From positions 1 to 64,000 of the forward strand of contig JAJEGF010000083.1 in NCBI GenBank assembly GCA_022820025.1: DNA of 64,000 nt. Direction: 5' to 3'. The stretch's first letter is position 1. Each line of letters opens with the position of its first letter. The stretch comes from Chloroflexota bacterium (GTDB lineage Bacteria > Chloroflexota > UBA11872). This document shows positions 1 through 64,000 of this stretch, piece after piece. The translations under genes were made by a program, and so were the position numbers. The notes under the pieces are model-generated. The model had not been told where the DNA came from. It did not search any database and worked only from the letters and a program-made list of their open reading frames with translations.

Positions 1-448
1 GCTCGATGTGCGGATAACGGTTCGCCAGCACGTCGAGGGTGTTGAGGTAGTTCATTCGCTGCTTGGCCGGGTCCCACTGCAAGATCACCTTTTGAAACGC
101 CTGCAACGTGAACGGTCCGTCCAGCCATCGCTGGCTGATCGGATAGCCAATGGCCTCCGCCTTTCGCTCGCGGACGAAGCTCCACATCGGCACGCCATCG
201 CCGTCGGTCACGGCGAACCCGTCATTCGGGTCCGGTGTGTCACCGCCGGTGTTGGCGAACAGGCAGCCACCGCTGATGGGGATGCCCACACAGTCCAGCG
301 CTCGTAGTGCCGTCACCGGACCCGCAAGGGTCAGGCTGGCCGCGGCAATGGCTGCCAGCCCCAGGCGAAGGCGTTCCCAACCTGATGTCCGACGCCGAGA
401 ACGCCCTCCTGCCGCGCGCGATGTCTGCTGAACGTCCGCGGTACGCAT
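1..448 (-). CDS. Secreted protein, GYPISQRW-type, cut by left window edge
   Basis: Reading leftward from an ATG at 446-448 the frame stays open to base 1, giving 149 residues of a protein that continues outside the window. Residues about 20-45 are a signal-like stretch: an arginine-rich n-region (RSRRRTSGWERLRLG), then a hydrophobic core ending near LAGPVTA. After it comes CVGIPISGGCLFANTGGD and, further on, AIGYPISQRWLDGPFTLQAF followed by QKVILQWDPAKQRMNY. I recall this arrangement as a secreted family of unknown function common in marine and sponge Chloroflexota. The two nearby Cys may form a disulfide. The role is unknown. The codon pattern is clean, unlike the decayed sequence to its right. 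Confidence 0.75.
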   Translation of the reverse strand, partial: MRTADVQQTSRAAGGRSRRRTSGWERLRLGLAAIAAASLTLAGPVTALRALDCVGIPISGGCLFANTGGDTPDPNDGFAVTDGDGVPMWSFVRERKAEAIGYPISQRWLDGPFTLQAFQKVILQWDPAKQRMNYLNTLDVLANRYPHIE

Positions 449-1468
449 GCTGTCGTCTTGATCTGAACGTTCGTTGAACCTGCCAGGCAACATTAGTAGG
501 GACTAACATCCCGAGTTGTGCCAGGGTAATAACGTGAACGAGCACTCCGAAACAACCTGTCTAAGTATGCGCTCATATGCATGTCTGATTATCCGGTGCA
601 AGGCGACTTATATGGTGCCTGTAGGAGTCTTTCTTCGTCAAGTGTCAGCCGACCACTCCTAATGGACTTGCTGATCGACCGCCGCGCACGACTGCTGGCA
701 AATCCGGGCTCGAAGATTCCGACTTGAATCCGTTGCAGCCCCTACGATCGGCCCGCCAACTCCCGGTCAAGGACTAGAAGAGCGGCTCCATCCCCACCCG
801 CATAGTAATGTGGGGTCGTACGGTGTTGCAGTTCATCGCTCCACTATGTGTGGGTGGCACGCTGGGCAGAGTCGGATCAGGATTCACACACAGTCACAGC
901 CCCTTGAGCGATGCATGTCTGCCATCGTCACGACGTCGGGCAGGTTGGTCGAAGCAGCTGGATACGAAGCGAGCGCCAAGGGATCATGAGTGGTCGAGTC
1001 CTGCCGCCGGGCATTGGGCATCTACCTCCGGCCGTCCGGCGGTCTCGCTTTACTGGAGTTAGCGAACCGGTGGCAAACGTGGCGATGTGACCGCGGAACG
1101 TGGAGGTGGTGTGTCTCACTGGCTCTTGGACTTGGGTGACCTACGGGCGCCTTGCGGGATGCGCTGTTAGTGAGCATGTCTACATTTTCCGTCACGGTCA
1201 CAGTGAGCACGGCGCGGCTTGCCTGGCTTTCCCATGTAGCCATTGCTCAGGCTAGTCCGAGGCCATCCTCCGGGACTCGTGTCGCGCCCGATCTGTCGAC
1301 GGGATACTCTCGTGACCGACGGGTGAATCACAGGATGTCGATTTTCCTGAAGCTTCTCGTGTCTCTTGAGGTCAGCGGCTGCCAAGGGCCACGGACTAGG
1401 CAACACCGCTGCCTCTGGGAGTCCGCCGGACGCGTTTGCGACCACTGACACGTCCGATCCACAAGCCA
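449..1468. other. 1-kb stretch without recognisable gene
   Basis: Short open frames occur on both strands but none shows a recognisable motif, ribosome-binding site or consistent codon bias. It is probably decayed or regulatory sequence between the secreted protein gene and repeat copy A. No tRNA, terminator or array was seen. Confidence 0.5.
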
Positions 1469-2113
1469 TACGGAATCCTGCCTTCCTCCCGGTTTATCAG
1501 TTCAGCACCCTCAGGTAAGACGCCCGTGCACGAAGAGGAGTCGGATGCCCCAGGGCGCGGCCTCGCCGATCTCCGGACGGCCACGGACGCCCCATACGCC
1601 ACGCCGTGGTCGCCGGTCCTTGGCCGCCTACTTCCGATGGGTCGACGACGTCTTGCGCCATCGCACCGACGGCTATCGGCTGCTCGACTCTCCGCTGGTC
1701 GGCCTGCCGGGCGTGCAACGGCTGGCCCGACGGCGCTTTCCCCGCAGCGCCTTTGGCGACATGCGTGCCGCGCAGGCACTCCTGCAGCAAGTCACGGAGC
1801 AGGCCTCGGAAATCCTGACCCCGTGGCAGGCCTTGGCCCTGCGGCTGTATTGCGAGGGGCAGCCCATGACCGCCATTGCGGCCCGACTGGGCCTGCGCAG
1901 CCGTCACCACCTCTGGGCCGCTTACCGGCGATCGGCGGTGGAGGCCGTGACCCGCGAGTTCCTGGCGCTGGCGCAGGCCGAATTTCCTCCGAATTAGGGT
2001 AGAATTCCCGTGCCATTGTTCCTGGAAGGGGGCAACGGCCTGTACATCGGCCTCGAAGCCGTAACAGGTGTGGGATGGCTCGCGAGGGGTGCGTGTCACC
2101 GCGGTACTTCTAA
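1469..2113 (+). repeat. Copy A of a ~650-bp dispersed direct repeat
   Basis: This segment matches 7238-7894 in the same orientation. It starts at the shared TACGGAATCCTGCCTTC and ends at the shared ACCGCGGTACTTCTAA. Outside these limits the two loci diverge at once. The unit carries one ORF (1545-1997) and a non-coding tail of about 115 bp. The tail differs between copies at only about ten positions, fewer than the coding part. No terminal inverted repeats or target duplications are apparent. It may be a small mobile element or a satellite moved by another element. Confidence 0.75.
1545..1997 (+). CDS. Small HTH protein of the repeat element (intact copy)
   Basis: A 150-residue basic protein. 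After an Arg/Pro-rich N-terminus come RWVDDVLRHRTDGYRLLDSP and a helical region. The C-terminal third, ILTPWQALALRLYCEGQPMT then AIAARLGLRSRHHLWAAYRR, has the layout of a sigma-70 region 4 or LuxR-type helix-turn-helix. I therefore infer DNA binding. I do not recognise a catalytic domain, so it is not an obvious transposase. The paralogue at 7315-7773 is broken by a stop codon, which argues that the family belongs to the repeat. The ATG lies 7 bases after a GGAG-like sequence (GAGGAGTCGG). Confidence 0.6.
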   Translation: MPQGAASPISGRPRTPHTPRRGRRSLAAYFRWVDDVLRHRTDGYRLLDSPLVGLPGVQRLARRRFPRSAFGDMRAAQALLQQVTEQASEILTPWQALALRLYCEGQPMTAIAARLGLRSRHHLWAAYRRSAVEAVTREFLALAQAEFPPN

Positions 2114-2224
2114 TACATAATTTGCTCGTTCGAAACTTGCTAGGCCAAACAGACTTTGTGAAGTCAAGAGCCTCTACTTTGAGGCTCGCTCTCGAACTAT
2201 AGGTTGAGTCTGTTTCCCAACCCA

Positions 2225-2800
2225 TCAGACGAGAACCCGCCAAGTAGTGGTGAGGCTAAGAAGGTTTGAGGAATTGCTAAGACGTAGCCCCACCTCCGTC
2301 TTCGATGCCTTCCCCCGCGTGGCCATTCGGTAGTCGACGCGAGGTTCGATGAAGATGTCGTTGGGATTGTCGGCGGCATCGCCCAGCTTGCGGCGGAGCC
2401 GCGTGACCATGTCGCGGCCCAGCCAGGGCTCGCCGACCTGTTCCGGCTTCCAGACTCGCTGGTGCCGCCCGGTGTCGGTCAGCACCCGGGCGGCGTGGCC
2501 CGCCAACTGCTTGAGCACCGCGTACTCGGTGGCCGTCATTTCCATTGGCTCCCCATCCACCATCACCCGGCGCTCGGCGCAATCGATGTGCAGTCCTGTG
2601 GCGGCGTAGGGGCAGACGGCTCGCCGTATTCGGGCTTCAGCCGCTTCCAGAGGGCTGCGTGGATCCGCGCAGCCAGCTCCGTCGGCGCGAAAGGCCCGTC
2701 GGTGTGCGCGCGGGCGCCGAAGGGCCCCAGGAAATGGGCGCCGAGACGGGATAACAGCCAGATTTCGGAGCTGATGGGCATTCTGTGATCGAAGCGTAAT
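2225..2800 (-). pseudogene. Response regulator remnant 1 (OmpR-type output domain)
   Basis: Read leftward, about 2800-2600 encodes the end of a degenerate receiver (GPFAPTELAARIHAALWKR). The frame then shifts near 2580, and 2566-2225 encodes an OmpR/PhoB winged helix (MEMTATEYAVLKQLAGHAAR, then DMVTRLRRKLGDAADNPNDI and EPRVDYRMA). The first two thirds of the receiver, with the phosphorylatable Asp, are missing, and the C-terminus runs into unrelated sequence. It is related to the remnants at 8688-8947 and 14938-15645. It is non-functional as it stands. Confidence 0.75.
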
Positions 2801-3490
2801 GCTCCGATGTCAGAACGACACGCTTCTGTCACGCGGAGTGCGTCAGGATGCACGGTGGAGGCGGTCCACCGGGGAGCGGCCAGCATGCAGGCGAGATGGT
2901 TACCCGCGCGCAGGGCGCGCGTCGGCCAAGCGTGGCAGGGGTCGGCCTCCGGTTCGGTGATCTGAGCACTTCCCCGACACATACCACCGTGGACTGGTTC
3001 GAGGTGGATCTGGCCAAGCTGAACGCGACGGCGGCCTTCGAGGTCATCGCGGCCAGCGACAGGACCGTGCTGGGGACCCGTGAGTCAGGCCGTGGCAGCA
3101 CCGCCGACTACCGCGACGTATCACCCTCCCACACTGCGGTCTGGCTGTCTCGTTTCCGCATTGAGTCGTCGTAGCGCGCGGACGGCTATGGACATGCAGA
3201 GGCATCAATCGTCCGGACCGCAGCCGATTACTCCATCGCCCAATGGCGTGCCGGCAGTCATCAAAGTTCTGCATTGCCAAGACGCCCGGATGTCGAGCTC
3301 TGGTGTGGCCCGTCACGGCTGGCAGCGGCTGCCTGGCGTGTGGTGGCGATTGATCGGCTGATGGGCATCACTTGCTCTTCCCGCGGGTTCCGACAGTTGG
3401 TGCTGGCTCCCGATCCCGTGCGGATTGAGAGTCGCCTCGGCGACTGTGCAAAGAAGCCAAAGGCACACTCGACACTTGGGCGGTTTGCCC
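2801..3490. other. Gap with a possible decayed coding fragment
   Basis: No intact gene. On the + strand, 2983-3174 encodes a segment (DWFEVDLAKLNATAAFEVIA, then TADYRDVSPSHTAVWLSRF) with the alternating pattern of a secreted beta-sandwich domain and its own stop codon. It has no start or preceding domain and could be the 3' tail of a lost surface protein. The rest, up to the phosphatase-like gene, shows nothing recognisable. Confidence 0.3.
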
Positions 3491-5776
3491 GTGCCTAGGT
3501 TGCTTTGGCTGGGCCCCGCGCTAGTCGCCCTCGGGCTACTGGCCAGTCTCGTCCCGCAGGTCACGTATCCATCAGCTTCAAGCGGCGAGCCGGAGGGCGA
3601 CGTGCTCATTGCCTGGCCTGGCTGGTCGATCCAACAGGATCTGGGGCCGCTGAGCGGAACCGTAGGCACGTTCCGGATTTGGATGTCGGCCGATCCCGAG
3701 GCCTATAAGGACCTAACGCTGAGCGCGTCACTGATTGACGCGTCGAGTCGCGACGTATTGCGGCAGGTGTTCACGACGGTGTCGCGACGCTATGTGCCGG
3801 TCGCGCACACCGTGTCGTTTCCCGGATTCGTCGTGCCACCCGGTAAGCGCCTCATGCTGCAACTTGGGGTGCCGGAGTTGCAGCAGCGCCATGTGATCTA
3901 TCGCTTGGCTCATCCGGATCCCGCACGGTCAAACGTGATGTTGAACGGCGTGCCCGATTCGGGGAATGGGCCGCTCGCGTTCGCGCACATACGGACAGGA
4001 AGCGGGATGCGGGCAGCAGCCGACGGTGACGTGTCGAGTCGGCTGCGTCTCTCAGTTGCGCTAGCGATGGGTGCGCTGGCTTTGGCCGCGCGTCCGCGAG
4101 TCGCGTTGGAGTTTGCACGATTCACAAGGGGCGCACAGGGCCAAGTCGGTCAGCAACTCGTTCGTATGGGGCGTGCTGTCACGACTGATTCCGGGCGAGC
4201 GATCGGCAGTTCATCATTCGGAGTCCATCGTCTGCTTGCGTCGCCCTGGTATCCCTGGCCGGCGGCGACGGTGCCAATCTTGCACTACGTAGCCAGTAAT
4301 CCGTTGCACTTCGAGATGAGCGAGTCGATCGCTCCGCTGGTCGTTGTGCAAGCGGCCGTGACTATCGGCGTGGTCGGCCTGCGGCTGTGGTTGAGAGACT
4401 GGCATCGACCGGCTGCGATTTGCGCGGTGTGCATCGTCGTCTTTTTCGGCTACGGGCACATTGCGGGCGCAATTGACGGGAGACATGACGACCGCGTGAC
4501 CTTCGCAGTGGCCGCAGTGTTCGTTGCGACCGTCGCCCACCTGATAATCCACCGAGGTGCATCGGCTGTCCGGCTCGCGCCGTTTCTCAATCTGATGACC
4601 GCTATCTTGTTGGTATTTCCGATTGCAGGCGTCGTGACCGACACAGCGATGGCACAACGGTCGGCGGCGTCGTCAGAGCCGGAGAGCTTGGAGGATCTCG
4701 CCGCTCACCTTCTGCCAGCTGGCCTCCCCGACGTGAGCGTGAGTCCTCCGGACATCTACTACATCATCCTTGACTCCTATCCGCGTCACGATGTTCTTCT
4801 TGACTATTATCACTTCGACAACTCGCACTTCCTACGTGACCTTGAACGAAGGGGCTTCTATGTTGCTCGGGGGGCGACAAGTAACTATAGGCCCACACAC
4901 CAATCCATTCCATCGGTCCCGAATATGGCGTACCTCGACGGACTTGGTCAGCGAGTGCCTTCGTCACTTGACGAGCTAGCGAAGCTCGCTCGCTACAATT
5001 CGGTCGCTGCACTTCTCAAGTCAGTTGGATACACGTATGTGCACTTGGATACCGGCTATGTTGTCACGGACACATCGCCACTTGCCGATCGCGTCATTTC
5101 GTTCACGACATCCGGCACGATTGTCCGTACAGGAACGGATGCCCGCGTTCTATCCGCTTCGAAGACTGGGACTCCGCTGCTATCAGATCGATTCATACGT
5201 GGGCTAATTCAGACGACTGCACTAAGCGTAGTATTTGCCGATCGCACCTTCTTCGTGCAGAGCGTGCCGCTAGAATGGTGGTCGCCGCGTCGAGCAAACC
5301 TAATGTTCGAATACTTGTCTTCACCGATCGATGCTGAGAATCCTAAGTTTGTTTTTGCCCATATCGTTAAGCCGCACGCGCCATACACGTTTGACCAATA
5401 CGGTAATTTCGTCGGCGAAAAGGGACGATTTGACGACCTTCACGATCCAAGCGTTCCTAGTGCGTATATCGGTCAGCTCAAGTACGTTAATAGACGAGCG
5501 CTGGAAATGATCGACGGGATTCTCCAGCATAGTCAGCCTGATTCGCCAATCATCGTAATCACAGGCGATCATGGTGGCGAGTTCGAGGGCGCAGATGAGC
5601 ACGCGATACTCTCCGCGTTTCATCTACCTAACCGAGGCAGCGACAGACTCTACGGCACGATAAGCCTAGTCAACCACTTTCGCGTCATTTTTGACTCTTA
5701 TCTTGGGACCCGTCTGGGACTGTTGGAGGATTTGGAACATACCCACTCTACCAGAATGGTTGACTTTGGAATATAG
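3491..5776 (+). CDS. Membrane-anchored alkaline-phosphatase/sulfatase-superfamily protein
   Basis: About 761 residues. An N-terminal membrane anchor (LLWLGPALVALGLLASLVP) precedes an extracytoplasmic beta domain (DLTLSASLIDASSRDVLRQV), then several further membrane segments, for instance AAICAVCIVVFFGYGHIAGA. The C-terminal 330 residues have the alkaline-phosphatase fold signature: DIYYIILDSYPRHD (first metal ligand), SNYRPTHQSIPS (likely Thr/Ser nucleophile region), FAHIVKPHAPY and VITGDHGGEFEG (DHG metal ligands). The layout resembles LtaS/phosphoglycerol-transferase-like membrane hydrolases, and the substrate is unknown. The start is uncertain: I chose GTG 3491 just before the first membrane helix, though the frame is open from TTG 3425 and neither has a good ribosome site. 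Lower GC toward the 3' end suggests transfer. Confidence 0.8.
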   Translation: MPRLLWLGPALVALGLLASLVPQVTYPSASSGEPEGDVLIAWPGWSIQQDLGPLSGTVGTFRIWMSADPEAYKDLTLSASLIDASSRDVLRQVFTTVSRRYVPVAHTVSFPGFVVPPGKRLMLQLGVPELQQRHVIYRLAHPDPARSNVMLNGVPDSGNGPLAFAHIRTGSGMRAAADGDVSSRLRLSVALAMGALALAARPRVALEFARFTRGAQGQVGQQLVRMGRAVTTDSGRAIGSSSFGVHRLLASPWYPWPAATVPILHYVASNPLHFEMSESIAPLVVVQAAVTIGVVGLRLWLRDWHRPAAICAVCIVVFFGYGHIAGAIDGRHDDRVTFAVAAVFVATVAHLIIHRGASAVRLAPFLNLMTAILLVFPIAGVVTDTAMAQRSAASSEPESLEDLAAHLLPAGLPDVSVSPPDIYYIILDSYPRHDVLLDYYHFDNSHFLRDLERRGFYVARGATSNYRPTHQSIPSVPNMAYLDGLGQRVPSSLDELAKLARYNSVAALLKSVGYTYVHLDTGYVVTDTSPLADRVISFTTSGTIVRTGTDARVLSASKTGTPLLSDRFIRGLIQTTALSVVFADRTFFVQSVPLEWWSPRRANLMFEYLSSPIDAENPKFVFAHIVKPHAPYTFDQYGNFVGEKGRFDDLHDPSVPSAYIGQLKYVNRRALEMIDGILQHSQPDSPIIVITGDHGGEFEGADEHAILSAFHLPNRGSDRLYGTISLVNHFRVIFDSYLGTRLGLLEDLEHTHSTRMVDFGI

Positions 5777-5819
5777 CAGCATATGATGCAGGGCGATCAT
5801 TAGATAGAAGTCCCAACTG

Positions 5820-5841
5820 GGCGGGTAGTTTCGAACCCGCC
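5820..5841 (+). terminator. Possible hairpin after the phosphatase-like gene
   Basis: A 7-bp perfect stem (GGCGGGT/ACCCGCC) with an 8-nt loop lies 44 bp after the stop codon. There is no T-run, so a factor-independent terminator is only a weak call. Confidence 0.25.
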
Positions 5842-5866
5842 GGACGGAGCGATGAGAGCCTTCTAG

Positions 5867-6803
5867 GTGTACTGACCACACAGAGATGTGAGACACGGCT
5901 GACCGGTGGCTGACCATCGAGGGAGCCGTGGCAACGACGCCGGTTATACCACCGCAGCCAGCTGCCAAGGGCCCGCGTGCGATGGGCGCTGGAGGAGTAG
6001 GCGAACGCGTACGCCCAACTGCGCAGCAGGATCTGGGTGAAGCGTTTCGCCTTGCCATTGGTGCGGGGCGTGTAGGGGCGGGTACGCAGATGGTGCAGGT
6101 CGTGGGCGGTGCATCGCTGGCGCCACGCGTGCGAGCGATAGGCGAAGCCGTTTTCCGTCATCACGGCCTGTACCGCCAGCCCCTGGGTGCGAAACTACGC
6201 CAGCGCGCGGTCCAGGAAGGCCAGGGCGTCGGCTTGGCGATCCGTCGGCCGCACTTCGGCATAGGCGAGCCGCGAATGGTGGTCGATGGCGACATGCACG
6301 TGCTGCCAGCCGGCGCGGGGGCTGCGGCACACGCCATCCTGCAGGATCCGCTGGCCGACGTGCCAGCAGCGGCCCAGCTGCTTGGTGTCCAGGTGCAGCA
6401 GCTCGCCCGGCTGGGCACGCTCGTAGCGCACGACCGGGGGCCGCGGGCGGCGGGCGAGGCCCAGCCGCCGGAGCCCCTGGCCCACCGTCGAGGCGGGGCG
6501 GCCCAGCAGGCCGCCGAGGGTGACGGGGCCGGCTCCACTGCGCTGACGCGTCGCCAGGATTTTCGCTTCCGCGCTCGGACTCAGGCAGCGGGGCTGCCGC
6601 GTGGGGGTGGATCGGCGCTCCTGCAGCCCCGCCCAGCCAGCGGCCGTGTAGCGCTGCCCCCAGCGATAGCCCGTGGCGCGGCCCGCGCCGACGGCCTGAG
6701 CGGCGGCTCCCGGACTTGCCCCCGCCACCATCGCGGCCACGGCACGAGACCGCGTCTCGAACGAATAGCGCATACGCTGGGGCCGCCAGGAAGCATCAGC
6801 CAT
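5867..6803 (-). pseudogene. IS481 transposase, amber stop and catalytic Glu lost
   Basis: The N-terminal half (6803-6198) has the helix-turn-helix part and the first two DDE aspartates in LLHLDTKQLGR and VAIDHHSRLAYAEVRP. An in-frame TAG at 6195-6197 follows FLDRALA. The same frame then continues (VMTENGFAYRSHAW, PYTPRTNGKAKRFTQILL, WLRWYNRRRCHGSLDG). The normal NGKAERF reads NGKAKRF, so the third catalytic residue is Lys rather than Glu. The frame runs through the left inverted repeat to 5748 without a stop of its own. Two independent lesions make this dead. Confidence 0.8.
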
Positions 6804-6898
6804 CGGGACCTCCGTCGGGCTCTGGATTGTTTGGTAGCCCCAGTCTCGCTGGAGGTCCCGCTACCGTCAGGTGTCTCGCTGGTGTGTAGTCAGTACAC
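5867..6898 (-). mobile_element. IS481-family insertion sequence with CTAG target duplication
   Basis: The 1032-bp element is bounded by 16-bp terminal inverted repeats, GTGTACTGACCACACA on the left and GTGTACTGACTACACA when the right end is read inward (one mismatch). CTAG flanks it on both sides (5863-5866 and 6899-6902). CTAG is the known preferred target of IS481. The transposase inside is broken, so the copy can move only if another copy supplies the enzyme. Confidence 0.85.
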
Positions 6899-6902
6899 CT
6901 AG

Positions 6903-7237
6903 TGACCGGCAGGACGTGATCCTGTCCGTGTCCGGCCAATTGGGGCCGCCTAACGACGCCGGGCTAGCGGCTGCTTCGTGGCCTGTGAGCACGTGGACGA
7001 GGCCGAGAGGCGACGCGTCGTCGATAGGCAGAGGTTAGGGAGTGAGATCGAGCGAGGATCGAAGCCCAACGGGCACCCTCGTACAGTGAATTAGTTGCTC
7101 GATCCGGACGCACGCGCACGCCTCGACCACCTAGCCGTGCGCGTCGACGATGCGAATAGATCGAGCAACAACGTGAACGGACCTACAACGCCTGACGTCC
7201 TCCTGTCGCCCCGACAATGCGGGCGACTGACCGTGCG
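6903..7237. other. Gap between IS481 and repeat copy B
   Basis: 335 bp with no recognisable gene or RNA. It contains short imperfect palindromes only. Confidence 0.5.
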
Positions 7238-7894
7238 TACGGAATCCTGCCTTCCGTCCGGGTGCTCTCGTCGGCACCCTGAGATCATCCCGCCTGCGGA
7301 CCTGGAGGATCCGGATGTCACAGACCGATGCGGCGTCGATCTCCGGACGGCCACGAGCGCGCCACCCGTCGCGCCGTGGCCGCCCATCCTTCGCCACCTA
7401 CTACCGATGGGTCGACGATGCCCTGCGCCACCACACCGACGGCTTTCGCCTCCTCGACTCTCCATTAGTCGGCCCGCCGGGCGTTCAACGGCTGGCCCAC
7501 CGGCGCTTTCGCCGCAGCGCCTTTGGCGACGTGCGTGCCGCACGGGCGCTCCTACAGCAAGCGACCGAGCAGGCCTCGACGATTCTGACCCCGCGGTAGG
7601 CCCTGACGCTACAGCTGTATTGCGAGGGACACCCCATGACGGCTATCGTGGCCCGGCTAGGCCTGCGCAGCCGCCAACACTTGTGGGCGGCCTACCGGCG
7701 CCCGGCGGTGAAAGCGGTCGCCCGCGAGTTCCCGGCGCTGGCGCAGGCGGAATTTCCCTCGTATTCCCCGTGAATTAACGTAGGATTCTCCTGCCATTGT
7801 TCCTGGAAGGGGGCAACGGCCTGTCAACCGGCCTCGAGGCCGTAACAGGTGTGGGATGGCTCGCGAGGGGTGCGTGTCACCGCGGTACTTCTAA
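7238..7894 (+). repeat. Copy B of the ~650-bp dispersed direct repeat
   Basis: Same boundaries as copy A at 1469-2113. The tail at about 7774-7894 keeps the potential outer pairing CCTGT/ACAGG around an inner CGGCCTCGAGGCCG hairpin. Copy A has the same outer pairing and a slightly weaker inner stem. Copy B directly abuts a serine recombinase fragment on its right, and the recombinase frame, read leftward, ends inside the repeat tail. Confidence 0.75.
7315..7773 (+). pseudogene. Small HTH protein of the repeat element, interrupted copy
   Basis: This is the paralogue of the 150-residue ORF at 1545-1997. An in-frame TAG at 7597-7599 (after ILTPR) replaces the Gln codon found at the same place in copy A. 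The frame then continues through LQLYCEGHPMTAIVARLGLR to a TGA at 7771-7773. Otherwise the protein aligns end to end, including the N-terminal GRPRARHPSRRGRPSFATYY segment. The stop falls just before the helix-turn-helix, so any truncated product would lack the inferred DNA-binding part. Confidence 0.65.
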
Positions 7895-8465
7895 GCACTG
7901 AGCCAAGAGTTTGAATCTCGTCAAGTAGGCCAGACTGGACGAAATCGAGAACCGGGGTCGACTCGCGAGTCACGCCGTCGTTGGGCATGGGGATGGTGTA
8001 CGTCAGCGTGGCCTCGTCTCCCACCACCTCGATGCCCTCCACGAAGTTGCGAATCAGGGCTTTGCGCTCGGGGATCGTGCCTTCGTGCAAGAACACCCGG
8101 AAGTCCACCACATACGCCTTGACCTCCTCGGTGGTCGGCAGCTCCACCCGGCGCTGCTCCAACCGAGCGGCGGCGTTCACCCGCGCCGCCTCCAGGTGCT
8201 CCTCCCGGTGCCGCAGCGACAGGATGCGGGGCGACAGGGCCTCCAGGGTCAGCGCGCTGGTCTCCAGAGCGTCGTAGAGCCGCTCCAGCCGCTGGCGCAC
8301 GTCCGCGAACCCGGCGTCGATGACCGCCAGCCGGCCGGCCAGTTCACCGGCCTTCGCGTCGTCCGGAAAAATCTGGAGGAGCCCTGCGAGCGTGATGTCC
8401 CGCCGAAACTGCTTTCCCGCCAATGCCAACTCCGTGTGCTGGGCGTCAGCGGGGGCACTCCTCCC
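7895..8465 (-). pseudogene. Large serine recombinase, C-terminal fragment 1
   Basis: Read leftward from 8465, the frame encodes the coiled-coil and C-terminal part of a large serine recombinase: QFRRDITLAGLLQIFPDDA, then LYDALETSALTLEALSPRIL, and VDFRVFLHEGTIPERKALIR with NFVEGIEVVGDEATLTYTIP. The catalytic serine domain, recombinase domain and zinc ribbon are absent. The 5' junction at about 8450-8465 abuts a membrane-protein ORF. The 3' end is joined to repeat copy B, which supplies the stop at 7824. It is a dead remnant of an integrated element. Confidence 0.75.
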
Positions 8466-8628
8466 ACACCAAGCCAAGCAGCCAGTTGGTCAGCCGGAAT
8501 ACGGCCACGGCGGCCAAGACCGTCAGCATGAGCGCCATCACCACGAGCATGACGAGAAGGGCGAGGCCCATGACCCAGAAGAATGCGTAAAGCAGGCCAC
8601 CGACGAACGTTTCGTCGAACAGGTTCAT
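8446..8628 (-). CDS. 60-residue membrane protein
   Basis: An ATG at 8626-8628 opens a short frame (MNLFDETFVGGLLYAFFWVM, then GLALLVMLVVMALMLTVLAA) with one long or two short membrane helices and a C-terminal WLLGLVWEECPR. It starts divergently from response regulator remnant 2. Its 3' end lies at the junction with the recombinase fragment, so the C-terminus may be truncated. The function is unknown and it could itself be a remnant. Confidence 0.4.
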   Translation of the reverse strand: MNLFDETFVGGLLYAFFWVMGLALLVMLVVMALMLTVLAAVAVFRLTNWLLGLVWEECPR

Positions 8629-8687
8629 GCCCACCCTTGCTCCGGCGCTCTTACGACGTCTCAGTCTAGAATGGCTGGGCGCATGTC

Positions 8688-8947
8688 CGGTGGAACTCAC
8701 CCCAACGGAGTATGCGGTGCTCGTCGAGCTGTCCGCCCATGCCGGGATAGTCGTGACCCACGACCAGTTGCAGCTCAGAGTCTGGGTCGTGGGCCACTCC
8801 GCCGATTCGGGGCTGCTGCGGACCATCGTGACGAGGCTGCGCCAGAAGCTGGAGGACAATGTCAATGAGCCCCTATACATCTTCATCGAGCTGGAGGTAG
8901 GGTACCGCAAGGGCCCGGTGGACAAATCGAACGAGGAGAAACTCTGA
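8688..8947 (+). pseudogene. Response regulator remnant 2 (output domain only)
   Basis: This encodes an OmpR-type winged helix: PVELTPTEYAVLVELSAHAG, VVTHDQLQLRVWVVGHSA, TIVTRLRQKLEDNVNEPLYI, ELEVGYRKG. The receiver domain is missing; the sequence before 8688 belongs to other genes. The match to remnant 3 continues past the stop for about 60 bp (AACGAGCTTGAGCAACGCCT in both), then is lost. The loci therefore descend from a duplicated neighbourhood that, at remnant 3, still includes a universal stress protein gene. Confidence 0.7.
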
Positions 8948-9102
8948 CTTTGATGGGCACTCCGCCAACGAGCTTGAGCAACGCCTTCAGACCAAACGAC
9001 TCAAAGAAGGGGGCTAATGAATCGTGTACCAACAACTGAATCAAAGCTCGACTGGCATTGCCATATTTCCATCAGGCACCAACATAGGAAAGGTAAAGGC
9101 AA

Positions 9103-9990
9103 ATGGACCTAGACAACATCTGGGAAAGCAACATCAACAACGACGATTACTACTCTGTGTATGAAGCAGCCGCCTTCCATATAATTCAAAATAATCCACA
9201 AGCCTCAACATCAGAGGTGGCTGATGTATTGACGAAGCAGAAATGGCAAGTGCTGCCTCGTGACATGGCTATCATTGCAAACAGAGTCTCCTACCTGGTG
9301 AAGACGTGGAGCGTGATGCGCACGATCAACAACATGGACACTGTATGCCACACTCTGCGTAGCCGCTTAATGGAAGGTACATATGGCAGCCCGCATCCAG
9401 GCTCGCATTATCTAGATGTAGGAGACTATGTCTATCCTTCAGTTGCAGGTGTCTTGCCCGGTGCCGCAGACAGCGCCGGAGCCTTAGCCGCCATAAAGTG
9501 GTACGCAGTTCATAGCCGTGAACTGCTCGGCAGCCTACGGCGTCCATGCCAAGACAAGACAGACTCGCAAGAGCATTGGTTATTAGACAGGCTCAGCCTT
9601 TGGCCTCACTTTCAAGATGTCATTAAGGCCCGAGACACCCTAGTTCACCACCCGGATGTTCGAGATAAACAGTCGGTACACACATTCTTAGACTTCTTGA
9701 GAAAGATGTCGCAAGCTCTAAGCAGAACTTCGTTTGCAGTGCCCAACCATCAAGGCAATCCTGACTTTCAGTTTCTAGGAGCCACGATTAAGGGTCTATC
9801 CGTTTGGAACGGCGTGACGCCCACTACAGAGGACTCGATCGTCGGTGTTACCATCAACTCGAAACTAGGAGAAACGGAGCCCTTGAGCCTCGTTGCCCTC
9901 ACGCGAGTCGCACAAAACAAAGTGCGCCTCACTTCCAGGGAGGGATACATGCTTGGACCTGAGGTTTTCTGTCCTGTTGACCAGCCTTGA
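9103..9990 (+). CDS. Unknown cargo protein with HEPN-like RDTLVHH motif
   Basis: A 295-residue soluble protein preceded by a plausible ribosome site (AGGAAAGG, 10 bp before the ATG). It is clearly richer in A/T than its neighbours, which suggests recent acquisition. I do not recognise a family. N-terminal helices (YEAAAFHIIQNNPQASTSEV, then VADVLTKQKW) are followed by a mid-protein segment VIKARDTLVHHPDVRDKQS, which fits the HEPN motif R-x4-H with a polar residue after the Arg. The C-terminal third looks beta-rich. A HEPN-type RNase or defence/toxin role is only inference from this motif. Confidence 0.7.
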   Translation: MDLDNIWESNINNDDYYSVYEAAAFHIIQNNPQASTSEVADVLTKQKWQVLPRDMAIIANRVSYLVKTWSVMRTINNMDTVCHTLRSRLMEGTYGSPHPGSHYLDVGDYVYPSVAGVLPGAADSAGALAAIKWYAVHSRELLGSLRRPCQDKTDSQEHWLLDRLSLWPHFQDVIKARDTLVHHPDVRDKQSVHTFLDFLRKMSQALSRTSFAVPNHQGNPDFQFLGATIKGLSVWNGVTPTTEDSIVGVTINSKLGETEPLSLVALTRVAQNKVRLTSREGYMLGPEVFCPVDQP

Positions 9991-10019
9991 TTTAGCGTAG
10001 GGACTGTTCCCGTGGGTAG

Positions 10020-10484
10020 CTAAGTCTCGCCCGGCTGGTGGATGGGGATGACGGCGTAGAACTCGCCCCGCTTGCCGTCCTCGGCGGCGGCCAGCATGAC
10101 CAGCAGATAGGCCCGGTCCTTGTCCAGGTCAGGGTCCTCGTTCAGGTCGGGATACTCCCACGAAAATTCCCAGCCGTCGCTGCGCTTCTTCTCCCCGCCC
10201 TTGACGCCGTATACGGCGGTGATCCAGTCGCCCATGTCGGCGTCCCTCACCGCGTAGAAGAGACTCTCGATCTTGCGGTCGAAGATGGGACGGGGGACGA
10301 ACTGGCCGTCTCCCTTGCGTTCTACGAACTCCCGGTCGGCGTTGACCAGGGTCAGCTCGTCGCCGGGCGGGGTCTGGGCGAGAACCGTGTTGCTCGCGGG
10401 TATCGCCAGCAGCGCTGCGAGGAGCAGCTCGGATGCCATGGGAATCAGTCGCCTGGCCGACCGGAGTTTCGATTTCAGCGCCAC
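10020..10484 (-). CDS. Small secreted protein of unknown function
   Basis: About 154 residues starting at GTG 10484, which follows a good AGAGGTGG ribosome site; GTG 10493 and ATG 10439 are alternatives. The N-terminus is a classical signal peptide (positive KSKLRSARR, hydrophobic MASELLLAALLAIPA, cleavage likely after VLAQ). The mature part is acidic and predicted periplasmic/exported: EFVERKGDGQFVPRPIFDRK, then DMGDWITAVYGVKGG and an Asp-rich DLNEDPDLDKDRAYLL. No family recognised. It is convergent with the cargo gene at 9103-9990. Confidence 0.6.
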   Translation of the reverse strand: MALKSKLRSARRLIPMASELLLAALLAIPASNTVLAQTPPGDELTLVNADREFVERKGDGQFVPRPIFDRKIESLFYAVRDADMGDWITAVYGVKGGEKKRSDGWEFSWEYPDLNEDPDLDKDRAYLLVMLAAAEDGKRGEFYAVIPIHQPGET

Positions 10485-10961
10485 GTTGTCCACCTCTCGG
10501 CGGTTTCGTGCGGCCCAGCGTTTCGGGGCCGCCGCAGGAGAGTGTGAACAAGCAAGAAACGGTTAGAAGCTACCCATAGAGTGCCTCACTCGTAATGCAC
10601 CTTACGAGGTCATTGGAAAGCGCCTCCATCTATGCAGTAATGGGGCTTTACAGGAAATTGAGTTTCTGGGGAAAACGAAGAGTGGGTCGTGGCAAAGCAG
10701 AATTGGCCTTAAATCACCCCCTACAGGACGTAAACAGCAACTATTTTGTTGAAAGAGTGCGTTCACGTAATCTGGCGCAAAACCCGCTCGACGTGGGGGC
10801 ACGCAACACGGCAAAACGGCGTTGGCGCGGAGAAACGGGCGCGAAACTCCGGCGACGTGGGGGTGCGTTACGTCCGTTGACCACCGGACCCGGCGACGGG
10901 CCAAGGCTGCGCCGTAGCTGGGGTGAAGTCGAAACGAGGTTCTGAGAAGGAGGAAATTGCC
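10485..10961. other. Leader region of the HTH pseudogene
   Basis: No gene seen. The sequence CGACGTGGGGG occurs twice, starting at about 10789 and 10854, each followed by a related but differing CACGCAAC or TGCGTTAC. This is possibly a tandem operator or recombination site for the downstream HTH gene. The stretch ends in the ribosome site GAAGGAGG. Confidence 0.35.
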
Positions 10962-11790
10962 ATGAAATCGACCGAACACGGCATCTCGGAGAGCAAGGCG
11001 GTGGAGAACATGTGCCACATGCGGATCATGGCGCTGCTGCAAGAGCTGGTGAGAAAGCGGGGTCCCAGGGGCGCGGCCCGGGTGCTGGAGATCGACCCCA
11101 AGACCGTGGGCGAGAGCATCAGGACTGGACAGCTCTCACGGCGGACGCGGGACGCCCTGGAGCGCGCGTTGCAGGAGGACATGGGCTCGGCCGCGGAGCG
11201 CCAGCGTGAGCGTGACGAGAAGCTGGAGGCCCGCGTCGATGCGGTGGAGCAGGGACAGGACGACCTGGGCAAGGAACTGCGCAGGCGGCTGGCCTCCGTC
11301 AAGGGCGGGCTGGCCTCCCTGCGAAGAGATGGACCGGACGGGACCGGGGCCGGGCACGCCGGCCCCGGTCCCTCCCCCAGGACACAGCCGGTGAGAAGGA
11401 CGTCTCGTCGGGCCGGGACTAGAATCCTCCGTCGAGGCTCTCGATGCGCCAGGAGTACCCCGACCCTGCGACGCTGGAGCCTGCCGAAGACGACGAGGAG
11501 ATATCCGGCGCGGCCTGGCCCCTCATCGTCCGGTGGCGGGAGCTGCTGGAGGCCCATCCGAACGGGGCGAGGGCGTCGAGTGGCTGACCACCCAGAAGCA
11601 CGTCTTGAAGGTCGCACTGGCCGTCCTCGACGACCACGGGATGACCCTGCCGCCTGAGAAGAAGCCGCTGCGGGACTTCGACCGTAGCGGTCAGATCACG
11701 TGGCGCAGGACCGCGCTCTCCGACACGTGGAGAGAGCGGAAGAGGGCCGAGTTCTGGAACCGGGTTAGGTTCGGACTCTGGGGGAAGTGA
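10962..11790 (+). pseudogene. HTH/coiled-coil regulator family, twice frameshifted
   Basis: The start ATG at 10962 follows GAAGGAGGAAATTGCC. Frame 1 encodes a small helix-turn-helix (LVRKRGPRGAARVLEIDPKT then VGESIRTGQLSRRTRDALER) and a coiled coil (RQRERDEKLEARVDAVEQGQ). Around 11400 it is replaced by a second frame encoding MRQEYPDPATLEPAEDDEEI and ISGAAWPLIVRWRELLEAHP. Near 11560 it is replaced by a third encoding GEGVEWLTTQKHVLKVALAV through RVRFGLWGK and a TGA at 11790. The three pieces read as one continuous protein of about 275 residues. I recall this family as recurrent in SAR202-type genomes. Whether the lesions are real or sequencing errors cannot be told here. Confidence 0.65.
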
Positions 11791-11820
11791 CCCGGCGGAT
11801 GGGACGCCGTCGTCTCGGGA

Positions 11821-12006
11821 TTACCTGCGCGACCGGATGATCCAGAACAGGTTCAGCGCGACGATTGCCGCGGCGGCGACCCACAGGAGCGTGCCAATGG
11901 TGGGGTTGTATTGCAGACCCACGCCAAGCCCGACGTAGAACACGACGAACGCCAGCACGAACAGCAGGCCGTGGGCGGCGGCTTTGGTTCTCACGCGGTT
12001 CATCAT
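11821..12006 (-). CDS. 61-residue two-helix membrane protein
   Basis: An ATG pair at 12001-12006 opens a frame with a basic N-terminus (MMNRVRTKAAAHG) and two membrane helices (LLFVLAFVVFYVGLGVGL and TLLWVAAAAIVALNLFWII), ending in RSRR. The basic ends suggest both termini are cytoplasmic. The function is unknown. It is convergent with the HTH pseudogene. Confidence 0.5.
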   Translation of the reverse strand: MMNRVRTKAAAHGLLFVLAFVVFYVGLGVGLQYNPTIGTLLWVAAAAIVALNLFWIIRSRR

Positions 12007-13790
<1,784 letters not shown>

Positions 13791-14042
13791 CGGGCCGGTC
13801 CTTCCACAGGATGCCCGGAGGCACTCTCATCGATGGGAGTGGCCTTACCCGCCCCTCAAACCTCCACTCGCCTCGTCAATTCCATGTATGCCGTCATTTC
13901 GCGTTTCCGGCCACAACTCTCCTTCAATGTGTGCGAGCCTTTTTTCTTGCCCGCCGCGTCCTGACCGGCTGGCCGAGTCCTGGACCGGGCGGCCCCTGTG
14001 CTAAAGGGGCCGTCCTGATCGTTGTAGCCGTTCGACGCCCCG

Positions 14043-14929
14043 CTAGTCCTCGCTCAGTTCAGCAACCTTCCCCTTCAGCCATCGCAGGCCGCCGTTGTTC
14101 ACCTTTGTCTCGGACACCCAGCCTTCCTCCGTGGGGTCTCCCATGAAGAACCGGGGTATCACCGAGTCGGTCACCCCGGCCAGCCGGTCAACGCCATCCT
14201 GCACGTCACCGATGACCTCGCTGTACGAGATACCGGCGTCTTTCAGCAGCTTGACCGCTTGGTTGCAGCGGTCCACCGCAGCGTCCCCGTCGTTGGGGTC
14301 GTAGTAGATGACGAAGGTGACGGCGGGGGGTTGAATCCTGCTGGTCCTCCTCCACTACCGCCGCCGTGGCGGCGCTGGTCAGGGACTCGGCGTTGCCGGC
14401 GTCGTCGCTGAAGTACACCCGCACACTGATGGCCTCGCCCACATCGCCAGTCACCAGCGTATAGCTGGAGCCGGTGGCTCCCGATATGTCCGACCCGTCG
14501 GCCAGCCACTGGTAGACGAAGCTTTGCGTTGTCCAGCCCGTCGGCGTCGCTGATGCCCGAGGTGGCCGCCGTCAGAGTCTCTCCCACCTGGGCCGTGCCG
14601 CTGATTGTGGGCGCGCCGGAGACCGGAGTGTTGGCAGGCGGCGCGTTGGTGGTGGCGCTGCCTTCAGCCGAGTCGCCGTCGGCGGTTGAACCGGCGATGG
14701 TGTGGCGGGCGGTGACGCGCACCGTGTAGGCCGTCTCCGCCTCCAGGGCGGTGATCCGCCCGCTCGTGACCGCCGTCTCCGAGCTCGCGACGGCGCTGTA
14801 GGCGCCGCCCGCCGTCTTCCAGGCCACCACGTAGCCCGTGGCGCCCGGGACCGCCGGCCAGGACACCTCGAGGGCGTCGCTGCTGCACTCGACCGCCGCG
14901 ACGCGGACAGCACTCCCGCCGGAGGGCAC
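14043..14929 (-). pseudogene. Surface protein remnant: FN3 + Ig-like repeat + C-terminal domain
   Basis: Reading leftward, 14929-14560 gives a fibronectin-III module (SDALEVSWPAVPGATGYVVA, ITALEAETAYTVRVTA) and the start of an Ig-like repeat (PTISGTAQVGETLTAATSGI). After a frameshift near 14540 the repeat continues (YQWLADGSDISGATGSSYTL, DVGEAISVRVYFSDDAGNAE). A second shift near 14330 leads to FVIYYDPNDGDAAVDRCNQA and a domain ending in VAELSED. That last piece, with SVIPRFFMG, might be thioredoxin-fold-like, but this is weak. The protein lacks its N-terminus: the junction at about 14930 butts against response regulator remnant 3. Confidence 0.65.
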
Positions 14930-14937
14930 GAGACCGC

Positions 14938-15645
14938 ACTCGGGTCCTGGCGGTGGTCGACAACCCCCTGGACCTGCGCTACATCCGGGACGCCCTGACC
15001 CATGTGGGTTACGTCCCCATCGTGACCGCCGACCCGGACGATGTGCCCCGCCTCATGGAGGAGGAGCGTCCCCACCTGGTGCTGATGGACCTGGTGTTGC
15101 CGGAGAGCGAAGGGGTGAAACTCATGGAGGCCATCCTGGCGACCACCGAGGTTCCCGTGATCTTCGTCTCCGCCTACGGCTAGGAGGCGAACGTCACCAG
15201 GGCGCTGGACATGGGGGCCGTGGACTACGTGGCCAAGCCCTTCGCGCCCTCGGAATTGGGGGCCAGGATACGCGCCGCGCTCCGGCAGCGGGCCGGACTG
15301 GGCCGGGCGGGACAGCCCCAGCCCTACGCGCTGGGGGACCTGGCTATCGACTACGCCGAGCGCCGGGTGGCCCTGGGCGGACGTCCGGTGGAGCTCACCC
15401 CGACCGAGTACGGGGTACTCGTCGAGCTATCGTCCCATGACGGGATGGTCCTGACCTACGGCCAGCTGCTGCTCAGGGTCTGGGGCCTGGGCCACTCCGG
15501 TAACTCGGGGCTGGTGCGGACCATCGTGAACAGGCTGCGCCGGAAGCTGGGGGACAACGCCAACGCCCCCTCCTACATCTTCAACGAGCCGGGGGTCGGG
15601 TACCGCATGGGCCGGAGTGAACAATCGAACGAGGGGAGACTCTGA
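14938..15645 (+). pseudogene. Response regulator remnant 3, near full length with TAG
   Basis: The receiver (RVLAVVDNPLDLRYIRDALT, LVLMDLVLPESEG with the phospho-Asp, VPVIFVSAYG) is stopped by an in-frame TAG at 15181-15183. The frame then resumes with the conserved Lys (MGAVDYVAKPFAPSELGARI) and the OmpR winged helix (RPVELTPTEYGVLVELSSHD, RTIVNRLRRKLGDNANAP, GYRMG). The start codon is missing because the left junction cuts into the first strand. It is followed 70 bp later by a universal stress protein gene. Confidence 0.75.
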
Positions 15646-15718
15646 CCGCGATGGGCATTCCCCCAACGAGCTTGAGCAACGCCTTCAATCCAATGACTCG
15701 CCGAGGAGGGTTATGACC

Positions 15719-16642
15719 ATGTATTCGAAGGTGATCGTTCCACTTGACGGATCGGATCTTGCCGAGCAGGCCCTGTCCTACGCGCCGCTGGTCGCCTCGT
15801 CGATGTCGGTCCCCATTGAACTGGTGGAAGCCTGCCACATCCTGGCTCCTGCCATCCTCGACACGCACACGAGGCATGTCGTCGATACGATGCTGTCGGC
15901 AAGGCAGCGCCGTGCGGAGGAATACCTCGCGGGCGTCCGGGACCGGTTGGAGGCGTCCGGCAGCTCGGCATCGGTCTCGACGTTGCGCGGTATGCCTGCC
16001 GACGCCATAGTGACCCATGCAACGACCGACCCCAGGGCGCTGGTCGTCATGTCGACTCACGGAAGGGGAGGAATCGCTCCCTGGACTCTGGGCAGCGTGA
16101 CAGACAGAGTGCTCCACTCCATCCCCAACCCGCTGCTCATCGTTCGCGCCGCGGCGACAAGCGTGGCGACACTTGTGCAGGTAGAGACGGTACTGGCCCC
16201 GTTGGATGGGTCAGCAAGGGCGGAACTGTCGCTTCCCCACGTCAGCGCCATGGCGGGAGCGCTCGGAGCGAGCATCTCGCTGCTTAGGGTAACTCCCACC
16301 ACGGAATACTACCGGGAGCATCTGGGCGAGCTGCCGCTTGGGAGTTACGGGAAGTCCCAGGGGATTTCCGCCGAGGAGCAGGCTGACGCCGACGCCAAGG
16401 CGGTGGAGGCATACCTCTCCAGCGTAAGACATCGCCTGGACGGTGAGGAAGGCCACGAAGTCTCCATCGACCACCTACAGAGCCTGAATGTCGCTCAAGC
16501 CATCATGGACAGTGCTTCTCTGCAACCCTCCCTGGTGGCGATGGCAAGCCAGGGCCTCGGAGGGGCCGGACGGTCGGCGGTGGGAAGCATCACCGGGCGG
16601 GTGGCGCGCCACATCGCCGCGCCGGTGCTGGTCATCCGGTGA
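15719..16642 (+). CDS. Tandem universal stress protein (two UspA domains)
   Basis: 307 residues. ATG 15719 is 9 bp after AGGAGG; the ATG at 15713 is only 3 bp after it, so the second is preferred. Domain 1 (MYSKVIVPLDGSDLAEQALS) ends with the ATP-binding signature HGRGGIAPWTLGSVTDRVLH. Domain 2 (VLAPLDGSARAELSLPHVSA) ends with SQGLGGAGRSAVGSITGRVA and PVLVIR. Both have the G-x2-G-x9-G(S/T) nucleotide-binding pattern. Cytosolic stress-response protein. It is an intact gene beside a dead regulator, and the neighbourhood was once duplicated (see 8688-8947). Confidence 0.85.
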   Translation: MYSKVIVPLDGSDLAEQALSYAPLVASSMSVPIELVEACHILAPAILDTHTRHVVDTMLSARQRRAEEYLAGVRDRLEASGSSASVSTLRGMPADAIVTHATTDPRALVVMSTHGRGGIAPWTLGSVTDRVLHSIPNPLLIVRAAATSVATLVQVETVLAPLDGSARAELSLPHVSAMAGALGASISLLRVTPTTEYYREHLGELPLGSYGKSQGISAEEQADADAKAVEAYLSSVRHRLDGEEGHEVSIDHLQSLNVAQAIMDSASLQPSLVAMASQGLGGAGRSAVGSITGRVARHIAAPVLVIR

Positions 16643-16966
16643 GCAGTCATCCGCGTGCCCAGGTTGTCAAGCCGCTTATACACGGTTCGGCGGTTAGCCC
16701 TCGTGTAACACGATCAGCCATTGAGTCGCCGCCACACGAGTCGAAAGGGAGAGACAATGGATGAGGCTAGGGGCCGGTCAAGCCGAAGGGCCACAAGAGC
16801 AAGGCCCAGGCCCCGTCACCAAGTGGGCGGTGAAACGGGAACGGGCGGCTGAGCCCAAGTCGCCCCGGGACGCTAGGCCGCCCAACACATGGCGAGGGCT
16901 CCGACTGTAGAGACTCCAAGTACCCTCAGCGAAATGTGTGCTGCGGGGACTTATGGAGGGGAGAGT
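16643..16966. other. Gap, possible 31-residue basic ORF
   Basis: No established gene. A short frame at 16757-16852 (MDEARGRSSRRATRARPRPR) follows AAAGGGAGAG at good spacing, but it has no hydrophobic segment or recognisable motif and may be chance. Confidence 0.25.
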
Positions 16967-17932
16967 ATGGATCAAGGTGCTTTGGACTTCTCTTATGAAA
17001 AGGCGATGCTCGAGGACGGCACCACCGGATGGAGAGTTTGTGTAGATGAGGGCTCCGGGCCATGTCTAGCTGCAACGGGGGCGACCCTAGCTGATGCGTT
17101 GGAGAGGGCGTACGCATCCTACGGCATCAGAGTGTTGGACAAGACGGGTTTCCCTCCGGGGAAGATCTCACGCTTTCCTAAAGACGCCAATCTCGTCCGC
17201 AACGTAGCGGTGCTCCGAACCGGCCTGTACTCGCTTTATTGTGAGGTTAAGGACCTTGAATGGAAGCTGCCCAGGAGAGCTCACTCAGCCCAGGAGTTCG
17301 ATGTAAACGGCATCTACGCCCAGCTCGCGGTCAAGTTCGATTGGTTTAGCGTGAGCATGCTCAACCTCATGGAGGGCGTGAGCCTGCTGAACACGCTCGC
17401 CACTATTGGGGACTATCACAAGTTGGCCTCCACTCCGAGAGGGATGAAAGTCATACAGAGACAAGCAAGGGAGTACACGAAGTCCATTCCTGAAGCTAAG
17501 CCGCTGCGGTTGTGGAGGAACAAAGTGGCTGCTCACAGGTCCGGCATAGCACCCCCTCCTAAACGAGGTTCAGGGGATTCCATGACTACTAAGCTCATAT
17601 CGCTTGCGGGAATACAGGTCGGAGCGAAGAATGGGAGGTATGTCGCTCCGGGTATGATCCCTTCCGAGAGCGGGCAGGCAGTCGACACACTCGGAGTAGT
17701 GGAGTGGTCACTCACCGAGACCTGGGAAAACTTGGCGCGCGCTCGATACCAATGGCTAGACGATGGGAGCTTCTTTGATGAGGTGAGCTCCTGGAACATA
17801 GGACCGGGACGTCAACTACATGGAATGGACCTTCGGAGTTTAGATCTGACCGAACAGCAGATGAAGGAGCTACGAGAGGGACTTGACGCAAGGAGGCCCC
17901 CATCAGCCCTCTTCGAGGAGCCAAAGCAGTAA
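16967..17932 (+). CDS. Unknown cargo protein with HEPN-like RNKVAAH motif
   Basis: 321 residues. I chose ATG 16967 because GGAGGGGAGAG lies just upstream; the frame is open from 16889. The first 75 residues (GALDFSYEKAMLEDGTTGWR, LADALERAYASYG) resemble a small alpha/beta domain. The middle is helical (VLRTGLYSLYCEVKDLEWKL, LAVKFDWFSVSMLNLMEGVS). Then comes PLRLWRNKVAAHRSG, fitting the HEPN R-x(4-6)-H motif with Asn after Arg, as in HEPN RNases and many hypothetical helical proteins. Function is not established. It is convergent with the 312-aa protein at 18282-19220. Confidence 0.7.
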   Translation: MDQGALDFSYEKAMLEDGTTGWRVCVDEGSGPCLAATGATLADALERAYASYGIRVLDKTGFPPGKISRFPKDANLVRNVAVLRTGLYSLYCEVKDLEWKLPRRAHSAQEFDVNGIYAQLAVKFDWFSVSMLNLMEGVSLLNTLATIGDYHKLASTPRGMKVIQRQAREYTKSIPEAKPLRLWRNKVAAHRSGIAPPPKRGSGDSMTTKLISLAGIQVGAKNGRYVAPGMIPSESGQAVDTLGVVEWSLTETWENLARARYQWLDDGSFFDEVSSWNIGPGRQLHGMDLRSLDLTEQQMKELREGLDARRPPSALFEEPKQ

Positions 17933-18281
17933 ACTCACGATTGGCTAGGGTGTGCCGGGTCCTTTGAAGAGTTCTCGATAGCCCCGGAAACCTCAACGGC
18001 GAGAGCAAAGGCCTCTTCTACCCTGTGCCATTTGCTGACCTCGCTGTCAGCTGCCGGGCTCCGTGGTGTAGAGTCGTGGAAAGGCGATCTGACATACCTC
18101 GCCCCGAACGTAGTGGGACCAGGTTGGATAACCCGTTTGTCGAACCCCTTTACCTCTGCGACTGTACCCAAATCGACTGTCCACGAGCACCCAATTGTTG
18201 TAAGCAAGGCGGCTCGCTAAGCCTCGAGCGGGCTAGATTCCCGCCGGTGTAGATACGAGTGCGAGCGGTTGGTTATCTGGA
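17933..18281. other. Convergent intergenic region
   Basis: 349 bp between two convergent cargo genes. No convincing terminator, RNA or ORF was seen. Confidence 0.45.
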
Positions 18282-19220
18282 TCAGAGGGGATGAAAGTCT
18301 GGAATGGCCATTGGGGTTGTACTGTAGGGCCCTACGGCCGCGAGTAGACCACGGGGCACGGGCATGACTTTTTTGTCGGTGTCGGTCTGTCGCCGGTCGC
18401 CAATCACGAACCTGTATTCCCGCTGTCCGCTGTAGTCTTGATGTTTCACGAACAGCGGCAGCAACGCCTTCACGCGAGAATCTTGTGAGTTGGCGGCGGC
18501 GGCGCACACAGCGAAAGGGTCACGCACGTATACCGCTGGGCCGTGAATGACGAGCATCAAGCGGTGATACGTCGTGCCTGTTGGCTCCCCGTCAAGGCTG
18601 TGGGCCATCGGCTCCTTCTCATCCTCGGGGGTGCCGTAGGCCGCAACATACGCTCGGCCAAGCTCCTGTGCGAACGTGCGAGCGCTCGGGATGTTCGTCT
18701 CGTGACAGTAGTTGGGGTCAAGGGACTCCCGAAGCAACTTGCGTTGGGCGTCGGCAGTCGGGGACATAGCGGTGCAGTAGAGCCAGTGGTCCGCGCCCCA
18801 CGTGTGGGTATCACGGTCGACCGTGATAGGGTCCACCAGGGTGATGTTGCAGTCAAGCACCTTGTACCCCATGAGCGCTGCCATGCTCCGCAGGTAGTCG
18901 TCCAGCTGTCGCTGCCAGGCCTCTGCGACAGCCAGAGGCACGCCTTCGCGCTTCACGACCTTGGTTACCTGGGCTTCATTTTCGTCGTGGATAAGCGTCT
19001 CGCCCTGCTGTCGGAAACACAGCGGTCGTGCAAGTTGAATGGTCTTGCATCGTTCGATAGCGTGCTCAACTCGACTGTATTTGACCAACTGCCCGATAGG
19101 CAAGCGCTCGGCGGGCGGCCTGAAGTCTAGGTGCCACGTGGAAATCATGTTGGCGTCGTGGTCTAGGCTGAAGCCTTCGTTGACGAACTGAGGCAGGTAA
19201 AGACTACTGGCGAACCGCAT
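18282..19220 (-). CDS. Unrecognised 312-residue protein
   Basis: An intact frame with a good coding appearance. Visible features are RFASSLYLPQFVNEGFSLDH at the N-terminus, a His/Cys-containing GADHWLYCTAMSP segment, and FVKHQDYSGQREYRFVIGDR near the C-terminus. I have seen the xQxEYRFxI pattern in uncharacterised proteins, often beside defence or toxin genes, but cannot name the family. No signal peptide or membrane segment, so probably cytosolic. Confidence 0.65.
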   Translation of the reverse strand: MRFASSLYLPQFVNEGFSLDHDANMISTWHLDFRPPAERLPIGQLVKYSRVEHAIERCKTIQLARPLCFRQQGETLIHDENEAQVTKVVKREGVPLAVAEAWQRQLDDYLRSMAALMGYKVLDCNITLVDPITVDRDTHTWGADHWLYCTAMSPTADAQRKLLRESLDPNYCHETNIPSARTFAQELGRAYVAAYGTPEDEKEPMAHSLDGEPTGTTYHRLMLVIHGPAVYVRDPFAVCAAAANSQDSRVKALLPLFVKHQDYSGQREYRFVIGDRRQTDTDKKVMPVPRGLLAAVGPYSTTPMAIPDFHPL

Positions 19221-19621
19221 GGGACAGCCTCCCCTCGCTACCTACACGACAACTCAATAACGGCTACCGTTACACCTGTCCCTCCTCTGATGAGGTCCGC
19301 CGCCCCAACTAAGGCGGCTATCCCCCGATCAGCCAGGGTCGTTTGTTCTCCACGGTTCGCAGCCATCCATCAAGTTTAGTCAGCCCCTTGTCTACCTTGG
19401 CACCCCTGAACTTCGCTGCCATCCAAGCTGTTCACCACGCCCTGAATCCACTGCGACTCACCCTGCGACATGGGTGGAGGTGGGGTGCGGCATTGCTGAA
19501 GATTCGAGACTAACGCCCTGCGGCCCGTTGTCAGTTGCCATTGTGGGTAAGTTTCCTAGTTTGAATTTGCCTCTCGTAAGTCCCTGATTGGTCAAGGCGG
19601 GCTCAAGAAGGCTCGAATACA
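19221..19621. other. Gap upstream of the 312-aa gene
   Basis: 400 bp with no gene. It contains the promoter region of the leftward gene ending at 18282 and the 3' flank of the serine recombinase remnant. Confidence 0.4.
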
Positions 19622-20650
19622 TCATTCAGGCCGTCCTAGGCCTCCCAGCCAAAGCTCGAAGATGGTACTTGCTTCAGTGCACGGTGGTGGACTCCGGTGC
19701 ACTGAAACAAGTACCGGGTCGTTCAAGGCCAATTTCTCAGTCGCCTTCCCTGGAATCTGGCTATCGCTCGGCATAGGGACGGCGTATCTGAGGAGATCGT
19801 CGTCCGGTATGACGACGATCTCCTTGACGAAGGACTGGATGAAGGCCCTGCGCTCGGTCAGTTCGCTGTGCTTCAGAAAGTCTCTCATTTCCTTGGCGTA
19901 GGCCTCGACGGTATTCACGTCGTCCAGAACAGACCTGCGCTGGGTCAAGACTGCCCTGGCCGCCGACGCCTCGTCCTCAAGAAGCTCCTGCCGGTCCCGG
20001 AGTTCCCTGATGTGGTTTCTAGCGTCGGCCATATCGACATTGTGGGTCTCCCCGATGAAGTGCCAGATGCGCCTGAGGTGCCGCTTCACATCCTCGAGCT
20101 CCTCGTCAATGGTCTCCAGCCTCTTGTGCTGCTCGGCGGCCACCTTGTCCATCTTCTCGTCTACGGTCTTCACCAGGTCGCGGATGCTTCCCTCGGTGAG
20201 TATGTTGGAGCGAACCTTTCGGATGACGAACTTCTCGAATTGTCGAGCGTTGAGCCTCGGGGTGTCGCAGGACCCGCCGCCCCGCTTCATGAGGGTCTGA
20301 CAGACGTGGTATGGGAACTTTCCACTCTTGGCGTACAAGCCGGTGAGTGCCCGGTTGCAGGCCTTGCACTTGACCAGCCCGCTGAGAAGGAAGGGGGCTT
20401 GCTGCTCTGCGTGGGTTGACGATCTTGGGCGCACGGGAGCGCATCAGGTTGGACACACGGTGGAACTGGGCCTTGGACACAATCGCCGGGAACGCATCGT
20501 CCACCTTCACTGGGTCGGCCCCGTCCTTGGCGTTGACGCCCCACATCAAGGTGCCGGTGTACGTCTCGTTGATGAGGATTGCGTGGAGGGTCGTCTTGCC
20601 CCAGGGCTTACCCCTGGGCTGGCGATGTCTTGGTGGAGCGAGTCGGGTAC
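19622..20650 (-). pseudogene. Large serine recombinase, C-terminal fragment 2 (frameshifted)
   Basis: From about 20650 leftward: TTLHAILINETYTGTLMWGV and VKVDDAFPAIVSKAQFHRVS (recombinase domain), a frameshift near 20435, then the zinc ribbon (FLLSGLVKCKACNRALTGLY, later GGGSCDTPRL), the coiled coil (MDKVAAEQHKRLETIDEELE) and the C-terminal FLKHSELTERRAFIQSFVKE with VVIPDDDLLRYAVPMP. The N-terminal catalytic resolvase domain with the active Ser is missing: the left-reading gene is cut at about 20650 where the aspartic-protease remnant begins. It does not match fragment 1 closely, so it comes from a different element. Confidence 0.8.
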
Positions 20651-20694
20651 CGGGCGATTCGCAGCTTCGGGGCCGGGTCCTGGCGGAGGAGGGA

Positions 20695-20940
20695 ATGATC
20701 GAAGGGGCCGTGAATGCTGCCTATGAAGCGGTGGTGACCCTTCCCTTGCAGGGCCCAGATGGACGCACGAGGGACATTCAGGCCGTTATCGACACTGACT
20801 ACACCGGCACCTTGATGTTGCCGACCACCGTGGTTGCTGACTTGGGGTTGTCGCTTTCACACATGGGCTGGGCGCTTCTCGCAAACGACGACGTTGTGAG
20901 CTTCGATGTCCACGATGTGATCGTGCTCCGGTCGGCCAGC
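20695..20940 (+). pseudogene. Clan AA (retropepsin-like) aspartic protease remnant
   Basis: ATG 20695 follows GGAGGAGGGA. The N-terminal half fits the small bacterial retropepsin-like family: YEAVVTLPLQGPDGRTRDIQ, AVIDTDYTGTLMLPTTVVAD, LGLSLSHMGW, FDVHDVIVL. The usual catalytic D-T-G is D-T-D here. After about residue 80 the expected second half is absent and the frame runs to 21480 through unrelated sequence. In bacteria these genes often sit beside a small partner gene; the remnant at 21145-21312 may be that partner. Confidence 0.55.
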
Positions 20941-21144
20941 CCAGTGATTCCACGACCGGAAGGGTCCGAGAGCCCCCGGCTGCGTCTGCTCTCGGAGCCA
21001 ATTGGCGACGCGTGGATGGCTAGTTACCCAGATCGCGATCTGGTCGGCGTCCCGGACGGCTATCTGATCGTCGGCAACTGCGAGGCCCGCGCTTTGGATG
21101 GCCGAGCGAAGCGCAGCTTCTCGACGTTCGATTGCACTGCGCGA

Positions 21145-21312
21145 CTAGCGGTGCGTCGTGAGCAGGACGTAGTGAACGTCGCTGGCAACGTAATCACTGT
21201 GATGGTCGGCTTCGACCTGCGGCAGGATGTCTCGCTCGTATATCTCTATGCCGAGGCTGGCAACCTTTTCGCGGGGCTTTCGCTGTTGCGCCGGGGTATC
21301 TGCGGTCGTCAT
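21145..21312 (-). pseudogene. Remnant of the small partner of the aspartic-protease gene
   Basis: ATG 21310-21312 opens a 55-codon frame, RKPREKVASLGIEIYERDIL then PQVEADHHSDYVASDV, stopped by TAG at 21145-21147. I recall this N-terminus (IYER-I-P-VE-x-H-x-G-x-VA-ID) from ~90-residue proteins encoded next to clan AA proteases in several phyla. Here the stop cuts the protein before its C-terminal half. It is too short for routine gene calls. The family assignment is from memory. Confidence 0.45.
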
Positions 21313-21554
21313 CACTGGTCCTTTTCAGTGCGTTCCCCTACACATATCGTGTTGCCCTTTCGCGGAGTTTTTCGGCAACAGAATTCCCTGTACAAGTGGC
21401 CCAAGCATGGCCGCACCGGAGCAGTACTGCCTCAGACGCAGAATGGCCGCATGTATGGGCGTGCGGGGAAGGACACCTAGTCCAGGTGTCCTCTCCCATG
21501 TCTTCGATCTAGCATCGCGCGCCGACCGGCGCCCGCTCCTGTTCCAACGCCCAC

Positions 21555-22410
21555 TCAGACAGGGACTGCGCCGGGGCCTGAGCCTTGCGGCGGCGGCCCC
21601 TGGGCTTCGCCGGCGGCTCGGCCATTAACTCCGCCCAGGAGAACAGCGTCGGCTGCGGCCCACCGGGTTCTTCGTGATGGCCAGTGCCGTTTACCGGGAC
21701 AGCAGCCCGTGGTTGCCGCCCAGTAAAACTCCTGGCTCGATCCGGTGCCGTTAGCGTGGTGGCCATTCGTCCTGGTGCCATTGAATTCGACAGCCTCGGG
21801 TTTCGCCTCCACCAGCAACTCCTCAGCGCGGGTGGCGCCGTCCCGCGCTTGAGCAAACACCGCCTCCACCGTCTCGGCGTCGGCCTCCTGCTGCCCATTC
21901 ACGATCTGACGGGCCAGCGCCAGCATCAGGCCGTCGCCGTTGTCGCCATAAGCGGCCAGGCCGTCCTCGGGCAGCTCGCCTTCGACCGCGAGGAAGCTTT
22001 GCAGCTTCATGGCCACCAGCTTCAGCACGAGGGTCTGAAGGGTGTTCCGTTAGGCCATGAAGACGACCTTGTCGTGGCGCGCCTAGCCGATGCGCCAGGA
22101 GCGGCGCGAGGCCTGACGCACTGCGTAGACCGAGTCGTCGGTCTCGAAGCAGCAGATGGTGAGGAAGTCCACCAGATCGAGGAAGGTCTGCACCAGTCGG
22201 GGGTAGCAGATCAGCGCATAAACGCCCGCCTTGACCTTCCGCGCCGCCCACGCCTCCCGGCGGTCGGGGGCAGCACGACGACCTTCATGACGGCAACCTG
22301 GAACCCGTGACCGGTGATGATCTCGGCCATCTGCTCGACGATGTCCCTGCTCCCCGTGTGGGTGGCCTCGTCCAGAACCCGGCGGCCCGCCTTGCGCCTC
22401 CCCGCCCTCA
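21555..22410 (-). pseudogene. SNF2-like helicase, C-terminal remnant with stops
   Basis: Leftward from about 22410: RRVLDEATHTGSRDIVEQMA, AEIITGHGFQVAVMK, a frameshift, then KVKAGVYALICYPRLVQTFL and DSVYAVRQASRRSWRIG. The last segment corresponds to helicase motif VI (Q-x2-R-x-x-R-x-G). It is followed directly by TAG, then ARHDKVVFMA, a TAA, and RNTLQTLVLKLVAMKLQSFL with an acidic tail. At least one frameshift and two stops are present. It is probably the tail of a large helicase gene from a lost accessory element. Confidence 0.7.
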
Positions 22411-22784
22411 GGTCGACGAGCGCCGGTGCCTTTGAGCCGAGCCTCACCTAGGACACGGTCTACACCTGGACGATGACATTAGCGTTCCTGAGAGCAGAGA
22501 GTGTCCCCGACGGTGACGCCTCTCCAACGCGTGCCTTGCGCAACTGCGACCCGCGAGCATCAGGCTGATGCTCACACCTACGCCCACGAGAAGCCGGGCG
22601 TCCAGCCAGCAGCGTCTAGCGGTCTGGCAGCGTCAGAGACGCGCCTCGTCGACCCGCAGAGGCTGCTCCGCACTGACCCAGAGCAGCCGAGTCGCTGAAA
22701 GAAATGTTGGCGGATGTTGGCAAGATGTTGGCAAACGGCCAATTTTGGAGATCTTTGAGCCCCGCAAAACAGGGCTTCCAAACC
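22411..22784. other. Gap on the 3' side of tRNA-Lys
   Basis: 374 bp with no gene. This is where an integrase attachment site would be expected, but no second copy of the tRNA 3' end was found in the window. Confidence 0.4.
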
Positions 22785-22860
22785 TGGTGGGCCGGGTGGG
22801 TCTCGAACCCACGACCTTCGGATTAAAAGTCCGCTGCTCTGCCAACTGAGCTACCAGCCC
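22785..22860 (-). tRNA. tRNA-Lys (anticodon UUU)
   Basis: 76 nt on the minus strand with encoded CCA. The 7-bp acceptor stem pairs GGGCTGG with CCGGCCC (one G-U pair). The D-arm is TAGCTCAGTTGGCAGAGC, the anticodon loop CTTTTAA with UUU at 34-36, and the T-arm GTGGGTTCGAGACCCAC. It marks the border between the decayed mosaic on its 3' side and the intact gene order on its 5' side. Confidence 0.97.
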
Positions 22861-22956
22861 AGTTGAGCTTACCGAGCGGGGCCGGATTGACCGCCGTCGC
22901 CAGCGCCGGTCGGGCGCCGATAATGCGGGCAAATCAGCAAGAGTGCGGAGTTACCG

Positions 22957-23688
22957 ATGGGTGTACTGGACGGCAAGGTCGCGATTGTGACGGGATCGAA
23001 TCGCGGTATTGGACGCGGCATCGCTCGGGGCTTTGCACGCGAAGGGGCTAGGTTGGCGCTGGCCGCACGCGATGCCGCACTGCTGAACGAGGCGGCCGAT
23101 GAGTTCCGAAGCCTGGGTGCTGAGGCTGTGGTCATTCCGACCGACGTGACTGAGGAAGCGGCGGTTGACGCGCTGATCGAGCAGACCCTTGAACAGCTCG
23201 GCCCGTTGGACGTGCTGGTGAACAACGCGGGGATCGCCGAACACGCGCCGCTGGTAGACATGACGCTGGACGCCTGGCAGCGAACGGTGGACGTGAATCT
23301 GACCGGGCCGTTTCTGTGCGCCAGGGCCGCGTTGCGGGTGATGGCGGCGGCCGGGCGCGGACGCATCATCAACGTGGCCAGCATCTCGTCGCAGCGCGTG
23401 CGACCAGGTTCGGCCTCGTATAGCGCCACCAAGTTCGGCCTGTGGGGCCTGACCCAGGTGATTGCCCTGGAGGGCCGCGATCACGGGGTGTCGTGCAGCT
23501 GCCTCAACCCCGGCAACACCTGGGTGGAACGGCGAACCGGCACGCAGCGGCGCGAGGACGAGGAACCCATGATGACGGTGGACGAACTGGCCACCGCCGC
23601 CGTGACCATGGCCGCCATGCCCGATCACGTGAACATGCTGGAAGCCACCGTTCTACCGGTCGGCCAGCCATTTATCGGCCGGGGGTAG
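22957..23688 (+). CDS. SDR-family NAD(P)-dependent oxidoreductase
   Basis: 243 residues, the usual length for classical short-chain dehydrogenases. The Rossmann motif is VTGSNRGIGRGIA; NNAG is at about residue 89. The catalytic tetrad shows Asn in DVNLTGPF, Ser in ASISSQR, and Tyr/Lys in YSATK. The hydrophobic NVASISS strand and PG motif (NPGNTWVERR) are also present. The reaction is hydride transfer on an unidentified alcohol or ketone. It is monocistronic, the first intact gene right of tRNA-Lys. Confidence 0.9.
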   Translation: MGVLDGKVAIVTGSNRGIGRGIARGFAREGARLALAARDAALLNEAADEFRSLGAEAVVIPTDVTEEAAVDALIEQTLEQLGPLDVLVNNAGIAEHAPLVDMTLDAWQRTVDVNLTGPFLCARAALRVMAAAGRGRIINVASISSQRVRPGSASYSATKFGLWGLTQVIALEGRDHGVSCSCLNPGNTWVERRTGTQRREDEEPMMTVDELATAAVTMAAMPDHVNMLEATVLPVGQPFIGRG

Positions 23689-23736
23689 CTCGGCCGCGGT
23701 TAGATCAGGCGGCGCCCGGTCAGGTGCGAATTGGAA

Positions 23737-23752
23737 TGTTTCACGTGAAACA
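23737..23752. promoter_or_regulatory. parS chromosome-partition site
   Basis: A perfect 16-bp palindrome, TGTTTCACGTGAAACA, identical to the well-known ParB/Spo0J binding site of many bacteria. It lies in the gap between the SDR and DUF6807 genes. Such sites cluster near oriC, load ParB and nucleate the partition complex. No parA, parB or dnaA gene is in this window. Confidence 0.9.
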
Positions 23753-23830
23753 CTGTTTGTGTACAGCGCTTGGCCTTCGGCCTGGCTGAGGATCGCCTTT
23801 CACCGCCGGCGTCCGACTAGCGTTCGCCCA

Positions 23831-24760
23831 TCAGGAATCTCCGGCGCGGAAGCGCTGGAATTCGCCGGCGATGTCGGCGTCAATGTGATCGCCGTCGTGG
23901 ATGACGAACCTGACGGTCTGGTCCCAGGGGTGCTCGGCGGTGATCTCGATGGCCTGCATGCGCATGGTGCTGATGCAGAGGGAGCCGTAGTCGCGGACGA
24001 ACCAGGGGGCGCCGTCGAACGAGGCATCAGGGAGGACGCCGACGCCGGCGATCTTGTCGAAGGCGAGGGGGCCGTGGGCGTCGACCCAGTCGGCGGCCTG
24101 GTCGAAGATCTCGGCCTCGTTGGTACGGCCTTCGGAGTCCTTGATGACGCCGTCGTGGGTGACATGGAGGCGGTCGGCGAGGCGGACGCCGTAGTAGCTG
24201 TGCTTGGTGGGGCCGATGGTGACGCTGCCTGGCGACTTGGCCGAGCCGGCCACCGGCTTGCCGGGCAACGGAGTGCCGTCGGCCAGGCGTCCGGCGGGAG
24301 CGGACGGGCCGCCGCCGGGCACGAGTTGCGAGCGGACGGTGAGGAGGTTGGAGACGTCGCCGGGCTGGATGTCGGTGGTGCGGGTTTCGACCAGCATGAG
24401 GCGCCCGTCCGGGTCGCTCCAGTCGGGGGCGCCGCGCCACTCGAGGGTCTGGGTGACGCGCAGTTTGTCGGCGGCCAACTGTTCCCAGGAGGCGTCGATT
24501 TCGCGGATGGCGCCAGCGGTGCGGCCGCCGTAGGCGCGTTCGATGTAGAAGTTGTAGCCGCTGACTTCCTCGGCGGCGATCCAGATGGAGCGGTGGTGGG
24601 GGTGGTCGACGGGTGTCTCGTCGGTGACGGCCTGACCGGCGGGCGTGTAGACGGGATAGAGGTAGTTGCGGGTGTGGCCCTGGTTGAACGCGGTGATGAA
24701 GCGTCCGCCCCAGCTCACCATTCGGCGGGACTGCAATACGTCGATCGTGAACGCACTCAT
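23831..24760 (-). CDS. DUF6807 (PmoA-like) family protein
   Basis: 309 residues. The family hallmarks are YLYPVYTPAGQAVTDETPVD, the histidine cluster DHPHHRSIWIA, and the late aromatic PTKHSYYGVRLADRL. Proteins of this beta-rich family (formerly linked by name to methane monooxygenase) are common in genomes that degrade carbohydrates, often near oxidoreductases. The exact activity is unknown. No signal peptide is visible. The neighbouring SDR gene is convergent with it, and parS sits between them. Confidence 0.75.
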   Translation of the reverse strand: MSAFTIDVLQSRRMVSWGGRFITAFNQGHTRNYLYPVYTPAGQAVTDETPVDHPHHRSIWIAAEEVSGYNFYIERAYGGRTAGAIREIDASWEQLAADKLRVTQTLEWRGAPDWSDPDGRLMLVETRTTDIQPGDVSNLLTVRSQLVPGGGPSAPAGRLADGTPLPGKPVAGSAKSPGSVTIGPTKHSYYGVRLADRLHVTHDGVIKDSEGRTNEAEIFDQAADWVDAHGPLAFDKIAGVGVLPDASFDGAPWFVRDYGSLCISTMRMQAIEITAEHPWDQTVRFVIHDGDHIDADIAGEFQRFRAGDS

Positions 24761-24897
24761 GGCCAGGATCCTCGGGGCACGGCGGATTGAGCGGCCATTA
24801 TGCGGCGCGGGCGGGGGAGGGGCATTGGGCGCCAGCGCCAGTGGGCGAGGACGGGTAGCTTTAGGCGCGAATTGGCCAGCTTCAGCGGAATCCGCGA

Positions 24898-26526
24898 GTG
24901 CCTGTGAAGATTAATTACGACCTGCAGACGCTCCGTGGAGATTTGTTCGGCGGGGTGACGGCGGCGGTGGTCGGGCTGCCGGTGGCGCTGGCATTTGGGG
25001 TGGCGTCAGGGCTGGGGGCGGTTGCCGGGATGTACGGGGCCATCGCGGTGGGGTTCTTTGCGGCGGTGTTCGGCGGGACGCGGTCGCAGATCTCGGGTCC
25101 GACCGGACCTATGGCCGTGGCGATGGCGGTGATCGTCGCGACGCACGCGGAAAGCCTGGCCGAGGCGTTCACGATCGCGGTGATGGCCGGGCTGATCCAG
25201 ATTGCGCTGGGGGTGCTGCGGATCGGGCGGTTCGTGGGCTATACGCCGTACTCGGTGATCTCAGGGTTCATGTCCGGGGTGGGAATCATCATCATCCTGG
25301 TGCAGACCTTGCCGTTCCTGGGGACGGAGGTAGCCGCGGGCGGGCCGCTGGGAGCGGTTCAGGCCTGGCCGGCGGCCGTACGGGACATCAATTTCGGCGC
25401 CCTGGCTATTGCCGGCCTGACGCTGGCGGTGGGAATTGTCTGGCCGAGCCGGCTGCGGAAGTTCCTGCCGCCCACGCTGGCGGCGCTGATTGCGGGGACG
25501 CTGCTTGGCGTGCTGTGGCTGACGGATACGCCGGTGATCGGCGAGGTGCCCACGGGCCTTCCGAGCCTGAGGTTTCCCGAGCTTGGGCCGGACGTGCTGG
25601 TGCGCGCCGTGCAGCCGGCCATCATCATCGCGCTGCTGGGCTCCATCGACAGCCTGCTGACGTCGCTGGTGGCCGACTCGATGACGCGGACACGGCATAA
25701 CCCGAACCGGGAACTGGTGGGGCAGGGCATCGGCAACGTGGCGGCGGGATTGATCGGGGGGCTGCCAGGGGCCGGCGCGACGCTGGGGACAGTGGTGAAC
25801 CTGCGGGCCGGCGGGCGGACGCCGGTTTCGGGCGCATTGCGGGCGGCCATTCTGCTGGCGCTGGTGCTGGGGCTCGGTCGCTACGTGGAGGCGATTCCAC
25901 ACGCGGCGCTGGCCGGCATCCTGATGAAGGTCGGCTGGGACATCATCGACTGGCGGTTCCTGACGCGTATCCACCGGGTACAGCGGGAACACCTGCTGGT
26001 GATGCTGATCACGCTGGGGCTGACGGTGTTCCTGGACCTGATCACGGCGGTGGCGATCGGCCTGATCGCGGCCGGGATGGCGAGCGCGCGGCAGTTCGAG
26101 CGTTTGCAGATGGACAGCGTGGTCTCGGTGCCGCTACTGGACCTGAGCTTCTTCGGCGCTAAGGACGACGAAGAGACGGTGGACGCGTTCTCCGCGCGGG
26201 TGGGACTGGTGGCGCTGCGGGGCAGCTTCACCGTGGCGTCGGCGAACAAGCTGATCAGCACGATCAGCGTGGACATCCGCGATCACGAAGTCGTAATCCT
26301 GGACTTTTCCGACACCGTCTTCATGGACGACAGCGCGGCGCTGGTGGTGGAGCAGTTGATCGATAGCGCCATCGCCGAAGACACCGAAGTGATCGTAATG
26401 GGCCTGGAAGGTCGGCCGGCGATCACGCTGCAGGCGCTGAATGCGCTGCGGAAGGTCCCCGACGACCGATATGTCAAGACCATAGACGAGGCGCAGGGCG
26501 TGGCGCGACGGTTGCTGGGGGTCTAG
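24898..26526 (+). CDS. SulP-family anion transporter with STAS domain
   Basis: 542 residues from GTG 24898 (a second GTG lies at 24904). The N-terminal 400 residues are strongly hydrophobic with SulP signatures: LFGGVTAAVVGLPVALAFGV, RSQISGPTGPMAVAMAVI, YSVISGFMSGVGIIIILVQT. The C-terminal ~110 residues form a STAS domain (HEVVILDFSDTVFMDDSAAL). Family members move sulfate, bicarbonate or organic anions. The convergent beta-carbonic anhydrase gene 21 bp away makes bicarbonate uptake a reasonable inference. The best-characterised bacterial example with that role is BicA. Confidence 0.88.
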   Translation: MPVKINYDLQTLRGDLFGGVTAAVVGLPVALAFGVASGLGAVAGMYGAIAVGFFAAVFGGTRSQISGPTGPMAVAMAVIVATHAESLAEAFTIAVMAGLIQIALGVLRIGRFVGYTPYSVISGFMSGVGIIIILVQTLPFLGTEVAAGGPLGAVQAWPAAVRDINFGALAIAGLTLAVGIVWPSRLRKFLPPTLAALIAGTLLGVLWLTDTPVIGEVPTGLPSLRFPELGPDVLVRAVQPAIIIALLGSIDSLLTSLVADSMTRTRHNPNRELVGQGIGNVAAGLIGGLPGAGATLGTVVNLRAGGRTPVSGALRAAILLALVLGLGRYVEAIPHAALAGILMKVGWDIIDWRFLTRIHRVQREHLLVMLITLGLTVFLDLITAVAIGLIAAGMASARQFERLQMDSVVSVPLLDLSFFGAKDDEETVDAFSARVGLVALRGSFTVASANKLISTISVDIRDHEVVILDFSDTVFMDDSAALVVEQLIDSAIAEDTEVIVMGLEGRPAITLQALNALRKVPDDRYVKTIDEAQGVARRLLGV

Positions 26527-26547
26527 CAAGACGGCGGCCGACGCAGT

Positions 26548-27045
26548 TCAGCCTGGGGCGACTTCGATAAGGCGGCCGGTGGCGCAGTCGTAGATGAAGC
26601 CGCGGATGCGGTCGCGGTGGGGGAGGAAGGGGCTGGCCTGGAGGCGGGCGATGGAGTCGCGGACGTCCTGCTCCAGGTCTTCGAAGGGTTCGAAGGCGAA
26701 CGGTGGGCGAAGGCCGGTGTCGGCTTCGATGGCGTCTTTCAGGTCACCATCTCGGAACGTCTGCATGCCGCAGTCGGTGTGGTGGATGAGCATGACTTCG
26801 CGGGTGCCAAGCAGGCGCTGGGAGATGACGAGGGAGCGAATGACGTCCTCGGTGACGACGCCGCCGGCGTTGCGGATGACGTGGGCGTCGCCGGGTTCGA
26901 GTCCGAGCACGCTGAAGACATCGAGGCGGGCATCCATGCAAGCCACGACGGCAAGCTTGCGGGCCGGCGCGGCGTGGTCGGCGTTGGGAGCGAGGCCGGC
27001 GGCGTAACGCGCGTTGTTCGAAAGGACGTCATCGACCGCTGGCAC
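26548..27045 (-). CDS. Beta-class carbonic anhydrase
   Basis: 165 residues, the short type. The zinc ligands and catalytic dyad are visible: CMDARLD (Cys plus Asp-Arg), HHTDCG (His and Cys). HVIRNAGGVVTEDVIRSL is the conserved core helix. It interconverts CO2 and bicarbonate in the cytosol. The frame begins with GTG and lies 11 bp after the metK stop in the same direction, so it may be the last gene of the AdoMet operon. It is also convergent with the SulP gene. Confidence 0.88.
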   Translation of the reverse strand: MPAVDDVLSNNARYAAGLAPNADHAAPARKLAVVACMDARLDVFSVLGLEPGDAHVIRNAGGVVTEDVIRSLVISQRLLGTREVMLIHHTDCGMQTFRDGDLKDAIEADTGLRPPFAFEPFEDLEQDVRDSIARLQASPFLPHRDRIRGFIYDCATGRLIEVAPG

Positions 27046-27056
27046 GCCTGCCTCCG

Positions 27057-28289
<1,233 letters not shown>

Positions 28290-28305
28290 GGTGCTCTCCC
28301 GTGAT

Positions 28306-28426
28306 GAGACCTTTGCGGAACTTGGGGATGGTTGCCCGGAAGACCCTCACCCCAACCCTCTCCCACAGGGAGAGGGGGCAAGAGCCGCCGAAACTCCGAG
28401 GACGCCGGGCATTGTGCAAAGGTCTC
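28306..28426. repeat. 121-bp inverted-repeat element (MITE-like)
   Basis: Terminal 11-bp perfect inverted repeats, GAGACCTTTGC at 28306-28316 and GCAAAGGTCTC at 28416-28426. The interior contains a second palindrome, CCCTCTCCC/GGGAGAGGG, around ACA (28354-28374). It has no coding capacity. This is typical of a miniature transposable or REP-like repeat lying in an operon gap, and as RNA it could fold into a long hairpin between ahcY and metK. Confidence 0.7.
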
Positions 28427-28465
28427 CATGATGTCGTCGAGTGTGTTTGCCGTGCGGCGGCCTGG

Positions 28466-29737
28466 CTACGTGCCTTCCTGCCAACCGGACAGGTAGGCGG
28501 CCTGTTCGGCGGTTAGGGTGTCGATTCCCACGCCCATCGCCTCGAGCTTGACCGAGGCGACCTGGCGGTCGATTTCAGCGGAGACATCGTAAACATTCGG
28601 GGCCATGTCGTGCGCGTTCCTGGCCAGAAGTTCGAGGGCCAGGGCCTGGTTGGCGAAGCTCATGTCCATGACACTGGCCGGGTGCCCCTCGGCGGAGGCC
28701 AGGTTGATCAGCCGGCCCTGCGCCAGCAGGAATATGCGGCGTCCGCCCGGCAGGCGATACTCCTCCACGAAGGGCCGCGCCTCGGTCACGTCCTCGGCCA
28801 TGTCCTCCAGCGCCTCGATGTTGATTTCTATGTCGAAGTGGCCGGAGTTGGCCAGGATCGCGCCATCCTTCATGACCTCGAAGTGGGAGCGGTCGATGAC
28901 GTGCTTGTCGCCGGTGACGGTGATGAAGACGTCGCCGACGGCGGCGGCTTCCTGCATGGGCATGACGCGGTAACCGTCCATGACGGCTTCGAGCGCGCGG
29001 ACCGGATCGACCTCGGTGACGATGAGGTGCGCGCCCATGCCGGCGGCGCGGCTGGCGAGGCCGCGACCGCACCAGCCGTATCCGCCCACAACTACGGTGC
29101 GCCCGGCCAGCAGCAGGTTGGTCGCGCGCACGACGCCATCCAGGGTGGACTGCCCGGTGCCATAGCGGTTGTCGAACATGTGCTTGGTCATGGCCTCGTT
29201 GACGGCCACGATGGGGTACTTGAGCACGCCCTGTTCGGCCATGGCGCGCAAACGGATCACGCCGGTGGTGGTTTCCTCGGTGCCGCCCATGACGCCATCA
29301 ATCACGTCGGTGCGGTCGGTATGGAGGGTGGACACCAGGTCGGCGCCGTCGTCGGTGGTGAGATGGGGCTTGCTGTTGAGCACGGACTCGATGTGGTCGT
29401 AGTAGATCTCGGAGTCCTCGCCGTTGATGGCGAAGGTGGAGGCGCCGTAGACCTCGACGAGGGCGGCGGCCACGTCGTCCTGGGTGCTGAGGGGGTTGGA
29501 GGCGCAGAGCGAGGTTTCGGCGCCGCCGGCCTGGAGGGTGCGGACGAGGTTGGCGGTTTCGGCGGTTACGTGCAGGCAGGCGCCGATGCGCAGACCGTCG
29601 AGGGGCCGCTCCTGCTCGAAGCGCCGGCGGATGCTCTCCAGCACGGGCATGGACCGGTCGGCCCACTCGACACGGCGGACGCCGTCAGCGGCAAGTGAAG
29701 CGTCCGCAATATCGGACTGGTTATCGGCCGTGGCCAT
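28466..29737 (-). CDS. ahcY: Adenosylhomocysteinase
   Basis: 423 residues. The substrate region has [20 protein letters not shown] and [16 protein letters not shown]. The catalytic Lys/Asp segment is [20 protein letters not shown]. The NAD-binding fold has [13 protein letters not shown]. The C-terminal YLSGWQEGT corresponds to the conserved Tyr-containing tail. It hydrolyses S-adenosylhomocysteine to adenosine and homocysteine with tightly bound NAD. It sits 29 bp after the PfkB kinase gene, which could consume the adenosine. Confidence 0.96.
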
Positions 29738-29766
29738 ACGAGTTCCTCCGGGCGTTGGGCTGGCAG

Positions 29767-30687
29767 CTAGAAGGCGGCGAAGTCGCCGAATTCAACGTAG
29801 CGCGAATCGATATCGTGACGGGTGAGTTCAGCGAGGCGATCCACGCTGAACGCCTCAACTGTAAACGACGCGGCGACACTTCCATAGACGACGGCCCTGC
29901 GAAGGACGGCTTCATGGGTTGATCCCGCGGCGGCCAGGCTGCCGAGGAAGGCGCCGGCAAAGGAGTCGCCCGCGCCGGTGGGGTCCACGACGTCGTCAAG
30001 CGGGTAGGCGGGGGCGAAGAACCAGCCGTGGTCGCTGACGAGGGCGGCGCCGAATTCGCCGCGCTTGACCACGACGTACTGTGGCCCGAGTTCGAGGATC
30101 CGGCGCACGGCGCGGGGAACGTTGACGTCGCCGCCGAAGAGCCGGACTTCCTCGTCGTTGAGGACGACGCAGTCGCAGCGCTGGAAGACGCGGGCCACCT
30201 GCTCGCGGTCGCCTTCGATCCAGAAGTCCATCGAATCGACCATCACGAAGCGCGGGTCTTGCACCTGGTCGAGCACGCGGAGTTGAATGCTGGGATCGGT
30301 GTTGCCGAGGAATACGAAGGACCCAGCCACGGTGTGCGGTGGGACCTGGGGATCAAAACTCTCGAGCACATGCAGCCGCACGAAGGTCGTCTCGCGGACG
30401 TTCATGTCGACGGCGTAGCGTCCACCCCAGCGAAAGGTGAGGCCGTCGGCGGTGTGGAGACCGCTCAGGTCGATGTCGCGCTCGGTCAACAGGTCGCGGT
30501 GGGCGGCCGGGAAGTCGTGGCCGACCACGCTGGACATGGTGGTGGGCGCGAAGCAGCGCGAGGCAAGGGAAGCGTAGGTGGCGGAACCGCCGAGGACGCC
30601 CTGGACGCTGGCGTGGGCGGTTTCGATGTCGTCGATGCCGACGGTGCCGATGACAACGACGCGGCCGGATCCATCCGGGTTGCTCAT
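29767..30687 (-). CDS. PfkB-family kinase, candidate adenosine kinase
   Basis: 306 residues. The N-terminal [20 protein letters not shown] and [16 protein letters not shown] give the substrate lid region; the C-terminal [20 protein letters not shown] holds the catalytic Asp and anion hole. PfkB enzymes phosphorylate sugars or nucleosides. The position between mtnP and ahcY, with gaps of 10 and 29 bp, points to adenosine as substrate, which would pull the reversible AhcY reaction forward. That is inference from context; a sugar kinase remains possible. Confidence 0.85.
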
Positions 30688-30697
30688 GTGCGGCGAC

Positions 30698-31576
30698 TCA
30701 GTCCGAGGCCGGGCGGTTCAGATACCTGCCGACGAGCAGGTCGTGGCGCTCGGCCAGTTCGGGCGGAATCGCGTCCGGCGCGGTGATGATGGCGGTGGCG
30801 AGGGCATCGGCGCACTCGCAGGCTGAGGCGTCGGTTGGGATCCGGCCGACGGCGCGCCGGACGACGCGCTGGGAGAGCGAGGTGTTGGCCATGAGGTTGG
30901 CGATGACCATCTCGGCGGAGACGTCTTCCTCGCTCTCGTGCCAGACGTCGTAATCGGTGACCATGGCCAGGAGGGCGTAACAGATCTCGGCTTCGCGGGC
31001 GAGACGGGCCTCGGGCAGCGCGGTCATGCCGATGACGTCGACGCCCCAGGAGCGGAAGGTTTCGGATTCGGCGCGCGTGGAGAACTGGGGGCCCTCGATG
31101 CAGACGTAGGTCCCGCCGCGATGGACGTGGGCGCCCTCGGTCTCGGCGGCCTCGGCCAGGACGGCGGACAGGCTGGCGGAGAAGGGTTCGCCCATGCCGA
31201 CGTGGACCACCAGGCCCGGCGTGTCGAAGAAGGTCATGGGGCGCTGGCGGGTGCGGTCGATGAGCTGGTCGGGCACGACTACGTGGAGTGGTTCGATGTG
31301 CTCGCGCATGCTGCCGACGGCGCTGACGGAGATAAGCCACTGGACGCCGAGGGACTTGAGGGCCCAGATGTTGGCGCGGGCATTGACGGCGGTGGGCATG
31401 ATGCGGTGACCGCGGCCGTGGCGCGGCAGGAAGGCCACCTCCACGCCATCGAGGCTGCCGATGCGGATGGTGTCGCTGGGGTCGCCGAAGGGCGTCGTGA
31501 TGTCCTCGTCGCGAATGTCTTCGAGGCCGGGCATGTCGTAGAAGCCGCTGCCGCCGATGACTCCAATTGCAGGCAT
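30698..31576 (-). CDS. mtnP: 5'-methylthioadenosine phosphorylase
   Basis: 292 residues. The start is MPAIGVIGGSGFYDMPGLED. The phosphate/substrate region is WLISVSAVGSMREHIEPLHV with VVPDQLIDRTRQRPMTFFDT. The Asp of MVTDYDVWHESEEDVSAEMV corresponds to the adenine-selecting Asp of MTA phosphorylases rather than the Asn of guanosine enzymes. It cleaves MTA with phosphate to adenine and 5-methylthioribose-1-phosphate, the substrate of the mtnA product 18 bp upstream. Confidence 0.93.
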   Translation of the reverse strand: MPAIGVIGGSGFYDMPGLEDIRDEDITTPFGDPSDTIRIGSLDGVEVAFLPRHGRGHRIMPTAVNARANIWALKSLGVQWLISVSAVGSMREHIEPLHVVVPDQLIDRTRQRPMTFFDTPGLVVHVGMGEPFSASLSAVLAEAAETEGAHVHRGGTYVCIEGPQFSTRAESETFRSWGVDVIGMTALPEARLAREAEICYALLAMVTDYDVWHESEEDVSAEMVIANLMANTSLSQRVVRRAVGRIPTDASACECADALATAIITAPDAIPPELAERHDLLVGRYLNRPASD

Positions 31577-31594
31577 TCGTCCTAGCTCCGCATG

Positions 31595-32659
<1,065 letters not shown>

Positions 32660-32745
32660 GGGGTTGCGTACGGGCGGGTGAGTATATCGGCGCCTCGGCA
32701 GCGGCCCGCAGCCAGACAGGGGGCCTGCGCGGACCCGCTCCTCGG

Positions 32746-33846
32746 TCAATCCGGCTTGTAGCGGGCGAGACTGGCGCGGTTGAGCGTCCAGCCGAAGCCG
32801 GAACTCTCGGGAATGGTGACCGCGCCTTGACTGGCTTCGGGCTCGCCGTCAAGTGCATCCCAGATGAGGGAGTTTCCGGGCAGGGGATCGCGACGCGGGA
32901 AGTACTCGCCAATCGGACAGTTGGCGCGCGCGGCAATCAGGTGCCAGGAGTGCAACCAACCCTGGTGGGGCGCGACGGGGCGCTGGTGGCTGGCGGCCAG
33001 GGCGCAGATGCGTAGCGTTTCGGTCAGGCCGCCGACACGGTTGACGTCCGGCTGCAGGTATTGGACGCCGGCGTTGATGAGCGAGATGAAGGGAAAGCGG
33101 GTGCGTTCGGACTCACCCGCCGCGAGCGGGACGGCGCCGTCGCGGGCCAGGGCTTCGTAGCCGGCCAGGTCGTCGATCGGGATGGGGTTTTCCAGCCAAC
33201 AGGCATTCACCTCGGCCAGCGGCTCCAGCATGCGCCGCGCGTAGGGGAGATCCCAGCCAAAGTGAGCGTCCACCATCAAGTCGGCGTCTGGACCGATGAT
33301 GGACCGGATCTCGCGCAGCACCTTCAGTTCGATCTGACGCCCCTTTTCCCCGTCAGCCGGCCCGTGCACGCTGAAGTACTTGAAGGCACTGAACCCGTGT
33401 CGAAGTCCGTCGGCAATCTCATCAAGCAACGACTGCCGGTCCTGGCGTCCACGCAGCGAAAGCGAACTGAGGTAGACCGGAACCCGGCGAGTGGATCCGC
33501 CGCCGATCAGGCTGACCACCGGTCGGTCTACCGACCTCCCGAGCAGGTCCCAGAGGGCGAGATCCACCCCGCTAAGGGCCATGACGCCGGTACCGCGTTG
33601 GCCCTGGCGGTTCAGCGAGTCGTAGAGACGTTCCCAGTGCGTCTCAATGTCCGCCGGGTCAGTTCCCTCCAATAGCGGAGCGAACTGGCGGGTGATGATC
33701 GTCTCCGCACCAACGGGAAAGCCGCCAACGGATCCAAGGCCGGTCAGTCCCTCATCGGTCTCGACTTCCACGACGACGAGGGCAGTGGCTTCAGGACCCG
33801 GGTGGGGGTTGCGGAGGGGATGAGCGCGCAGGCGAGTGATGCGCAT
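32746..33846 (-). CDS. Enolase-superfamily (mandelate racemase/muconate lactonizing) enzyme
   Basis: 366 residues. The capping domain starts MRITRLRAHPLRNPHPGPEA. Metal ligands are in LMVDAHFGWDLPYA (Asp), ACWLENPIPIDDL (Glu) and LAAGESERTRF (Glu). The Asp of QPDVNRVGG and His of APHQGWLHSW fit the His-Asp dyad of the mandelate racemase subgroup, so an acid-sugar dehydratase or epimerase is likely. The second Lys of the KxK motif appears as Phe in AFKYFSVHG. It heads the leftward AdoMet/MTA operon, though a metabolic link is unclear. Large expansions of this superfamily are known in SAR202. Confidence 0.85.
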   Translation of the reverse strand: MRITRLRAHPLRNPHPGPEATALVVVEVETDEGLTGLGSVGGFPVGAETIITRQFAPLLEGTDPADIETHWERLYDSLNRQGQRGTGVMALSGVDLALWDLLGRSVDRPVVSLIGGGSTRRVPVYLSSLSLRGRQDRQSLLDEIADGLRHGFSAFKYFSVHGPADGEKGRQIELKVLREIRSIIGPDADLMVDAHFGWDLPYARRMLEPLAEVNACWLENPIPIDDLAGYEALARDGAVPLAAGESERTRFPFISLINAGVQYLQPDVNRVGGLTETLRICALAASHQRPVAPHQGWLHSWHLIAARANCPIGEYFPRRDPLPGNSLIWDALDGEPEASQGAVTIPESSGFGWTLNRASLARYKPD

Positions 33847-33888
33847 GGCGGGACATTATCTCCGGGCGAGCCTGAGTCGGGAGTACCT

Positions 33889-34479
33889 CTAGCCCGGGGC
33901 GCGCGCGATATCGCGCATGAAGGCTTGGTCGATCTCGAGGCGCTCGTCGGCGGCCAGCCAGAGATCGTGCGCGTAGGTGGCGCGAGGGCCGTGGAAGAGC
34001 CAGACGGAGACTCCTTCACGCTTCAACACTTCCATGACTGGCACGAAATCGCCGTCGCCTGCGATGAGCGCAATGTGCGTGACGATCTGGCTTCCGGCTA
34101 TTTCCGCGGCGTCGAGTCCGAGTAGCAGGTCAACTTGCTTCTGCGTGAAGAGCGGGCGGCCGTCTTCGCCGAAGCCGTCGAGCCGTAGATGGCCTTCTCG
34201 AACCTGAAACCGCGGTAGCTGCGTCAGGGCATCGACAAACCGACGATAGCCGGCCGTTCGGTTGCGGTCATCGGCGGCGGGTGGATCGTGCTGGTAGGGC
34301 GGGCAGGTGTAGTAGTACGAGCGGACGATATCCACCGGCTCGGGCGACGCGTGGGCGACGGCTTGTCGCACTTTCTCGGACAACACTTGCATATCGACCC
34401 TTGGACTAAGCTCGCTAAAGTGCCGTCTGCACAGCCCATCGATGTAACCGCCGTCGATGAAGATCGCGAGTCGGACCAT
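33889..34479 (-). CDS. NYN-domain (LabA/PIN-like) protein
   Basis: 196 residues. The start is MVRLAIFIDGGYIDGLCRRH with the conserved first Asp. Later QKQVDLLLGLDAAEI and IALIAGDGDFVPVMEVLKR supply the remaining acidic residues of the NYN/PIN nuclease fold. The last part (VSVWLFHGPRATYAHDLWLA) is typical of the LabA-like group. A metal-dependent RNase activity is inferred from the family. A strong hairpin lies 22 bp before its start codon. Confidence 0.85.
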   Translation of the reverse strand: MVRLAIFIDGGYIDGLCRRHFSELSPRVDMQVLSEKVRQAVAHASPEPVDIVRSYYYTCPPYQHDPPAADDRNRTAGYRRFVDALTQLPRFQVREGHLRLDGFGEDGRPLFTQKQVDLLLGLDAAEIAGSQIVTHIALIAGDGDFVPVMEVLKREGVSVWLFHGPRATYAHDLWLAADERLEIDQAFMRDIARAPG

Positions 34480-34500
34480 ACGTTCTCCGGTCAGGACAAA

Positions 34501-34536
34501 GAAAAACGCCGGGGCGTTTCCGCCCCGGCGTTTTTC
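34501..34536. terminator. Strong bidirectional terminator-like hairpin in the NYN leader
   Basis: A perfect 16-bp stem with a TTTC loop, GC-rich core (CGCCGGGGCG/CGCCCCGGCG) and flanking A5/T5 runs, so either strand would give hairpin plus U-tract. It lies between two divergent genes, only 21 bp upstream of the NYN start codon, rather than after a gene. Attenuation of NYN transcription, or the end of a small unseen transcript, are both possible. Confidence 0.8.
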
Positions 34537-34688
34537 TGCTTCTTGCCTTACGTGCGCCCCGCCAAATCGCGCGAGTGCGAACGCAGTGTAGATTCTGGTT
34601 GGATTATTTCCGCGAGCGGCTCGACTGTCAAGCCTCAGTTCTCGACTTGCCGGGCTAAGATTTCGCTATCTGCACGTAGGTGCATCTC

Positions 34689-35663
34689 ATGCCCAACTCC
34701 GCCTGTTGTTCGCCGGAAGCTGCGCGAGACCTTGACGGGGGCTCTGTGCAGTCGAGTCCGGACTCGGGCGCGCGAATCAGGCAAGTAGCATCCCGCCGGA
34801 TCGGGATGGCGCGGATCCGTGGTGGCGAGTACCGGATGGGGACGGAGGATCGCAGCGGGTTTCCGGCGGACGGCGAGGGGCCGGTACGGGCGGTGCGCGT
34901 GGATACGTTTCGGATCGACATCGCGGCCGTGACCAACGCGGAGTTCGCCGAGTTCATTGGGGCCAGCGGGTACCGGACCGAGGCGGAGACGTTCGGGTGG
35001 AGCTACGTGTTTCACATGCTGGCGTCGGACGAGATTAAGCGGCGGACGCCGCAGCGGCCGGATAGTACGCCCTGGTGGGTTCCGGTGAGCGGAGCCTACT
35101 GGGCGGCGCCGGAGGGTCCGGGTTCGGACGTTGACGACCGCATGGAGCACCCGGTGATCCATGTGTCGTGGAATGACGCGCTGGCCTACTGCGAGTGGTC
35201 GGGCACGCGGCTGCCGACGGAGGCGGAGTGGGAGTACGCGGCGCGGGGTGGGCTGGACCAGCGCCGCTACCCCTGGGGCGACAAGCTGACGCCCAAGGGC
35301 GAGCACCGCTGCAATATCTGGCAGGGGACGTTCCCCGAGGTCAATTCGTCGGCCGATGGCTGGATTGGCACGGCGCCGGTGGACGCCTACAAGCCGAACG
35401 GGTTCGGGCTGTACAACACGTCGGGCAACGTGTGGGAGTGGTGCTCCGACTGGTTCAGTCCCAGCCATCACCTGCGGGCCGAGCAGAACAATCCACAGGG
35501 ACCAGCGCAAGGTCAGCGGCGGGTGCTGCGGGGCGGGTCGTATCTGTGTCACCGGTCGTACTGCAACCGGTACCGGGTGGCGGCGCGCAGTTCGAACACG
35601 CCGGATAGCAGCGCGGGGAACCTGGGGTTTCGGTGCGTGCGGTCGGTGATCGCGAGTGGTTAG
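34689..35663 (+). CDS. Formylglycine-generating enzyme family (SUMF1-type) protein
   Basis: About 324 residues from ATG 34689 (GTG 34680 also possible). The domain starts at MARIRGGEYRMGTED and contains VTNAEFAEFIGASGY, HPVIHVSWNDALAYCEWSG, RLPTEAEWEYAARGG, GLYNTSGNVWEWCSDWF and the C-terminal GGSYLCHRSYCNRYRVAAR. The two Cys of that last segment match the redox/copper-binding pair of aerobic formylglycine-generating enzymes. It would oxidise a Cys in sulfatases. No sulfatase gene is adjacent, so a different member of this fold is possible. Confidence 0.88.
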   Translation: MPNSACCSPEAARDLDGGSVQSSPDSGARIRQVASRRIGMARIRGGEYRMGTEDRSGFPADGEGPVRAVRVDTFRIDIAAVTNAEFAEFIGASGYRTEAETFGWSYVFHMLASDEIKRRTPQRPDSTPWWVPVSGAYWAAPEGPGSDVDDRMEHPVIHVSWNDALAYCEWSGTRLPTEAEWEYAARGGLDQRRYPWGDKLTPKGEHRCNIWQGTFPEVNSSADGWIGTAPVDAYKPNGFGLYNTSGNVWEWCSDWFSPSHHLRAEQNNPQGPAQGQRRVLRGGSYLCHRSYCNRYRVAARSSNTPDSSAGNLGFRCVRSVIASG

Positions 35664-35722
35664 TTGAAAGCTGCTTCCTCTCGCGTGATGCGACGCCCTT
35701 CAGGCTCCGAGACTGGGCCGGC

Positions 35723-35947
35723 GTGAGAGGTGACGGGTGCAACCCGTTTGTTTTCCTCTTCGCGTGGCTTCTTGGAGCGATTCCGATCGGCATCGCGTTC
35801 GACGCGCTGGGCTTGCCGGACTGGGTGTCGTCGTTTCCCGTGATCGCGTGGACGGTGTTCCTGTTGTGGTGGCTGCTCTTTCGTCCGTCGGGTGGCTCGG
35901 GCGGCGCGGGCACCTGGAAGCATGGGCCTGATGCCGATGGGTTCTGA
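35723..35947 (+). CDS. Possible small two-helix membrane protein
   Basis: From GTG 35723 the frame encodes two hydrophobic segments (FVFLFAWLLGAIPIGIAFDA and SSFPVIAWTVFLLWWLLF) followed by a Gly/Ser-rich tail. Hydrophobicity and charge pattern look protein-like, but there is no clear ribosome site and no recognised family. The open frame extends back into the previous gene. Confidence 0.35.
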   Translation: MRGDGCNPFVFLFAWLLGAIPIGIAFDALGLPDWVSSFPVIAWTVFLLWWLLFRPSGGSGGAGTWKHGPDADGF

Positions 35948-36013
35948 GACGAAACTCCAAAGTACCTCTGCATTAGGGCGGTGCTATCCCGTTCCGAGTC
36001 CAGGGCCGGAAGC

Positions 36014-37951
36014 ATGATCTCCGCCGCCGTCATGGATCTGTCAAAGTCGCCGCATGCAGTCGTGCAGCCGGTGGCGCCGGGGCGGGTGGAGGTGGCGGAG
36101 GGGTTCTGGGCGTATCGAATGCGGGCCATGCGTGGGCATGGGCTGGCACGGCAGTTCGAGCAGTGTGAGGTGACGGGGAGGCTACGCAATTTCGAGCGGG
36201 CGGCGGGACGCCTGGAAGGCGAGTTCGAGGGCCGGTACTACAACGATTCGGACGTGTACAAGTGGCTGGAAGCGGCGAGCTATGCGCTGGCGCGGGCGCC
36301 TTCGGCCGAATTGCAAAGTTGCGTGGATCGGGTGATCGATCTGATTCGGTCCGCGCAGCGAGCCGACGGCTACATCAATACCTACTTCAGTGGATCCCGA
36401 GCGTCGTGGCGGTATCGAAACCTGACGGACGAGCACGAGTTGTACTGCATGGGGCACCTGATCCAGGCGGGGGTGGCGCACCGGCGGTCGACCGGTTCGG
36501 AGCGGCTGTTCGAGGTCGTGGTGCCGGCGGCGGACCACATCTGCTTGACATTCGGGCCGGAGGGGCGGCCGGAGCCGGACGGGCATCCGGGAATCGAACT
36601 GGCCCTGGTGGAACTGGCGCGGGAGACCGGAGATTCCGCGTACCTGCGGCAGGCGGTGTTTTTTCTCGACCAGCGAGGGGCGGATCCGCCGAATCTGAGC
36701 GGGTTGCACTACCACCAGGACCACGCGCCGGTTCGTGAGCAGCGCAATGCCGACGGGCACTCCGTACGCCTGACTTATTTGGCGGCGGCGATGGCGGACG
36801 CGGCCATGGACACGGGCGAGGCGGAGCTGTTGGAGGCCTCGATCCGGCTGTGGGAAAGCGCGTATGAGCGGCGGGCCTACGTGACCGGAGGGCTGGGGTC
36901 GCGGTACCAGGGCGAGGCCTTTGGGGCGGACTACGAACTGCCCAACGACCGCGCCTACGCGGAGACCTGTGCGGCAGTGGGCGGGATCTTCTGGAATGCT
37001 CGGCTGCTGGCCGCCACGGGCGACGCCCGCTACGCGGACTGGTCGGAAACGGCGCTCTACAACGGCGCGCTGGTTGGAGTCTCGCCGGACGGGGCGGCCT
37101 ATTTCTATGCGAACCCGCTGGCGACCGATCCGCAGCCGACGCCGGACGACCAGCAGGGGCTGCACAGCAGCGGAGCGCAACAGACGGTGGGCGGCCACCA
37201 GCGCCAGCCGTGGTACGACACGGCCTGCTGTCCGCCCAATATCGCGCGGCTGCTGCTGAGCCTGCCGGGGTACGCCTACGGGGTATCGGCGGGCGCGGTG
37301 TGGGTGCATCAGTTCTTGCCTGGTCGAATTAAGGCGGCGCTGCCGGATGGCGGTTCCGTGACCTTGCAGGTCGCGACGCGGTATCCGTGGGATGGCGACG
37401 TGGACCTGGTAGTGGAGGAGGCACCGGACCGCCCGGTGGAGTTGCGGCTGCGAATTCCCTCATGGGCCGAGGGCGCGAGTCTTGAGGTCGACGGGACAGG
37501 GAAGGCTGCCGAGGCCGGGGCCTACGCCGTCATCCGGCGGGTCTGGCTGGCCGGAACGTCCGTGCGCCTGCGGCTGCCGATGGATGTTCGACTGGTGGCG
37601 AGCCACCCGAGGGTGCAGGCCAACACGGGGCGCGTGGCCATTGCGCGCGGGCCATTGATCTATTGCATAGAGGCTGCGGATCACCCAGAGTCGATTGTGG
37701 ACGCTCTGGTCTTAGGCCCGGATTCGGCCTTGCACGCCGACGAAGAGCCGGATCTGCTGGGTGGTCTGACTGCTATCCGCGGTTCCGCCGGCGTTGCAGT
37801 CCCGAATCAGTCGGACGAGTTGTATGCGCGGTTCGACGGCGGTGGGCCGGAACTGGCCGGTTCGACGCCGCTCACCGCGATTCCGTACTTTGCCTGGGCC
37901 AACCGGGCGCCGGGGGCCATGCGCGTATGGATTCCGTACGTTGACGGCTGA
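36014..37951 (+). CDS. GH127-type glycoside hydrolase (beta-L-arabinofuranosidase family)
   Basis: About 645 residues from ATG 36014; ATG 36032 and GTG 35981 are alternatives. An (alpha/alpha)6-barrel region is seen in YNDSDVYKWLEAASYALARA, SAQRADGYINTYFS and ELYCMGHLIQAGVAHRRSTG. The catalytic part has AYAETCAAVGGIFWNARLLA (Glu and Cys) and WYDTACCPPNIARLLLSLPG (Cys pair of the Zn-Cys site). C-terminal beta domains follow. Members remove L-arabinofuranose or related sugars. No signal peptide, so it is likely cytosolic, acting on imported oligosaccharides. It overlaps the next gene by 11 bp. Confidence 0.88.
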   Translation: MISAAVMDLSKSPHAVVQPVAPGRVEVAEGFWAYRMRAMRGHGLARQFEQCEVTGRLRNFERAAGRLEGEFEGRYYNDSDVYKWLEAASYALARAPSAELQSCVDRVIDLIRSAQRADGYINTYFSGSRASWRYRNLTDEHELYCMGHLIQAGVAHRRSTGSERLFEVVVPAADHICLTFGPEGRPEPDGHPGIELALVELARETGDSAYLRQAVFFLDQRGADPPNLSGLHYHQDHAPVREQRNADGHSVRLTYLAAAMADAAMDTGEAELLEASIRLWESAYERRAYVTGGLGSRYQGEAFGADYELPNDRAYAETCAAVGGIFWNARLLAATGDARYADWSETALYNGALVGVSPDGAAYFYANPLATDPQPTPDDQQGLHSSGAQQTVGGHQRQPWYDTACCPPNIARLLLSLPGYAYGVSAGAVWVHQFLPGRIKAALPDGGSVTLQVATRYPWDGDVDLVVEEAPDRPVELRLRIPSWAEGASLEVDGTGKAAEAGAYAVIRRVWLAGTSVRLRLPMDVRLVASHPRVQANTGRVAIARGPLIYCIEAADHPESIVDALVLGPDSALHADEEPDLLGGLTAIRGSAGVAVPNQSDELYARFDGGGPELAGSTPLTAIPYFAWANRAPGAMRVWIPYVDG

Positions 37952-38990
37952 GAACGACCTCACCCAGACAGACCTGTTTACGAGCGGGACGCTGGGGTAC
38001 CACACGTTTCGCATTCCGGCGCTGGTGGTCACGACCAAGGGGACGCTGCTGGCGATTGCCGAGGGGCGGCGGAACTCGCAGCATGACACCGGCGATATCG
38101 ACTTGGTCCTGCGGCGCAGCCGCGACAACGGCCAGACGTTCGACGACATGCGGGTGGCGGTTGCTGGCGAAGGCAACGTGGCGGGCAATCCGGCGCCGGT
38201 GGTGGACGCGGAGACCGGGACGATCTGGCTGTGGTTCTGCCGCAACAATGCCGACGGCCCGGAGACCCTGATCTGCGCCGGCAAGGCGCCGCGCACGGTG
38301 TGGCTGACCAGCAGCGAGGACGACGGCGAGACCTGGGCGGAACCCAGGGAGATGACCGGCGTTGTCAAGCTGCCGGAGTGGACGTGGTACGGCACCGGGC
38401 CGGGGCATGGGCTGCAGTTGGCCTCGGGACGGCTGTTGATTCCGAGCTACCACGTGGTGGGACAGAACTTCGACCGGGCCACGGATCCGTATATCTCGCA
38501 CGCGATCCTGAGCGACGACCACGGGGAAACCTGGCGGCTGGGGGGCGAGGCGCAGCCGGGCACGAACGAGTGCATGGCCGTGCAAGTGGCGGACGGCCGC
38601 GTCTACCTGAACGAGCGCAACTACCTGGGAGAATATCGGCGCGCCTTCGCAATGAGCCACGACGAGGGCGAGAGTTTCGACGCGTTCGGCTGGCACGACG
38701 AACTGATCGACCCGATCTGCCAGGCGGCGGTGCTGGGCTTGGGCGGGGACCGGCTGGTGTTCAGTAACGCGGCCAGCCGGGCGCGTGAACGGCTGACGGT
38801 GCGAACGAGTGCGGACGGTGGGCAGACCTGGTCGCGCGGTCGGGTGCTGCACGACGGGCGAGCGGCCTACTCGGACCTCTGCGAGCTGCCCGACGGGACG
38901 CTGGGCTGTCTCTACGAAGCGGGGAGCGACGGCGAATACGAGCAGCTTCGGTGGGCCAGGTTCAGCCTCGACTGGCTGCACTCCGGCTAG
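37941..38990 (+). CDS. Sialidase/BNR-repeat family glycosidase
   Basis: About 349 residues from TTG 37941, which overlaps the end of the GH127 gene. The open frame extends to 37794, but those codons sit inside the GH127 gene. The FRIPAL motif (GYHTFRIPALVVTTKGTLLA) is followed by Asp-boxes: SRDNGQTFDD, SSEDDGETWAE, SDDHGETWRL, SHDEGESFDA, SADGGQTWSR. RRNSQHDTGDIDLVLRRS fits the Arg/Asp pocket of exo-sialidases. Substrate may be sialic acid or another acidic sugar. Translational coupling to GH127 suggests they act on the same glycan. Confidence 0.85.
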   Translation: MTAENDLTQTDLFTSGTLGYHTFRIPALVVTTKGTLLAIAEGRRNSQHDTGDIDLVLRRSRDNGQTFDDMRVAVAGEGNVAGNPAPVVDAETGTIWLWFCRNNADGPETLICAGKAPRTVWLTSSEDDGETWAEPREMTGVVKLPEWTWYGTGPGHGLQLASGRLLIPSYHVVGQNFDRATDPYISHAILSDDHGETWRLGGEAQPGTNECMAVQVADGRVYLNERNYLGEYRRAFAMSHDEGESFDAFGWHDELIDPICQAAVLGLGGDRLVFSNAASRARERLTVRTSADGGQTWSRGRVLHDGRAAYSDLCELPDGTLGCLYEAGSDGEYEQLRWARFSLDWLHSG

Positions 38991-39113
38991 CCGACTCGCT
39001 CGCGTTCGCGGGCAGGCTCCGCCACACTGCTTGTATGTTCTCGAACAGGCAGGCCATCTCGGTACTGTGAGTCGTCGTGGCAAGGGTGGTCGCGTGAATA
39101 CAGGAAGCAACCC

Positions 39114-39635
39114 GTGACGGGAGCTTCCAGATTGACTTGGCGCTCAAGCCGGCGTGCCGTTTTGGTCGGCGGCGTGTCGGCGCTTGGCGCGCTGACGTTG
39201 GGGGCGGCCTGCGAAACGGTCGATGGTCAGGCCGTCGCCGTGTACCTGACCGAGTTGAACGAACTGCGCGACAGCACGGCCGGGGACGACGCGCTGCTGG
39301 GCGAGCGCTTCAACGCCCTGATCGCCAGCGGCTCACGCGACGCCGGAGCTTATCTGGCGATTTATCGTGAGTTGCGTGCCTCCAATGCCGCTGTATTGGC
39401 CAAGCTGGAACAGATTCAGCCGCCGAAGGGGCTGGAACGCCACCACGAGGACTTTGTGGAGGGGTTGAGCGACCTGGTGACGGCGCTGGACGAGGTGATC
39501 CGGATGATTGAGGCAGGCAACGTGATCGAGGCCAACCGCCTCTTTCAGCGATCCGTGACACGGTCCCAGGCCAAGCAGACGGGGGCGATGCTGCAAATCC
39601 GGCGCGTCGCCCGCAGCGCGCGCGTGCGCGTCTGA
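39114..39635 (+). CDS. Lipoprotein with helical domain
   Basis: 173 residues from GTG 39114 after CAGGAAG. The N-terminus has twin arginines (WRSSRRAVLVGGVSALGALT) and a lipobox LGAAC, so export and lipid attachment are likely, possibly by Tat. The rest is all-helical (YLTELNELRDSTAGDDALLG, EDFVEGLSDLVTALDEVIRM, VIEANRLFQRSVTRSQAKQ), resembling uncharacterised four-helix lipoproteins. It lies 3 bp before the PfkB gene. Confidence 0.7.
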   Translation: MTGASRLTWRSSRRAVLVGGVSALGALTLGAACETVDGQAVAVYLTELNELRDSTAGDDALLGERFNALIASGSRDAGAYLAIYRELRASNAAVLAKLEQIQPPKGLERHHEDFVEGLSDLVTALDEVIRMIEAGNVIEANRLFQRSVTRSQAKQTGAMLQIRRVARSARVRV

Positions 39636-39638
39636 CCC

Positions 39639-40652
39639 ATGGCAGCCAACAACGCCACTCCGCGCCTCGTCAGCCTGGGCGAGGTAATGATCGAACTCTC
39701 GGGCCCAGCGCCGCTGGCCGAGACCGCAATTCTCGAACGATCGTATTCGGGCGATGCGCTGAACGTGGCGGTTGCGGTACATCGCCTTGGGGTGTCCAGC
39801 GCCATCGTCACCAGGCTGGGCGAGGATCCGTTCGGCGATTACTTGTCGGAACAGTTCCGGGGTCTCGGCGTTGACCTGCGTTATGTGAAGCGCGGCGGCG
39901 GCCCGACCGGCCTCTACGTGGTCGAGCAGGGCGGCGAGGGCGCCTACAGCATCTGGTACTACCGACGCCACAGCGCGGCGTCCACCATTAGCCCGGCGGA
40001 CATGGAGCAGATCGACCTGGCCGGCGTGGAGATGGTTCATCTCAACGGCATCGCGCAGGCCATCTCGTCCTCTTCGCGGCAGGCGACGCGCCGGCTGGCG
40101 GAGCGCGGACGAGCCGCGGGCGCGGTGGTGGCCTTCGACCTCAACTTCAGACCGCAAATCTGGGACGGCCCGGCGGCGGCTGAGGCGGCCGATGAGGTGT
40201 TGCCGCTGGTTGACGTGGCTTTGTGCGGGTTCGACGAGGGACAGGCGGTGTTCGGGACCGCCGACCCTGAGTCGACGGCGGCGCGCCTGCTGGATTGCGG
40301 GCCGCGCGTAGCGGCGGTCTCGATGGCCGAAGACGGCGCGTACGTGGCCTGGGCCGACGGCGAGATCCGCCTGCCGACGGTTGCGCGAACCGTCGAAGGC
40401 GCGCAGGGCGGCGGGGACGCGTTTGCAGGCGGGCTTGCGGTTGGGGCACTTCTGGGTCAGGACCCGGCGACCTCGGCGCGGCTGGCCACGGTCGTGGCGG
40501 GGCTGAAAGTCGAACGCGTCGGGCCGCTCGTGAGCCTGCCCTACCGCGCGGAGGTGCAGGCACGGGCGGGCGACTTGGGGTGGGATGATGTTGTCGCGGC
40601 GCTGGACTCCGTCGATGCGACGGATACGGTTTCGCAAGGAGGAGACCTGTGA
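39639..40652 (+). CDS. PfkB-family sugar kinase (KdgK-like) with altered GAGD motif
   Basis: 337 residues. The N-terminal SLGEVMIELSGPAPLAE, YSGDALNVAVAVHRLGV and GEDPFGDYLSEQFRGLGVDL, plus FDLNFRPQIWDGPAAA, resemble 2-keto-3-deoxygluconate kinases. The C-terminal anion-hole motif, normally D-T-x-GAGD, reads EGAQGGGDAFAGG: the catalytic Asp is kept, but the preceding Asp-Thr and the Ala are changed. Activity is likely retained but not certain. It overlaps the YbjQ gene by 4 bp. Confidence 0.8.
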   Translation: MAANNATPRLVSLGEVMIELSGPAPLAETAILERSYSGDALNVAVAVHRLGVSSAIVTRLGEDPFGDYLSEQFRGLGVDLRYVKRGGGPTGLYVVEQGGEGAYSIWYYRRHSAASTISPADMEQIDLAGVEMVHLNGIAQAISSSSRQATRRLAERGRAAGAVVAFDLNFRPQIWDGPAAAEAADEVLPLVDVALCGFDEGQAVFGTADPESTAARLLDCGPRVAAVSMAEDGAYVAWADGEIRLPTVARTVEGAQGGGDAFAGGLAVGALLGQDPATSARLATVVAGLKVERVGPLVSLPYRAEVQARAGDLGWDDVVAALDSVDATDTVSQGGDL

Positions 40653-40966
40653 TCGTCGTAACGACCGAGTCCGTGCCCGGGCGTGAGATTGCCGAAGTCA
40701 TTGACATCGTGCAGGGCAGCACGGTGCGCACGCGCGGCGTCGGACGCGACATCGTGGCGGGGCTGCGCACGATCGTGGGCGGCGAAGTGCACGAGTACGC
40801 CGAACTGCTGACCACCGCGCGGGCGGAAGCGCTGAACCGGATGGTGGCCGAGGCCGAGAAGCTGGGCGCCGACGCCGTGGTGCAGGTTCGCTACAACACC
40901 GCCGACGTCATGCAGGGCACCGCCGAATTGCTGGCTTACGGAACGGCCGTGCGTCTGAAGAGCTAG
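40649..40966 (+). CDS. YbjQ/DUF74 family protein
   Basis: 105 residues, the full family length. The features are VTTESVPGREIAEVIDIVQG, GEVHEYAELLTTARAEALNR and AEKLGADAVVQVRYNTADV. Family members form small pentamers. They are annotated as heavy-metal-binding, but the function is not proven. An ATGA-type overlap couples translation to the kinase gene before it. Confidence 0.85.
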   Translation: MIVVTTESVPGREIAEVIDIVQGSTVRTRGVGRDIVAGLRTIVGGEVHEYAELLTTARAEALNRMVAEAEKLGADAVVQVRYNTADVMQGTAELLAYGTAVRLKS

Positions 40967-40971
40967 ACGCG

Positions 40972-42828
40972 TCAGGCGCCAATCAGCCCACCGTCAACCT
41001 TGCTGACGGTGAATACGCCGGGACGCGGCGGATTTCCAGGCCCATCGGGGTACGTGCTGGACGGGCTTTCAAAGGTGCTGCCCTCGCCGGGATGCTGGGC
41101 GGATCCGAAAAACCAGCGTCCGTCGGGCGAAAAGCATCCAGAGGCGAGTTCGGCGCCGACTGGAACGCTGAGGAGTTGCCTGGCGCGCCCGCGGTCCGGG
41201 CCGCTGACGGGCACGGCGAAGAGACCGTCATTGCTCCCAAGGTTTACGGGCTGTCCATCAGTGCAGACGTAGAGCGTGCCTCGCTGGTCAAACAGCAGGT
41301 TGTCCGGGTTGGCCAGCGGCGTGACGTCGTCCGAGTCGATTCCCGCATAGAACGCCGCGTGTGCAGGATTGCCTGGATCGCCCCCCAGAAACAAGATCTC
41401 CCAAGTAAACGTCGGCGACGCGTGGTCACCATCGCCGGGCGTCATCTCGATGACGTGGCCGTAGTGGTTCGGGGCGCGAGGGTTCGCGGCGTCCACTTGC
41501 TCCTCGGTACGGTCGAAATTGTTGGTAAAGGCGGCGTAGATTCGACCATTGACCGGATTGACGTCGATGTCTTCGGGCCGGTCCATCGGCGTGGCGCCGA
41601 CGAGGTCAGCGGCCCCGCGAGTGTTGACGGCTATATCAGCGCCCGACCAGTCGGCCAGCGGCCCGCGCCCGGCAACCAGCGGAATCCACTCGCCGGTCCC
41701 GTCGTCGCCATAGCGCGCAACAGACAGCACCCCGTCGTCCAGCAGGGCCTGGTTGGCCGTGCGGTTGGACGGGTCGAATGGACGAGCGCTAATGAAACGG
41801 TATACGTATTCGAAGCGTCCGTCGTCGCCGCAATAGACCACCACCCGCCCATCGGCCGCGAGGACAACGGTTGAGGCCTCATGGCGCAAGCGTCCGAGCG
41901 CCGTGTGCTTGATGGGCGTGGCGTCGGGGTCGTAGGGGTCAATCTCGACGACATAGCCGGTTGTGAAGACGTCGTTGGGTGACTTGGTGACATCGAATCT
42001 GTCGTGGTATCGCTCCCACCGGTAGTCGCTGGCGCCGGTCCGGATGCCGTACCTGCGATGTACCGCATCATTCGCACCGCCAGCCGGCCGGTTGCCAAAG
42101 CACGTGTGGACGTCTTCTTCATCGGTCAGGACGGTGCCCCAGGGGGTAACGCCGCCACCGCAGTTGTAGAACATGCCTCGGGCGACCGTGCCGGTCGGAT
42201 CGGCGGCGGTGCGCAGCCGGGGATCGCCGGCCGCCGGACCGCGGATGTTCATGAGGGTCTGGCCGGTGATTCGTCGGTTGAACCGGGAGTTCCGATCCGG
42301 CTCCCAGCGTCCGTTGGCGAGACGGACTTCGACGATCGAGGCGCCCTGGGCCTGGAGCCCAATGTCTACCTGTTCGCGGGTCGGCGCTTCGGGGTCGTAG
42401 TTGGGAAACATGAGTTCGGGGTTGAGGAATTCGTGGTTGTTCCACAGCAAGGCTCGATCGGAGACCGCCGATCGGTAGTCGGGCAGGGGAAGGAGGGCAA
42501 TGAAGTCGGAGTTGTACCCGAACTGCTTGGCCTGGGCCGTGGGAGATTGGGCGTGGGCATCGAATGGAGGCGCATCGCCGGTAATGGGATCGCCCCAAGA
42601 AATAAGCGGCCGGGTCCGGTAGCCGGCGGCGACGGTTACCTGGTCCAGACTGTTGGGCTGAATGAAATCGAAGGCCGGGGCGTCGTTGCCTTCGGCGCAG
42701 GCCGCGGCGAGTTGGCCAAAGGCCGCGGCTGAGTACGCAAGGGGCAAGCCGGCGGCAACCCTGAGTACGGATCGGCGGCGCAAGCGTGTACGAAGAACGT
42801 CGCTAAAGGGCGCGGAGCTGCTGGCCAC
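40972..42828 (-). CDS. PhoX-family (DUF839) phosphatase, Tat exported
   Basis: 618 residues from GTG 42828. The N-terminus has RTRLRRRSVLRVAAGLPLAY with twin arginines and a hydrophobic core, typical of Tat substrates. The beta-propeller contains LWNNHEFLNPELMFPNYDP, EEDVHTCFGNRPAGG, LGRLRHEASTVVLAADGRVV, MDRPEDIDVNPVNGRIYAAF and LASGCFSPDGRWFFGSAQHP, the acidic and Arg segments that bind Ca and Fe in PhoX. It is expected to release phosphate from esters outside the membrane. It is a separate transcription unit with the amidase gene behind it. Confidence 0.9.
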   Translation of the reverse strand: MASSSAPFSDVLRTRLRRRSVLRVAAGLPLAYSAAAFGQLAAACAEGNDAPAFDFIQPNSLDQVTVAAGYRTRPLISWGDPITGDAPPFDAHAQSPTAQAKQFGYNSDFIALLPLPDYRSAVSDRALLWNNHEFLNPELMFPNYDPEAPTREQVDIGLQAQGASIVEVRLANGRWEPDRNSRFNRRITGQTLMNIRGPAAGDPRLRTAADPTGTVARGMFYNCGGGVTPWGTVLTDEEDVHTCFGNRPAGGANDAVHRRYGIRTGASDYRWERYHDRFDVTKSPNDVFTTGYVVEIDPYDPDATPIKHTALGRLRHEASTVVLAADGRVVVYCGDDGRFEYVYRFISARPFDPSNRTANQALLDDGVLSVARYGDDGTGEWIPLVAGRGPLADWSGADIAVNTRGAADLVGATPMDRPEDIDVNPVNGRIYAAFTNNFDRTEEQVDAANPRAPNHYGHVIEMTPGDGDHASPTFTWEILFLGGDPGNPAHAAFYAGIDSDDVTPLANPDNLLFDQRGTLYVCTDGQPVNLGSNDGLFAVPVSGPDRGRARQLLSVPVGAELASGCFSPDGRWFFGSAQHPGEGSTFESPSSTYPDGPGNPPRPGVFTVSKVDGGLIGA

Positions 42829-43044
42829 TCAGGGACCTTCTACACGGGGCCGGGTCGTCGCGACGCTCGGGGCGCCTGTCCGGCAAGCGGCATGGGTAAA
42901 CGACCCGTCAGCATGGGGCCATCGCGGATGCCGCGCGCATCCAATGTTCGCGTGCGAGTTACGACGCGTCTGCGAACCTCCGCCGGGCCCTCGTTACCGG
43001 TCTAGAAGAACGCGACTCGCATCGCTGAGTCTGGCTCATGGCCT

Positions 43045-44472
43045 TCAGACCGCCGGTCGCAGGCGCGGCCAGCGGCCTTCGGGCGCGTGGTCCGAGCGCT
43101 CGTACGCGTAGGCCACGCGCAGCGCGGTGCGCTCGCGGTACTTGGCGGCCACCACCTGCAGACCGACGGGAAGTCCGTTGTCTGTCCAGCCACATGGCAC
43201 GGCCACCACCGGCTGATGGGTGGCGTTGAACGGCCGGGTGAAGTTGGGCATCCAGTGGTAGTCGGTCAGCGCTTCGTCGATACGTGGCGGCGGCCGCCCA
43301 AGGACCGGCGCCACCAGCACATCCACGGTGCCCACGGCTCGCCGGAACGCTGCCAAGGCGTCGTCACGCTGGCTGCGCAGGCGTCCCAGGGTGATCTGGA
43401 TGTCCTCGCCGGGACGCATCGCCTCGTCCAGACCGAGCGTTAGCCGATCACGAAGCGTCGGGTTCACGCGGGTGACATCGCCGCCGGTGGCGCTGAGCAC
43501 GTTCTGATAGGCCTCGATGGTGAGGATTCCGCGCTGGGACAGGGCAAGGTCAGGCACTGACGGCACCCCGACCTGTACCAGGTCGCCACCGAGGATGACC
43601 AGGGCGTCAACCGCGGCTCTGACGATGCGCTCAATCTCGGGATCCAGGTCATCAAAGAAGTAGTTGGTCGGCACACCCACACGCAGACCCGCCAATCCAA
43701 CAGGCATCTCGCTGGTGAGGTGAGCGGCGCGGTTGGCCGTGGTTATGGTCTCGTCGGTCACCGGGTCAGACATCGCTTGCAGCATCACGGCGGCGTCGTG
43801 AGTGGTTCGCGCCATAGGTCCCGGCGTGTCGAAGCTGGGACTGAGCAGGCGAAGGCCTTCCAGACTGACGCGACCGTAGGTGGGCTTGATGCCGACCAGG
43901 CCGCACAGGGCCGACGGCAGGCGAATTGAGCCGCCCGTGTCGGTGCCCAGCCCGCCGTAGATCAAGCCGGCGGCCACGGCCGAGCCCGTGCCGCCGCTGG
44001 ACCCGCCGGAAACAATCTCCGTGTTCCAAGGATTGCGGGAGGGTCCCATCTGCGAGGTCGCGCCCGTTGGGTGGTAGGCAAACTCGTCGCAGTTGAGCTT
44101 GCAAGCAATGACCGCGCCGGCCTTGCGCAAGCCTCGGACGAGTTCGGCGTCCACGCTGGCCGGCTGGTTGCCGAAGACCGTGGAGCCGGCGGTCGTTACC
44201 GCACCAGCCACATCGGCCAGGTCCTTGATCCCAAGCGGTACGCCGTGGAGCGGGCCTCGATAGTCGCCGGCCAGGATTTCACGCTCCGCCCGACGGGCGT
44301 CGGCCAGCGCTGAGTCATGCAGGATCGCCGTGGTCGCTCCCAGGGGGCCAGCGTAGCGGTCAAGCCGGTCGAGCGAGTTGCGCGTGACTTCAACCGGGCT
44401 GACTTCGCCGGCGGCGATCAGCGCGCCGACTTCGGTCAGCGACAGGCGGGCGAGTTCGTTTCCGGGAACCAT
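43045..44472 (-). CDS. Amidase signature family enzyme (GatA-like)
   Basis: 475 residues. The Ser-cisSer-Lys triad is visible: the Lys in GIKDLADVAGAVTTAGS, and the two Ser in IVSGGSSGGTGSAVAAGLIY with GTDTGGSIRLPSALCGLVGI. It hydrolyses amide bonds. GatA of the tRNA amidotransferase is the closest well-known relative, but no gatB or gatC is nearby, so a stand-alone amidase is more likely. The C-terminal half (NFTRPFNATHQPVVAVPCGW) is also canonical. Confidence 0.88.
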   Translation of the reverse strand: MVPGNELARLSLTEVGALIAAGEVSPVEVTRNSLDRLDRYAGPLGATTAILHDSALADARRAEREILAGDYRGPLHGVPLGIKDLADVAGAVTTAGSTVFGNQPASVDAELVRGLRKAGAVIACKLNCDEFAYHPTGATSQMGPSRNPWNTEIVSGGSSGGTGSAVAAGLIYGGLGTDTGGSIRLPSALCGLVGIKPTYGRVSLEGLRLLSPSFDTPGPMARTTHDAAVMLQAMSDPVTDETITTANRAAHLTSEMPVGLAGLRVGVPTNYFFDDLDPEIERIVRAAVDALVILGGDLVQVGVPSVPDLALSQRGILTIEAYQNVLSATGGDVTRVNPTLRDRLTLGLDEAMRPGEDIQITLGRLRSQRDDALAAFRRAVGTVDVLVAPVLGRPPPRIDEALTDYHWMPNFTRPFNATHQPVVAVPCGWTDNGLPVGLQVVAAKYRERTALRVAYAYERSDHAPEGRWPRLRPAV

Positions 44473-44504
44473 GAGCCGCCCTCCTTAGCAGTGACTCGGT
44501 GCGA

Positions 44505-45083
44505 TCAGGCCTCGTCTTCCCACCCAAGCCAGGTGACCTGGGCCGGCTGGCGCTCGCGCCGATCGGGCCCAATTGCGGGTGATGGGTGGCCGAGGTAGAT
44601 ATATCCGACGATCCGGTCCTTCTGATCCAGTCCCAGAAAGTCCTTGCAGGCTGCGAAGTCGCACATCTCCCCGGTTCGCCACTTGGTGGCGAGACCTTCA
44701 GCGTGCGCCGCCAGCATCAGGTTCTGGGTCGCGCAACAGACGGAGGCGTAGTCTTCAAGGTTCGTGACGGGATCGTCCGACCAAACCTGGCTGACGACGA
44801 TCACCACAGGCGACCGCCGGAGCCGCACGCGCGCCGAGCGGATGGATGGCGCCGACGCCGGATCGTTCGGGTCCAATTCCGATTCCAGGCGATCGGCAAC
44901 CATGGCGCCCATCTCGTCGCGGGCCGCGCCGCGCAAGACGTGAAAGCGCCAGGGTTCGGTGAGGTGGTGATTCGGCGCCCAGACGGAACTCTGGATGATT
45001 CGGTCGAGCACCGCCTGGTCGGGGACATCGGCAGTGAGCCCCGTGATGCTGCGGCGGCCTCGGATTGCTGTGTATACGTCCAT
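44505..45083 (-). CDS. Nitroreductase-family flavoprotein
   Basis: 192 residues. The start is MDVYTAIRGRRSITGLTADV, with the Arg-Arg FMN contact. WAPNHHLTEPWRFHVLRGAA and ASVCCATQNLMLAAHAEGLA, followed by YIYLGHP, complete the FMN fold of short nitroreductases. It probably reduces a small electron acceptor with NAD(P)H. It is divergent from the phosphofructokinase gene with only ~100 bp between. Confidence 0.85.
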   Translation of the reverse strand: MDVYTAIRGRRSITGLTADVPDQAVLDRIIQSSVWAPNHHLTEPWRFHVLRGAARDEMGAMVADRLESELDPNDPASAPSIRSARVRLRRSPVVIVVSQVWSDDPVTNLEDYASVCCATQNLMLAAHAEGLATKWRTGEMCDFAACKDFLGLDQKDRIVGYIYLGHPSPAIGPDRRERQPAQVTWLGWEDEA

Positions 45084-45187
45084 ACCGCTCGTTTCACGGC
45101 TGGCAGACGACCATCATGGTATCGGGCGCACCGCGACGGCGCGGACGGTTATGGTTGAATCAGACAGTCTGCGAGCGAGGTTCACTT

Positions 45188-46219
45188 GTGCACATTGGAG
45201 TTCTGACCGGCGGCGGCGATTGTCCGGGGCTCAATGCCGCGATTCGAGCGGTGACCCGCGCAAGCCTTGAGCGGGGCTGGTCGATTACGGGTCTCCACGA
45301 CGGGTGGGCCGGCGTGTTGGGGCGGAACGGATCGCCGCTGACCCTCGAGAACACCGACGGATTCCTGGACGTCGGCGGAACCCTGCTGGGCAGTTCGCGC
45401 ACGAACCCGCTGCGGACGCCGGAGAACTACGCCCTGGCGGTGTCGGTCTTTGACGACATGGGCCTGGACGGCCTGGTGGCGATTGGGGGCGACGACACGT
45501 TATCCGTGGCCGGAGCTCTGGCGGGAGACGGCCTGCCGGTTGTGGGCATTCCCAAGACCATCGACAACGACGTGCCGGGCACCGACATGTGTATCGGGTT
45601 CGATACGGCCGTGGAGACGATTGCGGCGTCGATCGCCCGCCTGCGCACGACCACCATGTCGCATCACCGCGCCACGGTGGTCGAGACCATGGGCCGGCAA
45701 GCCGGCTGGCTGGCCGCGGTGGGTGGATTGGCAGGCGGCGCCGACTTCATTGCCGTGCCGGAGCAGCGCAGCGGGCGCGATGAGTTCGTGGCGCACGTCC
45801 AACGCCGGTACGAGCAGGGGCAGGCCTACAGCATTGTGGTGGTGGCGGAAGGCGCGGAGATCGATGGACTTGAAGTCGGCGAAGCCGGCGTGCAGGCCAC
45901 GGACGAATTTGGTCACATCGTGCTGGCCGCGCGCAGCGTGGGTGAGAGCCTTGCGCGAGCCATCGAGGAGTCGACTGGCATCGAGACGCGATCCAGTGTC
46001 CTGGGCCACTTGCAGCGGGGCGGCACGCCGACCACATACGATCGGGTTTTGGGCACGCGGTTCGGCGCGGCCGCGGTGGGCTATTTGGCCGGCGGCCAAC
46101 ACGGCCAGATGGCCTCGCAGCAGGGTCCGCACATCAAGCCCGTGCCACTGGTTGACATCGCCGGGAAAACCCGACCATTGGACGACTCCTACTTGGAACT
46201 GCTGAGCCTTTTCGCCTAG
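45188..46219 (+). CDS. 6-phosphofructokinase, pyrophosphate-type signature
   Basis: 343 residues from GTG 45188 (VHIGVLTGGGDCPGLNAAIR); the longer open frame lacks conservation. The phosphoryl-donor positions read GGDDT and PKTIDND, the Asp and Lys combination of PPi-dependent enzymes, whereas ATP enzymes have GGDGS and PGTIDND. Further motifs are GTDMCIGFDTAVETI and ETMGRQAGWLAAVGGLAGGA. It phosphorylates fructose-6-phosphate, reversibly if PPi is used. Confidence 0.92.
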   Translation: MHIGVLTGGGDCPGLNAAIRAVTRASLERGWSITGLHDGWAGVLGRNGSPLTLENTDGFLDVGGTLLGSSRTNPLRTPENYALAVSVFDDMGLDGLVAIGGDDTLSVAGALAGDGLPVVGIPKTIDNDVPGTDMCIGFDTAVETIAASIARLRTTTMSHHRATVVETMGRQAGWLAAVGGLAGGADFIAVPEQRSGRDEFVAHVQRRYEQGQAYSIVVVAEGAEIDGLEVGEAGVQATDEFGHIVLAARSVGESLARAIEESTGIETRSSVLGHLQRGGTPTTYDRVLGTRFGAAAVGYLAGGQHGQMASQQGPHIKPVPLVDIAGKTRPLDDSYLELLSLFA

Positions 46220-46388
46220 TTCTGCCCGCCAAGGACTTGCCCACGGGAGCACGCGGTGTGCGAGAATCCTGGACACCTTAATCTGGTCGGGCTGGCGCTC
46301 TTGACCATTCGCACGGCTCGGGCCGTAGGCTCGCTTACCCCCGCAGGATTGCGTGGACGGTCGTCCCGACGCGCCGGCAATAGTTGAC

Positions 46389-47456
46389 ATGACCCTTGAT
46401 ACGGCCACCCTCGAATCCACGCGGGCCGCGCTGCGCGCCAAGCTGCACGGTATCGTGCCCGACTTCGAAGTGGACCTGAAGGCGGAGCTGGCCTACCGCA
46501 TCAATCGGCTGAAGACCGAGCGCGGGGCCGTGATCCTGGGTCACAACTACATGGAGCCCGCGCTCTTTCACTCGGTCTGCGACTACACGGGGGATTCGCT
46601 GGAACTGAGCCGGGTGGCGGCCACGACCGAGGCGGACCCGATCGTCTTCTGCGGCGTTCGCTTCATGGCCGAGACAGCCAAGATCCTCAATCCCGAGCGC
46701 ACCGTGCTGCTGCCGGCGCTGCGGGCCGGCTGCTCACTGGCCGAGTCCATCACCGCCGAGGACGTGCGGGGATTGCGGGCGCGTTACCCCGACGCGCCGA
46801 TCGTGGCCTACATCAACACCTACGCGGACGTAAAAGCCGAGGTTGACGTGTGCTGCACGTCGAGCAACGCGGCCAAAGTCGTGGAGTCGCTGGATTCCGA
46901 CGTGGTGATTTTTCTGCCCGACGAGTACCTGGCGAAGAACGTGGCGCGGGAGACGGGCAAGACCATCGTGCTGCCCAGCACCGCGCCGATATCGGCGGAC
47001 GCGCGCGCCGAGGCCGCCGGCAACGGCGTGCACTACGACATCGTGGGCTGGACCGGCCGCTGCGAGGTGCATGAGAAGTTCACGGTGGAGGACGTCGAGG
47101 CGGTACGTGCGCAATTCCCCGACGTGGTGGTGCTGGCCCATCCGGAGTGCAGCCCCGAGGTTGTGGACGCGTCAGATTATTCAGGCTCTACGGCCGCGAT
47201 GACCCGATACGTTCGCGAAGTGGAAGCGCCGCGTTATCTCCTGCTGACCGAGTGCAGCATGGGCGACAACATCGCCGCCGAGGCGCCGGACAAGGACATG
47301 GTGCGGCTTTGCTCGGTGCGCTGCCCGCACATGAACGAGATCACGCTGGAACACGTCTTGGCGTCGTTGCGGGAGAACCGCGAGCAGATCGAGGTGCCGG
47401 AGGACATCCGCGTGCGGGCCCGGCGATCGATCGACCGAATGCTGGAGATCGGCTAG
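46389..47456 (+). CDS. nadA: Quinolinate synthase
   Basis: 355 residues from ATG 46389. Visible motifs are VILGHNYMEPALFHSVCDYT, GDSLELSRVA, VFCGVRFMAETAKILNP, AGCSLAESIT, NTYADVKAEVDVCCTSSNAA, AHPECSPEVV and LLTECSMGDNIAAEAPDKDM. The Cys of VCCTSS, PECS and RLCSVRCPHM include the three [4Fe-4S] ligands. It makes quinolinate from iminoaspartate and dihydroxyacetone phosphate in NAD synthesis. nadB and nadC are not in the window. Confidence 0.95.
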   Translation: MTLDTATLESTRAALRAKLHGIVPDFEVDLKAELAYRINRLKTERGAVILGHNYMEPALFHSVCDYTGDSLELSRVAATTEADPIVFCGVRFMAETAKILNPERTVLLPALRAGCSLAESITAEDVRGLRARYPDAPIVAYINTYADVKAEVDVCCTSSNAAKVVESLDSDVVIFLPDEYLAKNVARETGKTIVLPSTAPISADARAEAAGNGVHYDIVGWTGRCEVHEKFTVEDVEAVRAQFPDVVVLAHPECSPEVVDASDYSGSTAAMTRYVREVEAPRYLLLTECSMGDNIAAEAPDKDMVRLCSVRCPHMNEITLEHVLASLRENREQIEVPEDIRVRARRSIDRMLEIG

Positions 47457-47480
47457 CTCGAATCCTCAGATTCAGGCTGG

Positions 47481-48470
47481 CTAGTTGAGGCCAACTCCTG
47501 GCACGCCCAGGTAGTCGCGCAGATCTCGGGAGACGCTCGAGCGCTTGAGCTTACGCAGAGCCTCGACCTGCAACTGCCGGATGCGCTCGCGGGTCACGCC
47601 GAAATGCGCGCCAATCTGGTCCAGGGTCCAGGGTTCCCGACCATCCAGACCAAAGCGGCGCACCAGGATGGTCTGCTGGCGGTCCGGAAGGATGGCCAGG
47701 GCGCGGTGCAGGTCTTCACGCAAGGTTCCCGCCAGCAGGGCGCGGTCGGCCGTGTCGGGATCGGGATCTTCCACGAAGTCCGCCAGCGATTCATCGCCGT
47801 CCTCGCCAACGGGCTGTTCCAGGGACATGGGTGCACGGCTGGCGCGAACGATCTCGACGACGCGTTCCGGGGCCATGCCCAGGACTTCACCCAACTCGGC
47901 GGGGGTCGGCTCGCGTTCCATCTCCGCAGCCAGCTCAGGCGTGACCCTGCGAATCTTGCGTAGCGCTTCGACCACGTGGACCGGGAGCCGGACCGTGCGC
48001 GAGTCGTTGGATAGCGAGCGGGTGATGGCTTGTCGGATCCACCAGGTGGCGTAGGTGCTGAACTTGAAGCCGCGACGCCAATCGAAGCGTTCCACGGCCT
48101 GCATCAACCCGAGGCTGCCTTCCTGGATCAGGTCCAGCAGCGGCAGGCCACCGGCGGCGTAGCGCTTGGCAACGTTGACGACCAGCCGCAGGTTGGCATC
48201 CACAAGATGCTGGCGGGCGGCGGCGTCACCAGCCTCCACGCGCTTGGCCAATTCGATTTCCTGGGCAGCCGTCAGCAGGGGGATGCGGTTGATCTCGTTG
48301 AGATAGAGCCGCATGGTGTCTTCAATTGACTCGTCGCGGGTAGCGCGCGCGGTATTCGGCGCCTCGGTCTCCGGTGTCGTGGCTTCCTGGCGGCGATCGA
48401 CTGACGCCAGGTCGTTTGCCCAATGGCCCAGCGCAGGCGATGGTTCGTAGGCCACATCTGTCGCGTGCAT
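47481..48470 (-). CDS. RNA polymerase sigma factor, SigA/RpoD type
   Basis: 329 residues. Region 1.2 is MRLYLNEINRIPLLTAAQEI. Region 2 is ANLRLVVNVAKRYAAGGLPL and FKFSTYATWWIRQAITRSLS. Region 3 is LRKIRRVTPELAAEMEREPT. Region 4 is LDQIGAHFGVTRERIRQLQV, a perfect -35 recognition helix-turn-helix. The short N-terminus without region 1.1 leaves open whether it is the housekeeping factor or a close group 2 paralogue. It is divergent from the SufR-like gene with about 195 bp between; no clear promoter could be assigned there. Confidence 0.92.
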   Translation of the reverse strand: MHATDVAYEPSPALGHWANDLASVDRRQEATTPETEAPNTARATRDESIEDTMRLYLNEINRIPLLTAAQEIELAKRVEAGDAAARQHLVDANLRLVVNVAKRYAAGGLPLLDLIQEGSLGLMQAVERFDWRRGFKFSTYATWWIRQAITRSLSNDSRTVRLPVHVVEALRKIRRVTPELAAEMEREPTPAELGEVLGMAPERVVEIVRASRAPMSLEQPVGEDGDESLADFVEDPDPDTADRALLAGTLREDLHRALAILPDRQQTILVRRFGLDGREPWTLDQIGAHFGVTRERIRQLQVEALRKLKRSSVSRDLRDYLGVPGVGLN

Positions 48471-48665
48471 TCATGCCTCGTCGGAGAGCGTGACGACGAT
48501 CAACGTTGATCGCCTGTCATTCGACGTGGTGAGTATACACGTTTTTCCAGATAAATCCGTCTAAATCGTTTAAACGTCCCCGGTCGGCATCTCACATCCT
48601 GTAACCAGTTGGTAGGGGCTATCCGGCGGTGGTAGGTTCGATTAACGACCCGGCGCTGGCGGCGC

Positions 48666-49322
48666 ATGTCCGAGCAACCCGTAAATCCCCGCGAGCAGAT
48701 CCTGCACGCCCTGAAGATGCAAGGGGCGCTTCAGTGTCGGGCGATTGCCGAAACCATCGGCAGCAGCCTGTCGGCCGTCCGACCGCATCTCGACCGGCTG
48801 GTGGCCGAGCGACTCGTCCGGGTGCAGGTGGTGCGCGGCGGGCCCGGACGCCCACGCCACCAATTCGAACTGACCAGCGCCGGTCACGCGAGATTCCCAC
48901 AGGGCTACGGGGAGTTCGCGAAAGACTTCGTTGAGGCCGTGCTGGCTCTCGGCGGGCACGACCTCCTGAAGAAAATCCTGACGCACCACGAAGACAAGCA
49001 GTATCAGCGGTTCGCGCCGCGCCTCTCGGGTCTGGACTTTCATGCGCGTGTGCAAGAACTGCGGCGCATCATGGACGAGTGCGGCTTCATGCCGCGTGTC
49101 GATCGAACCGATACGGGTTATGTGCTGTCGGCCCACCACTGTCCGATCTGGGACGTGGCTTCAACCTGCCGGGCGGGGTGTGACTCCGAATTGCGGCTGA
49201 TCCGACGACTCGTTGAGGCAGAGGTCGTTCCGCTCGAGGTAGGACCCCGCGAGGGCTGCGCCTGCACATACGCGATCCAGGAGCGTTCCGCGCTGCCGCA
49301 GTCCTTGCCCGCCACAACCTGA
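48666..49322 (+). CDS. SufR-like Fe-S transcriptional regulator
   Basis: 218 residues. The N-terminal winged helix is REQILHALKMQGALQCRAIA with SSLSAVRPHLDRLVAERLVR. The C-terminal cysteines read HHCPIWDVASTCRAGCDSE and GCACTY, giving C-x12-C as in SufR; the usual third Cys is a Glu, and the last Cys is present. SufR senses Fe-S status and represses Fe-S assembly genes. The cysteine desulfurase gene begins 25 bp downstream, which supports that role here. Confidence 0.8.
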   Translation: MSEQPVNPREQILHALKMQGALQCRAIAETIGSSLSAVRPHLDRLVAERLVRVQVVRGGPGRPRHQFELTSAGHARFPQGYGEFAKDFVEAVLALGGHDLLKKILTHHEDKQYQRFAPRLSGLDFHARVQELRRIMDECGFMPRVDRTDTGYVLSAHHCPIWDVASTCRAGCDSELRLIRRLVEAEVVPLEVGPREGCACTYAIQERSALPQSLPATT

Positions 49323-49347
49323 GCGCGGCGCGCGCCGGCGCGTCCCG

Positions 49348-50526
49348 ATGCCAGTGGCAGCCCAACGCATCTATCTGGATCACGCGGCAACCACACCGCT
49401 GGACCCCGTCGTGCGCGACGCCATCGTTGCCGCGTTGGAGGCATTGCCGGGTAATCCAAGTTCGCTGTACGCGGAGGGTCGAGCGGCGCGGGACGAGCTG
49501 GATGCGGCCCGCTTGCAGGTCGCCGAGGTCCTGGCGGCTGACCCAGGCGAGGTTGTGTTCACGAGTGGGGGCAGCGAGGGTGCGGCCCTGGCTATCCGGG
49601 GCACGGCGTTTGCCGCTGCCCGCGAAGGACGGCGTCACCTGGTGACCACGGCCGTGGAGCATCACGCGGTATTGCACACGGTTCAGTTGTTGGCGCAGCG
49701 CCATGGGTTTGAGGCCACGGTGATTTCCGCCGATGCGGAGGGACTGGTTGATGCGGAGGCCGTGACGAACGCTGTTCGTGCGGACACTGCGTTGGTAAGC
49801 GTGATGTATGCCAACAACGAGATGGGCGCGATTCAGCCGGTGGCGGAAGTCGCGGCGGCGCTGCGCGACCATCCGGCGTTGGTCCACACGGACGCCGTGC
49901 AGGCGCCCGGGCAACTGCCGATCGACATACCCACGCTGGGCGTGGACCTGCTGAGCATCGCGGCGCACAAGTTCTATGGGCCAAAGGGCGTGGGTGCGCT
50001 GTTCGTGCGGCGCGGCGTGCGGTTGAGTCCGCAAATCGTCGGCGGATCGCAGGAGCGGAGTCGACGCGCCGGAACAGAGAACGTGGCCTTTGCGGTTGGC
50101 CTGGGTACCGCGCTGCAACACGCTGAGAGCGAGCGTCCCGCCGCAGCGACACACAACACGCGCCTTCGTGACCTACTCATCGAGGGCATTGCGGCCATCC
50201 CCGGGAGCCGCCTGAATGGGCCCCGCCGGATGCGACTCGCGAACAACGTGAACATCTGCTTTGAAGGCGTTGAAAGCGAGTCGTTGCTGCTGGGGCTGGA
50301 CGCGGCCGGCATCGCGGCGTCCAGCGGCTCGGCCTGCACCTCGGCCTCTCTGGAGCCTTCGCACGTGCTGCTGGCCATGGGAATCGAGCCGGATCTGGCC
50401 GCGGGCAGCTTGCGTTTGACGACCGGCCGTGGGAATACGGAAGCGGAGATTGAGCGGACGCTGGAGGTGCTGCACGAGTTGGTCCCGCGAGCGCGTCGCG
50501 CGGCTGCCCGCACGGCAGCGATATAG
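49348..50526 (+). CDS. Cysteine desulfurase (NifS/IscS type)
   Basis: 392 residues. RIYLDHAATTPLDPVVRDAI is the start of class V aminotransferases. VYMANNEMG-like VSVMYANNEMGAIQPVAEV, LSIAAHKFYGPKGVGALFVR (PLP lysine) and ASSGSACTSASLEPSHVLLA (catalytic Cys loop) are present. It removes sulfur from cysteine as a persulfide for Fe-S clusters and thio-modified tRNA. It follows the SufR-like gene and precedes a HesB/IscA gene. No IscU/SufB homologue is in the window. Confidence 0.93.
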   Translation: MPVAAQRIYLDHAATTPLDPVVRDAIVAALEALPGNPSSLYAEGRAARDELDAARLQVAEVLAADPGEVVFTSGGSEGAALAIRGTAFAAAREGRRHLVTTAVEHHAVLHTVQLLAQRHGFEATVISADAEGLVDAEAVTNAVRADTALVSVMYANNEMGAIQPVAEVAAALRDHPALVHTDAVQAPGQLPIDIPTLGVDLLSIAAHKFYGPKGVGALFVRRGVRLSPQIVGGSQERSRRAGTENVAFAVGLGTALQHAESERPAAATHNTRLRDLLIEGIAAIPGSRLNGPRRMRLANNVNICFEGVESESLLLGLDAAGIAASSGSACTSASLEPSHVLLAMGIEPDLAAGSLRLTTGRGNTEAEIERTLEVLHELVPRARRAAARTAAI

Positions 50527-50610
50527 GCTGCTTCGACCACGCAGTCCGCGGCGCCCGGTCCAAATCTTCGTAGAATCTGAAAACTCTCAGCGGGCGGTAG
50601 AAGGGTCGTC

Positions 50611-50877
50611 GTGTCGGCAGAACTGATTGGGATCCTGAGCGTGGGCGCGACGCTGCTCATTGGGCTTGGCGGGCTGATTGTTGGGCTGAGCCTTCAGCTG
50701 CACAGCGAGTTGCGCAACGATTTGCGCCAGTCGCGCGACGAGAACGGCCGCCAACTCAGCGAATTGCGCGATGAACTACGCGAGTTTCGCGAGGAGAACA
50801 GCCGGCAGCACGGCGAGCTCGCCGCGCGCATTGACGCGCTCAACGCTCGCGTCGACGGCCTATCCGCACGGCCCTAG
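50611..50877 (+). CDS. Small membrane-anchored coiled-coil protein
   Basis: 88 residues from GTG 50611. One membrane helix (LIGILSVGATLLIGLGGLIV) is followed by a heptad-like coiled coil (LRNDLRQSRDENGRQLSELR, LREFREENSRQHGELAARID). No family is assigned. It may be a scaffold or anchor. Its position inside the Fe-S-associated run may be chance. Confidence 0.65.
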   Translation: MSAELIGILSVGATLLIGLGGLIVGLSLQLHSELRNDLRQSRDENGRQLSELRDELREFREENSRQHGELAARIDALNARVDGLSARP

Positions 50878-50988
50878 CACTGCGCGCTATCGGCCACTGA
50901 ACATGTGGCGAGCTCCCGCCGGGTTGCGTAGGCTCAAGGTGCGGCGCGGGACTTCCTGCGGCGCGTCTCTGAGCTAAGGAACGCCAAC

Positions 50989-51414
50989 GTGGCCACGAGC
51001 GACGTGCTGGACTTGATGGATCTGCCAATGGCCGACGCGCCGATCCTTGTCGTGCAACCTTCGGCCGCCGCCGAGTTTGACCGGATGCGGACCAAGCGCA
51101 ACCGGCCAGACGCCGTGCTGCGCGTGCGCGTGATCGTGGATTCCGGCTGTGGCGACTTTCGCTACGCCATGGGCATCGAACCGGGACCACGCGAAGGGGA
51201 TCAGAGCATTCCGGCCCACGGTGTGACCGTGGTGGTCGACCCAGAGAGTTCCGAGTTGCTTCGCGGTTCCACTCTCGAGTACAGCGACTCGCTGATGGAC
51301 GGCGGCTTCAAGGTACGTAACCCGCGCGCCCAGTCCGTGTGCGGTTGCGGCCAGTCGTTCAGCCTGACGGGCCGGGAGATCACGAGCGAGCACGTTCGGG
51401 GTGGGCTGGGCTGA
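50989..51414 (+). CDS. HesB/IscA-like Fe-S carrier protein
   Basis: 141 residues from GTG 50989. The core fits A-type carriers: LVVQPSAAAEFDRMRTKR, VDSGCGDFRYAMGIEPGPRE (first Cys), HGVTVVVDPESSELLRGSTL, and SVCGCGQSFSL with the C-x-C pair. The start has about 20 extra residues. Such proteins bind and hand over Fe-S clusters, consistent with the cysteine desulfurase two genes upstream. Confidence 0.88.
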   Translation: MATSDVLDLMDLPMADAPILVVQPSAAAEFDRMRTKRNRPDAVLRVRVIVDSGCGDFRYAMGIEPGPREGDQSIPAHGVTVVVDPESSELLRGSTLEYSDSLMDGGFKVRNPRAQSVCGCGQSFSLTGREITSEHVRGGLG

Positions 51415-51550
51415 CGCCGACGCTCCAGGCCGGATCGACTCGGTCCTGAAGCTGGCAGGCTGCCGAAGTGGTTTATCAACGATGCGGCCGCGCCGTGTGG
51501 CTTGGCACGATGGGCGCCTCGCAGCCTGAATTGCTGGATCGGAGACTGTC

Positions 51551-52537
51551 GTGTTGTTGAAGCGCCTGCGGCGGGCGCGGCGTACGGAGATGCCCGAGGC
51601 GGAAGCCGACGAGGCCCGAGCGCCGGCCGCCCAGCCGACCCGGCGTCGGTTTGCCACTGTACGGCGTTGGCTGCGCCGCTCGAAGCTGACCGAGGCGGAT
51701 TGGGACGAGCTGGAAGAGGTGCTGATTGCCGCCGACCTGGGCCCCATGCTGGCCATGGAGCTCTTGGACGAGTTGCGCGAGACGGTGGGTGCAGACGGGG
51801 ATTCCGATCCGGAGGCGGCTCGGGAGCTGTTGGGAGCACGTCTGCGTGAGACTCTGGGCGGGCGGGACGCACAGTTCGCCAGTGGTCCGCCGCCGCAGGT
51901 CGTGTTTGTGGTTGGGGTCAACGGGGCCGGCAAGACGACGTCAATTGCCAAGCTGGCGCACTTGCTTCAGTCCAACGGGCACGATGTCTTGCTGGCGGCT
52001 GGCGACACCTTTCGCGCCGGCGCCATTGACCAGTTGCAAATCTGGGGCGACCGCGTTGGGGTGCCGGTGATCGCGCACCAGCCGGGTGGGGATCCGGGCG
52101 CGGTGATTTACGACGCGATGGACGCGGCGCGGGCCCGGGGTGTGGACTACGTGATCGCCGATTCGGCCGGCCGGCAGCACATAAACGTTAATCTCATGAA
52201 CGAACTGGCCAAGATGCGTCGAGTTGCGTCACGCAAGGCGCCGGGGGCGCCGCACGAGGTACTGCTCGTTCTGGACGCCCTGACGGGACAGAATGGCCTG
52301 CACCAGGCCCAGGGATTCCTGGAAACGTCGGGGGTGACCGGCATTGTGCTGACCAAGCTGGATAGTTCCGCCAAGGGCGGAGTCGCGTTTGCCGTCACGC
52401 GGGCGACGGAATTGCCGATCAAGTTTGTCGGCGTGGGCGAGCGGCTGACGGACTTTGAGCCGTTTGACCCGGACCGGTTCGTTCAGGCGTTGCTCTCGCC
52501 GCAGGCGGATGATGTCGACGACGAGGAGGAAACGTGA
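51551..52537 (+). CDS. ftsY: Signal recognition particle receptor FtsY
   Basis: 328 residues from GTG 51551. The basic N-terminus ([20 protein letters not shown]) leads into the N domain ([20 protein letters not shown]). The GTPase has G1 [41 protein letters not shown]3 read as DSAGR instead of the usual DTAGR, and [20 protein letters not shown] with [13 protein letters not shown]. It docks ribosome-SRP complexes at the membrane. It overlaps the nucleotidyltransferase start by 4 bp. Confidence 0.95.
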
Positions 52538-53268
52538 AAGGCGTGATTCTGGCGGGCGGTATCGCGTCCCGTCTGGACCCGATTACGCGGGTGACCAACA
52601 AGCAATTGCTGCCCGTCTATAACAAGCCGATGGTCTTTTACCCCATCGAAACGTTGGTGAATGCTGGAGTTACGGAAATCCTGATTGTCACCAGCGGATT
52701 CAGCGCGGGCGACTTCCTTCGCCTGCTGGGCAATGGCGAGGCGTTGGGTGTTGAGCACTTGAGCTTCACCTACCAGGACGGCGCCGGCGGAATCGCCGAA
52801 GCGATCTCGCTGGCGCGGCCGTTCGTGGGCGACGACCGGATGGTGGTGATTCTGGGCGACAACGTCATTGGCGGGAACATCGTGGAAGCGACGCGACGGT
52901 TCGAGTCGCAAACGCGCGGGGCCAAGGTTCTGCTGAAGGAGGTCGAAAACCCCAGGGCCTACGGCGTTGCGGAGCTCGAGGGCGACCGCGTCGTACGCTT
53001 CATCGAGAAGCCTGAGGATCCACCGTCCAATTTGGCCGTGACCGGCATCTATTTCTACGACGCGCAGGCGTTCAGCCTGATCGAGCAATTGGAGCGGTCG
53101 GATCGCGGCGAACTCGAGGTGACGGACCTGAACAATGCGTACCTGGAGCGCGGCGAGATGACCCACGACGTGCTGGAGGGGTATTGGGCCGACTGCGGGG
53201 AATCCATCGACCACTACCTGCAGGCGTGCAACCTGGTCGCGAAGCACGGGGCGAACCGGACCGCCTAG
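52534..53268 (+). CDS. RfbA-like sugar nucleotidyltransferase
   Basis: 244 residues. The start is [20 protein letters not shown] with TNKQLLPVYNKPMVFYPIET. The pyrophosphorylase loop usually reads G-G-x-G-T-R, here GGIASR, so the Gly-Thr pair is Ala-Ser. Other motifs are YQDGAGGIAEAISLARPFVG, MVVILGDNVIGGNIVEA, and EVTDLNNAYLERGEM. It is shorter than RfbA (~290), lacking the C-terminal part, as in some archaeal-type glucose-1-phosphate thymidylyltransferases. It would make dTDP-glucose or a related nucleotide sugar. Confidence 0.85.
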   Translation: MKGVILAGGIASRLDPITRVTNKQLLPVYNKPMVFYPIETLVNAGVTEILIVTSGFSAGDFLRLLGNGEALGVEHLSFTYQDGAGGIAEAISLARPFVGDDRMVVILGDNVIGGNIVEATRRFESQTRGAKVLLKEVENPRAYGVAELEGDRVVRFIEKPEDPPSNLAVTGIYFYDAQAFSLIEQLERSDRGELEVTDLNNAYLERGEMTHDVLEGYWADCGESIDHYLQACNLVAKHGANRTA

Positions 53269-53410
53269 CAGCCAGTACCCCGCGGTTCGGAGCCGCGCAT
53301 CAATCCGGGCCTCGTTCCCGTCGGACCAGTGCGACCGGACGGCGGCCGGACGCGCCGAGACGATTCCATCCCGATACAATGCTCAGGCGGCTGTAGCTGA
53401 GGACTGATCG

Positions 53411-53605
53411 ATGCCCGACGACGACGACGAAATCAGTGTCCGTGTCAGATCCAGCGAACGGCGTGAATGCGCCCTGTGCCGCCAGGAAACGACCTGGAAC
53501 TACTACGAATACCGCCGGTGGTTTGGACTGCTGAAGACGCAGTACTGGGCGTGCGGGCGCTGCGGTAAGAACGAAAGTCTCGCGGCGCCCCAGTCCGACG
53601 ACTGA
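53411..53605 (+). CDS. Small zinc-ribbon protein
   Basis: 64 residues. Two cysteine pairs, ECALCRQE and WACGRCGK, with Tyr/Trp-rich sequence between (TTWNYYEYRRWFGLLK), form a likely zinc ribbon. The N-terminus is Asp-rich. Function unknown; it could bind nucleic acid or a protein partner. Confidence 0.65.
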   Translation: MPDDDDEISVRVRSSERRECALCRQETTWNYYEYRRWFGLLKTQYWACGRCGKNESLAAPQSDD

Positions 53606-53657
53606 CGAAACCCCCGCGGGGCACTAGCGTCGACCAGGGAGAACGCTGATCGCCCAG

Positions 53658-54845
53658 TTGCGCGCGCGGCTGGGGTCGGTCCCTCCCGCCCTGGCCACGA
53701 TCGTCTCGATCCTCTTTCTGAACAACGTCGCCGTGGCCGCGGCGCGGGCGCTGCTGCCGATCTACGTCGAGCGCGACCTGGGCATGTCGCCCTCGTTTAC
53801 CAGCCTGCTGGTATCGCTGGAGACGGTCATGGGCGGGCTGATTTCGGTCGTCGCGGGGGCCCTGGCCGACCGGCTGGGACACCGGCTGGTCCTGGTAATC
53901 GGAATCCTGGGGTTCTCGGCGGGGCTGCTGCAATACCTGACCAGCGTGCCATGGCTGCTGGTGGCTCTGGCGGTGGTCCTGGGGCTGGCCCATGGCATGC
54001 GTTCGACATCGGGTCAGAGCTACCTGTTGACGGCCGCAAGCCGCCAGTCAGTCGGCGTGGCCACGGCCGCCTATTTCCTGGGCGGGACGATCGGCATGTC
54101 CGCGAGTTCAGCCGTGGCCGGGCCGGTCGTTGAGCGGTTCGGCTTTGCCGCTTACGCCCTGGTCGGACTGGGGCTGAATCTCGTGCCGGCGGTCATCACG
54201 CTCCGATACCTGCGCGACGTGCGGCCGGCGCGTCCGGTTGGCGGCACCGACCAGGGCACCTGGAACGTCCTTATGCGGCGCGAGGTGTGGCTGATGGGCG
54301 GGCTGCGTTTCGTCTCTACCGCGTTCTGGGGCATCTGGAGTCTTGCCCTGCCGCTGCTGATGTTTCGCGCGACAGCCAGCGTGCTGCCGCCGGCGCTGTT
54401 ATACGGGACGGTGGGCATGAGCCTGGCGGCGGTCAGCCAATTCCTGATCGGCCACTGGTCTGACCGCGCTGGACGGACCGTTCCGGTCTACGCGGTGCTG
54501 GGCCTTCAACTGGTGCTTGCCCTCGTCGCGGCACTGGCCTGGCAGTCGACACCGGTGCTCATGGTGACGGGGATCGCCGGCGTGGTGACCGGTTGGACGA
54601 TGTCGGTGTTGGTGCTGGGCGTCGTGCGCGACCGCACGGCACCGCTGGAACGCGGGCGCGTTGTCGGCTTCGTCCATGCCTTGTGGAGCTTCGGAATCCT
54701 GGCTGGCACGATTGTCGCGGGAACACTGATCGATATCGATCCGGGGCTGCCGCTGGCCATCGGGGCCCTGGCGAACCTCGTTTCGTTGGCTATCGCGGCT
54801 GTCTTGTTTCACGGACGCCGCCTGCCGGCGCCGGACGCGAGCTAA
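53658..54845 (+). CDS. Major facilitator superfamily transporter
   Basis: 395 residues from TTG 53658, the best start before the first helix. About 12 membrane helices are predicted, with the MFS loop signature VAGALADRLGHRLVLVIG between helices 2 and 3 and a second-half equivalent GHWSDRAGRTVPVYAVLG. GMRSTSGQSYLLTAASRQSV lies in the middle of the N-half. The substrate is unknown; drug efflux or sugar export are both possible. Confidence 0.82.
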   Translation: MRARLGSVPPALATIVSILFLNNVAVAAARALLPIYVERDLGMSPSFTSLLVSLETVMGGLISVVAGALADRLGHRLVLVIGILGFSAGLLQYLTSVPWLLVALAVVLGLAHGMRSTSGQSYLLTAASRQSVGVATAAYFLGGTIGMSASSAVAGPVVERFGFAAYALVGLGLNLVPAVITLRYLRDVRPARPVGGTDQGTWNVLMRREVWLMGGLRFVSTAFWGIWSLALPLLMFRATASVLPPALLYGTVGMSLAAVSQFLIGHWSDRAGRTVPVYAVLGLQLVLALVAALAWQSTPVLMVTGIAGVVTGWTMSVLVLGVVRDRTAPLERGRVVGFVHALWSFGILAGTIVAGTLIDIDPGLPLAIGALANLVSLAIAAVLFHGRRLPAPDAS

Positions 54846-54888
54846 ACGCAACTACACTGACGTGGTTCCGAACGTTGAGCCTCGCGGC

Positions 54889-55659
54889 ATGACCTCACCT
54901 GAAGCCCGCCGGCCAATCGTGGCCGCCAACTGGAAGATGAACACGGGGCCTCACGACGGCGCCGAACTGGCTCGCGCGGTTGCGGCCGAGAATCTCCCGT
55001 TTGCGCAAGTCGACGTAGTCCTGTGCCCGCCCGCCACCGGGCTAACCGCCGTGGCGCAGGCCGTTCAAGGAACTCCGATTGGCGTTGGCGCGCAGCATGT
55101 GTATTGGGAATCGAGTGGGGCCTTCACGGGAGAGATTTCCGTCCCGATGCTGACGGGCCTGGCCTCCTACGCCATCGCCGGCCACTCCGAGCGGCGGCAA
55201 CTGTTCGGGGAAACGGACCTGGACGTCCAGCACAAGACCCTGGCCATCCTGGCCGGCGGCCTGACCCCGATCGTGGCGGTGGGCGAGTCACTGGATCAAC
55301 GGGATGCCGGCGCGACGCTAACGGTGTTGCGCACACAGATCACGGCAGTGCTCGAGGCGCTGTCACCGGAGCAGTCGGCTGCCAGTGTGATTGCCTATGA
55401 GCCTGTCTGGGCCATCGGGACGGGGCGCAACGCCTCGCCCGCGCAGGCGCAGGAGGCTATTGGCTGGATTCGAGACACCGTGGCGGCAGCCCACGGATGC
55501 CCGGCCGCCGAGCGGGTGCGGATCCAATACGGCGGCAGCGTGTCGCCGGAGAACTGCGAGGAGTTGCTCGGCCGCGAGGGAATTGACGGCGCGCTGGTGG
55601 GCGGCGCCAGCCTGGACGCCGCCAAGTTCGCAGCCATTGTCCGAGCCGCGGCGCCCTGA
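54889..55659 (+). CDS. tpiA: Triosephosphate isomerase
   Basis: 256 residues from ATG 54889. Active-site residues: VAANWKMNTG (Asn, Lys), YAIAGHSERRQLFGETD (His), and AYEPVWAIGTGRNASPAQA (Glu and loop 6). The phosphate-binding end is RIQYGGSVSPENCEELLG with DGALVGGASL. It interconverts dihydroxyacetone phosphate and glyceraldehyde-3-phosphate. It sits 43 bp after the MFS gene. Confidence 0.96.
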   Translation: MTSPEARRPIVAANWKMNTGPHDGAELARAVAAENLPFAQVDVVLCPPATGLTAVAQAVQGTPIGVGAQHVYWESSGAFTGEISVPMLTGLASYAIAGHSERRQLFGETDLDVQHKTLAILAGGLTPIVAVGESLDQRDAGATLTVLRTQITAVLEALSPEQSAASVIAYEPVWAIGTGRNASPAQAQEAIGWIRDTVAAAHGCPAAERVRIQYGGSVSPENCEELLGREGIDGALVGGASLDAAKFAAIVRAAAP

Positions 55660-55703
55660 TCCCCTCGTCCTTTCGCCGCCCGTCGCGGCGGGCAGCGCGT
55701 CAG

Positions 55704-56600
55704 TCAGATGAGAATTGGGTTGGACCAGGCAATCCGGCCCGAGGCGTCTTCGACCTCCACGCGAACGTAGACCTCCGTGCCGCGCCGTTCGTGGACGGCG
55801 GCCGTGAGCGGCTCGGCGCCGGCCAGGTGACTTGAACCGCGAGAACGCGCAGCGATGAAGCTGATTCGCGAGGCGGGCGAAGTTTTCACCCGGACTTCAG
55901 CGTCATCCACCTGGAAGTCGAGAATCTCAGGTCCCATCGACGAGTAGAAGTGCCCGCGACGCATAGCCTCAACCAGCCCCGCGGGCGTGAAGTCCTCGGT
56001 GCGGACCATCACCCAGCCGCGGCCCTGGGCGCCGTGCTTCCAATGCGAGTCATCGGTGGCGAACCCCCACGTCAAGCCGGCCTGGAGCAGGTATTCGTCC
56101 CAGGTCTGGCCGGAAAAACCCTTGGCGCGGGTGACGTCGCAGACTGAGTTGAAGACTTCCATTCCGACAAAGCCCTCGATCTCCAACATGTCGTGGGCGG
56201 ACTGGCCAAGCCAGTAGGGGTGAGCCATGACGGCAAAGCCACCGCCGGCGTTGACCCGGTCGATGGCCTCCTGCGGCCCCCACGATTCGCTGGAGCGCTC
56301 GAAGCCGCTGACACCCGTGGCCAGGATGTGATAGCGCTCGCCGGTGTAAGGGTCGAGACCATGCATCTCGATTCCCGGGATTGTCACGAAGCCCGGACGG
56401 GCGTAGGCCGTCGTGTCCGAGACGACGTGGTGATCCGACAGCGCCACGAAGTCGTAGCCGGCGTCGCGGTACCAAGCCACCGCATCCTCGGGTGACTTGG
56501 CTCCGTCCGAGTTGGTGGAGTGCATGTGCAGATTGCCGCGGTACCAGCGGCCGGTGACCAGAAACGGGTTGCCATCGCCTGCGTTCGCGGTCATCTCCAA
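55704..56600 (-). CDS. PHP-domain metal-dependent hydrolase
   Basis: 298 residues. Ligands are NLHMHSTNSDGAKSPEDAVA (His-x-His and Asp), FVALSDHHVVSDTTA, IPGIEMHGLDPY (Glu) and VMAHPYWLG. A C-terminal beta-like part (DFQVDDAEVRVKTSPASRIS) follows, as in CehA/McbA-type members. It may cleave a phosphoester or carbamate; the substrate is unknown. It is convergent with tpiA. Confidence 0.82.
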   Translation of the reverse strand: MEMTANAGDGNPFLVTGRWYRGNLHMHSTNSDGAKSPEDAVAWYRDAGYDFVALSDHHVVSDTTAYARPGFVTIPGIEMHGLDPYTGERYHILATGVSGFERSSESWGPQEAIDRVNAGGGFAVMAHPYWLGQSAHDMLEIEGFVGMEVFNSVCDVTRAKGFSGQTWDEYLLQAGLTWGFATDDSHWKHGAQGRGWVMVRTEDFTPAGLVEAMRRGHFYSSMGPEILDFQVDDAEVRVKTSPASRISFIAARSRGSSHLAGAEPLTAAVHERRGTEVYVRVEVEDASGRIAWSNPILI

Positions 56601-56781
56601 CTCCTCATCGCACGGCGTTTCGAAGTACGCGCGGTCATTATCCGGCGCAAACCGGATTCATGGACACTAAGGGCCGCAGGATTAATCGACCTGAGACCGC
56701 AAACTCGCCCGCGTCAAGGGTTTTGACGCGAGGCCGACTATGATCGGCGCTTCGCGCGGCACAGCTGGGAGGTGGCAGGAA

Positions 56782-57468
56782 ATGCCGATGAACGACCGAC
56801 AGGTGTCGGTCTGTATCCCGGCCAAGGACGAAGCCGAGACGATCGAGGAGATCATTGCCGGCTGCCGGCCGCACGCCGACCACCTGTTTGTGGTGGACGG
56901 GCACTCCAGCGACGCCACTCGAGAGATTTCAGAAGCGCTCAAGGTTCCTGTGTATCTCGATGCCGGACGCGGGAAGGGCTGCGCCGTTCGGGAGGCAATT
57001 GCGCGCGCGACGGGCGACATCCTGGTGACCATCGACGCCGACATGTCGTTCGATCCCGACGACATTCCAGCCCTGGTTGCGCCAGTTGCCAACGGAGAAG
57101 CCGACTACGCCACCGGGTCGCGGATGCGCGGGGGCAGCGACGAACTCCACGGCGATTTCGACAAGTTCCTGCGCATGATGGGGCAGGACATCATCACCCT
57201 GGGCATCAACTACCGCTTCGGGGTTCGGCTGACCGATTCGCAGAGCGGCTTTCGGGCCTTTGACCTGGCGGCTGCCAGGTCGATCACCCTGCAGGAAGAC
57301 ATCACGACGACCGAGCAGGAAATGATCATCAAGTTCCTGCGCAAGGGCTACCGAGTCGCCGAGGTCCCCACGCACGAGTACGCCAGCCGGCGCGAGCGGT
57401 CGCATATTTCGTTGCGGCGACACGGAGCCCGGTACGTGTACAGCTGGCTCCGGTATATGTTCTTCTAG
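56782..57468 (+). CDS. Family 2 glycosyltransferase
   Basis: 228 residues from ATG 56782 (an ATG at 56788 is also near the ribosome site AGGAGG-like GGAGGTGG). The GT-A core is VSVCIPAKDEAETIEEIIAG, HLFVVDGHSSDATREI, and the DxD-type DADMSFDPDDIPALV. YATGSRMRGGSDE and LTDSQSGFRAFDLAAARSIT resemble polyprenyl-phosphate sugar transferases. No membrane segment except a hydrophobic end (YVYSWLRYMFF). It likely uses a nucleotide sugar and a lipid or glycan acceptor. Confidence 0.88.
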   Translation: MPMNDRQVSVCIPAKDEAETIEEIIAGCRPHADHLFVVDGHSSDATREISEALKVPVYLDAGRGKGCAVREAIARATGDILVTIDADMSFDPDDIPALVAPVANGEADYATGSRMRGGSDELHGDFDKFLRMMGQDIITLGINYRFGVRLTDSQSGFRAFDLAAARSITLQEDITTTEQEMIIKFLRKGYRVAEVPTHEYASRRERSHISLRRHGARYVYSWLRYMFF

Positions 57469-57511
57469 TTCATCCGTTCGGGTCGGGCCTGGGCCCAATC
57501 GATCGGCGCCC

Positions 57512-59350
57512 CTATCGGCCCCACCTGGGGCGCACGAGCATGGTCGGCTCGACCGGAGCCGTTTCGACCTGATCTTTGCCGGGAAAGCCCGTGGTGTAGA
57601 GCTTGTAATAGAGTTCGCGCCGGGCCAACAGCTCGGCGTGCGCCCCACGCTCCACGATCTCGCCGTCCTGGAAGACAAGAATCAGGTCCGCGCCGCGCAC
57701 GGTCGCCAGGCGATGGGCGATCACAAACGACGTGCGGCCCTCCATCACACGCTCCAACGCCGCTTGAATCGCTCGCTCAGTTCGCGCGTCCACGCTGGAT
57801 GTGGCTTCGTCCAGGATCAGGATGCGGGGGTCGGCCAGCAAGGCTCGAGCAAAGCAGATGAGCTGCCGTTGCCCAACGGAGAGCCGGGCGCCGCGTTCGC
57901 GAACGTCGGTCTGATAGCCGTTCGACAGTTCCTCAATGAAGTCGTGCGCGCCCACGGCCTTCGCGGCATCGATCACTTCCTGCTCGGACGCATCCGGACG
58001 CCCAAACACGATGTTCTGATAGATGCTGCCGGAGAAGAGGTAACTGTCCTGCGGCACGATGCCTAGCTGGCGACGCAGCGACTTTTGGGTCACCGACCGA
58101 ATTGGGTGGCCGTCGATGCGAACCTCGCCAGCGTCGGCGTCATAAAAGCGAGCCAGCAGGTTGATCGTGGTGGTTTTGCCGGCGCCCGTTGGTCCCACCA
58201 GGGCGACACGCTGGCCAGGTTCGGCGGTAAAGGAAACATCGCGCAGCACGTCGGCCCCGTCGTAGGCGAATGTCACATCGTCAAACTCCACGCGGCCGGT
58301 GATCGGCGGAAGTTCGATGGCCGACGGTGAGTCGCTGATCTCTTCCGGCTTGTCCATCAACTCAAAGATCTTCTCGCCGGCCGCCATGGTGGACTGCAAC
58401 TGGTTGTAGAAACGCGTGAGCTGCTGAATGGGCTGGAAGAAGCGCGCGACCAGTGCAATGAACGCCACCAGCGTTCCGGTGCTCGTGTCGCCACCGACGA
58501 CCAGGGAGCCGCCAACCACGATTACCAAGGCCGTCGCGACCGCCGAGATCGTGTCGATCACCGGGATAAACCCGGACACGATGGCGCCGGCTCGGACGCT
58601 GGCCTGCATGGTGGCCCGGTTGGTGTCCCGAAAACGCGAGGCATTCGTGCGTTCACGGCCAAACGACTGGGTGACCCGAACGCCGTCGATGCTCTCCTGC
58701 AGGTTGGCGTAGACATCGCCGACGGTGCTGCGAACATCTCGGAAGGCGTTGCGCGCCTTGGCGCTGAAGAAGCGGCTCGCGACCCACATGACAGGAAGCA
58801 TGGTCAGCGTGACCAGCGCCAGCTTGACATCCAGCACGAACATCATGATCACGATGATGATCAGGATGAAGACGTCGGTGACCAGCGAGACCACCCCCAT
58901 CGTCACGAACTCGCTGATCACGTCCACGTCGTTGGTAATCCGGGACATGATGGCGCCCAGGGGATGTCGGGTGTAGTACGACAACGACAGCCGATTGAGC
59001 TTTGCGAAAAGGTCGTTGCGCAACCGCAGCAAGCTGGCCTGCCCGATCGTGGCCGAGATTCGAACCTGGAAGTAGGTGCCGGCCCACATCACAAACAACG
59101 TGAGCAGGTAGACCGCGCCGATGGTGCTCAGCGTGTCGAAGTCGCGCTTTTCGATTCCCTCGTCGATCCCCATCTTCAGCAGCAGCGGTCCGGCCACATT
59201 GGCGCCGGACCCGATGGACACCAGCACAATGGCCGCGGCGATCATGCGTTTGTGCGGCGCCAGATAGGCGAGCAGGCGGCGGGTGACCTGGGGGTTGTAG
59301 GCCGCGGCGTCGCCTTCAAAGCGGCCCAGGGACATACGGCCGGACATCAT
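57512..59350 (-). CDS. ABC exporter, second subunit (fused membrane and ATPase domains)
   Basis: About 612 residues from ATG 59350, overlapping the stop of the upstream ABC gene. Six helices ([20 protein letters not shown] and following) precede the ATPase with Walker [21 protein letters not shown], signature [20 protein letters not shown] (LSVGQ rather than LSGGQ) and Walker [21 protein letters not shown]. The H-loop is [10 protein letters not shown]. Both half-transporters likely form a heterodimeric multidrug or lipid exporter. Confidence 0.92.
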
Positions 59351-61143
59351 GATGACGGGCTCCCGACGGGGGTGGGTTCGGCGCCGACGCTGGCCGCTTC
59401 GCGGCGCAGTCGCTCGGCCTCGGCTTCCTGGGCCTCCCACATCTCGCGGTAGAGGCCGTCTGATTCAATCAGTTCTTCGTGACGACCACGCTGCACAATC
59501 GAGCCGTGGTCGAGCACGATGATCTCGGCCACGTGACGCACGCTGCGGATGCGCTGGCTGACAATCAGCGTGGTTCGGCCCTGCTGCGCCTCGCGCAGGG
59601 CGTCCTGAATGGCGCGTTCGGTCCAGGTGTCCACGCTCGAGGTCGACTCGTCCAGGATGAGGATGCGCGGGTCCAGCACCAGGGCGCGGGCGATCGCGAC
59701 GCGCTGCTTCTGACCACCGGACAGGGTGACACCACGCTCGCCTACCACTGTCTCGTACCCATCGGGCAGCGTCTCAATGAACCCATGAATCTGGGCAAGC
59801 CGCGCCGCCGTGACTACCTGCTCGCGGGTGGCATCGGGTCGGCCGTAGGCGATGTTGGCGCGGATGGTGTCGGCAAAGACGAAGGGTTCCTGATGGACGA
59901 TGCCGATCTGCGCGCGCAGCGAATCAATGGTCAGGTCGCGAACATCAATGCCATCGACCAGCACGCGCCCGTCGTTCGCGTCGTAAAAGCGGGGCAGGAG
60001 ATTGATGATGGAGCTCTTGCCAGAGCCCGTGCCCCCCACGATGCCGAGGGCCTGACCGGGTGCGATATCGAAGTTGATCCCGTTGAGAACCGCGTGACTC
60101 TCATGCTGAAAGCCAACGCGCTCAAATGTGACACGGCCCTCGGCCTTCGTCAGAGCTTCGGCATGAGGCGACTCGATCACCTCGGACTGCTCGTCCAGGA
60201 TGTCAAAGATGCGCTCTCCGGACGCGACGGCCCGGGCAAAGCTGTTGATCGTCATGCCCAGCATGCGGACGGGCATCATCAGAAGCAGGAGGTAGGTATT
60301 GAACGCCACCAGGATGCCGAGGCTGATTTGCCCGTCAATCACCTTCCAGCCACCGAACCAGAGCACGGCCACCTGCCCGGCGCCAAGGATGGCGTTGAAG
60401 AGCGGCGCGCGCATGGCGAACATGCGCATCACCGTGACCGTGCGGTCGTTGAGTAAGGCGTTGACCGGTGCGAAGCGGCGAGCTTCAGCATCTTCCTGGG
60501 CAAACGCGCGCACCACGCGCGCTCCGGCCAGGTTCTCCTGCACCACCACATTCACGTCCGCCCAGGCTTCCTGCACCATCTGAAACAGCGGCCGAATGCG
60601 CTTGGCGAACGAAAGGGCGATGCCGACCAGCACCGGAACGATCAATAGCGACAGCAGCGCAAGCTGCCAGTCGATCACAAACAGGATGACCGCCACGCCA
60701 CCGGTTACGAGGAAGATCTGCACGATCTGGAAAATGCCCATCGACGCGAAGCGACGCACGCGTTCCACGTCGCTCGTCGTCCGCGACATCAATTCGCCCG
60801 TGCGGGTCTGGTCGTGGAAGCGGAACGAAAGCCCCTGGATGTGCATGTAAAGCTGATTGCGGATGGCGAAGACCACCCGCTGGCTCAACACCTCGGCCAT
60901 GAACTGGCGGCCGAACTGCGAAAGCCCCTTGAACGCCGTAAACGCGACAACCAGACCTGCGGCGACGTAAAGAACCGTCTGCGCGCCTTCCTTGAGCCCC
61001 TGGTCGACGGCCTCCCGAAGAAACATTGGAATCGCCAGGTCGGCAACCGTGCCCACCAAGGTCACGGCCAACGTGGCCAAACTCAGCCGCCAGTGGGGTA
61101 GGGCATATCGAATCAGTCGAGTCAGGATGGCGGTGCTATGCAT
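59347..61143 (-). CDS. ABC exporter, first subunit (fused membrane and ATPase domains)
   Basis: 598 residues. Six helices (HWRLSLATLAVTLVGTVADL and following) with the coupling-helix part QTRTGELMSRTTSDVERVRR. The ATPase has Walker A LGIVGGTGSGKSSIINLLPR, signature VTLSGGQKQRVAIARALVLD and Walker [21 protein letters not shown]; the switch histidine position is Gln (VSQRIRSVR). Loss of the switch His in one subunit is common in heterodimeric exporters with one degenerate site. It overlaps the MarR gene by 8 bp, so one operon. Confidence 0.92.
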   Translation of the reverse strand: MHSTAILTRLIRYALPHWRLSLATLAVTLVGTVADLAIPMFLREAVDQGLKEGAQTVLYVAAGLVVAFTAFKGLSQFGRQFMAEVLSQRVVFAIRNQLYMHIQGLSFRFHDQTRTGELMSRTTSDVERVRRFASMGIFQIVQIFLVTGGVAVILFVIDWQLALLSLLIVPVLVGIALSFAKRIRPLFQMVQEAWADVNVVVQENLAGARVVRAFAQEDAEARRFAPVNALLNDRTVTVMRMFAMRAPLFNAILGAGQVAVLWFGGWKVIDGQISLGILVAFNTYLLLLMMPVRMLGMTINSFARAVASGERIFDILDEQSEVIESPHAEALTKAEGRVTFERVGFQHESHAVLNGINFDIAPGQALGIVGGTGSGKSSIINLLPRFYDANDGRVLVDGIDVRDLTIDSLRAQIGIVHQEPFVFADTIRANIAYGRPDATREQVVTAARLAQIHGFIETLPDGYETVVGERGVTLSGGQKQRVAIARALVLDPRILILDESTSSVDTWTERAIQDALREAQQGRTTLIVSQRIRSVRHVAEIIVLDHGSIVQRGRHEELIESDGLYREMWEAQEAEAERLRREAASVGAEPTPVGSPSS

Positions 61144-61636
61144 GGGCGTGCCCTCGGCGATGGCCGAAATAGCCGGCCTCGCGCTTGGCGCTGATGGCGG
61201 CGTTCAGTCGAACCACGGCCTGCGCAATGTCCGCGAGTTCGGGCTCGTCGAGTTCGTCCAGCGCGCCTTCCAGATATTCCACAAAGGCGGCTTCATATGC
61301 CGCCAGGCTCTCCAGCCCGGCTGGCGTGGCTTCGATCAGGAGATGTCGACGATCCTCGGGATCCTCGGTTCGCGTGGCCAGCCCGGCCACGACCAGACGG
61401 TCCACCGTCTGCGACATGGTCTGGCTGCTGAGCAGTTGCCAATCAGCTAGGTTCTTCATGCGGCGCGGGCCCCGCCGGCGGAGAGCGCGCATCGTCCGGT
61501 ATTCCGGCTGCGTAAGCCCCAGAGTGGCTTCGCGAGCCTTGGCAAAGCGTTGCGCAATGCGCGTGAGACGTGAACCCAGCACCGCTAGTTCAGCGGCAGC
61601 TTGCGCACTGGCGTCACTCGTAATCGTCAGTCTCAC
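61136..61636 (-). CDS. MarR-family transcriptional regulator
   Basis: 166 residues. The winged helix has LTQPEYRTMRALRRRGPRRM, LADWQLLSSQTMSQTVDRLV and GLATRTEDPEDRRHLLIEAT, with the conserved D-x-R-x wing. Dimer helices are at both ends. It is the first gene of a three-gene operon with the ABC exporter, which suggests ligand-controlled repression of that exporter. The stop overlaps the ABC start by 8 bp. Confidence 0.9.
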   Translation of the reverse strand: MRLTITSDASAQAAAELAVLGSRLTRIAQRFAKAREATLGLTQPEYRTMRALRRRGPRRMKNLADWQLLSSQTMSQTVDRLVVAGLATRTEDPEDRRHLLIEATPAGLESLAAYEAAFVEYLEGALDELDEPELADIAQAVVRLNAAISAKREAGYFGHRRGHAHA

Positions 61637-61726
61637 GTATCATCAGGCACTCGAATCATACGCTCAACGTACGATCCAATCAAGCCCTTGAGCTCTGGTG
61701 TGATCGAAATGTCCGCCTGCGTGCGC

Positions 61727-64000
61727 CTAGTGCGGCGGTCCGTCGTGCCAGCGACGGGCGAACTGGTCCAGCCGAGCCTGCACGGCACCGAAGACAGTAT
61801 CTGCAGCAAAGCGGCCCAGTGCGTCCGGTGCGCCGGCGGACCGGCCGGTCAGCACCTCCACGGCCCTGGCAACGTTCGCCGCGGCGTCGACGTGGAACTT
61901 TCCTTCGTCGACCGCTCGCGCGACGTCCCATCGCAGCGTCAGGTTGCGAACATTGCTCGCTGGAATCAGCACGCCTTGCCGACCCGTAAGTCCCTGCCGC
62001 AGGCAGAGGTCATAAAAGCCTTCGATCTTCTGCGTCACGCCGCCCACGGCCTGCAAGTCGCCGTGCTGATTCACTGACCCGGTAACCGCCGTTCCCTGGT
62101 GCAGGGAGTAGTCGGAGAGCGCCGAAAGCAGCGCCAACAGTTCCGCCAGCGAGGCGCTGTCGCCCTCGACTCCCCAGTACGACTGCTCGAACGCAATGCT
62201 GGCACTCATGGTCAGCGGGCCGTCCAGGCCGAACGTGCCATTCAGAAACCCGGCCAGGATCATGGCGCCCTTGTCGTGGATGGGCCCCGACAGCTTGGCT
62301 TCGCGATCGATGCTGATCACGCCGTCGCGTCCTGCGAACACCCGCGCCGTGATTCGATTGGGCTGCCCGAAGTCGTGACTGCCAACGCCGACAATTGTGA
62401 GACCGTTGACCTGACCGACGGCGGAGCCGTCCGCGTCAATCATCACCGTGCCGTCGGCCATTCGGTCGCGAAGCTGGGTTTCCAGCCGGTTCGACCGGCG
62501 AACACGCTCGTCGATCGAGGCCCAGACGTCCTCCTCGGTAACCAGATCAGCCCCGCGGCGCCGCGCCCAATACTCGGCCTCACGCACGATGTCGCTGATG
62601 TCGCCGAAGCGGGTGGAGAGCTTGGTGCGATCGCCAGCGAGCCGCACCCCCTCCTCCACAATTCGCGCCACCGCTGAGCGATCGAAGTGCTGCAGGTCTT
62701 CTTCGACGCAGCGAGCGGCGACGAATCGAGCGTAGCGCATCGTGTTCTCGGCGTTCAGTTCGATCTCTGTCTCGAACTCCGCCAGAACCTTGAATAACTG
62801 CCCAAAGTCGGGGTCGAGCTCGTAGAGAAGCGCGTACACGTCGGGAGGACCGACCAGCGCCACCTTGAGATCCAGCGGGATCGGCTGCGGCTCCAGACGC
62901 GCCGCCAACGGCAGGCCCAGCTCTTCGGCCGCGCTCTCAATTCGGATCCGCTCGTTGCGCAGGGCTCGCTTGAGGACCGCATAGGAGGTGGCGGACTGCA
63001 GCAGATCGCTGGCGTCCAGCACCAGGTAACCGCCGTTGGCCCGATGCAGGGCGCCCGGCTGAATGAGCGTGAAGTCGGTCACGCTGACACCCAACTCCGT
63101 CCGCGTCTCGACCCGGCCGAACAGGTGCGGATGCGTGGGGTGCGTATCGCGGACGAGAGGCGCGCCGATGCCGGGCCGGTGCGTGACCAGTACGTTCACC
63201 CGGTACGGCAAGTAGGGATCAGGCGCAGGACCCGGGCGCGGCGTGGGCAGCGTGGTCTCGCCGGACTCCAGGAAGTTCTGATGATGCCGGGTAACGTGCG
63301 CCTCAATGGCTTCCAGGTGCGCCTTCACGTCCGGCAAGTCGGCATACTCGTCGCGCAAATCGTCGAGCAGCGGTTTCGCCACGCTGCGCGCCACGTCGGC
63401 ATTCAGGTCGTTCAGCGAGGTGCGTGCCGCACGCTCGCGCCGTCGAAGTCGACGGAGCAGACGCGCAAGCTCGTCTTCCAGTTCCTGGCGGGTCGCCTGG
63501 ATGCGTTCACGCTCAGACTCAGGCAGACCGCGCAGCACCTCCGGCGACATGGGACGGCCGTCCGCAACCGGCGCGACGCTGAGGCCCACCGGTGACTGAC
63601 TCAGGGCAAAGCCACGGGCCGACGTCCGCTCCTCGAACGCGCCAAAAGCCTGGCGCCGCTCCGCCTGCACGGCTTGCGTCAAGGCATCCCGCTGGGCCTG
63701 GTACTGCTCGGTGTCAAACGCGCGTTGCAGGTCGTGACCCAACGTTTCCACAACCTCGCGCAACTGGGCGCGAAACGTTGGCGCCTGACCGGCCGGCAAG
63801 CGCAGCGCGCGCGGTCGGCGGCTGTCCTCGAAGTTGTGGACGTAGCACCAGTCGTCCGGCGTCGGGCGTCGGGCAGCTTCAGCCTGCAGCCGCGCCATGA
63901 CCATCGAGGTACGGCCGGTGCCCGGTGTACCGGCGGCGTAGATGTTGAATCCACGGCTGCGAATGTCCACGCCGAACTCAAGCGAGCGTTCGGCCCGTTC
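61727..64000 (-). CDS. Lon-like ATP-dependent protease, cut by right window edge
   Basis: About 757 residues visible, with the 5' end outside (the last codons read ERAERSLEFGVDIRSRGFNI). It has the Walker-A-like YAAGTPGTGRTSMVMARLQ, the long helical insert SRAFGAFEERTSARG-type region of the AAA_32 Lon-like group, LHRANGGYLVLDASDL (Walker B region), and the protease domain with Ser in GVEGDSASLAELLALLSALS and Lys in VGGVTQKIEGFYDLC. It degrades unfolded or specific cytosolic proteins. The family differs from LonA in lacking its N-terminal domain. Confidence 0.9.
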   Translation of the reverse strand, partial: ERAERSLEFGVDIRSRGFNIYAAGTPGTGRTSMVMARLQAEAARRPTPDDWCYVHNFEDSRRPRALRLPAGQAPTFRAQLREVVETLGHDLQRAFDTEQYQAQRDALTQAVQAERRQAFGAFEERTSARGFALSQSPVGLSVAPVADGRPMSPEVLRGLPESERERIQATRQELEDELARLLRRLRRRERAARTSLNDLNADVARSVAKPLLDDLRDEYADLPDVKAHLEAIEAHVTRHHQNFLESGETTLPTPRPGPAPDPYLPYRVNVLVTHRPGIGAPLVRDTHPTHPHLFGRVETRTELGVSVTDFTLIQPGALHRANGGYLVLDASDLLQSATSYAVLKRALRNERIRIESAAEELGLPLAARLEPQPIPLDLKVALVGPPDVYALLYELDPDFGQLFKVLAEFETEIELNAENTMRYARFVAARCVEEDLQHFDRSAVARIVEEGVRLAGDRTKLSTRFGDISDIVREAEYWARRRGADLVTEEDVWASIDERVRRSNRLETQLRDRMADGTVMIDADGSAVGQVNGLTIVGVGSHDFGQPNRITARVFAGRDGVISIDREAKLSGPIHDKGAMILAGFLNGTFGLDGPLTMSASIAFEQSYWGVEGDSASLAELLALLSALSDYSLHQGTAVTGSVNQHGDLQAVGGVTQKIEGFYDLCLRQGLTGRQGVLIPASNVRNLTLRWDVARAVDEGKFHVDAAANVARAVEVLTGRSAGAPDALGRFAADTVFGAVQARLDQFARRWHDGPPH

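Follow-up and report, generated by a model that had tools for sequence, protein, structure and literature searches.

The window analysed here, a stretch of 64,000 nucleotides (G000:C48:1-64000) from a 3.63-Mb genome in 92 contigs, begins with two copies of a repeat of about 650 bp, copy A at 1469–2113 and copy B at 7238–7894, each carrying a 150-aa open reading frame (ORF) and a strongly conserved tail, as an initial annotation had described. What this repeat is, and what moves it, is the question raised by the locus. Judging from what the sequences show (the anatomy and target of the islands, their empty and arm sites, the selection acting on the protein, and the cargo), we consider it very probable that integrative islands inserted by a tyrosine recombinase have this repeat as their conserved distal end, and that the helix-turn-helix (HTH) protein encoded by the ORF is the likely partner of the recombinase. 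The 650 bp are not in themselves the mobile unit that the annotation had tentatively suggested, and instead form the far end of units of roughly 3–22 kb.

Anatomy of the repeat and its copies

Copy A lies on the forward strand and consists of a conserved leader (TACGGAATCCTGCCTTCC...) with a ribosome-binding site upstream of the ORF (1469–1544; identified by alignment and pattern search), the gene of the 150-aa protein with its C-terminal sigma-region-4-like HTH (1545–1997), the tail (1998–2106) with the motifs ACGGCCT-N8-GCCTCGA (2035–2056) and AACAGGTGTGGGA, and the heptamer CTTCTAA (2107–2113). Copy B has the same order and strand, with its leader at 7238–7314, an ORF (7315–7770) that is a pseudogene with an in-frame TAG at 7597, and a tail (7771–7894) ending in CTTCTAA at 7888–7894. 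Tails A and B are 93% identical over 123 nt, and the tail is less diverged than the ORF in most pairs of intact copies, which bears out the initial observation. Of the sharp boundaries claimed for the repeat, the right one stands, CTTCTAA at 2113 and 7894 being a true recombination boundary, while on the left TACGGAATCCTGCC, at positions 1469 and 7238, only opens the conserved leader, upstream of which homology continues (window 807–2070 against a unit in G006:C27). As this left boundary is only a leader motif shared with other island genes, we rejected the idea that the 650 bp form a free element bounded on both sides.

The DNA before copy A (1–1468, forward strand) belongs to a unit truncated at the start of the contig, of which it is the right-hand portion, and 807–1468 is homologous to the matching part of the G006:C27 unit. 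A complete integrase-less unit follows on the same strand (2114–7894), composed of a degenerate left end resembling a tRNA 3' half (2114–2152), cargo encoding a 783-aa protein with a Sulfatase domain (PF00884; 3425–5776, forward strand), an IS insertion and the HTH/tail module of copy B. Both ends of this unit and parts of the sulfatase gene are homologous to a 4.6-kb unit, G006:C27:100407-95827. The insertion, located between the sulfatase gene and copy B, is an IS481-like transposase gene with a broken frame (5862–6900) and inverted ends AGGTGTACTGACCACACA.../...TGTGTAGTCAGTACACCT. Just past tail B lies what is left of a large serine recombinase, a truncated C-terminal piece (7824–8477, reverse strand) whose frame enters the tail and which is homologous to full serine recombinases of relatives (E 1.9e-28). 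A serine recombinase was nevertheless rejected as the mover, since no gene with a resolvase-domain match was found in G000 and the fragment is a remnant. Trans_reg_C-type winged-helix ORFs recur in several units (window 2225–2566, reverse strand; 8627–8947 and 15367–15612, forward strand) and near a tRNA-Gly integrase (further copies are at C16:49120-49383 and C26:30183-30425), and possibly represent a second mobile-element regulator.

Seven tails were found in the window's genome, two on the contig of the window (C48), four on a single strand of C26 and one on C70. Six of 60 relatives, three of the window's genus and three of a sister genus, carry three to nine tails each, mostly in same-strand arrays. 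These copy numbers are far beyond chance. The cargo of the units includes a type IIG/ISP restriction-methylation enzyme, AbiEii-like genes, PD-Lambda-5 A/B, a PifA-like KAP ATPase and nSTAND3 proteins, names given by PADLOC on similarity that denote a predicted defence function, beside other genes such as that of the sulfatase-domain protein of the window.

Target sites, integrase and attachment arms

At its right end the tail stops precisely with CTTCTAA, which is the sequence of the tRNA-Arg(UCU) anticodon loop. The displaced 3' half of this tRNA gene follows the outermost tail directly in G000:C70, G005:C65, G008:C175 and G014:C14, and in the last three a complete tRNA-Arg(UCU) of the same orientation lies 26–49 kb away at the opposite end of the array (from intact gene to fragment, 343956 to 314883, 26559 to 53218 and 173395 to 124687, respectively). 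The intact tRNA-Arg of G000 was not found in this draft genome, whose contigs break at repeats. Empty tRNA-Arg sites, with the same neighbour genes on both sides and nothing inserted, are present in G003:C4 and G006:C26. There is also a second, non-tRNA target, the last bases of which match the tRNA-Arg anticodon stem-loop (ACGGCCTTCTAAG); this look-alike site forms the right-hand end of a stretch preceded by a tRNA-Gly(UCC) gene and another integrase (C16). In G000:C16 and G006:C35, its left junction (T5', ...CCCACGGCCTTCTAA) leads into a tRNA-Arg 3' half with an integrase, and in G005:C45, G008:C65 and G006:C27 into differing integrase-less units. The unit after T5' in G006:C27 is the homologue of window unit 2114–7894, which instead follows tail A. 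In G008:C65, a 112-kb island (12–111928) reaching from tRNA-Gly(UCC) to its displaced 3' half holds an array of Arg-type units; another Gly-type end, a diverged one, is found at 114405.

At their far end, the traceable arrays have either an intact tRNA-Arg or a look-alike site, together with a tRNA-Arg 3' half brought by the element and a tyrosine recombinase (PF00589). The recombinase gene is oriented as the array and lies next to the head tRNA or tRNA-like junction, directly after the complete tRNA-Arg in G005:C65, G008:C175 and G014:C14. The C70 integrase matches PF00589 with E 9.5e-35 and, judged by eye, has its R, K, HxxR, H and Y residues intact. By class the integrase is XerC/D-like, its best scores being to Xer models and below their cut-off, and it reached 64.5 bits against the cut-off of 265 for the integron-integrase model TIGR02249. 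Two contig ends (G000:C16:62524-62643 and C70:16656 downward) share an identical stretch, the integrase's first 40 codons, which marks an assembly break inside a repeated integrase.

Motifs of the tail are found again across the crossover. The sequence TCCCAAACCTGTT, the inverse of the tail's AACAGGTKTGGGA, stands exactly +58 from the core with 0–4 mismatches in 13/13 element-derived left ends, that is, a tRNA-Arg 3' half followed by an integrase or its remnant. At the same position, the seven chromosomal tRNA-Arg ends (four displaced halves and three uninterrupted genes) show 9–12 mismatches and 0/7 have the arm; an eighth pattern match, a tRNA-Lys, likewise shows 9–12 mismatches. In direct orientation, ACGGCCT-N8-GCCTCGA recurs about 112–135 bp beyond the core, and about 36 of 39 matches to the bipartite arm ACGGCCT-N-GCCTCGA in 831 kb fall at tails or P' arms. 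A one-base difference in the spacer kept an ungapped 27-nt test of the direct arm from discriminating, whereas the bipartite motif did discriminate. Because the inverted motif at 58 bp separates element-derived from chromosomal ends in this way, we read the tail as one arm, the P arm, of the recombinase attachment site attP, and the annotation's suggestion of a recombination site moved by another enzyme is upheld in this form.

We infer a model in which the XerC/D-like tyrosine recombinase (PF00589) at the head would catalyse the insertion of islands into the CTTCTAA of tRNA-Arg(UCU) or its look-alikes (ACGGCCTTCTAAG). In it, the tail of about 115 bp is the P arm of attP, with arm-type sites recurring, inverted or direct, on the P' side beside the integrase gene. 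The element supplies its own tRNA-Arg 3' half, so that the tRNA is restored at the integrase end and the old 3' half left beyond the tail, and successive insertions stack units in a single orientation. Upon circularisation, the gene of the 150-aa protein is predicted to lie just upstream of attP and int, and the direction or level of recombination would most likely be set by the protein through binding to the attachment site or to the promoter of int.

The HTH protein

Among 13 intact copies, the HTH ORF has a median dN/dS of 0.11, indicating that the 150-aa protein is under purifying selection; other copies, including copy B in the window, are pseudogenes, and within the arrays a large number of HTH genes and tails show degradation. 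Of the genomes searched, 10 of the 19 belonging to the window's family carry the protein family, against none of 22 others of the class. PHROGs and NCBIfam models gave no convincing match, and the protein falls below the cut-off of Pfam HTH_23. In the predicted model (pLDDT 81), the N-terminal part is entirely helical and the C-terminus forms an HTH whose closest fold is sigma region 4 (SigE 2h27, TM to target 0.72–0.74, but E above 1). Foldseek returned no match at E<=0.001, and no significant similarity to known directionality factors was detected. Like RdfS (PMC11963761), it is a small HTH protein whose gene shares an integrative element with that of a tyrosine recombinase; the HTH of RdfS is of the winged type, whereas the protein here combines a predicted sigma-region-4-like HTH with an N-terminal helical domain of its own and has no detectable sequence relation to it. 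A virus or plasmid origin was rejected, as viral_contigs and PLSDB contain no relative of the HTH protein.

Paralogues of the protein keep comparable positions elsewhere, in the company of related integrases on tRNA-Gly and tRNA-Leu islands. In three genomes (C40, G006:C27 and G008:C65), the displaced tRNA-Gly 3' half is immediately preceded by a Gly-family paralogue, and a Leu-family paralogue directly follows the integrase on the same strand at five places by coordinates (C3, G005:C59, G017:C30, G013:C10 and G005:C44) and by sequence too in L122 and L123. The leader TACGGAWTCCT stands upstream of at least some members of the Arg, Gly and Leu families. A genome-wide search with the leader pattern gave eight matches, all on island contigs, and none for the reversed-pattern control. 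In all three families the HTH gene is found beside a tail or int, the position expected of a directionality factor. The annotation had also postulated a DNA-binding protein belonging to the element, which this conserved gene supplies, and we infer that its product is the recombinase's partner, acting as a directionality or architectural factor, or as a regulator. The leader (TACGGAWTCCTG) also precedes non-HTH island genes, at G000:C16:55454, C3:26776, G008:C65:61352 and other places, one of them apparently AAA/ParA-like; because these genes are unrelated to the HTH protein, the leader may be an island-specific promoter or operator.

Alternative readings, arrays and known systems

The tail might be a structured RNA, as the annotation had suggested, or a regulatory 3' element of the HTH transcript, but we now hold this to be very improbable. 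The proposed hairpin (CCTGT/ACAGG with CGGC/GCCG) does exist: it is formable in 96% of the cells of an alignment of 32 tails from two sister genera (104 nt aligned, zero gaps), and the tail lies directly 3' of the ORF. In these 32 sequences, however, no pair has changed on both sides, so that the covariation test proposed at the outset failed, and an Rfam search of the tail gave no match. Moreover, the tail ends at the crossover, and its motifs recur beyond it beside int, where the HTH transcript of an integrated element does not reach, as protein-binding arms would. The conservation of the tail therefore appears to be that of protein-binding arms flanking a tyrosine-recombinase crossover, and not that of a folded RNA. 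A tRNA or tmRNA encoded by the tail was rejected as well (ARAGORN and Rfam negative), and a weak 20-bit tRNA match at C70 is merely the tail joined to the displaced 3' half. An ordinary duplicated chromosomal gene, which the annotation had named as one case that would overturn its proposal, would also be conserved and under purifying selection, but the 3–9 tails per genome in ordered arrays, the common recombination boundary and the displaced tRNA fragments speak against it and the empty sites in relatives rule it out, leaving it practically no weight. The HTH protein could instead be a transcription regulator of cargo or element, either a sigma-like activator or an immunity repressor, and not a recombination partner. 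Its C-terminal fold, like sigma region 4, and the leader motif shared with other island genes make this a possibility worth keeping, but the gene stays by the attachment site or integrase in the Arg, Gly and Leu families despite changing cargo, and we lean towards the recombination partner.

The arrays bear on how the islands move. About 29 units are fully delimited, of which about 22 have no integrase match, a hand tally from tail positions and integrase matches; unit counts are lower bounds, the closely examined relatives all being draft genomes with contigs that break at repeats. Since most array units have no integrase, they either decay or move in trans. If complete islands had simply been stacked, most units should not have non-Arg left ends and lack an integrase. 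In an integron-like alternative, the head integrase would move integrase-less units in trans through their common HTH/tail end, and the arrays would be cassette stores rather than dead islands. The number of integrase-less units, their retained HTH/tail modules, the different units behind the one T5' junction in G000, G006, G005 and G008, and the unit type found after T5' in G006:C27 and after tail A in the window would all fit. However, intact, truncated and missing integrases stand side by side in the G006:C35 array, so decay contributes; the left ends of most integrase-less units are without the P' arm, and no common P'-like arm was found in them; and internal HTH genes and tails are often degraded. 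We judge this cassette reading rather unlikely. The fuller version, a tRNA-anchored, integron-like platform on which the head recombinase, aided by the HTH protein encoded next to the tail, would capture, order and reshuffle integrase-less multigene defence cassettes with a common HTH/tail end, with parallel tRNA-Arg, -Gly and -Leu versions, is speculative and also rather improbable.

Distal ends of tyrosine-recombinase islands remain the preferred reading, and the system is one of tRNA-targeting islands of a known general kind. It shares with Islander-sense islands (PMC4383910) the integrase, an attP with a tRNA 3' fragment, the restored tRNA with its displaced fragment, the anticodon-loop crossover and tandem islands; an internal tyrosine integrase, a tRNA with a same-orientation fragment and an empty site in a relative were all found here. 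It differs in array length (three or more units), in members that mostly have no integrase of their own, and in the conserved HTH gene/attP-arm module that marks the distal unit end. Among 3919 islands, 2083 of them anticodon-centred, Islander lists 125 tandems of two or more and only 4 of three or more, counting a tandem only if every member has its own integrase and tRNA fragment (PMC4383910), which the integrase-less majority here does not, although this is not needed for an island as such. Tycheposons, compared by their description (PMC10872708), are alike in tRNA border, XerD-like tyrosine recombinase and large variable cargo (4–200 kb), and differ in phylum and cargo, which is defence here. 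With integrons the islands share a recombinase at the array head and single-orientation units, each ending in a conserved recombination-site module. In contrast to integrons, TIGR02249 scores far below cut-off, the possible hairpin of the tail shows no covariation of the attC type, the multigene units measure about 3–22 kb and the target is a tRNA; by these sequence features, integron membership is not supported.

Literature searches yielded no description of such a system in Chloroflexota. An uncultured Chloroflexota family thus holds a large pool of islands with defence genes whose exact ends, targets and arm sites are now available, and therefore circles and unit exchange can be searched for in reads. 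The undescribed HTH family, travelling with several tRNA-specific tyrosine recombinases, is a candidate for a new kind of directionality factor, and the long arrays of mostly integrase-less units raise the question of whether tRNA sites serve as integron-like stores. A tRNA T-arm-like sequence lies near the core in 15 of 26 left ends of integrase-less units, against 0–4 at control offsets. These degenerate, non-Arg sequences after the core resemble tRNA 3' halves, several with an encoded CCA (window 2114–2152 and 7895–7933 are examples), and two such left ends, in G013:C2 and G014:C14, are identical for 39 bp up to the CCA and diverge completely beyond it.

Follow-up and report, generated by a model that had tools for sequence, protein, structure and literature searches.

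A lineage of Chloroflexota seems to have lost ParA, the usual motor partner in chromosome segregation, and then to have multiplied parS over about one third of its chromosome. The single parS in the window (the whole 64-kb stretch of DNA analysed here) looks genuine and is ordinary in itself; the pattern across the lineage is the unusual part. In general, as summarised in PMC7333895, ParB binds to parS and spreads, it recruits SMC, and it uses an N-terminal peptide to activate ParA. The explanation that we favour, and hold to be rather probable, is that ParB clamps load at the window's parS, as part of a broad origin domain serving SMC without a cognate ParA. We compared the window's genome (G000, 3.63 Mb in 92 contigs) with its genus, 13 genomes labelled G000 to G012. 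Leaving out G001 and G002 gives the 11-species clade referred to below. The comparison outside the genus covered 48 sampled genomes, and the sister genus is represented by six genomes, G013 and G015 among them.

The window's site, at 23737-23752, reads TGTTTCACGTGAAACA and has 0 mismatches to the consensus. It sits in a gap of 142 bases between converging SDR and DUF6807 ORFs, just as the original prediction of a perfect parS in an intergenic gap had it. The features around it are the following.

22785 to 22860, minus strand: tRNA-Lys(TTT), where a coding-poor stretch gives way to the conserved block with parS; it adjoins the SDR gene in relatives too.
22957 to 23688, plus strand: SDR-family oxidoreductase gene, the left neighbour (Pfam adh_short, 6e-56); its orthologue lies beside the site in relatives.
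23737 to 23752, no strand assigned: parS, exact 16-bp palindrome, putative ParB loading site (0 mismatches; 1 of 15 in the genome).
23831 to 24760, minus strand: DUF6807 gene, the right neighbour, converging on the site (Pfam DUF6807, 9e-43); its orthologue lies beside the site in relatives.
27057 to 28289, minus strand: metK, S-adenosylmethionine synthetase, the marker by which the locus was located in congeners, 3.3 kb from parS.

Under a first-order composition model derived from stretches of G000, exact matches are expected 3.3e-6 times per 64 kb and 1.8e-4 times per 3.63 Mb, which bears out the claim that a chance match was very unlikely; a shuffle expectation of 0.10 applies to matches with up to 3 mismatches, not to exact ones. 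No second match with three or fewer mismatches was found within the 64-kb window. Judged by its letters, the 16-mer is very probably a chromosomal parS, to which the segregation protein ParB would dock. Per-position conservation of the 16-mer was dropped as evidence because the aligned rows had been picked for having the exact site.

Elsewhere in the window, positions 1-22700 are coding-poor and mostly of lower GC, and this stretch ends at the tRNA-Lys (22785-22860). An ORF within it, at 19622-20434, carries a recombinase zinc-ribbon domain. The stretch looks like an element integrated at tRNA-Lys; we looked through the 64-kb window for a copy of the end of this tRNA gene and found none.

A whole-genome pattern scan gave 15 parS in G000, 11 exact and four with one mismatch, and the reversed pattern, used as a specificity control, gave 0 matches. 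The search for further copies therefore shows that the window's parS is not unique. Our own codon-score gene finder puts 12 of the 15 sites between genes. The sites on contigs C46 and C61 fall within ORFs, and the C54:4.4 kb site overlaps a predicted, possibly unreal ORF. The two sites inside ORFs weaken the favoured explanation. Could the palindrome instead be the operator of another regulator, its likeness to parS being coincidental? The window's parS does lie in an unremarkable gap between genes, and no par gene adjoins it. Yet the genes beside the 15 sites are unrelated (TyrRS, ProRS, TrpE and MFS, for example), the window's gap is flanked by converging genes, and the sister genus has the identical 16-mer beside parB, so that we consider an operator extremely improbable. 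That this same 16-mer lies just past parB in the sister genus backs the reading of the site as a ParB loading site, as do exact sites far above chance and positions kept between species.

Only one protein of G000 scores over the TIGR00180 cut-off for ParB. It is encoded on contig C34, adjoining the sole dnaA; a chromosomal-type parB thus stands beside dnaA, and the absence of ParB, which would have counted against the original prediction, is excluded. The protein has the ParB_N and HTH_ParB domains and keeps the motifs GERRWRAA and ENLQRRD as well as R173. Its best relative of solved structure, named ParB, matches at 5e-46, and its eight closest named ParB relatives come from Chloroflexi/Chloroflexota MAGs, at 75-94% identity. 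SMC scores over its cut-off in 12 of the 13 congeners, and in G000 its gene is split across two contig ends. Between parB and dnaA on G000:C34 (L070, 4605-4654) lie three DnaA-box-like 9-mers about 20 bases apart, two of them exact and the third with one mismatch; since DnaA boxes stand there, oriC of G000 is probably located between dnaA and parB. Similar triplets occur in G001 and G003.

Residue 201 of the G000 ParB, which faces the DNA, is Ser, not Gly, although Gly at this position is reported as absolutely conserved among ParB orthologues in PMC7383237. The 11 species of the clade all have Ser there, and Gly is found in G001, G002 and the six sister-genus rows. Gly201Ser was rejected as a change unique to the clade, for an Acidobacteria ParB (L027) and three divergent ParBs share Ser; because the Acidobacteria protein is of the ordinary type, the change is rare, not unique. 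In other Chloroflexi, three ParBs (L055, L056 and L059) have a linked ParA, specificity positions K/R/D/S and no parS nearby; they are probably of a different type reading another site.

The par locus is where the lineage departs from its relatives. In the sister genus the order dnaA-parA-parB is found in all six genomes, ParB starts with ALGRGL, and a parS lies 0.1 kb or less from the parB end in 6/6 (exact in five, one-mismatch in G015). G002, basal in the genus, retains both dnaA-parA-parB and ALGRGL. In contrast, 12 of the 13 congeners, G000 included, have no ParA beside parB, and a relaxed search of these 12 par loci for linked-parA remnants with G002 and G013 queries returned nothing convincing (best E 0.30). 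We scored the ParB N-terminus for LG[RK]G[hydrophobic], the N-terminal peptide of ParB being described in PMC12462528 as binding and activating ParA. The motif is present in 0/19 ParB rows from the 11 species and is missing in G001 too, whereas 46 of the 53 ParB rows outside the 11-species clade have it, including G002 and six sister-genus rows. The seven motif-less rows outside the clade are G001, two Pyrinomonadaceae and four in which the DNA-contact residues differ as well. ParB of G003 retains an LGKG stretch, perhaps a relic of the motif, which weakens the favoured explanation. As far as the proteins can be read, the link by which ParB activates ParA is missing in this lineage. The claim that the lineage uses ParABS is therefore doubtful: the linked parA and the ParB motif are missing, and what is clearly present is ParB, parS and SMC.

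In a DnaA tree of 19 rows, G002 branches off first within the genus and G001 second, ahead of the 11 species (supports 96/93 and 99/97). G001 and the 11 species have both lost the linked parA and the motif; multiplication of parS is confined to the 11. The exact copies number 11 in G000, 2 in G001, 0 in G002, 9 in G003, 11 in G004, 9 in G005, 9 in G006, 19 in G007, 12 in G008, 5 in G009, 17 in G010, 22 in G011 and 8 in G012, against 0-3 in the 48 sampled genomes outside the genus. The count of 0 in G002 comes from a genome only 76% complete, in which a two-mismatch site adjoins parB. Thus 11 of the 12 congeners without linked parA have 5-22 exact sites, the exception being G001. Since G001 is without parA and motif yet has 2 sites, loss alone does not multiply parS, and this exception weighs against the favoured explanation.

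A Soj-like ParA does persist elsewhere in the chromosome, adjoining ftsZ in 13/13 congeners, G002 included. It is about 95% or more identical across the 11 species, and Thermus Soj matches it at 3e-44. In G003 (L160 81-2031; C16, about 318 kb) this parA overlaps ftsZ or directly adjoins it, at about +239 kb from dnaA. The protein is possibly a MipZ-like or PomZ-like division regulator. Its persistence weakens the favoured explanation, since it might contact ParB in another way. Canonical ParABS might persist if the ftsZ-linked ParA serves ParB in trans. It could then be the segregation ATPase, or it could tie the ParB-bound origin to FtsZ in the manner of MipZ. The strong conservation of this Soj-like protein in the 11 species and its constant pairing with ftsZ speak for such a role, and PMC7333895 describes MipZ as a homologue of ParA with both ParB and FtsZ as binding partners. 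On the other hand, ParB lacks the known ParA-binding motif, and G002 carries both ParAs in separate clades, which makes the ftsZ-linked one an older paralogue. In the ParA tree, which carries a long-branch warning that extends to the linked ParA of G002, the ftsZ-linked proteins stand apart from the linked ParA proteins, those of G002 and the sister genus grouping at 100/100. The separate clades indicate that the linked parA was lost, not moved. Taken together, we regard service in trans, the chief alternative, as rather unlikely. A further, divergent ParA-type ATPase (L201) is found in G005 only, on a 35-kb contig (C56), and is perhaps plasmid-borne.

Because G000 is split into 92 contigs, its sites were mapped through the contigs of relatives, with two joined protein queries. 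Of the useful relatives G003 has the best assembly. Its contig C16 (535 kb) carries dnaA at 79 kb, has sites at -32, +55, +59, +125, +182 and +411 kb from it, and is colinear with contigs C34, C64 and C91 of G000. G006 C10 links ProRS, left of dnaA, to C54 markers, G006 C33 links C54 to C18, and G003 C13 holds the neighbourhoods of G000 C18, C46 and C61. On G003 C3, metK lies at 148 kb and the counterpart of the window's parS at 152.6 kb. The right-end marker of G003 C16 (ClpC-like by eye) is found on G011 C85 about 10 kb from the marker at the start of C3 (GyrA-like by eye), in an orientation matching a C16-C3 join. In the G003 frame this join puts the window's site roughly +609 kb from dnaA, about 18% of genome length away, and makes it the outermost on its arm. 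In G003, 12/12 sites fall between -438 and +609 kb of dnaA, about 31% of 3.4 Mb, on a map that relies on inferred contig joins with inter-contig gaps of unmeasured size and, for the right-arm join, on the one relative G011. These inferred joins weaken the favoured explanation. The C61 neighbourhood lies near -552 kb in G003, and the C61 site is missing from that genome.

The description of the window as origin-proximal is therefore too strong, since the site is some 609 kb from dnaA, but it does fall within the one third of the chromosome to which all the mapped sites belong. GC skew gave no usable signal as an origin marker, its sign flipping along both arms in stretches of known orientation, and so neither backs nor contradicts the placement. 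In the single-contig G001, metK is +58 kb from parB; we rejected this as proof of origin proximity and set the G001 map aside in favour of G003 and G011, because that genome is rearranged relative to the rest and neither SDR nor DUF6807 was found beside its metK. Tolerance zones for parS are given as about 600 kb in PMC7333895 and as about 650 kb (-200 to +450 kb) in PMC5098823, which also cites V. cholerae, where moving parS 650 kb away from oriC did no harm. In light of the latter, the distance of the window's site is not extraordinary by itself.

We next consider how far the sites are kept between species. By our own tally, made by adjacency to marker genes and allowing at most 1 mismatch, 12/15 G000 sites have a counterpart in G003, 12/15 in G006 and 13/15 in G010; the tally accounts for every one of the 12 sites in G003 and likewise of the 12 in G006, and G010 has 4 further. 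The parS coordinates in the genome labelled G062 are identical to those of G003. The C46 site, at 106832-106847 (L073 9001-9016), is a one-mismatch parS within an ORF that matches no Pfam family; in G003 the orthologous stretch, with its site at C13:90 kb, shows the identical one-mismatch form. A G010 site at C12:62 kb was ruled out as its orthologue, no alignment being found.

The window's locus was located in congeners with metK as the marker. The SDR-DUF6807 gap could be read in 7 of the 13, and it contains an exact parS in G000, G003, G010 and G011, a two-mismatch form in G005, and no parS in G006 and G008. The gap is unreadable in G004 and G012, where no SDR was found beside DUF6807, in G001 and G002, where no DUF6807 was found beside metK, and in G007 and G009, where the contig ends too early. 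The turnover seen here, with a two-mismatch remnant in one species and nothing in two others, is what one would expect if the extra parS were functionless, a surplus that arose and was tolerated under relaxed constraint after ParA was lost. Most sites, however, are common to species whose flanking DNA has diverged, and 12/12 G003 sites lie within a single third of the genome, which looks like selection on number and place alike. We therefore judge a functionless surplus improbable.

Under the favoured explanation, ParB dimers would load on parS as CTP-dependent clamps and then spread along the DNA, and the loaded ParB would help to load SMC. The roughly 15 parS would anchor one broad origin domain of about 1.05 Mb. 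The ParA-driven part would have been dismantled, the linked parA and the ParA-activating peptide at the ParB N-terminus both being gone, and after the loss of this ParA arm parS would have risen from 1-3 to 5-22 exact copies. More tentatively, with a probability that we set well below even, the centromere may have broken down stepwise, with the loss of parA and the peptide followed, in the 11 species only, by Gly201Ser and a spread of 5-22 parS across about 1 Mb. If ParA no longer pulled on each site, the rule confining parS to a narrow origin zone would lift, and ParB-parS would turn into a distributed SMC-loading and domain-organising system. The sequences show the sites and their map, ParB with its motifs, SMC, and the losses with their order; ParB binding, SMC loading, independence from ParA and a causal link from the losses to the multiplication are inferred.

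The system resembles chromosomal ParABS (Soj/Spo0J) in its parS 16-mer, in a ParB with CTP and HTH motifs beside dnaA, in the presence of SMC, and in sites loosely centred on the origin region (in G003, 12/12 from -438 to +609 kb). It differs in a par locus without parA, a ParB without the ParA-activating peptide, and a domain that extends over about 1.05 Mb, where PMC7333895 and PMC5098823 give a tolerance zone of about 600-650 kb. Streptococcus pneumoniae and Staphylococcus aureus, as reviewed in PMC7333895 and PMC7022226, likewise have ParB, parS and SMC with a locus lacking ParA; unlike S. pneumoniae, which is listed with 4 parS, the lineage has 5-22 exact sites, and unlike both it has an ftsZ-linked ParA paralogue. 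Copy numbers of about 20 parS are shared with Streptomyces coelicolor and Listeria innocua (20-23 in PMC7333895), which are cited there with the canonical system, whereas here multiplication follows the loss of linked parA. Noc of Firmicutes is also a ParB relative without the ParA-activating peptide, and the Noc model TIGR04285 gives 184.5 bits. This score is nevertheless below the cut-off of 315, the specificity residues of G000 are R-T-K-S, not Q-K-K-R, and the genomic sites are parS, not NBS.

Within the open-access literature on Chloroflexi/Chloroflexota ParB/parS or on ParB without ParA, we found no papers on this lineage. PMC7333895 names as open questions why parS number varies so widely and what keeps the sites near one another. 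The genus offers a natural experiment on both number and spacing, since the losses preceded the multiplication while the sister genus and G002 keep both the linked parA and the motif. It would thus be possible to test here whether pulling by ParA sets the zone in which parS is tolerated.
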